A stretch of 36,300 nucleotides of DNA from an uncultured Lachnospiraceae bacterium. Lineage in GTDB: Bacteria; Bacillota; Clostridia; Lachnospirales; Lachnospiraceae. Below the pieces are notes generated by a model. It searched no databases. It was not told where the DNA came from and saw nothing but the letters and a program-made list of their open reading frames with translations. Positions 1 through 36,300 of this stretch are shown one piece after another. The DNA lies in the NCBI GenBank assembly GCA_900320485.1, contig ONSO01000024.1, positions 1-36,300 on the forward strand, written 5' to 3'. Each line of letters opens with the position of its first letter. Position 1 is the first letter of the stretch. Position numbers and translations under genes: made by a program.

Positions 1-956
1 TCCGGCGGGCAGGTGCAGGGATTTTCATTTCTCCTGAATGCGTTCTTGACGATCCGATCCTCCAGTGAGTGGAAGGTGATGATGCACAGCCGTCCGCCCG
101 GTGCCAGGAGGTCGATCAGGCTGTCGATGGAGTCCTGCAGCACATCCAGTTCCCGGTTGCAGGCAATCCGGATCGCCTGGAACGTGCGCTTGCAGGGGTT
201 TCCGTACTTCTCCTGCATCTTCATCGGAATGGAGCTCCGGATGATGGCGACCAGTTCTCCCGTCGTCTCCAGGGGGTGCTGCTCCCTTGCCTTTGCGATG
301 TTCTCTGCGATGCGCCCTGCGTAGCGCTCCTCGCCGTAGTCTTTGAGAATCCTTGCAAGGTCCTCCGCAGACCAGGTGTTGACAATGGTCTTTGCAGAGA
401 CCGGGTTCTCCTGGTCCATGCGCATGTCCAGGGGTTCGTCCTCGTTGTAGGAAAAGCCCCGCTCCGGGTTGTCGAGCTGGTAGGACGAGACGCCGATGTC
501 GAGCAGGATCCCGTCTGCCTCCCGGATGCCGAGCCGTTCTGCAATCTCCGGGATGTGCTCATAGTTGTCGTGAACGATGGTGACCCGGTCCGCAAAGGGG
601 GAGAGATGCGCAGTTGCCGCCTGGATGGCATCCTCATCCTGATCGATGCCGACAAGCCTTCCGCCCTCCGTGAGCCTTTTTGCGATCTCATAGGAGTGGC
701 CAGCGCCGCCGAGCGTCCCGTCGATGTAGATGCCGGAGGGCCTGATGTTCAGATTTGCAATGGTCTCCTCAAACTTCCCGCGATCCACAAAGAAGTACTC
801 CACGCCGTCCCGCTCCCCCTCCCGGGGCTTTCTGGTCGTCATGGAAATGGACAGCGCGTAATTGTCATAATTCTGCAGGAGCTTTTTCACCAAAGTCCCC
901 TTGCCTGCTCCGGAAAATCCGGAGATCACCATCAAAATTCCTTTTTTTGCCTCCAT
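1..956 (-). CDS. rsmH: Chimeric ORF: guanylate kinase N-terminus fused in frame to RsmH (16S rRNA m4C1402 methyltransferase), runs off window edge
   Basis: One open frame starts at ATG 956 and leaves the window at position 1. About the first 62 residues are guanylate kinase. From about position 770 downward the protein is RsmH (MraW), which N4-methylates C1402 of 16S rRNA using S-adenosylmethionine. RsmH marks seen in order are the SAM-binding DGTLGGAGHS, GIDQDEDA, LLDIGVSSYQLDNPERGFSY, PLDMRMD, RTFQAIRIACNREL and FHSLEDRIVKNAFR. The usual RsmH start (about ten residues ending VLLEETI) is replaced by the kinase sequence, and the final part lies outside the window. RsmH normally sits in the division/cell-wall cluster, not after remA. 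The rsmH part also lacks the ACGT enrichment of the rest of the window. The RsmH identification is secure; the fusion is probably not a natural protein. Confidence 0.85.
   Translation of the reverse strand, partial: MEAKKGILMVISGFSGAGKGTLVKKLLQNYDNYALSISMTTRKPREGERDGVEYFFVDRGKFEETIANLNIRPSGIYIDGTLGGAGHSYEIAKRLTEGGRLVGIDQDEDAIQAATAHLSPFADRVTIVHDNYEHIPEIAERLGIREADGILLDIGVSSYQLDNPERGFSYNEDEPLDMRMDQENPVSAKTIVNTWSAEDLARILKDYGEERYAGRIAENIAKAREQHPLETTGELVAIIRSSIPMKMQEKYGNPCKRTFQAIRIACNRELDVLQDSIDSLIDLLAPGGRLCIITFHSLEDRIVKNAFRRNENPCTCPP
765..956 (-). pseudogene. gmk: 5' part of guanylate kinase gene (truncated by the rsmH join)
   Basis: Guanylate kinase (GMP + ATP to GDP + ADP) is the expected gene after yicC and remA. 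This segment has the P-loop GFSGAGKGT near residues 13-21 and the GMP-binding segment SISMTTRKPREGERDG followed by VEYFFVD near residues 37-56. The ribosome site AAGGAG lies over the end of remA, eight bases before ATG 956, so translation is coupled to remA. The family is about 200 residues long. Here recognisable kinase sequence ends after FVDRGKFEE, so the lid and base-contacting half are absent. The enzyme could not work if this is the only copy, and gmk is normally essential. That argues for an assembly join rather than a real deletion. Confidence 0.8.
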
Positions 957-961
957 GAAGC

Positions 962-1237
962 TTACTCCTTCCCGTCGTCTTCCTTTTCTTCCGGCGCCAT
1001 GCCTTCCTGCGCACGCCCCGCAATGGTCTCGGGAAGCAGTGCCGACAGCACTACCTGACCATTTTCCATCACAAGGACGGATTTTGTCTTACGCCCCTGA
1101 GTTGCGTCGATGGCCATACCCGTCTCCTTCGCCTTCTGCACCAACCGCTTAACGGGTGCCGCATCCGGACTGACGATGGCAATGATCTTTTCCGTATTTA
1201 CAATGTTTCCAAATCCCACGTGAATTAACTTGTTCAT
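962..1237 (-). CDS. remA: RemA/DUF370 family regulatory protein
   Basis: A 91-aa protein beginning MNKLIHVGFGNIVN, the hallmark of the RemA (DUF370) family. In Bacillus RemA is a DNA-binding activator of extracellular-matrix and osmoprotection genes. The core includes IAIVSPDAAPVKRL, the DATQGRKTKSV motif and VVLSALLPETIAGR; the last 15 residues are acidic and poorly conserved. I chose ATG 1237 over the upstream ATG 1249 because GAGGGAG lies just before it and the family begins at MNKLIH. It sits 15 bases after the yicC stop codon and 5 bases before the gmk start, matching the conserved yicC-remA-gmk order of Firmicutes. The family is certain; the regulon in this organism is unknown. Confidence 0.92.
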   Translation of the reverse strand: MNKLIHVGFGNIVNTEKIIAIVSPDAAPVKRLVQKAKETGMAIDATQGRKTKSVLVMENGQVVLSALLPETIAGRAQEGMAPEEKEDDGKE

Positions 1238-1252
1238 GATCTCCCTCATTGA

Positions 1253-2131
1253 CTATTCAACGTTTTGGATTTGTTCCCTTACCTTTTCGATCTCGGTCTT
1301 AAGTTCAATGCCGCAGTTGGAGATCTCAAGGTCATTCGACTTAGACAAAATGGTATTTGCCTCGCGGTTCATCTCCTGTGCGATGAAATCCAGCTTTCTT
1401 CCAATGCTGCCGCCCTCCATCAGGGCATTTTTTGTGGTCTCCACGTGGCTGCGCAGACGCACCATTTCCTCGTCAACGCATACCTTGTCGGCAAAAATGG
1501 TAACCTCAGTGATCAGGCGGGACTCATCTACGGTGTTGTCCCCCAGCATCTCCTTTACCTTATCCTGCAATTTCTGGCGGTATTCCTCGATGATCTGCGG
1601 GCTTCTTGCCGCAATGAAATCCACCAGTTTCAAAATGCCGTCCAGCTTACCGATCAGGTCATTCTTCAGGTTTTCGCCCTCCGCGATCCGGCTCTGCACA
1701 AACATTTCCGCCGCGCCGTCCAAAGCCTTCTTCAGCTCCTTCCAGATCTCCTCCTCGTCGCCGTCATTCTCCTCCATGGTAAACACGTCAGGATATTTCG
1801 ACAGCGTGGAAACGCGCACGTCATCCTCCAGTCCAAAATCCTGCTGCATCTGGCGCAGATACTTCAGGTACTCAGCCGCCAGCTCCTTATTATAGTGCAC
1901 GTTCGAGGTATTCTCTGAGAGATCCTCATACGTAATAAACAGATCCACCTTTCCTCTGGAAACGTAATTCTTTAGCTCACTCCGAATGGAAGATTCGAAA
2001 AAATTCAGCTTTTTCGGCATCTTAACGTTAACGTCCAGATAACGATGATTTACGGCTTTCATTTCCACCGTAAACTTTCTGTTATTCTCCGTAACCTCAC
2101 AACGGCCGAATCCGGTCATGCTTTTGATCAT
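1253..2131 (-). CDS. yicC: YicC family endoribonuclease-like protein
   Basis: A 292-aa protein of the normal YicC length. It begins MIKSMTGFGRCE and contains VEMKAVNHRYLDVNVKMPK, both typical YicC_N signatures. The C-terminal DUF1732 region includes GRKLDFIAQEMNREANTILSKS near residues 245-265, with several acidic residues typical of the family. In E. coli YicC is an RNase involved in small-RNA turnover; the role in Clostridia is less clear. It is the first gene of the yicC-remA-gmk transcription unit. A strong promoter lies directly upstream, overlapping the end of the transglutaminase gene, and GGAAGGGAT precedes the ATG. Confidence 0.93.
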   Translation of the reverse strand: MIKSMTGFGRCEVTENNRKFTVEMKAVNHRYLDVNVKMPKKLNFFESSIRSELKNYVSRGKVDLFITYEDLSENTSNVHYNKELAAEYLKYLRQMQQDFGLEDDVRVSTLSKYPDVFTMEENDGDEEEIWKELKKALDGAAEMFVQSRIAEGENLKNDLIGKLDGILKLVDFIAARSPQIIEEYRQKLQDKVKEMLGDNTVDESRLITEVTIFADKVCVDEEMVRLRSHVETTKNALMEGGSIGRKLDFIAQEMNREANTILSKSNDLEISNCGIELKTEIEKVREQIQNVE

Positions 2132-2184
2132 GTTTGCTATCCCTTCCGTGCCCTGCCCCTATGGTTTGTCGCACACTCCGTATT

Positions 2185-2213
2185 ATTATATTCTAAACTC
2201 ACCTGCTCGTCAA
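2185..2213 (-). promoter_or_regulatory. SigA-type promoter for yicC-remA-gmk
   Basis: On the minus strand TTGACG (2213-2208) is separated by exactly 17 bases from TATAAT (2190-2185). The -35 overlaps the stop codon of the upstream transglutaminase gene. The predicted transcript starts about 47 bases before the yicC ATG. Confidence 0.8.
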
Positions 2214-4471
2214 GCCCTGCGATGCGCCTTTCTGACGGATTTCCAAAGCCCGGTTACCTGTTTCCGAAGCTGCTCATAGTTCCGTCCCGTCTCCGGCGCA
2301 AAGAACGTACCATAAAGCTCCCCCTGAAGATTTTCAGGAATTGTAACGCCATAACGCGTCGCAAGATATCCCAGCTCCTCCCCGGGCGTTGTCAGCTTCC
2401 GGAATTCTTCATCCCTGTCCTTCACCCAGGCCGTCATGCGCCCATACTCCAGCTGCACGCGCTCCTTGCCCGGAAGCTTTGATTCACGATACGAAGCCAT
2501 GACATGCTTTCCGATGAAGATCGCAAGGACCGCGGCGATCAATAGCCCCAGCACTCCCATTCCGCCTGCCAGTACGTTCTCCACGTATTCCGCCGCGGCC
2601 TGCTGCCCGTCACCATCCTGCGCGTTTTGGTCACCGCCGCCTAAAATGGCATCCCAGAAGGAGGCCGTCTCCTCTTCGTCCTGAGAAACGCTGGGCGTTA
2701 CGTTAACCACGATCCAGCCCTTTCCTTCCACGTAGGCCTCGATCCAGGCATGTGCCTGTCCGTCAGGGATCTCCACCTCCATCATGGCCGTTTCGCCCAA
2801 AGGCGCATATCCGTCATAATAATCCTTGTACTCCATGTCCTCCATCAGTTCGCCGTCCGTCACCACGTCCGTATAGGAAAATACGTATCCTTCCACGTAG
2901 CGCGCGGGGATCCCCATATACCTCAGCATCAAAGTACCCGCCGACGCAAAGTGCGTACAATATCCCTTTTTATTGCGGGACAGGAAGTAGCTTACGTAGT
3001 CCAATCCGCCAAAATAATAACCGGGACGCAGCGTGTAAGCATATTTTTCTTCAAAGAATGCCACCAGCTTTGCCGCGATCTCCTCCGGCGTTCCCGCAAG
3101 GGCCGCCTCCTCGCAGGCATTGGCTACGCTTCTTTTGCAGATGGGCGGCACCCAGAGATAACGCTCATTGATCTGTTCCTCCCCTGCCCCCGGGACTTCA
3201 TCGTTCCTCACGACAGGATAATAGGTATATGACATGCCGTTTTTCGCGCCGCCGGGAAATCCGGAAGCCGGAAGCGCCATGACTTCTCCGACGTCCGTGT
3301 AGTACGGCCTGTACTCATAACCCTGCGCCGCGCCTACGTTATACACCTCCATGACGCCTCTTGGCTGAATCTGGGGATCCGCCTCATACTCGGCCTTGCG
3401 TGCCGCCGTTGTCGCAAGCATTTTATCTTCCGACCTGCCAAGTACGTCCGTTGCCTTGCTCCAGCGCTGTCCGTCATAATCCAGTCCCGTAAATGCCTTT
3501 AAATACGTGGTTTCCATGGAATATGGCGTAAATCTTACGATCAGATGCGTCTCGTCCGTGGGCACCATCATGGTGTTTTGGGATAATCTTCCTTCATTGA
3601 GTCCGCCGCCTGCGGCATTGTTCATAAAAAGCGCCATCACGCCATACTGTGCAAACGTCATGGCCGTTCCCTCCGTCTCTGCCTTCACGGGGTTTTTGGG
3701 CACCACGGCCCAATACCGTACCTTCGGGAGCAGAATGCCCAGCAGTACCACCGTTGCCCCTGCCAGCACCATTCCAATGGGCAGGGCATTTTTGATCTGC
3801 TTTGACACGTTCTTTTTTATTCTGGCATTTTGCAGGATCCCCAAAGTGGCATATCCCGAGAGCAAAAGGAACAGGCAAAGCAGATCCGGCGTCTTTTCGA
3901 AATAGATCGGCACGAAATACAGCGTAAACGTGAACAGCACCGTCCGAAGAAGGCTCGCCTTATACTGGAGCCTGATCACCATCAGGATTTCAAATACCAC
4001 GCCCACAAACAGCGCAATGGCCGTCACCGTCTGATACGTATCCTCTACCTGAAGGTTATAGAGACCGCCGCCCACTACGCCAAGGTAGCTTTGGGCCGCC
4101 TCGTAGATCTCATTGATCACGGCGTAAGCACCACTGTTCAGGATCCAAAACCGCCGCACCGCCACGTAGGCATATGCAACAAAGATGCCAATGACGCAAA
4201 GGTTCGTAAACCATTTCTTCCCCGTCTCGTAAATGAACGCCAAAATGAGCGCAAGTCCCATAAGTCCGCCAATGCAAAAGAACCGGTTAAACGCGATTCC
4301 ATAGGCATTCAAAAAGCCTCCCACGGCGCCGTAAGAGATCATGAAAACAAGCAGCGCCTTGGTCAGCGCCGCCGCCACGTCATATTTTTCTTTTTTCCCG
4401 GTTTCCTTCAGTTCCACCTGAGGAATCTTTCTCCGTCGCATTCCTCCGGGCAGAAACCGATGCTCCGGCAT
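2210..4471 (-). CDS. Membrane-anchored transglutaminase-like protein (TgpA/DUF3488-like)
   Basis: About 753 aa. The N-terminal third has several hydrophobic membrane segments, followed by a large extracytoplasmic part and a transglutaminase-core domain. One more membrane segment (GMGVLGLLIAAVLAIFIG) precedes a cytoplasmic tail of about 100 residues. The core has Cys505 in KKGYCTHFAS and His574 in GQAHAWIEAY. The third triad position is Asn590 (VVNVTP) where Asp is usual. ATG 4471 is preferred because AAAGGA lies ten bases upstream and it follows the DUF58 stop at once; the ATG at 4513 has no ribosome site. It is the last gene of the MoxR-DUF58-transglutaminase operon, a widespread arrangement thought to act on cell-surface proteins. 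The substrate is unknown. Confidence 0.85.
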   Translation of the reverse strand: MPEHRFLPGGMRRRKIPQVELKETGKKEKYDVAAALTKALLVFMISYGAVGGFLNAYGIAFNRFFCIGGLMGLALILAFIYETGKKWFTNLCVIGIFVAYAYVAVRRFWILNSGAYAVINEIYEAAQSYLGVVGGGLYNLQVEDTYQTVTAIALFVGVVFEILMVIRLQYKASLLRTVLFTFTLYFVPIYFEKTPDLLCLFLLLSGYATLGILQNARIKKNVSKQIKNALPIGMVLAGATVVLLGILLPKVRYWAVVPKNPVKAETEGTAMTFAQYGVMALFMNNAAGGGLNEGRLSQNTMMVPTDETHLIVRFTPYSMETTYLKAFTGLDYDGQRWSKATDVLGRSEDKMLATTAARKAEYEADPQIQPRGVMEVYNVGAAQGYEYRPYYTDVGEVMALPASGFPGGAKNGMSYTYYPVVRNDEVPGAGEEQINERYLWVPPICKRSVANACEEAALAGTPEEIAAKLVAFFEEKYAYTLRPGYYFGGLDYVSYFLSRNKKGYCTHFASAGTLMLRYMGIPARYVEGYVFSYTDVVTDGELMEDMEYKDYYDGYAPLGETAMMEVEIPDGQAHAWIEAYVEGKGWIVVNVTPSVSQDEEETASFWDAILGGGDQNAQDGDGQQAAAEYVENVLAGGMGVLGLLIAAVLAIFIGKHVMASYRESKLPGKERVQLEYGRMTAWVKDRDEEFRKLTTPGEELGYLATRYGVTIPENLQGELYGTFFAPETGRNYEQLRKQVTGLWKSVRKAHRRA

Positions 4472-4475
4472 CTTT

Positions 4476-5507
4476 TTATCGTCCTTTAACGTACGCACCC
4501 TTATATGCTCCATTTTTGACTAAAACATAGGCTTCTCCGGGGAACTCCGCCTCCATGGCATATTGAGCCTTCTGTGGCTCCATCTTGCCAGGCACGCTCA
4601 GGATCTCGTCCAAGGCGCTCTCCAATTCCCCTTCTTCCGCCAGATACCGTCCCTGCAGATTTCCTCCAAGTCCCAGCCAGCAAAGCCTGACGGGATAACC
4701 CTTCTCCAACAGCAACAGGCCCAGCCCGTGCAGGGATGCCATCAGTGCATCATTCTCATCTTCATTCTCCGTCAGGGCAAGCAGCACGTTGATCCTGTCC
4801 CTGCCCGTGGCCAGCCGCTCCCTGACCATGGTCCGCCCCGTCTTTGCAGACAATTTCCAATGAATGTTTTTCAGCTCGTCCCCCGGTACGTATTCCCGGA
4901 TCTCATAGTCCGGATTTACGTCCGTGCCCCGTTTCTTTGTCTCGTTTTCGTTGGGGAAATCCTCCACGCACGCGGAAAGCTCCTCGTCATCCGCCCGCTC
5001 CATGCTCGGCGAAACAATGACCCAGGCTGCGTCCGGCACGGCATTCTTCATGCGAAAGATCCCAAGCCAGTCCCAGATCACAAATTCCTTCACCGCGATC
5101 TCCACGCGCCCCGCGTGATGACTGACCAGATCCCTCTCAAGCACGTAACTGGTGCCGGGCCCGGCCCAGGTCCTTTCCCTTCCCTGACTCTCATAGCCGG
5201 TAAACACGTTGCGGATCTCATAGGATACCTCTGCGGCAAATCCCAGAAATCTGCTGACGTTCCTGATCCGGATGCTCATGGGGACCGTGCGTTCCCTGCC
5301 GATCCCTCCCCCCGGCAGAAAGGCTCCCACGGAAAAGGAATTTCTCTCACGATACAAAACATACGCGGATGCCGCGGCAACCACCATCGTTAATATCATC
5401 ATCAAAAATAATTCATACGTCCTGAAATACCACCAAAGGACACCCACGATCCCAAGGAAGATCAAATAGCGGAGGGCACCCCAGACGTGAATCTTCACCT
5501 TCTTCAT
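4476..5507 (-). CDS. DUF58 domain-containing membrane protein
   Basis: About 343 aa starting MKKVKIHVWGALRY. Two hydrophobic segments near residues 9-45 (YLIFLGIVGVLWWYF and LFLMMILTMVVAAASAYVLY) precede a soluble domain. The DUF58 signature is DYEIREYVPGDELKNIHWKL near residues 205-224, followed by SAKTGRTMVRER. DUF58 proteins resemble von Willebrand A folds and are normally encoded with MoxR ATPases, as here: the MoxR gene ends 28 bases upstream and the transglutaminase gene starts 4 bases downstream. I chose ATG 5507 because the longer frame upstream overlaps the MoxR gene and encodes a low-complexity basic stretch. Function is inferred from family and operon only. Confidence 0.85.
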   Translation of the reverse strand: MKKVKIHVWGALRYLIFLGIVGVLWWYFRTYELFLMMILTMVVAAASAYVLYRERNSFSVGAFLPGGGIGRERTVPMSIRIRNVSRFLGFAAEVSYEIRNVFTGYESQGRERTWAGPGTSYVLERDLVSHHAGRVEIAVKEFVIWDWLGIFRMKNAVPDAAWVIVSPSMERADDEELSACVEDFPNENETKKRGTDVNPDYEIREYVPGDELKNIHWKLSAKTGRTMVRERLATGRDRINVLLALTENEDENDALMASLHGLGLLLLEKGYPVRLCWLGLGGNLQGRYLAEEGELESALDEILSVPGKMEPQKAQYAMEAEFPGEAYVLVKNGAYKGAYVKGR

Positions 5508-5535
5508 CAAATTACCTGAACCCTTCCCCCGTGCC

Positions 5536-6456
5536 TTATACCGCGCGGATCCGCTCCGTGATCTCCCTGATGATCCCGGGCACGCTGGTTCCCTCTGCCC
5601 TTGCCATGGCATTTAAGTGGATTCTGTGCGCCCAGGTTTCCGGAATGACTGACAGCACGTCCTCAGGGATCACGTATTCCCCGCCCCGGATCATGGCCAT
5701 GGCTCTTGCCATCTTAAGGAGCGCAATGCTTCCGCGGGGGCTGACGCCCAGGGCGATCCTGGGATCCTTTCTCGTCTCCTCCGTCAGGTTCACCACGTAT
5801 TCATACAAGTTGTCCGATACGTGGAGCTCCCTGGTCTGCTGACGAAGCTCCAGCAGTCTTTCTCCCGTAAGCACGGGCTGCACCAGCTCCAGTCCCTTTC
5901 CGGCGCTCTCTTTCAGGATGTCCACCGCAGCCTTGTGATCGGGATATCCCATGGTCAGACAGATCAGGAATCTGTCCAGCTGCGACTCAGGCAAAAGCTG
6001 GGTGCCGGAGGAACCGTACGGATTCTCCGTTGCAATTACCGTAAAGGGTTCCGGCAAGGCATGCGTAATGCCGTCCACCGTTACCTTGCCCTCTTCCATA
6101 ACCTCCAGAAGCGCCGACTGCGTCTTTGATGAGGTTCTGTTCAGCTCATCAGCCAAAAACAGATTGCTAAAGATCGCTCCCTGCTTATACTCAAAGGTTC
6201 CCGACGCTCCGTTATACATGGTAAAGCCCACAATGTCACTGGGCAGCACGTCCGGCGTAAACTGCATTCTCCGATAATCCAGCTCCATGGCCTTCCCAAG
6301 GGCCATGGCAAGCGTTGTTTTTCCTACTCCGGGAATGTCCTCAAGCAGCACGTGTCCGCCAGCCAGAACCGCCGCAAGCACCTTCCTGATCACGTCATCC
6401 TTTCCCTTTACAACCTTTCCCACCTGTATTACAACCTGCTCTAATTCCGTATTCAC
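5536..6456 (-). CDS. MoxR family AAA+ ATPase
   Basis: About 306 aa. It has a Walker A GVGKTT within EDIPGVGKTTLAMALGKAME, a Walker B FLADELNR, the MoxR segment FTPDVLPSDIVGFTMYN, a sensor-1 region TVIATENPYGSSGTQLLPE and a C-terminal GVSPRGSIALLKMARA. MoxR proteins are chaperone-like ATPases that usually work with the DUF58 partner encoded next door. The start is best read as GTG 6456, because GGAGG lies eight bases before it and the family begins at about NTELEQVV. The frame is open further upstream to 6558, but only because it runs through a 38-bp tandem repeat that shifts frame in each unit, so that extension (with ATGs at 6471 and 6558) is unlikely to be the real N-terminus. Confidence 0.88.
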   Translation of the reverse strand: MNTELEQVVIQVGKVVKGKDDVIRKVLAAVLAGGHVLLEDIPGVGKTTLAMALGKAMELDYRRMQFTPDVLPSDIVGFTMYNGASGTFEYKQGAIFSNLFLADELNRTSSKTQSALLEVMEEGKVTVDGITHALPEPFTVIATENPYGSSGTQLLPESQLDRFLICLTMGYPDHKAAVDILKESAGKGLELVQPVLTGERLLELRQQTRELHVSDNLYEYVVNLTEETRKDPRIALGVSPRGSIALLKMARAMAMIRGGEYVIPEDVLSVIPETWAHRIHLNAMARAEGTSVPGIIREITERIRAV

Positions 6457-6601
6457 GTTCCGTTCCTCCATGCAAACTGCAAATCCGTTTTTGCGTTCCG
6501 TTCCTCCATGCAAACTGCAAATCTGTTTTTGCGTTCCGTTCCTCCATGCAAACCGCAAATCTGTTTATGCGTTCCGTTCCTCCATGCAAACCGCAAATCT
6601 G
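6451..6601 (-). repeat. 38-bp tandem repeat x4, each unit carrying GGAGG and ATG
   Basis: Units lie at 6451-6487 (divergent), 6488-6525, 6526-6563 and 6564-6601. On the coding strand each contains GCATGGAGGAACGGAAC. Only the unit nearest the MoxR gene has GTG placed after the GGAGG; the others have GCG or GCA there. The array therefore looks like an amplified ribosome-binding segment. The period is not a multiple of three, so it does not encode a peptide repeat. Confidence 0.9.
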
Positions 6602-6715
6602 TTTTCTCTTCCCGGGCGCCTTGTGCCCGTTCCCCATCTGCCTGCAAGACAGCCTCCCGATCTTCCTCCGCCTTTTTCTGACTTTTCTCAGAAGCGCCGT
6701 GCTTTGCTCAGATCA

Positions 6716-6815
6716 GACTCTGCGTATCTACTTTAGACTCTGCGTATCTACTTTAGACCCTGCGTATCTACTTTAGACTCTGCGTATCTACTTTAGACTC
6801 TGCGTATCTATTTTA
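6716..6815 (-). repeat. 20-bp tandem repeat x5 upstream of the MoxR operon
   Basis: Five head-to-tail copies at 6716-6735, 6736-6755, 6756-6775, 6776-6795 and 6796-6815, nearly identical. On the operon strand each reads TAAAGTAGATACGCAGAGTC; the outermost has TAAAAT in place of TAAAGT. A 20-bp period is about two helical turns, so each unit presents the same DNA face. Confidence 0.9.
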
Positions 6816-6838
6816 ACATATTTGAGAACCATGGTAAA
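6810..6838 (-). promoter_or_regulatory. Candidate promoter for the MoxR operon
   Basis: On the minus strand TTTACC (6838-6833) lies 17 bases before TAAAAT (6815-6810). The -10 is part of the outermost 20-bp repeat, so transcripts would begin within the repeat array. The -35 is weak. Confidence 0.4.
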
Positions 6839-7259
6839 CCAATTCTTATGAATCTGCTTTGTAAGATTTTTAAGTGATCTTTGTCTGTTTTTTAATTCTG
6901 CCCCGAAAAATGCGTCTCTAAAAAGAAATTTCCAGAAAATTACCGCATTCCCACAAAATCCAGAACAATTGGCGGTAGTCAAAAAATTAGAGAACCCGAA
7001 AATTACAGCCTGCAAAAGAGATTACTCGAAAAAGGCGGTAATTTTTCAAGGAAAATTCCAATGCTTGCGTCACAATTCCTCCTTTCCCGCAATAAATCAG
7101 AAAAAATGAGGGAAAATCTACCGTTAAAAGCCTCCAAATTCGTCTTCTTGCGGTAACCGGCGCCATTCACAACTCCTTCGTCTACCGCAAAAAATCCTGT
7201 GCAGGGCAATTCTTCGGTAATATTTGGATTTTATTACATTCAGTGCCAAATTTTCCCTA
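6816..7259. other. Non-coding AT-rich region with clustered GCGGTA motifs
   Basis: No gene is supported between the MoxR promoter area and the LexA promoter. Two short minus-strand frames (6788-7015 and 7003-7209) have no ribosome site or recognisable product. The region contains five exact GCGGTA/TACCGC hexamers, at 6941, 6972, 7035, 7150 and 7183, in mixed orientation. It separates two divergent transcription units. Confidence 0.6.
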
Positions 7260-7288
7260 TTGAAAAATCAGAACATATGTTCTATAAT
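7260..7288 (+). promoter_or_regulatory. SigA promoter with LexA (SOS) box in its spacer
   Basis: TTGAAA (7260-7265), a 17-base spacer and TATAAT (7283-7288). The spacer holds the perfect 14-bp palindrome AGAACATATGTTCT at 7270-7283, which fits the Firmicutes LexA/DinR box GAAC-N4-GTTC and touches the -10. Bound LexA would block RNA polymerase, so the downstream gene should be DNA-damage inducible. Confidence 0.85.
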
Positions 7289-7403
7289 AAAGTTCCAAAC
7301 GTTTGCCAGCTTAACGCTTAACGCCGTTTGCCAGTTTGCTTAAAGCCTTAACAAGCTTTATAAGAGTTCAGCGATCCGGCACCGGGAAAGGAGGCGACGC
7401 GCC

Positions 7404-7682
7404 ATGGACAAACCCATTGACGTCATTTGTCAGCACAGGACCGATGGCGCCATTTTACCCATTAAGATCAAATGCGCTGACGATGACGGCGAGTATCAGG
7501 TCTATCGGATCCTAAGCTTCCGGGAGCTTACCCCCGGCGAAGCCACCTTTACTCTCCCCAACGCCGTCAATGCTACACGGATCCTTCGCCGCTTTGACTG
7601 TAAGATCCGGGTCTTCGGTAAAGAACGGATCATTTCCCTTCTCTACAACACTACCACGGGAAGATGGGACTTGCGCACCTGA
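7404..7682 (+). CDS. Small protein of unknown function under a LexA-box promoter
   Basis: A 92-aa protein starting MDKPIDVICQHRTDG. The start is firm: AAAGGAGG lies nine bases upstream of the ATG. It appears soluble, with no membrane segment or signal peptide, and ends in LLYNTTTGRWDLRT. I do not recognise a named domain. From memory, similar proteins of about 90 residues occur beside Y-family polymerase or SOS genes in Lachnospiraceae, but I cannot confirm this here. The transcript leader is about 110 bases and contains two copies of CGTTTGCCAG (7300 and 7325). rqcH follows 101 bases later and might be partly co-transcribed. Confidence 0.75.
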   Translation: MDKPIDVICQHRTDGAILPIKIKCADDDGEYQVYRILSFRELTPGEATFTLPNAVNATRILRRFDCKIRVFGKERIISLLYNTTTGRWDLRT

Positions 7683-7699
7683 TCTTTAAGGAGTAAAAT
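7671..7699 (+). promoter_or_regulatory. Possible promoter for rqcH
   Basis: TTGCGC (7671-7676), a 17-base spacer and TAAAAT (7694-7699). It overlaps the end of the upstream 92-aa gene and would give rqcH an SOS-independent start site. Confidence 0.4.
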
Positions 7700-7783
7700 A
7701 CGTCTGTATCGCTTAAAACCATAAACTATGCATCGCGACCAACGGAAATCCTTGTTACGTTGGCGCCATTCTTGGAGGATATT

Positions 7784-9511
7784 ATGGCATTTGACGGCCT
7801 GACTTTGGCAAATCTGACCTGCGAATTAAATCGCGAGCTCACGGGAGCCCGCTTATATAAAATAGCCCAGCCGGAACCGGATGAACTCCTTTTGACGTTC
7901 AAAAATTCCGAGGGCCAAACGCGTCTCCTGATCTCCGCTGACGCTTCCCTTCCCCTTGTCTACCTGACTTCCGAAAACAAGCCCAGTCCCATGACTGCTC
8001 CCGGATTCTGCATGCTTCTTCGCAAGCATTTGCAAAACGGCCGCGTGATCAGCGTGACGCAGCCCGGCCTTGAGCGCATACTGCGCATGGAAATCGAGCA
8101 TTTGGATGAAATGGGTGACCTTTGTCGCAAAATCTTAGTCATTGAGATCATGGGAAAACACAGCAACGTCATTTTTGTGGACGAAAACGGTACGATCCTG
8201 GACAGCATCAAGCACGTCTCCGCTGCCGTCAGCAGCGTGCGTGAGGTACTTCCCGGAAAGCCTTACTTTGTAGCTCATACCCAGGACAAATTAGATCTTT
8301 TTACCATGGAGGAGGATGATTTCCGTCAGGCGATCACCTCAAAGCCTCAGCCTGCATACAAGGCACTGTACTGCACCGTTACCGGCATTTCTCCCGTACT
8401 GGCTCAGGAACTGTGCTACCGCGCCGGCATCGACGGCGACCGCCCCACGGCTGCCTTAAGCGCTGAAGATCACGCCTCCTTATGGCGCGTCATGCAGGAT
8501 CTGAAAGCCACCATCAATAACGGTGCCTTTTCCCCCTGCGTTGCCTACGAAAACGGCCGCCCCGCGGAATACGCATCCATTTCCCTCACCAGCTACCTAG
8601 ACGTCCGCCCTTATCCCAACGTGTCCTCCCTGTTGGAATCCTATTATGCAGAGAAAAATGCCATCAGCAGGATCCACCAAAAATCCGCCGACCTCCGCAG
8701 AGTGGTTCAGACCATCCTTGAGCGCGACGTAAAGAAATATGACCTACAGCTTCAACAGATCAAAGATACGGAAAAACGGGAAACCTACCGCATTTACGGT
8801 GAGCTTCTAAATACCTACGGCTATAGTGCCGCTCCCGGAGCAAAGTATCTGGATGCCGTGAATTACTATACGGGGGAGAACGTAAGGATTCCTTTGGATC
8901 CCACGCTCTCCGCCAGAGAAAATGCGCAAAAATATTTTGACCGCTACGGAAAACTCAAGCGGACCAACGAAGCCCTGACGGAACTCACCGTAGAGGTAAA
9001 GGCGGAGATCGATCATTTGGAATCCATCGCCACCTCCCTGGAAATTGCCCAAAAGGAAGAAGACCTTGCAGAGATCAAGGAAGAGCTGATCACCAGCGGC
9101 TACGTACACCGCAAGGGACCTGCAAAAAAAATCAAGATTACCAGCAAACCCTTCCACTACGTAACCAGCGACGGCTTTGACGTTTACGTGGGAAAGAACA
9201 ATTACCAGAACGACCAGCTCACTTTCCAGTTTGCCACGGGCAATGACTGGTGGTTCCACGCAAAAAAAATCCCCGGTTCTCACGTGATCGTAAAAACCGA
9301 GGGCAGGGAGCTTCCGGACCGCTCCTTTGAAGAGGCTGCCCGCCTTGCAGCCTACTACTCCAAGGGCCGGGAGCAGGACAAGGTGGAAGTAGACTACGTC
9401 CAGAAAAAGCACGTAAAAAAGCCCAGCGGAGCAAAGCCGGGCTTTGTGGTATACTACACGAACTTCTCCATGGCCGTAAGCAGCGACGTCTCCGGCCTCA
9501 AACAAATTTAA
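7784..9511 (+). CDS. rqcH: RqcH/NFACT family ribosome quality-control protein (Rqc2 homologue, FbpA-like)
   Basis: 575 aa, full length for RqcH. The protein binds stalled 50S subunits and recruits alanyl-tRNA to add C-terminal alanine tails to stuck nascent chains. The N-terminal NFACT-N domain begins MAFDGLTLANLTCEL and includes RLLISADASLPLVYLT and LVIEIMGKHSNVIFVD. A helical/coiled-coil middle follows around residues 280-430. The C-terminal NFACT-R domain includes YVTSDGFDVYVGKNNYQND and GNDWWFHAKKIPGSHVIVK. Start ATG 7784 is chosen because GGAGG is seven bases upstream and the family begins MAFDG. Older annotations call this fibronectin-binding protein. It converges on the MurJ-like gene, with a repeat-rich spacer between. 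Confidence 0.92.
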   Translation: MAFDGLTLANLTCELNRELTGARLYKIAQPEPDELLLTFKNSEGQTRLLISADASLPLVYLTSENKPSPMTAPGFCMLLRKHLQNGRVISVTQPGLERILRMEIEHLDEMGDLCRKILVIEIMGKHSNVIFVDENGTILDSIKHVSAAVSSVREVLPGKPYFVAHTQDKLDLFTMEEDDFRQAITSKPQPAYKALYCTVTGISPVLAQELCYRAGIDGDRPTAALSAEDHASLWRVMQDLKATINNGAFSPCVAYENGRPAEYASISLTSYLDVRPYPNVSSLLESYYAEKNAISRIHQKSADLRRVVQTILERDVKKYDLQLQQIKDTEKRETYRIYGELLNTYGYSAAPGAKYLDAVNYYTGENVRIPLDPTLSARENAQKYFDRYGKLKRTNEALTELTVEVKAEIDHLESIATSLEIAQKEEDLAEIKEELITSGYVHRKGPAKKIKITSKPFHYVTSDGFDVYVGKNNYQNDQLTFQFATGNDWWFHAKKIPGSHVIVKTEGRELPDRSFEEAARLAAYYSKGREQDKVEVDYVQKKHVKKPSGAKPGFVVYYTNFSMAVSSDVSGLKQI

Positions 9512-9559
9512 TTCCTCCGGCCATTCTGCTTCTGCGACCTGGCTCCTCCGACCGTTCCG

Positions 9560-9693
9560 TTTCCGTAGCCTTGGGCTCTCCGGCATCTCGAGGGGATGGT
9601 TGGGATGGGCTTTCCCGGTCAAAAGGTTTCCGTAACCTTGGGCTCTCCGGCATCTCGAGGGGATGGTTGGGATGGGCTTTCCCGGTCAAAAGG
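9560..9693. repeat. 67-bp tandem duplication
   Basis: Two copies at 9560-9626 and 9627-9693 that differ at one position (GTAGCC versus GTAACC). They lie between convergent rqcH and the MurJ-like gene, in sequence without a supported coding frame. Confidence 0.9.
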
Positions 9694-9716
9694 TTACGGG
9701 AAAGCCTGTCCCAACC
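9665..9716. terminator. Long hairpin between convergent genes
   Basis: Arms 9665-9684 and 9697-9716 are complementary over 20 bases with two mismatches, around a 12-base loop. There is no clear T-tract on either side, so intrinsic termination is uncertain, but the position suits a bidirectional stop between rqcH and the MurJ-like gene. Confidence 0.45.
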
Positions 9717-9720
9717 AAAG

Positions 9721-9800
9721 CCCCGAGTCCTTCTGACCTGCCCCGAGTCCACCCGGCCAACCCCGAGTCCTTCTGACCTGCCCCGAGTCCACCCGACCAG
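9721..9800. repeat. 40-bp tandem repeat x2 containing CCCCGAGTCC x4
   Basis: Units 9721-9760 and 9761-9800. The decamer CCCCGAGTCC starts at 9721, 9741, 9761 and 9781, an exact 20-base period. Confidence 0.9.
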
Positions 9801-9808
9801 CCCCCGGG

Positions 9809-11464
9809 TTACAGCAGCTTACACTTCTTGGCGATCTTAACGATCACGTGCCCCTTGGGCAATCCCCTCAATTCCTCCTCCGTCATGGTCTTTAGCGCCA
9901 GCAAGATCACAAAATAGACCACCACGCCGAAAAGGATTGCGGGAACCAGCGCCAACCTTGGCGACTTTAGGGCCAAAAGCAACAATTCATACAATCCTCT
10001 TGCCACGGCTCCCATGATCAGGGCTGCTATGGAAGGAAGAAGAAATGACCTCTTCCATTCCTGATGATAATGAATGGCTTTTCTCAAAGAGATCTGATTT
10101 AACAGACACATCATCCCCGCATATACCGTATTTGTCACGGCCAACCCGTAGAGATCCATGTCCGTCAAAAGAAGTAATCCCGCAGACAGCGCCGTCTGGA
10201 TGATCAGTGCAATCCCCGCATTTACAATGGGTACGTTCACCTTTCCAAGCCCCTGTAGAATGGAATTACTCAGGGTGGAAAGGGAATAGAACAAAATGGA
10301 GATCGCCAAAACCATCAAAATTCTCCCCGCCAGCGTTACAACCTCGTCCGACCTTGGAAACAGGAAATAAACGATGGGCTTCGCCAGGGCAAAGAGTCCC
10401 ACTGCGGAAGGAATGGTGATGATCATGGTCGTCTTTACCGCCGTCCCGATGCTCTCCCTCGTCTCGTCATATTTTCCTGCCGCACAGGCCTGCGCCACGG
10501 AAGGGATCATGGCTGCCGCCATGGCAGATGCAAATGCAAGGGGAATCTTCAGGACCGTCAGAGACAGGGAATACGTTCCCAGCTTCTGGTGCTGCAAGAA
10601 GCTGTCCAATCCCCGAACGTCCGGCACGATCTTGTTATAAAGAAACGTATTGACGGTCTCGTTGAAATTATAAACCGCCGTGCTGAGAATAAACGGCGTT
10701 ACGATCAGCGTGATGGTCCGGATCATCTGCCCGTACGTGTCCACGTTCTCATGACGATCTCTTTCCACCCTCCTAAGGATCATCTTACGGTTCAGGGAAT
10801 AGACCCATGCCATAAACAGAAGCGCCATCAAAACGCCGCTTCCCGTACCCATGGCACTTCCCATGGCCCCCAGGACGGCATGCCGGATCCTTTCCTCTCC
10901 AACCGCCGGCATCTCCAGGCTCCCCAGATTCACCTTGATGATCAGGGCCGCACCGCCCACGCTGACAACCGCATTTGCGATCTGCTCCAAAATCTGGGAA
11001 AGAGAGGTCTGCACCATGCTCTTATGCGCCTGAAAATAGCCGCGCAAAACTCCCAGAATACCAAAGATAAAGATCGTCGGTGCAAAAGTGCGAAGCACGG
11101 GAACCGCCTCTTCCTTCACAAAAAAGCCTGCGCCAAAAAAAAGCAAACAACTGGCAAGGAAGCCCACTACAAGCACGTACCCCATGGCACAATAAAAAAG
11201 CCGGTGTGCGTTACGATATTCCCGCGCCGCCAGCTTTTGTGCGATCACCTTTGAAACTGCGGCGGGAATGCTGTAGGAAGAGATCATCAGTACGTTGGAG
11301 TAGAAGGTGTACGCCTCCGAATAATACCCAATGCCCGATTCCCCGATGACCGCCGTGAGGGGGCTCCTGTAAATGAGCCCGATCACCCTGCTGATCATTC
11401 CCGCAGCCATTAAAAATCCCGCCTGCACCAGAAAATTATCTTTTGTCCTATCCTGTTTTCCCAT
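9809..11464 (-). CDS. MurJ/SpoVB/YtgP-type polysaccharide flippase (MOP superfamily)
   Basis: 551 aa with about 14 hydrophobic segments spread over the whole length, typical of the MOP/MviN-like transporters. The N-terminus FLVQAGFLMAAGMISRVIGL and following YRSPLTAVIGESGIGYYSEA match the SpoVB/YtgP (Bacillus MurJ) group, which flips lipid-linked cell-wall or spore-cortex precursors across the membrane. The charged loop near residues 225-245 (RRVERDRHENVDTYGQ) is cytoplasmic by prediction. It starts 39 bases after glgA ends on the same strand, so the two may be co-transcribed. Family assignment is firm; whether the substrate is lipid II or another polysaccharide lipid cannot be read from sequence. 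Confidence 0.85.
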   Translation of the reverse strand: MGKQDRTKDNFLVQAGFLMAAGMISRVIGLIYRSPLTAVIGESGIGYYSEAYTFYSNVLMISSYSIPAAVSKVIAQKLAAREYRNAHRLFYCAMGYVLVVGFLASCLLFFGAGFFVKEEAVPVLRTFAPTIFIFGILGVLRGYFQAHKSMVQTSLSQILEQIANAVVSVGGAALIIKVNLGSLEMPAVGEERIRHAVLGAMGSAMGTGSGVLMALLFMAWVYSLNRKMILRRVERDRHENVDTYGQMIRTITLIVTPFILSTAVYNFNETVNTFLYNKIVPDVRGLDSFLQHQKLGTYSLSLTVLKIPLAFASAMAAAMIPSVAQACAAGKYDETRESIGTAVKTTMIITIPSAVGLFALAKPIVYFLFPRSDEVVTLAGRILMVLAISILFYSLSTLSNSILQGLGKVNVPIVNAGIALIIQTALSAGLLLLTDMDLYGLAVTNTVYAGMMCLLNQISLRKAIHYHQEWKRSFLLPSIAALIMGAVARGLYELLLLALKSPRLALVPAILFGVVVYFVILLALKTMTEEELRGLPKGHVIVKIAKKCKLL

Positions 11465-11503
11465 AACAATCCTGTCCGATCAGTCCAACAATTCTCAAGC
11501 CTC

Positions 11504-12949
11504 TCATCCGATCAGCCAGTCATACATTTCCTGATACTTCCTTGCGGATACGTCCCAAGAGAAGTCCGCCGCCATGGCGCGATCCACCATCTTGTTCCAC
11601 TCCCGCTTCTTGTCATAGTATACGTGCTCCGCATAACGGATCGTCCGTAACATTTCATGCGCATTGTAATTGGTAAAGCTAAAGCCCGTTCCCGTGCTCT
11701 CAAATTCATTGTAGGGCTGAACGGTATCCTTGAGGCCTCCCGTCTCACGGACAATGGGAATGGTCCCGTACCGGAGACTCATGAGCTGGCTCAACCCGCA
11801 AGGCTCAAAGAGGGACGGCATCAGGAAGGCATCACTGGCCGCATAGATCTTATGTGACAGCTCCTCCGAATAATAAATGTTGGCAGACACCTTGTTCTGG
11901 TACTTCCAGTCAAAATGTCGGAACATGTTCTCGTAACGGTCCTCGCCGGTACCGAGCACCACGATCTGCACCTCATCCTGGCACAGCTCATCCATTACGT
12001 AAGACACCAAATCCAAGCCCTTTTGATCCGTCAACCTGGAGATCAGGCCGATCATCATTTTATTCTCGCCCTTGGTCAATCCCAATTGCTCCTGCAATGC
12101 CAGCTTATTCTTTACCTTCTCCTTGCGGAAGTTCACGGCATCATACTGCTTTACGATATATTTATCCGTGGCCGGATTAAACTCCGTATAGTCAATGCCA
12201 TTGACAATGCCGCGCAGATCATGGCTTCTTGCCCGGAGCAATCCGTCCAGTCCCTCGCCATAAAACTGCGTCTTGATCTCCTCCGCATACGTCTCACTCA
12301 CCGTCGTCACGGCGTCGGCAAACACGATGCCGCCTTTTAGGAGATTTGCATCCTTATACGCTTCCAGCTTGTCAGGCGTGAAATAATAATCCGGCAAGCC
12401 AGTGATGGACTGCACCGTCTTTACGTCCCATTTCCCCTGGAATTTCAGGTTATGGATCGTCATGACGGATTTCATGCCCGCAAAGAACAGGTCTCCCTGA
12501 AATCTTTCCTTCAAATACACGGGAATCAGTCCCGTCTGCCAGTCATGACAATGGATCACGTCAGGCTGGAATCCGATCAGCGGCAGGGCCGAAAGCACTG
12601 CCTTGGAGAAAAACGCAAACTTTTCAATCTCATAGCAGGGATCGTCGCAATAAGGCTTCGGCCCGCCAAAATAATGCTCATTGTCGATGAAGTAATAGTG
12701 CACTCCATCCACCGTGGCCTCTTCGATGCCTACGTAGACGCTCTGCCAATTGTAATCCATGTAGAAATTCGTGATAAAGCTGATCTTTTCTTTCATTTCC
12801 TGCTTAATGCAGGTATACTTGGGAAGGATCACCCGTACGTCAAAATATTGCTTGTCAATACACTTCGGCAGCGAACCCACCACGTCCGCCAAACCTCCGG
12901 TTTTTACAAAAGGGACTCCCTCCGATGCGGCAAATAAAATTTTTTTCAT
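11504..12949 (-). CDS. glgA: Glycogen synthase (ADP-glucose type, GT5)
   Basis: 481 aa, the usual length of bacterial GlgA, which extends alpha-1,4-glucan chains from ADP-glucose. The N-terminus MKKILFAASEGVPFVKTGGL then ADVVGSLPK carries the KTGGL substrate loop. HCHDWQTGLIPVYLK, GIVFADAVTTVSETYAEEI, IGLISRLTDQKGLDLV and the C-terminal FLMPSLFEPCGLSQLMSLRY are all standard GT5 motifs, including the catalytic EPCG region. ATG 12949 is chosen over TTG 12967 because GGAGG is eight to nine bases upstream and the family begins MKK. No other glg genes are in the window. Confidence 0.94.
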   Translation of the reverse strand: MKKILFAASEGVPFVKTGGLADVVGSLPKCIDKQYFDVRVILPKYTCIKQEMKEKISFITNFYMDYNWQSVYVGIEEATVDGVHYYFIDNEHYFGGPKPYCDDPCYEIEKFAFFSKAVLSALPLIGFQPDVIHCHDWQTGLIPVYLKERFQGDLFFAGMKSVMTIHNLKFQGKWDVKTVQSITGLPDYYFTPDKLEAYKDANLLKGGIVFADAVTTVSETYAEEIKTQFYGEGLDGLLRARSHDLRGIVNGIDYTEFNPATDKYIVKQYDAVNFRKEKVKNKLALQEQLGLTKGENKMMIGLISRLTDQKGLDLVSYVMDELCQDEVQIVVLGTGEDRYENMFRHFDWKYQNKVSANIYYSEELSHKIYAASDAFLMPSLFEPCGLSQLMSLRYGTIPIVRETGGLKDTVQPYNEFESTGTGFSFTNYNAHEMLRTIRYAEHVYYDKKREWNKMVDRAMAADFSWDVSARKYQEMYDWLIG

Positions 12950-12987
12950 TAGAAACCCTCCGACCAATTGACTTACACTATGTTATC

Positions 12988-13016
12988 AGTATACTACAAA
13001 AACGAAAAATAATAAA
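12988..13016 (-). promoter_or_regulatory. Possible promoter for glgA
   Basis: On the minus strand TATACT (12993-12988) is preceded 17 bases earlier by TTTATT (13016-13011). The -10 is good and the -35 weak. It lies 39 bases upstream of the glgA start. Confidence 0.4.
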
Positions 13017-13067
13017 GAGGATTCCCCATTTTTCCCAAAAAACTATGCAATTTGCACAAAAAACGAT

Positions 13068-13580
13068 CTATTTATACGAAAGCCGTATCCGATCGGCGAT
13101 CAAGGCTATGAACTCGGAATTTGTCGGTTTTCCCTTGCCCGTATCAACGGTGTACCCAAAAAGAGAATCCAGCGTTTCCATTCTTCCCCGGCTCCACGCC
13201 ACTTCGATGGCATGCCGGATCGCCCGTTCCACCCTGCTGGGCGTCGTCTGGAATCTTTTTGCAATGGTTGGATACAAAATTTTCGTGATGGAACTGATCA
13301 TCACCGGATCCTCTACTGCCATCATGATGGCTTCCCGAAGATACTGATACCCCTTGATGTGTGCCGGAACGCCGATCTCATGGATCATTCCCGTCACGTC
13401 CTGCTCCAGATTTCTCTCCGGCACCGGCTTCGCGGCCGCTTGCTTCCGGTCCTTGTCCGCGACCGGCTGGGAAGGCACCGTGATCATGATCTGAAATTCC
13501 TTGTTTGCGCTTAAAAGTTCACTGAGTAATTTTTGTACTTTTTCATTGTCTTTTGTGGAAGTAACGCGTAACTGCTCCAT
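13068..13580 (-). CDS. Spo0A C-terminal DNA-binding domain protein lacking the receiver domain
   Basis: 170 aa. Residues about 62-170 are the Spo0A effector domain: [34 protein letters not shown], the recognition helix [26 protein letters not shown] and [19 protein letters not shown]. Full Spo0A is about 260 residues and begins with a phosphorylated receiver domain. Here the N-terminal 60 residues ([20 protein letters not shown]...) show no receiver motifs such as the acidic pocket or phosphorylatable Asp. The start is firm because GGAGG lies eight bases upstream, and a promoter precedes it, so this is not a broken spo0A. It should bind 0A-box-like DNA without phosphorelay control. Such single-domain proteins are often annotated in Lachnospiraceae; their role is not established to my knowledge. 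Confidence 0.88.
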
Positions 13581-13636
13581 TTTTCTTACCTCCGCACAGA
13601 TGCTACGATTTTCGCTTCAGACAACCGTCAACCACC

Positions 13637-13665
13637 ATTGTAATGCTTTGTTCCCTCTTTCTCAA
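13637..13665 (-). promoter_or_regulatory. Promoter for the Spo0A-like gene
   Basis: On the minus strand TTGAGA (13665-13660), a 17-base spacer and TACAAT (13642-13637), about 57 bases before the ATG at 13580. Confidence 0.65.
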
Positions 13666-13756
13666 CGGCATTTCATCGCATAAATCGCGCATCCTCTTCA
13701 AAAAGCGACGATTCCCTGCTTTTTTCCTTTTCTCCTCCAAAAAAATTTGGATTCTC

Positions 13757-13785
13757 TTGTTGAATTTTTAGTTTTGCGTTATACT
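13757..13785 (+). promoter_or_regulatory. Promoter for the DUF4317 gene
   Basis: TTGTTG (13757-13762), a 17-base spacer and TATACT (13780-13785). It lies about 40 bases before the ATG at 13824. Confidence 0.6.
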
Positions 13786-13823
13786 TAACTTCGTACTTTA
13801 AGCATAGAAAGGACAAATCTGCC

Positions 13824-14984
13824 ATGATCAAACAAGAGATCGCCGAGATCAAAAAACTGTTAACGCCCAAGAAATGCTCCATCGACCGCATCTGCGGCTG
13901 CTACGTGGATGGAGAAAAAAATAAAAAGACCCAGTTCTCCCAAGCCTTTCTCTCTCTCCCTGAGGAGGACATGTTTAAGTATTTTGAGATTCTTCGGAAA
14001 TCCCTCTCCGGAAGCATTGGAAAGAACCTGCTGAATCTGGAGTTCCCCCTTGCCAGCGAAGAGGCCGGCGGGACCCAGGAATTTCTGTATCGCCTGAAGC
14101 AAAGCGGCCTGAAGGATGACGCCCTTCTGGACCAGTTTTATGACATGATCATTTCCAACTATGAATACGTGGGAAATTACCTGATCCTCCTTGTCCACGA
14201 CAGCTATGACGTGCCAAAGCGCACCTCCGACGGCATCGAGAATGAGGATGCCTCCGAAGAAGTTTATGAATACGTATTGGCCTGCGTATGCCCCGTGGAG
14301 CTGAGCAAGCCCGGGCTTTCCTATAATCCTGAGGAAAATGCCTTCCAGAACCGCATTCGCGACTGGGTAGTATCCATGCCCCAAATGGGCTTCCTCTTCC
14401 CCGCTTTTAACGACAGGGGAACGGATCTGCACGGCGTTCTTTACTATACCAAAGACGGTGAAGACCTAAAGGACGGCCTGGTGGACGCGATCCTCGGTTG
14501 CCCCCTGCCCCTCTCCGCCGGAAGCCAGAAGGAAACCTTCCATGCCATCATTGAAGAAACCCTGGAGGACACCTGTGACATTGAAATGGTGAAAAACATC
14601 CACGAAAAGCTGACGGAAATGGTGGAGGAACATAAGATCAAAGAAGATCCCGCGCCCCTGATCCTGGACAAGAATGAAGTCAAGACCATCCTTGCAGACA
14701 GCGGCGTCTCCAACGAAAAGCTCTCCCACTTTGAAGAGCATTACGAAGAGACCGCAGGAGAAGATGCCCAGCTCTACGTCAGCAACGTCATGAACGGTAA
14801 GAGCTTTGAAGTAAAAACCCCCGACGTGGTGGTAAAGGTAAAGCCCGAGCGCACGGACCTGATTGAAACCAGAGTCATTGATGGCCGTCAGTGCCTGGTC
14901 ATCGCCTTGGATGGTACCATTGAGGTCAACGGAATTACCGTAAGAAAATCTTTGGCCGACGAAGAAGCAGACGACATGGAATAA
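13824..14984 (+). CDS. DUF4317 family protein
   Basis: 386 aa starting MIKQEIAEIKKLLTPKKCSI, with AAAGGA ten bases upstream of ATG. The opening KKLLTPKKCSIDRICGCYVD and the middle LILLVHDSYDVPKRTSDGIE match the DUF4317 family, found widely in Lachnospiraceae and relatives. It is an acidic soluble protein with no membrane segment or signal peptide. The C-terminus ends with RVIDGRQCLVIALDGTIEVN. No function is known for the family and I see no catalytic motif. It is a single-gene unit with its own promoter and a strong terminator. Confidence 0.85.
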   Translation: MIKQEIAEIKKLLTPKKCSIDRICGCYVDGEKNKKTQFSQAFLSLPEEDMFKYFEILRKSLSGSIGKNLLNLEFPLASEEAGGTQEFLYRLKQSGLKDDALLDQFYDMIISNYEYVGNYLILLVHDSYDVPKRTSDGIENEDASEEVYEYVLACVCPVELSKPGLSYNPEENAFQNRIRDWVVSMPQMGFLFPAFNDRGTDLHGVLYYTKDGEDLKDGLVDAILGCPLPLSAGSQKETFHAIIEETLEDTCDIEMVKNIHEKLTEMVEEHKIKEDPAPLILDKNEVKTILADSGVSNEKLSHFEEHYEETAGEDAQLYVSNVMNGKSFEVKTPDVVVKVKPERTDLIETRVIDGRQCLVIALDGTIEVNGITVRKSLADEEADDME

Positions 14985-14990
14985 ACAAAA

Positions 14991-15024
14991 GCCCGAAGAT
15001 CCTCTTCCGATCTTCGGGCTTTTT
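14991..15024. terminator. Bidirectional intrinsic terminator
   Basis: Perfect 11-bp stem GCCCGAAGATC (14991-15001) with GATCTTCGGGC (15009-15019), a 7-base loop and a T5 tract on the plus strand. On the minus strand the sequence after the stem gives TTTTG. It serves both the DUF4317 gene and the convergent zinc-ribbon gene. Confidence 0.92.
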
Positions 15025-15029
15025 CATCT

Positions 15030-16121
15030 TTATTTCGTTAACAGATAAACATCCACGTACAAAAGCTTCCCTCTCTTAAACTCAAGCCGCAGGGATATGT
15101 CATCCTTTCTTCCGTAGAAATAGTCCCGGCTACTGTCATAGGTTCCGTCGTAGCCTGCATTTTGACACGCCAGCACGTACTCCACAAATTGATCCTTCGT
15201 CAATTCACCGGCATAGATTTCCAAGTCATTACTGCTGATCCTTTGAATGCTGTATTTCTCCGCCTTGGGAGCAGGCACAACCTTGGCGATCTCACTCTCC
15301 GGCCAACGGGTTACGTCCCAGACGATCGCCTTATCAATATCTACGGAGAGACGCCCATCGTAAAAATCCACCGTCAGTTTATTATCATCGGCATCATAGG
15401 CTTCATATTTGTTACTGGTGACTTCCTCGTCAACGTTGTACCCTTTTTCCTTACATGCCTTCACGTAATCATCAAACCCCGTCTGCGACACGCCCGTTAT
15501 GGTTGCGTTAAATCCCGTTTTATCAGAGAATGCGTACTTTATCTTTCCTTCCGGCTTCGGCAGATCGCTTCCAAACCCTTGCGTCGGCCAAGCCTCTTCC
15601 TTACCGATCGACCCAATGCTTCCCGAAGAAGAACCGCCGTCAACGTTCAGGCTGGCGATCCACGCAATGATCAGCACTCCCGCAATGATCTGGCAGACGT
15701 TCTTCACCTTAAAGTACTTCCGTTCTCCCGTCATTCTCCACTTATGTTTCATTACCATGGAAACGATCAGCAGGATCAGCTGAACAAAGCTGACAATTCC
15801 GGTCAACGTGTATTCCGTGAACATGGCAACGGAAAATACGGACAGAAATATACATGCCCAAATCTGGAGCACAAAAATCACTGCATCAGCAGTCTTTTGT
15901 CCCGACGTGCGGTTTTTCGCCAGGGCCTTTTGCTGCTGCATGGCCTGCCTGGCTTCCTGCATGCTCTCTTTTCTTACGTCCTTGATGGCATCATGAAGCA
16001 ATCCCTTAAGTTCCGCTGCGGACACTCCGTCCAAGGGCTCTATGCTTTCACAGTAGGGGCAGACAAAAACCTTCCGTTCCTGATCCACCCGCATGACTGC
16101 GTTACAGTTTCTACAATTCAT
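15030..16121 (-). CDS. Zinc-ribbon membrane protein with C-terminal DUF6591-like repeats
   Basis: 363 aa. Residues 1-26 form a zinc ribbon (MNCRNCNAV and FVCPYCESI, two CxxC pairs). A charged helical segment near residues 35-75 is followed by three hydrophobic segments near 78-165 (VIFVLQIWACIFLSVFSVAM, IVSFVQLILLIVSMVM, VCQIIAGVLIIAWIA). The outer part has a Gly/Ser-rich linker, then WPTQGFGSDLPKPEGKI and a region around FDDYVKACKEKGYNVDEEV that resembles DUF6591, and a second related block at VTRWPESEIAKVVPAPK. AGGAG precedes the ATG and a clear promoter lies upstream. The function is unknown; it may be an envelope-associated sensor or structural protein. Confidence 0.75.
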   Translation of the reverse strand: MNCRNCNAVMRVDQERKVFVCPYCESIEPLDGVSAAELKGLLHDAIKDVRKESMQEARQAMQQQKALAKNRTSGQKTADAVIFVLQIWACIFLSVFSVAMFTEYTLTGIVSFVQLILLIVSMVMKHKWRMTGERKYFKVKNVCQIIAGVLIIAWIASLNVDGGSSSGSIGSIGKEEAWPTQGFGSDLPKPEGKIKYAFSDKTGFNATITGVSQTGFDDYVKACKEKGYNVDEEVTSNKYEAYDADDNKLTVDFYDGRLSVDIDKAIVWDVTRWPESEIAKVVPAPKAEKYSIQRISSNDLEIYAGELTKDQFVEYVLACQNAGYDGTYDSSRDYFYGRKDDISLRLEFKRGKLLYVDVYLLTK

Positions 16122-16153
16122 GGCATTCTCTCCTAATGGTCATCATTACAGAG

Positions 16154-16182
16154 ATTGTATCATTGAAATCCCATTTTTGCAA
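16154..16182 (-). promoter_or_regulatory. Promoter for the zinc-ribbon membrane protein gene
   Basis: On the minus strand TTGCAA (16182-16177), a 17-base spacer and TACAAT (16159-16154), 33 bases before the ATG. It lies just after the metY stop codon. Confidence 0.75.
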
Positions 16183-16211
16183 TCATGCGGGGAAATATTT
16201 TTGCCGTTTTC

Positions 16212-17495
16212 TTATTTAATGGCCGCAAATCCGTTCTGGAGATCCGCGATAATGTCATCAATGTGCTCCGTTCCAATGGAAAGACGGATGGTATTCTGCT
16301 TGATGCCCTGATCAGCCAGCTCCTCCTCCGACAGCTGGGAATGCGTGGTGGATGCAGGATGAATCACCAGGCTCTTCACGTCAGCCACGTTGGCAAGAAG
16401 GGAGAAGATCTTCAGATTGTCAATAAACTTCCATGCCTCTTCCTTACCGCCCTTTACTTCAAAAGTAAAGATGGATGCGCCGCCATTGGGGAAATACTTC
16501 TTGTAGAGCGCATGATCCGGATGATTCTCGATGGAAGGATGGTTCACCTTCTCCACCAGAGGATGATTCTTTAAGAACTCCACAACCTTCTTTGTGTTCT
16601 CCGCATGTCTCTCAAGGCGGAGGGACAAGGTCTCAACGCCCTGCAGAAGTAAAAAGGCGTTAAAGGGAGAAATGGTCGCGCCCGTGTCGCGAAGCAGGAT
16701 CGCGCGGATATAAGTCACAAAAGCTGCCGGGCCTACTGCATCCGCAAAGGAAACGCCGTGATAGCTGGGGTTGGGCGCTGCAATGTTAGGATACTTGCCA
16801 CTTGCCTTCCAGTCAAACTTTCCGGACTCCACGATAATGCCGCCAAGGGTCGTACCGTGTCCGCCGATAAACTTTGTTGCGGAATGTACGACAATGTCTG
16901 CACCATGCTCGATGGGACGAATCAGATAAGGCGTTCCAAAAGTATTGTCAATTACCAGGGGCAGCCCGTGCTTATGCGCGATCGCCGCAATGGCATCAAT
17001 GTCGGGAATGTCGCTGTTGGGGTTGCCAAGGGTCTCAAGATAAATGGCTCTGGTATTGTCCTTGATGGCTCCCTCCACTTCGGCCAGATCATGTGCATCC
17101 ACAAACGTAGTCTCGATCCCATACTGAGGCAGGGTGTGCTCCAAAAGGTTAAAGCTGCCGCCATAGATGGTCTTCTGCGCCACAATGTGTCCGCCGTTTG
17201 CCGCAAGGGCTTCAATGGTATAAGTAATGGCAGCGGCGCCGGATGCAACGGCCAGTGCAGCGCTTCCGCCCTCCAAAGCTGCAAGTCTCTTCTCCAATAC
17301 CTCCTGAGTGGAGTTGGTCAGTCTTCCGTAAATGTTACCTGCATCAGCCAGTCCAAAGCGATCTGCCGCATGCTGGCTGTTATGGAAAACATAAGAAGTG
17401 GTCTGATAAATGGGCACTGCCCTGGAATCCGTTGCGGGATCCGGCTGCTCCTGGCCTACGTGTAACTGTAAAGTTTCAAATCTGTAATCGCTCAT
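16212..17495 (-). CDS. metY: O-acetylhomoserine sulfhydrylase (O-acetylhomoserine aminocarboxypropyltransferase)
   Basis: 427 aa, the normal MetY length. This PLP enzyme makes homocysteine from O-acetylhomoserine and sulfide, and is a route of direct sulfur assimilation into methionine. The N-terminus [19 protein letters not shown] and [13 protein letters not shown] are typical of Met[25 protein letters not shown] follows, and the PLP lysine is in [16 protein letters not shown] near residues 208-223. AAGGAG lies nine to ten bases before the ATG. The gene is monocistronic and has an unusually long, structured leader with an upstream Cys/Met-rich ORF and a terminator, which suggests control by Cys or Met supply. 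Confidence 0.93.
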
Positions 17496-17602
17496 GGTTT
17501 TATTCTCCTTTTTCCATATGACTTTTTGTTTTACGTGTTCTTCTCTAAATTTTTTTCTTATTCATTTTTCCATTTTTAAGTGCCCGGCACCCGAACGCGC
17601 AT

Positions 17603-17637
17603 AAAAAATGCCCGGGGCGTATGGATACTCCCGGGCA
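17603..17637 (-). terminator. Intrinsic terminator (attenuator) in the metY leader
   Basis: On the RNA strand TGCCCGGG (17637-17630) pairs perfectly with CCCGGGCA (17616-17609), with a small inner GTA/TAC helix in the loop, followed by U6 (17608-17603). It lies 108 bases before the metY ATG and would stop transcription before the gene. Confidence 0.88.
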
Positions 17638-17667
17638 AAATGGCAATCCGATCATGCAGACATAGTC

Positions 17668-17790
17668 TCAATGCATTCTCACAAGGCGCGCGGAAAACCG
17701 TCCAAACGCCTCAGCCACTTTACGTGCCCGGGAGTTACACATTCGACAACACATGCACTTCGTCTCCTTTTCGATCTGTCCACCAAACAT
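17668..17790 (-). CDS. 40-aa Cys/Met-rich leader peptide upstream of metY
   Basis: The ORF starts at ATG 17790 with AAAGGAGG eight bases upstream, and stops at TGA 17670-17668. The peptide begins MFGGQIEKETK, followed by CMCCRMCNSR at residues 12-21, and ends ARLVRMH. Four Cys and two Met codons lie within seven codons. Immediately after them codons 19-22 contain CTCCCGGGCA, the exact complement of the 5' arm of the downstream terminator. The likely role is a sensing leader peptide for attenuation. A small metal-binding protein with a CxCC-x2-C motif is the alternative. I found no family match from memory. Confidence 0.75.
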   Translation of the reverse strand: MFGGQIEKETKCMCCRMCNSRARKVAEAFGRFSARLVRMH

Positions 17791-17841
17791 TTTCCGCGCC
17801 TCCTTTCGATTTCATTTGTTTTGTTTGCTTCAACTGAAGTC

Positions 17842-17870
17842 ATCATAGCACTTAATGCCGACTATGTCAA
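17842..17870 (-). promoter_or_regulatory. Strong SigA promoter of the metY leader
   Basis: On the minus strand TTGACA (17870-17865), exactly 17 bases, TATGAT (17847-17842). The -35 is a perfect consensus. Confidence 0.88.
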
Positions 17871-17910
17871 TAGGTTTTATAAATTTTGTGTAATTTAGAT
17901 TTTTTCATGA

Positions 17911-18384
17911 TCAAAGAACGATCTCCATGCCGATTTTCTGTGCGGCGAAGCCCATTTTCTCATAAAAGGCCTGCGCCCCCGGATTACAGGCCCAGACGTT
18001 CAGCGTCACGTTGTAAAAGGCCTGTGCCCTGGCATATTCCATCACACATTCATATAATTCCCTTCCGACGCCCTGCCCCCGGCAATCCTCGTTCACGCAG
18101 ATATCATCAATATAAAGCGTTCGCACGTCCGTGAGTACGGGATCTCCCAGAATCTGTTTATGCACGCAAAACGCATGGCCCAATACCCGCCCCTGCCCGT
18201 CCACGCAGACAAACACCGGCGTCTTGTCATCTGCCAGAATCCCCTCCAGTTCCTTCGCGCCATATTTAGTTGCCGGCCCTTTAAAAAGATCCGGCCTTCC
18301 GTTGTGATGCACCACGTCAACCTGCACCAACAATTCCAATATCCCGGGAATGTCTTCCCTCACGGCTCTCCTTACCTGTCTCAT
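17911..18384 (-). CDS. GNAT family N-acetyltransferase
   Basis: 157 aa with a complete GNAT fold. The N-terminal MRQVRRAVREDIPGILELL is typical, and the acetyl-CoA loop is VNEDCRGQGVGRELYECVME near residues 97-116, with the R/Q-x-x-G-x-G/A motif as RGQGVG. The C-terminal NPGAQAFYEKMGFA is the usual last motif. AAAGGAG is eight bases upstream of ATG 18384. It has its own promoter and stands alone between purF and metY. The acceptor substrate cannot be predicted. Confidence 0.87.
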   Translation of the reverse strand: MRQVRRAVREDIPGILELLVQVDVVHHNGRPDLFKGPATKYGAKELEGILADDKTPVFVCVDGQGRVLGHAFCVHKQILGDPVLTDVRTLYIDDICVNEDCRGQGVGRELYECVMEYARAQAFYNVTLNVWACNPGAQAFYEKMGFAAQKIGMEIVL

Positions 18385-18458
18385 AAAGCGCTCCTTTCCG
18401 TAAAAAGCAATGGGAACGGCTCATCCGTCCCCATCATCCTCATCCATAACTTGCGACC

Positions 18459-18487
18459 ATTATATCGCTTTTTTCCTTGTCACGCAA
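18459..18487 (-). promoter_or_regulatory. Promoter for the GNAT gene
   Basis: On the minus strand TTGCGT (18487-18482), 17 bases, TATAAT (18464-18459). It lies about 75 bases before the ATG and just within the purF-GNAT spacer. Confidence 0.75.
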
Positions 18488-18490
18488 TCT

Positions 18491-19945
18491 TTATCGTATC
18501 TCCGACAGTCTTTTCTCAAACCGGTTCTTATTGGTATTTTCCGGAATGGGCGTGGCATATTCCCCGCTAAAGCATGCATGGCAAAAACCCTCATGGCCTA
18601 CCAGCTCCTTCAGCGACTCAAGCGGCAGATACCCCAGGGAATCCGCACCGATGAGCCCCGCGATCTCCGGAACGGTCTTATGACAAGCCACAAGATTTTC
18701 CTTTGAATCCACGTCCGTCCCATAATAACAGGGACTGATAAACGGCGGCGACGAAATCCTTACGTGGATCTCCTTTGCCCCGGCCTCCCGAAGCAGCCTT
18801 ACGATCCGTTCACTGGTGGTGCCCCGCACAATGGAATCGTCCACCAGGATGACCCGCTTCCCCTCCACCGTATCCCGCAGCGGATTCAGCTTGATCCTCA
18901 CCTGATTGTTCCGCTCCTCCTGCACGGGAGAGATAAATGTTCTTCCAATATATTTATTCTTAATAAAACCGATCCCGTAGGGGATGCCGGAATACCTCGC
19001 ATATCCAAGCGCCGCATCCAAACCGGAATCAGGAACGCCCACTACAACGTCCGCTTCCACGGGATACTCTCTTGCAAGAATCTCCCCCGCCTTTACCCTG
19101 GCCGCGTGAACGGACACGTTCTCCATAACGGAATCCGGCCGGGCAAAATAGATATATTCAAAAATACAGATCTGCTTTCTGACCTTATCGCAGTGCTGCT
19201 CATATTTCGCGATGCCGCTCTCCGAAAAGACAAGAACCTCTCCGGGCAAAAGCTCCCGGACGAGCTTCGCCCCCACTGCCTCCAGCGCACAGGATTCCGA
19301 AGCCACCACGTAGCTTCCATCCTTTCTCCTTCCATAACAAAGAGGCCGATAGCCATGCGGATCTCTTGCAGCGATCAGCTTTGTCGCTGACATAAGGACA
19401 ATGGAATATGCTCCCTCCAGATAATTCATGCTCTCCAGAACGGCCTTCTCTATGGAAGAAGTCTTTAAGCGCTCCCTGGTCACCACGTACGCAATGATCT
19501 CCGTATCGGAAGTGGAGTGGAAAATGGCCCCGGAAAGCTCCAACTGATTCCGAAGCTCATAGGCATTGCTCAGATTTCCGTTATGCGCCAACGCCATCTT
19601 ACCCTTTTGATGATTTACCTCGATGGGCTGACAATTGTTCCGGTTATTTCCTCCCGTGGTCCCATAGCGCACGTGCCCCACGGCCATGCTCCCCTGCGGA
19701 AGCTTCGTCAGCGTCTCCTCGTCAAATACGCTGCTCACCTGCCCCAGATCCTTGTGGGAAAAAAATACGCCGTCATCATTCACCACAATGCCGCAGCTCT
19801 CCTGTCCCCGATGCTGCAGGGCATATAAGCCGTAGTATACGTCTCTTGCCACGTGATACGGCGCATTCGCATAAATCCCAAATACGCCGCATTCCTCATG
19901 AAGCTTCTCTCCAAACTCATCCCTAAATTTTTTGTTCTCCGCCAT
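18491..19945 (-). CDS. purF: Amidophosphoribosyltransferase
   Basis: About 484 aa. It catalyses the first step of purine synthesis, moving glutamine amide nitrogen to PRPP. The catalytic Cys is in HEECGVFGIY after a short propeptide that is normally cleaved. GTVRYGTTG-type glutaminase motifs appear as VGHVRYGTTGGNN. The PRPP site is VILVDDSIVRGTTSERIVRL. Cysteines in RKQICIFEYIYFARP, ISPCYYGTD and GFCHACFSG match the [4Fe-4S] ligands of the Bacillus-type enzyme. ATG 19945 is given; TTG 19951 is possible and has better spacing to AAGGAGGG. It begins shortly after pyrG ends, consistent with an asnB-pyrG-purF unit. Confidence 0.93.
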   Translation of the reverse strand: MAENKKFRDEFGEKLHEECGVFGIYANAPYHVARDVYYGLYALQHRGQESCGIVVNDDGVFFSHKDLGQVSSVFDEETLTKLPQGSMAVGHVRYGTTGGNNRNNCQPIEVNHQKGKMALAHNGNLSNAYELRNQLELSGAIFHSTSDTEIIAYVVTRERLKTSSIEKAVLESMNYLEGAYSIVLMSATKLIAARDPHGYRPLCYGRRKDGSYVVASESCALEAVGAKLVRELLPGEVLVFSESGIAKYEQHCDKVRKQICIFEYIYFARPDSVMENVSVHAARVKAGEILAREYPVEADVVVGVPDSGLDAALGYARYSGIPYGIGFIKNKYIGRTFISPVQEERNNQVRIKLNPLRDTVEGKRVILVDDSIVRGTTSERIVRLLREAGAKEIHVRISSPPFISPCYYGTDVDSKENLVACHKTVPEIAGLIGADSLGYLPLESLKELVGHEGFCHACFSGEYATPIPENTNKNRFEKRLSEIR

Positions 19946-19963
19946 CTCCAAAGCGCTCCCTCC

Positions 19964-21592
<1,629 letters not shown>

Positions 21593-21609
21593 TCAAACAA
21601 TTGCATTCC

Positions 21610-23201
21610 TTATTTACCGCTGTCCCCATAATTGGAAAGGACGCGGGCGGAAGGATCATTTACGTTACAGCCCTCCCAGGATCTGTTTGGCATCCAGAAG
21701 TCAACAACCATCCGTGACTGACCCGGATAATACTTTTCAAATATGTCCCTGTAAAGAAGGGATTCCTTGGTAAAGGGCCTTGCATGATCATATTTCCGAC
21801 AGCCCTCCTCAAACTCTTCCTGCGTGTATTTTGTCTCCGCATATTCTTTCAGGTAGTCCACCATAGAATGTCCCACGGCATCGGAAAAAGCTGCCTTTTC
21901 GCGCCACAGGATGTCCTCCGGCAGATAATCTCCTTTTTCAAAGGCATGACGCAGCAGATATTTGCCCTTTTTGTAAACGTTCATTTTGATCGCTGGGTCA
22001 AGCGCCATGACATATTTCACGACAGGGAATTGACGGAAATACATCTGTCCGCCCGAAGCACGTCATACATATGGAGCTCCCGAATGCGTTTCGCTGCCTC
22101 CTCCTGAAATGCCTGGGCCGAAGGAGCAAAGTCCGTATATTTATATCCAAACAGTTCATCCGAGATCTCACCGGTCAAAAGTACGCGCACGTCCGTCTGC
22201 TCATGAACGGCCTTACATACCAGATACATGCCCATGCTTGCGCGGATCGTTGTAATGTCATAGGTTCCAAGCAGTTTGATCACCTGCTCTAAATTGGAGG
22301 TCACGTCCTTTGGCGTCATGTATACTTCCTTATGGTCGCTCCCTATATAGTCCGCTACCTGCCGTGCATACTTAAGGTCAATGGCATCCTCCGTCATGCC
22401 GATGGCGAAGGTCCGGATGGGCGTCTTTGACTTCTTTGCCGCAATGGCGCATACCAAAGAAGAATCCAGGCCGCCTGAGAGAAGAAATCCCACCTTGGCA
22501 TCTGCCACCAGCCTTTTCTCCACGCCTGCCACCAGCTTGTCATGAATCTTTTTGCAGGTGGTCTCCAAATCATCCCCGGAAACCTTATCCACTCTCGCCG
22601 CGTCATGATAACAATGAAATTTATCCGCTTCCTTCTCCGGATCAAAAGCCGCTCCAAGCTCGCCTGACACGTAATAATGACCGGGAGGGAATGGCATGAT
22701 CCTCTGCACAAGACCCACAAGGTTCTTTGCCTCACTGGCAAAAACGATCACGCCTTCATCGTCATAACCGTAATACAGCGGCCTGATCCCAATGGGGTCC
22801 CTCGCCGCCACGAAGCACCTCCTCTCCCCGTCGTAGATCACACAGGCAAATTCCGCATCCAACATGGAAAACATGTTAAGACCGTATTCCTCATACATGG
22901 GAAGCAAGATTTCGCAATCACTGTCGCTGGAAAACTGATAACCCTTTGCCTTTAGCGCTTCCCTTTCCTTCTCAAATCCGTAAAGCTCTCCGTTGCAAAC
23001 GACGTAATTCTTTCCAAGGGAGAACGGCTGCATTCCTGCAGCCGTAAGTCCCATAATGGCAAGTCTGTGAAACCCCAGGATCCCGTCTCCCGTATCTACG
23101 ATCCGGCTGTCATCCGGTCCCCGTGAGACGGTCTCCTTAAATCCCTCCTTAAATTTCTCCATGTCGGCATGCTTGCCACAATAGCCCATGATGGAACACA
23201 T
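21610..23201 (-). pseudogene. asnB: Asparagine synthetase B (glutamine-dependent), split by a frameshifting deletion
   Basis: The first frame starts at ATG 23201 (GGAGG upstream) with MCSIMGYCG, so Cys2 becomes the N-terminal glutaminase nucleophile. It includes the ATP pyrophosphatase loop LLSGGLDSS and runs to LRADRCISVNSLS, where it stops after the deletion. The second frame begins VVKYVMALDPAIKMNVYKK and continues to the normal end (21610). Between NSL and VKYV the family has a conserved block of about 11 residues (EARVPFGDLDF-like). About 31 bases are missing near 22021-22023, which shifts the frame. Both halves otherwise look under normal constraint. This is either a recent mutation or a sequence error. 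Spacing to amt (42 bases) and pyrG suggests operon membership. Confidence 0.85.
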
Positions 23202-23243
23202 TTTCAACTTCCTCCCTAATCACACAATTAAAAATATTCTGCC

Positions 23244-25046
23244 CTACTCTACGTCTTGAAGTGCCGCGTATCCCTCTTCTCCGGTACGGACCTTTACGAC
23301 GTTCTCAACGCCATAAACAAAGATCTTTCCGTCTCCGACGTGTCCGGTGTATAGCGCCTTCTTTGCAGCCTCGATCACCTTTTCCACCGGGATCTCGCTG
23401 ACGACTACCTCTACCTTTACCTTTGGCAGAAGCGTTGCATCCATTTCAACGCCGCGGTACTTCTCACCCGCGCCCTTCTGAATGCCGCACCCCATGACGT
23501 TGACCACCGTCATTCCCGTCACGCCAAGGTCATTCAGCGCCTCCTTTAATACTTCATAGCGCGTCATCTTTGCAATGATCACTACCTTGTGTATGCCCGT
23601 ATTTACGATCTCAGGCAGCTTTGTCACGCTGACTGCCGCTTTCTTCTTTGCTTCACTTGCCTCTTCATATACGTCACTGCCAAGGTTCGTATTCTCGTTT
23701 ACGTCCATGGTCATGGTGTTGGATACGTCCATGATGGCAAATCCGGAATAAGCGCTTGCAAGGCCATGCTCCGTAGCATCCAAACCCGTGATTTCCTCTT
23801 CCTCAGTTACCCGAAGTCCAAAGATGGCCTTAATGATGAGGAAGGTGATCGTAATGGATACTATCGTCCATCCTGCCGTTGCAAAAAGTCCAAGGAACTG
23901 TAATCCAAGCTGCCGGAAGCCGCCGCCATAGAAAAGTCCTGCGCCTGCGATCTGGTTTGCTCCAAAGGTTACGCCATCACCAACGCCTCTGGCAAAGGCA
24001 GGTGCGGAAGGCGTTGCAAAAAGTCCCACGGAAATGGTACCCCAAATGCCGTTCATCATGTGTACCGCAACTGCACCCACGGGATCATCCACCCGAAGCT
24101 TATAATCCAAAAGCCATACGCCAAAGCATACCAGAAGCCCTGCCACGGCACCGATCACAATGGCGCCAAAGGCATCACACACGTCACAGGGTGCCGTGAT
24201 GGCAACCAGTCCCGCCAGGGAAGCATTCAGACACATGGACACGTCCGGCTTTCCGTATTTGATCCAGGTAAAGATCATGCAGACCACTGTTGCGATGGCA
24301 GGGGCGATGGTCGTTGTCACAAAAACAGAACCAAGCTCCTCTAAGCTAACTGCTGCCGCGCCGTTAAATCCATACCAGCCAAGCCACAAAATAAATACGC
24401 CAAGGCACCCAAGGGGAAGATTGTGTCCGGGAAAGGCATTGACCTTTGTCACCTTGCCACCTTTGTCTTTCACAAACTTTCCAATTCTGGGCCCCACCAT
24501 CATGGCTCCGATAAAAGCACAAATGCCGCCCACCATGTGAATACAGTTAGAACCGGCGAAATCATGAAAGCCCATCCGTGCAAGCCATCCGCCGCCCCAC
24601 GTCCAATGCGCCTCAATGGGATAGATCAGCGCAGAAATGATGGCGGAATAAACACAATAGCTTAAAAACTTTGTTCTCTCTGCCATGGCGCCGGACACGA
24701 TGGTCGCCGTAGTTGCACAGAACACTAGGTTAAATACAAAATTAGACCAATCAAAATGGGCATAGTCAGTAAATACGTCAAATCCGGGCTTACCTATGAA
24801 GCCCATCAGATCTTCTCCTAAAAACAGCCCAAAACCAATTAAAATAAACGTCACGGTGCCTATACAAAAATCCATCAGGTTCTTCATCAGGATGTTCCCG
24901 GAGTTCTTTGCCCTGGCAAATCCTGCCTCCACCATGGCAAATCCCGCCTGCATCCAAAACACCAACGCCGCACCGATCAAAAACCACACTCCGTAGACTT
25001 CGGAAGAAGTCACCTCCTGAACCAGCGAACGAATTTCCTCACTCAT
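23244..25046 (-). CDS. amt: Ammonium transporter fused to a C-terminal PII signalling domain
   Basis: About 600 aa. Residues about 1-440 are an Amt channel with some 11 membrane segments, including AALVFWMQAGFAMVEAGFAR, DFAGSNCIHMVGG and VHMMNGIWGTISVG. The pore His of HMVGG and HMMNG are in place. After a linker rich in Ala, Lys and Glu, residues about 488-600 form a PII (GlnB/GlnK) domain: HKVVIIAKMTRYEVLKEALN, the T-loop GIQKGAGEKYRGVEMDATLL and VGDGKIFVYGVENVVKVRTGE. The T-loop has Met at the place of the modified Tyr. ATG 25046 is chosen because AAAGGAG lies upstream and MSEEIRSLV leads directly into the channel. Channel gating by the attached PII is an inference. Confidence 0.92.
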   Translation of the reverse strand: MSEEIRSLVQEVTSSEVYGVWFLIGAALVFWMQAGFAMVEAGFARAKNSGNILMKNLMDFCIGTVTFILIGFGLFLGEDLMGFIGKPGFDVFTDYAHFDWSNFVFNLVFCATTATIVSGAMAERTKFLSYCVYSAIISALIYPIEAHWTWGGGWLARMGFHDFAGSNCIHMVGGICAFIGAMMVGPRIGKFVKDKGGKVTKVNAFPGHNLPLGCLGVFILWLGWYGFNGAAAVSLEELGSVFVTTTIAPAIATVVCMIFTWIKYGKPDVSMCLNASLAGLVAITAPCDVCDAFGAIVIGAVAGLLVCFGVWLLDYKLRVDDPVGAVAVHMMNGIWGTISVGLFATPSAPAFARGVGDGVTFGANQIAGAGLFYGGGFRQLGLQFLGLFATAGWTIVSITITFLIIKAIFGLRVTEEEEITGLDATEHGLASAYSGFAIMDVSNTMTMDVNENTNLGSDVYEEASEAKKKAAVSVTKLPEIVNTGIHKVVIIAKMTRYEVLKEALNDLGVTGMTVVNVMGCGIQKGAGEKYRGVEMDATLLPKVKVEVVVSEIPVEKVIEAAKKALYTGHVGDGKIFVYGVENVVKVRTGEEGYAALQDVE

Positions 25047-25331
25047 AATCGTCTCTCCTTTTCTGCGTCTCGCCGTGAGGCCACGCCACCAAACAATGAG
25101 CCCACGTCGGCTATGTCTTGTCATCCCCAACTACCTTACCGTTATTGCCATTCTCACTCTCATTGTCTTTCACGTTCATCTCTCCCTAATCAACCTTACT
25201 ACTTTTCCTTTTTTATCTTTTCTCTTCCCTATCTCTTCTTTTCTCCGCGCCTGCCAGGGTGCCTCTTATGCTCCCTCTTGGTTCCTGTCGAGCTTCCTTC
25301 TGCTCCACGCCTGCCAGGCCTTTCTTCCCCT
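25047..25331 (-). other. Leader or spacer upstream of amt
   Basis: No promoter of TTGACA/TATAAT quality is visible. The part near 25190-25330 on the plus strand is pyrimidine-rich, with repeated CGCCTGCC-containing stretches that mirror the tandem repeat near 25555. A 22-codon minus-strand frame starting MNVKDNESENG near 25174 has AGGGAG close by but is not convincing. Confidence 0.5.
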
Positions 25332-25534
25332 CCGCGCCTGCCGGGGTGCCCCTTACGTCTGGAACAATCAGCCGGCAGCACTTAGCAAACCTGTCGGCCG
25401 AAAGGACAATTTCGAGGACTGTCTGAGGAGCGAAGCTCCGAGTTCCGCAGAAATTGTCCACGCCTTGAGGACGACCGGTGAGCTTAGTGCCTGCCGAGCC
25501 GTTCCAGACGTAAGGGGCACCCCGTAAGGCGCGG
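25332..25534. repeat. 203-bp element with 34-bp terminal inverted repeats and nested hairpins
   Basis: Left end 25332-25365 and right end 25501-25534 are inverted copies with two mismatches; the inner 23 bases, beginning GGGGTGCCCCTTACG, are perfect. Inside, GGACAATTTC pairs with GAAATTGTCC, and GGAGCGAAGCTCC forms the tip hairpin. The whole can fold as one long rod. It has no coding capacity that I trust. It looks like a MITE-type element or a structured RNA, between glnN and amt. Confidence 0.8.
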
Positions 25535-25629
25535 AGCATAACCGGCCCCCGGCAGGCGCCGAGCATAACCGGCCGCCGGCAGGCGCCGAGCATAACAGGC
25601 CCCCGGCAGGCGCCGGAATGTGACTGGCC
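25528..25629. repeat. 27-bp tandem repeat, three units plus a partial fourth
   Basis: Units 25528-25554, 25555-25581 and 25582-25608, partial 25609-25629, built on GGCGCCGAGCATAACC followed by a GC-rich GGCCCCCGGCA. The array overlaps the right end of the 203-bp inverted-repeat element and abuts the glnN stop codon. Confidence 0.88.
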
Positions 25630-27575
25630 TTACTTTACTCCGAACAAAAGGTCACCGTAGGAAGGATAAGGCCAGTATTCTTTGGCGGTGAGGGTTTCGG
25701 CCTCGTCACAAGGCTTGCGCAGCGCTTCCATCTTAGGAAGGACTTTGTCCCGGATCATCTCCGCTTCCTTGATGGTATCCTTCGCCTTGGAAAGCCCTGC
25801 AACCGCCTTCTCAAGGTCACCGATCTTATCATAGACCTCATCCGTCAGCGCAGATAACTTCTCAACAAGCTCCGTCTCATATTTGCAGGCAAGCTTTGCA
25901 CTCAGTTCCTTCTTTGCCGCAGCGCTGCCTGCAAGATCTGCTGCATAACTTGTAATGGCAGGCGCGATCTGCGTCTTTGCCATTTCAATCATAGTATTGG
26001 CTTCAATCGTCACGGCCTTATTGTAGTTCTCCAGCATGATCTCGCATCTGGACTTTAGCTCCGCCTCAGAGAATACCTTATGACTTGTGAGCATCTTTAC
26101 GTTCTTCTCATCCAAAAGATGAGGCATGCAATCCGCCGTGGTACGGTAGTTTAAGAGCCCTCTCTTTTCCGTCGCTTCCTTGATCCAGCTCTCATCATAC
26201 CCGTTCCCGTTGAAAATGATATGCTTGTGATCCTTGATGGTCTTACGGATCATCTTATGGAGCGCATCCTCAAAGTCTGCCGCCTTTTCCAAACGGTCCG
26301 CATAAATCTTCAGGGATTCTGCCACGGCACTGTTCAGCATAATGTTCGCGCAGGCAATGCTGTTGGAGGAACCAAGCATGCGGAACTCAAATTTGTTGCC
26401 GGTAAAAGCAAAAGGTGAAGTTCTGTTTCGATCCGTGGTATCCCGGTTAAATTTCGGAAGTACGTCCACCCCCAGCTTCATTACCGTCTTCTCCGTTCCC
26501 TTATAGGGCTTACCGCTCTCAATGGCATCCATGACGGCGCTGAGCTCGTCTCCAAGGAAAATGGAGATCACTGCGGGCGGTGCCTCGTTGGCGCCAAGTC
26601 TGTGATCGTTACCGGCAGTGGCAACGGAAAGTCTGAGCAGATCCTGATAATCATCCACGGCCTTGATGACGGCACAGCAGAACAATAAGAACTGTGCATT
26701 TTCATACGGCGTGTCTCCGGGCGACAGCAGGTTGATGCCGGTGTCCGTGGAAATGGACCAGTTGTTGTGCTTACCGCTTCCGTTAACGCCTGCAAAGGGC
26801 TTCTCGTGAAGGAGACAGACAAGCCCATGCTTTGCGGCAACCTTCTGCATGATCTCCATGGTCAGCTGATTATGATCCGTCGCCACGTTGGTGGTACTGT
26901 AGATGGGTGCCAGCTCATGCTGTGCAGGTGCCACTTCATTGTGCTCGGTCTTCGCTAAGATCCCGAGCTTCCATAGCTCCTGATTGAGCTCATCCATGTA
27001 GGCCTGGACCCTGGGCTTGATGACGCCAAAGTAATGATCATCCATCTCCTGTCCTTTGGGAGGCTTAGCTCCGAAAAGGGTTCTGCCCGTAAATCTGAGG
27101 TCCGGACGCTGATCATACATTTCCTTCGTGATCAGGAAGTATTCCTGCTCGGGGCCTACGGATGACCTTACGCACTTCGCGGTGTCGTTTCCGAAGAGTC
27201 TCAGGATCCTGAGTCTTCGAAGGTAGCCCGAAGCCCTCCGCTGGGGAAGGAGGACGCATCCGGTTCGCCCTGGATCAGTTCCTTTCCCGAAAACTCCATC
27301 AATACGCCGCCATCCGGCGCGGGAGTGATAAAGCTGTCATGCTTCTCTGCAGTAATGCCGGTAAGGGGCTGAAACCAATGGGTGTAATGGGTTGCACCAT
27401 TTGCAACGGCCCAATCCCTCATGGCGATGGCCACTGCGTTTGCGACGCTCTCATCAAGCTTTGCGCCCTCATCAATGGTCTTTTTCAGGGAATTGTATAC
27501 CTTTGCGGATAAATTCGCCCTCATCACCCTGTCATCAAAAACCAAACATCCAAAATAATCCAAAACTGTTCCCAT
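25630..27575 (-). pseudogene. glnN: Type III glutamine synthetase (GSIII), disrupted by an internal deletion and frameshift
   Basis: GSIII makes glutamine from glutamate, ammonia and ATP and is usually about 700 aa. The first frame starts at ATG 27575 (AAAAGGAGG eight bases upstream) and gives 120 normal residues ending [12 protein letters not shown], then DSGS and a stop at 27201. The second frame picks up at [12 protein letters not shown] (about 27207) and runs through [30 protein letters not shown] and [10 protein letters not shown] to the end. Together they give about 645 residues, so about 53 residues (the ARGYTAWD...SMEAL-type block) are missing. The join sits in the perfect palindrome CTCAGGATCCTGAG (27200-27213). 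ATG 27120 could start only an inactive C-terminal piece. Confidence 0.85.
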
Positions 27576-27627
27576 GGTTACGTCCTCCTTTTACGGTTAT
27601 GTTTCCCTTTCTCCACGGGCATTGGAA

Positions 27628-27665
27628 AAGGCGCCAGTGGTGATTTTACACACCAATGGCGCCTT
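27628..27665 (-). terminator. Second leader hairpin upstream of glnN
   Basis: Stem AAGGCGCCA/TGGCGCCTT (9 bp), one mismatch, then TGGTG/CACCA around an 8-base loop, followed by TTTTCC on the RNA strand. It lies 53 bases before the glnN start. The U-tract is short, so it is a weaker terminator than the first hairpin. Confidence 0.7.
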
Positions 27666-27698
27666 TGCCTTCTGCCTATGTTGATTAGGGTTTGTGAT

Positions 27699-27736
27699 AA
27701 AGAAAAAGCGTCTGGGAACTTTTCGTTCACAGACGC
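27699..27736 (-). terminator. First leader hairpin (terminator) upstream of glnN
   Basis: On the RNA strand GCGTCTG (27736-27730) pairs with CAGACGC (27714-27708), then a mismatch and GAAC/GTTC around a 5-base loop. It is followed by TTTTTCTTT (27707-27699). It is about 20 bases after the predicted transcription start, so most transcripts would stop there unless antitermination occurs. Confidence 0.8.
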
Positions 27737-27755
27737 CTTTGTCTTTATGTAGCGG

Positions 27756-27784
27756 ATTTTACGCCACTTAAAATGATTTGTCAA
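27756..27784 (-). promoter_or_regulatory. Promoter of glnN
   Basis: On the minus strand TTGACA (27784-27779), 17 bases, TAAAAT (27761-27756). The hexamers and spacing are identical to those of the gltB promoter. Confidence 0.85.
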
Positions 27785-27902
27785 TCCCTTTTTGAAAATT
27801 TTATGCATTTTCCTCCACGCGTTTTAATAGTCCTTCCTCCCTCAAAACGTCTCCCTTAAGTTGATTTCCCTTCATTAGCTTCCTTGCTGCTCACCAGACC
27901 CG

Positions 27903-28478
27903 TTACGGAAGGAAAACCGCCATCAAGATGCAGACAATCAGCGCTAACGTGCCGGCGCCAATGGCAAGAAGAATTTTTTGGTAGGGACGTATTCCCTCTT
28001 CTCTTGCCGCTTCGATCTCATCCAAACGTTTTCCTTCCAGAAATGCCGCAATCTCACGGTAGGTCTGAATGTTTAACTTCTTCTTCTTTTTTTCTAACAA
28101 AACTGCCACGCCAATGGTGATCGCCGCCAGGACGCCCCATATGCATAAGCCCCAAAATTTCAGGAATTTTACCAGGGGAATGGGCGTAGCGATCATCAAA
28201 AACATCAGCCCCGTATAAAGCCATCCCAGCTGCTGAAACTCCGTCTGATCTTCTTTTTTTATCATTTCTTTGATCTCCTGTGCGTCTCCCTTCAAAAGAA
28301 CGTCCACGGTGATTCCAAAGACTTCGCTCATTCGAAGGAGGCTGTTGACGTCGGGGTAATTCTTTCCCGTCTCCCAGTTGGAGATGGTTTGCCTGGATAC
28401 AAAAATCTTTTCCGCAAGGGCATCCTGGGAAAGCCCCAGTTCATTTCTATATTTCTTCATCTGATTGCACAGTTCCAT
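27903..28478 (-). CDS. XRE-family HTH regulator with C-terminal membrane segments
   Basis: 191 aa. Residues about 6-62 are a Cro/CI-type helix-turn-helix: MKKYRNELGLSQDALAEKI then VSRQTISNWETGKNYPDVNS. After a charged linker there are hydrophobic segments near residues 86-103 and 107-128 (GLMFLMIATPIPLVKFL, WGLCIWGVLAAITIGVAVLL), a basic stretch LEKKKKKLN, and a last segment ILLAIGAGTLALIVCILMAV. Membrane-tethered XRE proteins are common in Clostridia and often regulate neighbouring genes. GGGAG lies before the ATG. It lies between the M50-like gene and glnN. Its target and signal are unknown. Confidence 0.83.
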   Translation of the reverse strand: MELCNQMKKYRNELGLSQDALAEKIFVSRQTISNWETGKNYPDVNSLLRMSEVFGITVDVLLKGDAQEIKEMIKKEDQTEFQQLGWLYTGLMFLMIATPIPLVKFLKFWGLCIWGVLAAITIGVAVLLEKKKKKLNIQTYREIAAFLEGKRLDEIEAAREEGIRPYQKILLAIGAGTLALIVCILMAVFLP

Positions 28479-28598
28479 AAAAACACGCTCCCTCTCTCCG
28501 CCGTTTCAGGTTTGTCACGCGGCACGGTATCATTTCGGATTGCAAAATTCTTCGAACTCTGCAACCATATTATCATGAGGGAGCTTTTTTGAAAAGCA

Positions 28599-29333
28599 TT
28601 ATCCTTCCAGCGGGCACATGTCTTGGATGGTCTTGGGAACCTTCGCCTCCAGCAATTTCATTTGTCCGATGCGTGCCTCCATCTCTTCCTTACGCTGATC
28701 CTTTTTGGCATTGAGATATCCATAATAATGTCCCATATACCGGAAGGACACGTCTTCGGACGCCGTCATGGTTTCAATTCCCTTCTCATCATACCGGCCC
28801 TCCGGATCAATGGTTTTCAAAATGGCAGCCTCTAAAATTGCCTTTTCCTCTGCCAGCGTTTTGCCGCCCCTGACAATCCGCAGAAATCTTCCGCCGTCCG
28901 TATAAAGAAATCCGGTCTTGGCATTTGGTATGAGGCATGCAATGCCCATGCTGACGGACATGCCGGCCATCATTGCCTGAAAGAGAGAAAAATGAAAGCA
29001 CAGGGTGATCCCCCAACCGATTCCCCAAAGAACGGATGCCACAGGGCCGGCCAACAGGATCCTGGCATAGGCCTGAATATTTTTCTCCGACTGCTCCCTG
29101 GGAATAGTAAGTCCAACCCCGCCCCAGTAGAGCAGATCTTTTTCCATTCCGAATTTCACCCGGTCATCCTTTTCCTCCCGGTAAATCCGGAAGGGACCAA
29201 AGGTCATGTAATAAAATTTCCATTTTTGAAGAAGTCCCATGATCACGTGACCTCCTTCGTGAACGTAAGTGCATGCCAGATAAGAGATCATTCCAAAGAC
29301 GAAAACCTGTAACAACATTCCTAAAAGTTCCAT
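28599..29333 (-). CDS. M50-like membrane metalloprotease
   Basis: 244 aa. The zinc-binding motif HEGGH (HExxH) lies at residues 25-29 within YLACTYVHEGGHVIMGLL, in the first membrane segment. A second segment, ARILLAGPVASVLWGIGWGI, and a third, MMAGMSVSMGIACLIP, follow, with YTDGGRFLRI as the likely second metal/DG motif. This layout fits the site-2-protease (M50) superfamily, though the protein is short and diverged. GAGGAG precedes the ATG. The 120-base gap to the XRE-TM gene and shared direction raise the possibility that the two act together, for example by cutting a membrane regulator. That is inference only. Confidence 0.7.
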   Translation of the reverse strand: MELLGMLLQVFVFGMISYLACTYVHEGGHVIMGLLQKWKFYYMTFGPFRIYREEKDDRVKFGMEKDLLYWGGVGLTIPREQSEKNIQAYARILLAGPVASVLWGIGWGITLCFHFSLFQAMMAGMSVSMGIACLIPNAKTGFLYTDGGRFLRIVRGGKTLAEEKAILEAAILKTIDPEGRYDEKGIETMTASEDVSFRYMGHYYGYLNAKKDQRKEEMEARIGQMKLLEAKVPKTIQDMCPLEG

Positions 29334-29458
29334 TTTCTTTTCTCCTCGTAAACGTTTTCTTTTTGCAGGGGCTTCGGTTCTCCCCTTCGCTTGATCTCAC
29401 CTTACCCCTCCCCGTCCCGTTTGTCTATCAAAGGTCTTTGACGTTTGCCCAAAATGCC
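29334..29458 (-). other. Spacer upstream of the M50-like gene with an inverted repeat
   Basis: It holds TCAAAGGTCTTTGA, a perfect 6-2-6 inverted repeat near 29428-29441, which could be an operator. I see no convincing -35/-10 pair. Confidence 0.4.
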
Positions 29459-29497
29459 CAAAAAAAGGGCTGTCAAAAGTTTTTGACACCCCTTTTT
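29459..29497. terminator. Intrinsic terminator after gltD
   Basis: Arms 29467-29478 and 29481-29492 (GGGCTGTCAAAA with TTTTGACACCCC) form a 12-bp stem with one mismatch. The minus strand continues with a run of at least six T (29466 downward) and the plus strand with T5. It ends the gltB-gltD transcript. Confidence 0.85.
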
Positions 29498-29571
29498 CGT
29501 CTGGTTTTTTGTGCATATTGCACGTTTTTAGTCAAAACCATACCATCTTTGAAATTTTGAAATAACATGCG

Positions 29572-31056
29572 TTATAAATTCGAATACCCCATGAGGGCCT
29601 CGTCCACGGCCTTGGCAGCGCCGCGCCCCTCCGAAATGGCCCAGACCACTAAAGACTGGCCGCGGTGCACGTCGCCTGCCGCAAAGATCTTCTCCTTGGA
29701 GGTGCGATACGAACCAAGCGCCGTCTTTACGTTGGTCCGCCCGTCCGTCTCCACGCCAAAGGCATCCGTAACGTACTTTTCGCTCCCAAGGAATCCCGCC
29801 GCAATGAGGACAAGCTGTGCAGGAACGGTATGCTCCGACCCTTCCACGGGAACCATGTTCATGCGCCCGGTCTTCTCATCCTTCTTCGCCTCCAGAGACA
29901 CCAGCACCGCTTCCTTCAGATTCCCCTTTTTATCCTTTACAAACTCTTTCACAGTAGTCTGGTAAACGCGGGGATCCTGACCGAACTTCCAGATGGCCTC
30001 CTCCTGACCATAGTCCACCTTTAAGATTCTGGGCCACTCCGGCCATGGATTACCGGGCAGTCTGCACTCCGCAGGCTTTGGCATCATCTCCAGTTGTGTC
30101 ACGGACCTTGCCCCAAGGCGAATGCAGGTTCCCACGCAGTCATTTCCGGTATCCCCGCCTCCGATAACGATCACGTCCTTATCCTTTGCCAGCTCATGCG
30201 GAACCTTCTCAAACTCGGAATCCAGCAATTCCTTCGTCACTTTTCCAAGAAAATCCACGGCAAAATAAATTCCCTTGGCATCTCTTCCGGGCGCACTGAT
30301 ATCTCTTGGATGAGACGCGCCGCAGGCAAGAACAACGGCATCATACTCCTTCTCCAGCTCAGCGGCGTCAATGGAACCGCCAACGTCCGCGTTTACCACG
30401 AATTTGACGCCTGCCTCTTCCATGAGCTTCACGCGCCTGTCAATAACGGACTTTTCCAGCTTCATGTTGGGAATGCCATAGCGGAGCAGTCCCCCCACGC
30501 GATCTTTTCTCTCATATACCGTTACCTCATGTCCCCGGCGGTTTAAGAGCTGCGCCGCTGCAAGTCCGGAGGGTCCGCTGCCAATGACGGCAACCTTCTT
30601 TCCCGTGCGGACCGCGGGCACTTCTTCCTTCACCAAACCATTTTGAAATGCATATTCGATCACTGCCTTTTCATTTTCCTTTGTCGCCACGGGATCCCCA
30701 TGCAAGCCACAGGTACATGCCGCTTCACAGAGTGCGGGACATACCCTGCAGGTAAACTCAGGGAAACTATGCGTAATGGATAACCTTTTATAAGCCTCCT
30801 CCAGCCGCCCCTGCCACACAAGATCATTGATCTCCGGCACCAAATTATGCAAAGGACACCCTGATGCCATCCCTGCGATCATAAGCCCCGCCTGGCAAAA
30901 CGGCACGCCGCAATCCATGCAGCGCCCTGCCTGCTCCCTCTGCGCGGCAATCGGAAGCCTTGCGTGAAACTCCTTAAAATTATTTACTCTGTCTTTTTCA
31001 CTCGCCACCGGCCCATCTTCCCTCTGAAACTCTAAAAAACCAGTCGCCTTACCCAT
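29572..31056 (-). CDS. gltD: Glutamate synthase (NADPH) small subunit
   Basis: 494 aa. It passes electrons from NADPH through FAD and Fe-S centres to GltB. The N-terminal Fe-S cysteines are CMDCGVPFC and CRVCPALCEAAC near residues 47-55 and 105-116. The FAD fold is VAVIGSGPSGLAAAQLLNRR near residue 153, and the NADPH fold is VIVIGGGDTGNDCVGTCIRL near residue 290. GGGAGG lies before the ATG. It follows gltB after 95 bases, the usual gltBD order, and ends in a strong terminator. Confidence 0.95.
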   Translation of the reverse strand: MGKATGFLEFQREDGPVASEKDRVNNFKEFHARLPIAAQREQAGRCMDCGVPFCQAGLMIAGMASGCPLHNLVPEINDLVWQGRLEEAYKRLSITHSFPEFTCRVCPALCEAACTCGLHGDPVATKENEKAVIEYAFQNGLVKEEVPAVRTGKKVAVIGSGPSGLAAAQLLNRRGHEVTVYERKDRVGGLLRYGIPNMKLEKSVIDRRVKLMEEAGVKFVVNADVGGSIDAAELEKEYDAVVLACGASHPRDISAPGRDAKGIYFAVDFLGKVTKELLDSEFEKVPHELAKDKDVIVIGGGDTGNDCVGTCIRLGARSVTQLEMMPKPAECRLPGNPWPEWPRILKVDYGQEEAIWKFGQDPRVYQTTVKEFVKDKKGNLKEAVLVSLEAKKDEKTGRMNMVPVEGSEHTVPAQLVLIAAGFLGSEKYVTDAFGVETDGRTNVKTALGSYRTSKEKIFAAGDVHRGQSLVVWAISEGRGAAKAVDEALMGYSNL

Positions 31057-31151
31057 TTTGCGTTCCTCCCTAATCTCATTCCCTCAAAATTCCAGCCAAA
31101 ACCAATGCCCCTGGCCGTAGCCATTACTTGCATACGCCTAAACAGCAGCCG

Positions 31152-34100
31152 TCACTTGCCCAGTTCCAGAAAGGCTTCCAGCTGGGCCTCATCCCTGCTC
31201 ATGCCCTGCTCCTCATGCTTTGCGATCAGCCCCAGAATCCTCTTGTAATCCACGGGAATGACCTTCTTAAAATGCAGCGCAGCCTCCTCAAAGTCCTCCA
31301 GGATCTTCTTTCCCTTCATCGATCCGGTCAATGACACGTGCTTCTCGATCAGGCGCCTAAGCTCCTCCTTGTCACACTTTTGCGTGACGCTTTCCATAAC
31401 GACCAACTCTTTATTCAGATTGCGGTAAAGCTTATTTCCCTCGTCAAGTACGTACGCCACGCCGCCACTCATGCCCGCGGCAAAATTCTTTCCGGTAGAC
31501 CCCAGGATCACAACGCATCCTCCCGTCATGTACTCGCAGCCATGTTCTCCAACACCTTCCACGACTGCCGTCGCACCGGAATTACGAATGCAGAATCTCT
31601 CCCCCGCCATGCCGGCAATATATGCTTCGCCGGAAGTTGCTCCATATAATGCCACGTTACCGATGATCACGTTTTCAGCAGGGTCATACTTTGCTTCCTT
31701 AGGCGCTTTTACGATCAGCTTTCCTCCCGAAAGTCCTTTTCCAAAATAATCATTTCCGTCGCCCGTCACTTCCAGCGTCAGCCCCTTGGGAATAAAGGCT
31801 CCGAAGCTCTGTCCCGCTGCTCCCGCGCAATGAACGACAATGGAATCATCCTGAAGTCCCTCTGCATGCGCGCGGGTGATCTCCGCACCAAGAAGCGTGC
31901 CAAAGGTTCTGTCCGTATTTGTGATCTTCAGTGACACTTCCCCGGCGCCTACTCCTGCGTGCGACGCTTCACCGCCTTTTTTCTTTATGATTTTTTGAAT
32001 GGCCTGAGAAGCCAGCAGTACTTTCTCGTCCTTTGTAGCTTCCAGCTTAAAATCATAAACCTTTTCAGGCTGGAAGGTCTGCTGACATCTTGCGACGCCT
32101 GACATATCCGTCAGGATCCTGCCAAGGTCAAGCTTTGATGCCACTTGCGCGCTAAGCAGATCCGTTCTTCCCACCAATTCCGACACTGACCTTACGCCCA
32201 GCTTTGCCATGTACTCCCTTAGCTCCCTGGCGATATAGTGCATGAAATTCTCCACGTACTCCGGCTTCCCCGCAAAGCGTTTTCGAAGCTCCGGATTCTG
32301 CGTGGCAATGCCCATGGGACAAGTGTCCTGATGACAGACACGCATCATAACACAGCCCAGCGTTACAAGCGGCGCCGTTGCAAATCCAAATTCCTCCGCG
32401 CCTAAAATTGCCGCAATGGCCACATCCCTGCCCGTCATGAGCTTACCGTCCGCTTCCACAACCACCTGACTCCGAAGGCCGTTTGCCACAAGCGTCTGAT
32501 GTGCCTCCGCGAGTCCAAGCTCCCAAGGCAGGCCTGCATTATGAATGGAGCTTAAAGGCGCCGCGCCCGTGCCCCCGTCATAACCGGAGATCAGTACAAC
32601 CTGTGCCCCTGCCTTGGCAACGCCTGCCGCAACGGTTCCAACGCCTGCCTCTGAAACCAGCTTCACGGAGATCCTTGCATTCTTATTGGCATTTTTCAGG
32701 TCATAAATTAACTGTGCCAGATCCTCAATAGAGTAAATGTCATGGTGAGGCGGCGGTGAGATGAGACTTACGCCGGGCGTTGAATGTCTCGTCTTGGCGA
32801 TCCAAGGGTACACCTTCTTTCCCGGAAGATGTCCGCCCTCTCCGGGCTTTGCCCCCTGCGCCATCTTGATCTGCAATTCTTTTGCGCTTACCAGATACTG
32901 GCTGGTCACGCCAAATCTTCCGCTGGCCACCTGCTTAATGGCAGAGCTCCTGTCATTTTCCGTTCCCGCGGAAGCAATCCTCTCGTCGCTTTCTCCGCCC
33001 TCACCACTGTTAGATTTTCCCTGAAGGTGATTCATGGCAATGGCTAAGGCCGTATGTGCCTCTTCCGAAATGGAACCATAGGACATGGCCCCGGTCTTAA
33101 AGCGTTTTACGATTTCCTCCTCGCTCTCCACTTCCTCAATGGGCACGCCCTCCGCAGGATACCGGAACTCCATGAGGCTCCTTAAATAACCGGTCTTCTC
33201 AGCATCCGCCATGGCAGTGTATTCCTTAAACTTGTCATAACGCCCCTCTCTGGTTGCAAGCTGCAGCATGTGAATGGTCTGAGGATTATATCTGTGATTC
33301 TCCCCCTGACTTCTGGACTTATGTCGTCCAAGCGCCGTAAGCTCAAGATTCACGGGAAGTCCCAGCGGATCAAAGGCAAGGGAGTGCTGCTTGTCCAGGG
33401 CATTTCCAATGTCCTCCAGCGTAATGCCGCCCACTCGGCTGACAGTTCCCGGGAAATATTCCCTGATCACTTCCTCCGAAATACCAATGGCCTCAAAAAT
33501 CTTGCTGCCCTGATAAGACTGAATGGTAGAAATGCCCATCTTGGATGCAATCTTTACGATCCCCTGCAATACCGCATTATCATAATCATCCACTGCCGCA
33601 TAGTAATCCTTCTCGAGCAGTCCCTGATCCACCAGCTCTGCAATGGTGGCATGCGCAAGATATGGATTCACGGCAGAAGCACCAAAGCCCAGAAGCGTTG
33701 CAAAATGATGCACCTCCCTGGGTTCCCCGGATTCCAGGATCAGCGACATTGCCGTACATTTTTTCGTCTCTACCAGATGCTTATGCACGGCAGAAACGGC
33801 AAGGAGCGACGGCAGAGCCACGTGGTTCTCATCCACGCCCCTGTCCGACAGAATGAGAATCGTTGCTCCCTCCCGATATGCCTTGTCTACTTCTACGTAA
33901 AGATGCTCCAGCACCCTTTGAAGCGGCGTTCCCTTATAGAATAACAGTGACACCTTTGACACCTGAAATCCCTCTTTCTTCAGATGCTCCAGCTTCAGAA
34001 GGTCTAAGTCTGCAAGGATCGGATTATTGATCTTCAGTACGTGACAATTTTCCGGTCTCTCCTTCAAAAGGTTTCCATTCTTTCCAAGGTATACCGTGGT

Positions 34101-35714
34101 GGAAGTGACAATCTTTTCCCTCTGCGCGTCAATGGGCGGATTCGTCACCTGCGCAAACAATTGCTTGAAATAGTAAAACAGCGGCTGATACTGCTCCGAC
34201 AAAGCCGCGATCGGCGTGTCCACGCCCATGGCGCCAATCTGTTCCGTTCCCCCAAGTGCCATGGTCCGAATGGAATCATGATAATTCTCATAAGTATACC
34301 CAAAGGCCTTCTGGAGCTTTTGGCGCTCCTCCTCCGAATAGGAAGGCACCTTATGGTTGGGAACCTTTACGTCATGAAGCTCCAACAGATTACTGTCAAG
34401 CCATTCTCCGTAAGGCTCCTTCCTCGCATATTTCTCCTTGATCTCCTCATCCGCATAAATCTTCCCGGCAACGGTATCCACCAAAAGCATCTTCCCGGGA
34501 TGCAAGCGCTCCTTCTTTACAACATGCTCCTCCGGCAGCTCTAACACTCCTACCTCCGAGCTTAAGATCAGCCTTCCGTCATCCATCACGTAATATCTGG
34601 AAGGCCGCAGGCCGTTACGATCAAGAATGGCCCCCATCACGTCACCGTCAGAAAACAAAATGGATGCAGGCCCATCCCACGGCTCCATCATGGTTGCATA
34701 ATACTGGTAAAAATCACGCTCCTCCAAAGAGATCGTGTCGTTATGCTGCCAAGGCTCCGGAATGGCGACCATGGCTGCCAAAGGAAGATCCATGCCCCCC
34801 ATCATAAGGAACTCCAGTGCATTATCCAACATGGCGGAATCGGAACCACTCTGAGAGATGACCGGAAGAATGCTGGTCTCGTCCTCCCTGGAAAAAAAGT
34901 CCGAATGCATGGTCTCCTCCCGCGCCAGCATCTTATCCGCATTTCCCTTAATGGTATTGATCTCGCCGTTATGAACCATCAACCGGTTTGGATGCGCCCT
35001 GTTCCAACTGGGCGTCGTATTGGTAGAGAACCTTGAATGAACCATGGCGATGGCAGACTCATACGCCTCATCCTGAAGGTCCAGGAAAAAGGTACGAAGC
35101 TGGCCTACCAGAAACATTCCTTTATACACAATGGTCCTGCAGGACAGTGAAGGAACGTAAGTTGTCACGCTGCTCTGCTCAAATTCCCTGCGGATCACGT
35201 AAAGCTTCCTGTCGAAATCCAGATCCGTCTTTGCCTCTTCCGGCCGCAAAATAAAAGCCTGGCAGATCCTGGGCATGCATTCCCTTGCCTTGCTTCCCAA
35301 TACCTGCGGCGCCGTCTCCACCTCTCTCCAGGCAAGCAGGGAAAGTCCTGCCTTGCGTACAATGATCTCAAACATGGCCTTTGCCTGCCGCAGCTCCAGT
35401 TCGCCCTGCGGAAAGAAAAACATTCCAACGCCATATTCCCTTCTGCCCGGAAGCACAACGCCTTGCTCCTTTAATTTTTTCGCAAAGAATTTGTGAGGGA
35501 TCTGCGTCAATATGCCTACGCCGTCGCCGGTCTTTCCTTCCGCATCCTTTCCGGCCCTGTGCTCCAGGTTCTCAACAATGGAAAGCGCATCTGCCACCAA
35601 TTGATGACTTACCCGGCCTTTTACGTCGATGATCGCACCAATGCCGCAGTTATCATGCTCAAACTGCGGATCATACAATCCCCGCTCCCTGATCTGCTCC
35701 ATTTCCTTCTCCAT
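31152..35714 (-). CDS. gltB: Glutamate synthase large subunit
   Basis: About 1520 aa, full length. It converts glutamine and 2-oxoglutarate to two glutamates. The class-II glutaminase Cys is in HDNCGIGAI at residue 23 from ATG 35714, so a 22-residue propeptide is predicted. [10 protein letters not shown]-type sequence appears as [16 protein letters not shown], starting the FMN domain. [20 protein letters not shown] follows, and the [3Fe-4S] cysteines are in [20 protein letters not shown]. The C-terminal GXGXG beta-helix domain closes the protein. GGGAGG is seven to eight bases upstream of ATG 35714; the longer start at 35738 lies before that ribosome site. It is preceded by a leader with two hairpins like that of glnN. 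Confidence 0.95.
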   Translation of the reverse strand: [1520 protein letters not shown]

Positions 35715-35755
35715 TTTTAATTCCTCCCTGATCAACATGTTTTAGAAAAAGAAAA

Positions 35756-35784
35756 GCGCCACGAGTCTTCACGACTCATGGCGC
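35756..35784 (-). terminator. Second leader hairpin upstream of gltB
   Basis: GCGCCA/TGGCGC (6 bp), one mismatch, then GAGTC/GACTC around a 5-base loop, followed by TTTTCTTTTT on the RNA strand. It lies 42 bases before the gltB ATG. The preceding GGCAAAGGCGCCA is the same as before the second hairpin of glnN. Confidence 0.8.
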
Positions 35785-35841
35785 CTTTGCCCGTCAACCC
35801 TATATGCGTCTTTGAATGCAAGTTCCACTCATACAAGAAAA

Positions 35842-35870
35842 GCGTCCGGGAACAAACTGTTCTCAGACGC
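35842..35870 (-). terminator. First leader hairpin (terminator) upstream of gltB
   Basis: GCGTC with GACGC, interrupted pairs, then GAAC/GTTC around a 5-base loop, followed by TTTTCTTG. The preceding AAAGACAAAGGCGTCTG is shared with the glnN leader. Confidence 0.78.
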
Positions 35871-35889
35871 CTTTGTCTTTCTGTGAGGA

Positions 35890-35918
35890 ATTTTACGCTC
35901 ACCAAAGCTATTTGTCAA
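35890..35918 (-). promoter_or_regulatory. Promoter of gltB-gltD
   Basis: On the minus strand TTGACA (35918-35913), 17 bases, TAAAAT (35895-35890). It matches the glnN promoter in both hexamers and spacing. Confidence 0.85.
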
Positions 35919-35942
35919 CCATTTTTTATCTAAATCTTTAGG

Positions 35943-35958
35943 ACGTCTAAACAGACGT
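35943..35958. promoter_or_regulatory. Inverted repeat upstream of the gltB promoter
   Basis: ACGTCT-AAAC-AGACGT, perfect 6-4-6. It lies about 25 bases upstream of the -35 and 12 bases after the exonuclease coding end. There is no T-tract, so an operator is as likely as a terminator remnant. Confidence 0.4.
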
Positions 35959-35970
35959 GTATCCTTTTAC

Positions 35971-36300
35971 TCATTTATTCCTGGTGTACCTACATGCAGG
36001 ATAACCCGAGCAACCCCAAAAGTCCCCAAACCTTCCGCTCTTTAGCCGAAGCACGCAGCCACAGCGCGGGCACTTTTTAACGCCTGCCGCCGCCTCGGAA
36101 GGATGCTCCATCTCCTTCGCCAGACATTCAAAAACCTTCTGGTTCATCCTGCAGTCATTCAGTGCACGATGCGCTCCCGTGCAGTCGATGCCATAATGGC
36201 CGGCTAAATCCGTCAGCTTATGATGATGCAGCTCAGGAAGATACGCCTGCGCGATCTGCAGCGTGTCCACGTAATCATTTCCGATCGTCTTTCCAAAGAA
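35971..36300 (-). CDS. DnaQ-family 3'-5' exonuclease with C-terminal topoisomerase-type zinc ribbon (partial)
   Basis: The frame is open at the window edge and only the last 109 residues are present. VDTLQIAQAYLPELHHHKL and HRALNDCRMNQKVFECL contain the last exonuclease motif (HxAxxD) of the DNA polymerase III epsilon/DEDDh group, which degrades DNA or RNA 3' ends. After a short linker comes KKCPRCGCVLRLKSGRFGDF then WGCSGYPACRY, a four-cysteine zinc ribbon of the topoisomerase I C-terminal type that usually binds single-stranded nucleic acid. The first two exonuclease motifs lie outside. This domain pair is known in Clostridia; the exact role is unclear. Confidence 0.85.
   Translation of the reverse strand, partial: FFGKTIGNDYVDTLQIAQAYLPELHHHKLTDLAGHYGIDCTGAHRALNDCRMNQKVFECLAKEMEHPSEAAAGVKKCPRCGCVLRLKSGRFGDFWGCSGYPACRYTRNK

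Follow-up and report, generated by a model that had tools for sequence, protein, structure and literature searches.

The metY gene of this uncultured Lachnospiraceae bacterium is preceded by what is very probably a transcription attenuator of the leader-peptide type, responding to how much charged cysteinyl-tRNA is available. Judged from comparison of sequences, the same device appears to stand before sulfur genes in many gut and rumen Clostridia. In these leaders the promoter usually overlaps a CCTATTGACA-type palindrome and is followed by a ribosome site and a peptide in which M-C-C-R-M-x-x-S-R-A holds a constant position; the antiterminator strand begins 14 or 17 nt downstream of the first base of the last Cys codon, and an intrinsic terminator follows. 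The comparison establishes an ORF with fixed Cys spacing, a strand that would compete with the terminator, four further covarying pairings and a position before sulfur genes. Compared with the first-pass annotation of the metY locus, what is added is a multi-operon regulon, its presence in several Clostridia families and beyond, and two further parts of the antiterminator (the ATGGC/GCCAT helix and the GGGGCG/CGCCTC hairpin).

The metY leader

The window is the whole stretch of 36,300 nucleotides that was analysed. The promoter, ribosome site, 40-codon ORF, terminator and metY gene all lie on the minus strand where the first-pass annotation had placed them, Table 1.

Table 1. Parts of the metY leader and their positions in the window (feature, positions, strand, basis).
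Feature	Positions	Strand	Basis
Candidate operator palindrome CCTATTGACATAGTCGG, overlaps the -35 box	17858..17874	(-)	sequence, operator-site search of the genome
Sigma-70-type promoter TTGACA-17-TATGAT	17842..17870	(-)	11/12 consensus bases, extended TG
-35 box TTGACA	17870-17865	(-)	17-nt spacer to -10 TATGAT
Shine-Dalgarno AAGGAGG of the leader ORF	17799..17805	(-)	
GCGCGGAAAA, 5' strand of the helix able to hide the leader ribosome site and start codon	17790..17799	(-)	
Leader ORF, 40 codons, peptide MFGGQIEKETKCMCCRMCNSRARKVAEAFGRFSARLVRMH	17668..17790	(-)	ORF translation; HMM relatives
Control codons Cys-Met-Cys-Cys (TGC ATG TGT TGT)	17746..17757	(-)	
Near-invariant CGA ATG (Arg-Met)	17740..17745	(-)	
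Antiterminator 5' strand CTCCCGGGCA	17725..17734	(-)	covariation, terminator overlap in relatives
Second antiterminator helix, 5' strand GTGGC, partner 17644-17640	17714..17718	(-)	
Internal hairpin, 5' strand GAGGCG, partner 17688-17683	17707..17712	(-)	
TTTTCCGCGCGCCTT, 3' strand common to the internal hairpin and the ribosome-site-hiding helix	17683..17697	(-)	
GCCAT, second antiterminator helix, 3' strand	17640..17644	(-)	
TGCCCGGGAG, terminator 5' arm = antiterminator 3' strand	17628..17637	(-)	
Intrinsic terminator, stem 17637-17609, run of six T	17603..17637	(-)	
metY, O-acetylhomoserine sulfhydrylase-type enzyme	16212..17495	(-)	TIGR01326, E 3.9e-191

In the window sequence, an intrinsic terminator is present between the leader ORF and metY, and CTCCCGGGCA is the exact complement of TGCCCGGGAG. 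GCGCGGAAAA is likewise the exact complement of TTTTCCGCGC (17697-17688). The distance from the antiterminator strand to the stop codon had been given as 57 bases and is in fact 54.

The fold of the whole window leader has a z of -1.76, with 9 of 200 shuffles folding equally well, and without the terminator arm the z is -0.22. As this fold is unremarkable for its composition, support must come from the relatives, and single-sequence folding, not clearly distinct from shuffles, was dropped as evidence. A promoter and terminator scanner returned about as many matches in the window as in shuffles; the metY terminator is missing from its output, probably because the scanner allows loops of at most 8. 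Rfam gives no match to a SAM riboswitch or T-box model at the metY locus of the window.

Leaders in related genomes

Relatives of metY were taken from 60 related genomes plus the own genome, and the upstream regions of the 16 closest copies (82% identity or more, own included) were read. Five of them have the leader (L001-L004, L008) and two a variant small ORF (L005, L007); no leader was seen upstream of the other nine (L006, L009-L016). The leaders of L004 and L008 have no clear terminator. The variant of L007, MLILFELLLRANFRYGRMPVSRANHGT, keeps GRM..SRA and a pairing strand and has no Cys codon, and that of L005, MLHIFEKLVRNNYRFGRMCCPHC, has its Cys codons after RM; both may have decayed or may sense something else. 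L003 has a repeated stretch with GAAACCAAGCGACACCGAAGGTGGCATTTGGTTTC palindromes between the terminator and metY.

For the genus we used the pattern CGAATGN5CTCCCGG, which fixes 13 bases and makes no demand on Cys. It has 27 matches in 25 of 138 genus genomes, and the reversed pattern has none. Eighteen of the 27 are leader ORFs; metY follows 15 of them, and cysK, an ABC permease and an ABC solute-binding protein follow one each. At least two of the four codons before CGA are Cys codons in 18/18 of these leaders (the window leader included), and none of the other nine matches has one there. The promoter core CTATTGA is found upstream of 17 of the 18 against one of the nine, and a complementary terminator arm in 15 of the 18 against one of the nine, three pattern-found leaders having no recognisable arm. 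With a peptide HMM, 22 of the 138 genomes give a match at E 1e-3 or better, and leaders gained in this way precede a PepT-like peptidase operon, cystine-type binding proteins, MetN-like ATPases and a YeiH-like permease. Here 'cystine-type' and 'YeiH' are names that we take to apply, the Pfam names being SBP_bac_3 and Cons_hypoth698.

One genome per species was scanned for ATGTGYN{3,6}CGAATGN6TCCCGGGC, a pattern in which TCCCGGGC is fixed, giving at least 121 matches in at least 120 stretches. The hosts among the matches listed (80 of the at least 120 stretches) are Lachnospiraceae, Ruminococcaceae, Saccharofermentans, Blautia, Eubacterium, one Atopobacter isolate and a Coriobacteriaceae MAG, the last with its match on a 4.8-kb contig that is possibly mis-binned. 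The leader is far from universal, since the peptide HMM A2 at E 0.01 finds it in few genomes: 23/392 of the order, 16/391 of the class and 14/398 of the phylum. Strong HMM matches (E below 1e-5) are spread over several families and extend to another class of the phylum (L277, L278). Peptide-HMM matches between E 0.001 and 10 were counted as members only when read by eye; several of these weak matches, such as L100, L103-L106, L247 and L269, are chance. Two loci have tandem leaders, 127 nt apart in L133 and about 400 nt apart in L151, and these would act in series if both work.

For the quantitative comparison we collected 135 non-redundant leaders from all loci. From 334 raw candidates, 201 remained after asking for 8 or more pairs and applying other filters, 168 of these had a T run, 162 were left after removal of spurious or N-holding rows, 137 after thinning, and 135 after two more spurious rows were removed. 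Among the relatives carrying the leader, the ORF and its Cys codons persist, as do the mutually exclusive stems, in which compensatory changes are seen; this is as expected from the first-pass annotation.

Promoter palindrome and the own genome

The palindrome CCTATTGACATAGTCGG at the metY promoter is presumably an operator, and we take it to be a candidate site of an Rrf2/CymR-type sulfur regulator. A strict form of the motif lies within 220 nt upstream of 99 of the 135 leaders, compared with 28 of 675 control windows. The own genome has three sites with at most one mismatch to the promoter palindrome CCTATTGACANAGTAGG, and all three are followed by a leader with CCRM; a single site with two mismatches has no leader behind it.

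The first of the three leaders is that of metY in the window. The second precedes a PepT-like peptidase operon (TIGR01883 over cut-off) that includes two cysteine-synthase-family genes. The third (L289) precedes an ATPase for which NCBIfam gives MetN as the best match (TIGR02314, E 1.2e-106, below cut-off); its peptide, MSKLNISWQLNMARCCRMYRHGAEEMTVHGGLFGCA, has lost S-R-A and, as read by eye, the locus has kept GGGCAGA/TCTGCCC and ATGAC/GTCAT. The same genome has one SAM riboswitch, before metK, and one T-box over cut-off (of seven matches), before a cysS.

Directly before metY, four of the leaderless copies (L006, L010, L012, L015) retain a promoter that closely resembles the CCTATTGACA-type palindromic one. 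As the palindromic promoter is kept where the attenuator is absent, promoter control can be separated from attenuation.

Genes behind the leaders

For 156 of the 160 leaders examined, an ORF of at least 40 residues lies within reach. By family, 135 of these ORFs are of sulfur type, 17 probably so, and 4 are other or unplaced. The 135 comprise 96 PLP enzymes of Cys/Met metabolism (90 of metY type), 35 MetQ/NlpA-type binding proteins, 3 cysK and 1 MetN-like ATPase. Twelve of the 35 binding proteins are fused to a family-3 binding domain, the split being made by string match with Pfam run on representatives. The probable targets are 7 amino-acid-type ABC permeases, 6 PepT-like peptidase operons and 4 family-3 binding proteins; the remaining four are 1 YeiH-like permease, 1 iron-alcohol-dehydrogenase-like gene and 2 at one locus. 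In L142, L125, L141, L179 and L208 the leader-controlled gene seems to encode a single chain joining a family-3 (cystine-type) binding protein with a MetQ/NlpA-type lipoprotein; the domains PF00497 and PF03180 were found for L125, and the other four are assigned by string match.

This set of targets bears on whether the leader might instead sense ribosome-targeting antibiotics or general translation stress, like bmrB of Bacillus subtilis. Any stall at the place of the Cys codons would give read-through, but the codons at that place are Cys codons and the genes behind them are sulfur-type for 135 of the 156 targets, with another 17 probably so, so that we hold a stress sensor to be highly improbable.

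Leader peptide and reading frame

The last Cys codon lies one codon before Arg in 112 leaders and two codons before it in 23 (135/135), and the RM pair is present in 135/135; these counts are not independent evidence, as the filter demanded both a Cys codon within two codons of Arg and the RM pair. Where the search made no demand on Cys, the Cys codons are present in 18/18 pattern-found leaders and in 3/3 operator-promoter sites of the own genome, both sets including the window leader. The Arg codon is CGA in 133/135 leaders and in 36/37 of a loosely found subset, CGA being fixed in the two DNA patterns given above. It is a rare codon, used for 1 of 96 Arg in five window genes. Cys most commonly occupies codons 14 and 15 and the main Cys run lies a median 25 codons before the stop codon. 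In the eight codons before RM, metY leaders have 2.05 Cys and binding-protein leaders 2.55, a small difference. CGATGTTR is found at the stop codon in 41/135 leaders, and Cys is the last residue of 46 peptides; Cys may be checked a second time near the stop codon.

The ORF appears to be translated. In all 121 pattern matches listed the gap between the first Cys codon and CGAATG is 3 or 6 bases, which keeps the frame; gaps of 4 and 5 were allowed and do not occur among them. Each of these matches lies inside a small ORF that has an SD-like stretch of at least 3 bases. In the 14 codons starting at Arg, frame 0 is open in 133/135 leaders, the other frames in 88 and 68. The SD-like stretch has 4 or more bases in 128/135 leaders and 3, the minimum of the filter, in the other 7. 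From start codon to Arg there are 14-16 codons in 103/135 leaders, with varying residues. A short ORF that looks translated, with clustered codons for the amino acid of the pathway, is thus present, as in leader-peptide attenuators.

These observations weigh against a metabolite- or tRNA-binding RNA of the riboswitch or T-box type with an incidental ORF, which we judge to be very unlikely. Such an RNA would fit the conservation of CGAATG and CTCCCGGG beyond codon needs. It would also fit L262, where a TAA stop cuts the leader ORF just past CCRMR and the RNA is retained, the antiterminator and terminator strands still being complementary. The frame-keeping gaps, the SD-like stretches, the open frame, the constant start-to-Arg distance and the adjacent Cys codons in 18/18 leaders where they were not demanded all speak for a translated ORF; in addition there is no Rfam match, and the same genome has a recognisable SAM riboswitch at metK and an over-cut-off T-box at cysS.

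The first-pass annotation had proposed a Cys/Met codon cluster. The Met codons near the Cys codons are more replaceable than Cys in the leaders compared. A sensor of Met, or of Cys and Met together, is possible and on balance doubtful. It draws on the Met found within four residues before RM in 129/135 leaders and 32/37 loosely found ones, on the Met codon after Arg in 135/135, and on the many targets on the methionine side (metY, the MetQ/NlpA-type lipoprotein, the MetN-like ATPase). Most of the set, however, was obtained with a pattern containing ATG, and the filter required the RM pair; six leaders have no Met before the Cys codons while Cys is kept in 18/18 and 3/3 cases without a Cys filter (L007, with no Cys, apart). 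Moreover, a ribosome stalled at the Met after Arg would be in the wrong place for read-through, because it would cover part of the antiterminator strand.

RNA pairings and covariation

Pairings were evaluated by a self-versus-nonself test, in which the segments of one leader should fit each other better than segments from different leaders if they are paired. All five pairings score in the 135 leaders, each with 0/2000 permutations as low. For the antiterminator strand with the terminator 5' arm the z is -11.4, a value biased by the choice of the 3' strand for its complementarity; the first-pass annotation had noted this ten-base complement in the window, and it covaries in the relatives. The leader ribosome site with the CGCCTC region, the third pairing proposed there, gives -10.3. 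The second antiterminator helix ATGGC/GCCAT reaches -8.0 and the internal hairpin GGGGCG/CGCCTC -8.4. The terminator arms give -7.1, with a pairing better than the median non-self partner in 76 leaders and worse in 57. Two control region pairs score +0.5 and -1.7. The result for the five pairings holds in 63 leaders under 74% similar and in the 37 found by HMM or loose pattern. A local hairpin a:b of the antiterminator strand covaries weakly (z -3.4, 1/2000 permutations as low).

A terminator search that ignores complementarity located terminators in 118/135 leaders and none in the other 17. For 116 of these terminators, at least 5 nt of the 5' arm fall on the complement of the antiterminator strand.

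The MAFFT alignment A3 was made from 50 of the 63 thinned leaders; the other 13 were left out by hand, chiefly for unusual length. In it 84.9% of cells are paired, and both sides have changed in 15 of 21 pairs, with 0/500 shuffles as high, and sliding the partner by one column cuts pairing to 49-51%. For the second antiterminator helix 5/5 pairs changed on both sides and 75.7% of cells pair; for the internal hairpin 66-80% of cells pair. RNAalifold on A3 recovers the first helix with 10 pairs, a covariation term of -0.51 and changes on both sides in 6/10 pairs; the second antiterminator helix and the internal hairpin are absent from its consensus of the 50 rows. An antiterminator that excludes the terminator and is conserved with covariation, as in known leader-peptide attenuators, is thus found in this family.

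The peptide S-R-A varies to S-R-T, S-Q-A or T-R-A, with the strands staying largely complementary. Examples are SRA with CTCCCGGGC/GCCCGGGAG, SRT with CTCCCGGAC/GTCCGGGAG and SQA with CTCCCAGGC/GCCTGGGAG. Selection at the RNA level is visible within the stretch that codes for the peptide. If the ORF made a Cys-rich peptide with a job of its own, e.g. metal binding or as a RiPP precursor, and the terminator merely ended the transcript, the Cys content of 11% and the conserved M-C-C-R-M-x-x-S-R-A would be natural. However, the ends of the peptide vary freely, S-R-A changes together with the terminator arm, and the leader precedes different sulfur operons, which makes a functional peptide extremely unlikely.

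Folding states and a model of the switch

When the RNA is folded from the edge of the stalled ribosome onward, the minimum-energy fold contains the antiterminator (at least 8 of its 10 pairs) in 115/135 leaders, and fewer than 5 of its pairs are seen in 15/135. If the ribosome is placed at the stop codon, forward pairing of the terminator arm is seen in 119/133. In RNA without the terminator arm, five or more ribosome-site bases are paired to the hairpin 3'-strand region in 78/135. A ribosome usually covers about 12 nt past the first base of the A-site codon. As the Cys codon starts 14 or 17 nt before CTCCCGGGCA, a ribosome awaiting Cys-tRNA should just leave the antiterminator strand free.

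From these folding states we propose a stall and read-through model. When Cys is short, the ribosome would wait with a Cys codon in its A site and its front edge just short of CTCCCGGGCA. The freed strand would pair with the terminator 5' arm, aided by the ATGGC/GCCAT helix and the GGGGCG/CGCCTC hairpin, and with the antiterminator formed transcription would continue into metY. When Cys is ample, the ribosome would reach the stop codon and open the internal hairpin, and the terminator would form. After passage of the ribosome, or without translation, the hairpin 3' strand would pair with the leader ribosome site, shutting re-initiation and favouring the OFF state, in the role of the trp protector hairpin. 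The repressor-type operator at the promoter would probably add a second sulfur control.

By pairing energies the antiterminator thermodynamically beats the terminator, so that the OFF state would need kinetics. We infer these kinetics, together with the starvation-ON logic and the role of the ribosome-site helix. The spacing from start codon to Arg would leave room for a second ribosome at the start site. The conservation of CGA may serve the RNA, may slow the ribosome, or both.

In Bacillus subtilis, RNA polymerase reportedly outpaces the ribosome (PMC9226507, which cites Johnson et al. 2020, in the part of that text concerned with this point). We tentatively offer, as a rather unlikely reading in its full extent, a Cys attenuator regulon of Clostridia and beyond whose layout answers transcription running ahead of translation. 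The Cys-CGA-ATG spacing would set one stalled ribosome exactly before the antiterminator, the switch strand would either build the antiterminator or lock the leader ribosome site, and the rare CGA would act as a timing codon. Under this reading, it would not matter if the ribosome lagged behind the polymerase, the decision falling to one stalled ribosome and the switch strand.

Comparison with known systems

Rfam, Pfam and NCBIfam have no credible match to the leader family; three weak Pfam names each match one of 46 members with E 0.03 or worse. No account of this family was found in the open-licence literature searched, subscription journals and preprints lying outside that scope. Sulfur genes of Bacillota are regarded as the territory of riboswitches, T-boxes or repressors. 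Leader-peptide attenuation is classical, and a few cases of it in Bacillota, taken up below, are known or predicted. If true, a conserved multi-operon attenuator would show large-scale translation-dependent termination in gut and rumen Clostridia, would provide a testable model of the mechanism through its spacing, CGA codon and ribosome-site lock, and would allow Cys-responsive sulfur uptake and methionine genes of uncultured gut bacteria to be predicted from sequence alone.

The enteric attenuators of trp/his type have a leader peptide with control codons and an antiterminator sharing the terminator 5' arm, and so do the leaders described here. In contrast to them, the stop codon lies far past the antiterminator strand, and the protector role apparently falls to the pairing of the leader's own ribosome site together with a weak local hairpin. 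In the trp subclass the antiterminator strand lies under a ribosome that has reached the stop codon, and with 54 nt between the two in the window the leader was not assigned to it. That the device is no copy of trp, as the first-pass annotation had argued, agrees with a stop codon a median 75 nt past the Arg codon (135 leaders) and a terminator arm that starts beyond the stop-codon ribosome in 133/135.

Experimental work exists on mycobacterial Cys leader peptides. The Cys leader peptides of Actinobacteria including Mycobacterium, as far as described in the sections consulted of PMC1262725, have runs of Cys codons before cys genes, as here, but these lie near the stop codon and have no obvious terminators. 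With an intrinsic terminator and a main Cys run well before the stop codon, neither the window leader nor the family falls in this terminator-less class as the source outlines it.

Within Bacillota, the ilv-leu leader of Staphylococcus aureus also combines amino-acid leader-peptide transcription attenuation with a promoter regulator; according to the portion of PMC5794164 available, it has a Leu-rich peptide and reads Leu at one operon, with staphylococcal homologues. The bmrB leader of Bacillus subtilis is another case of ribosome-mediated transcription attenuation in Bacillota, but in the available text its signal is antibiotics and its target a drug transporter (PMC4191407). For hisS/hisZ of bacilli, leader-peptide attenuators have been predicted in place of T-boxes (PMC2965389, in its available passages); these read His, and we set them beside the present family by description.

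A further counterpart is the uORFC-8-2 motif, a Cys attenuator before cysS in Rhodobacterales with a U-tailed terminator (PMC8632094, in the part describing the motif). Its uORF carries a tandem pair of Cys codons, most often at positions 14 and 15, as in the leaders described here, and it too has a terminator. Taxon and gene differ, and we did not assign the family to this motif, the two being set apart by description. As far as that source describes it, uORFC-8-2 is found in alphaproteobacteria only, before cysS only, and with the Cys codons inside the first stem (PMC8632094), whereas the present family belongs to Clostridia, precedes many uptake and assimilation operons, and has CRM-xx-SRA and an SD-hiding helix, the cysS of the own genome having a T-box instead.
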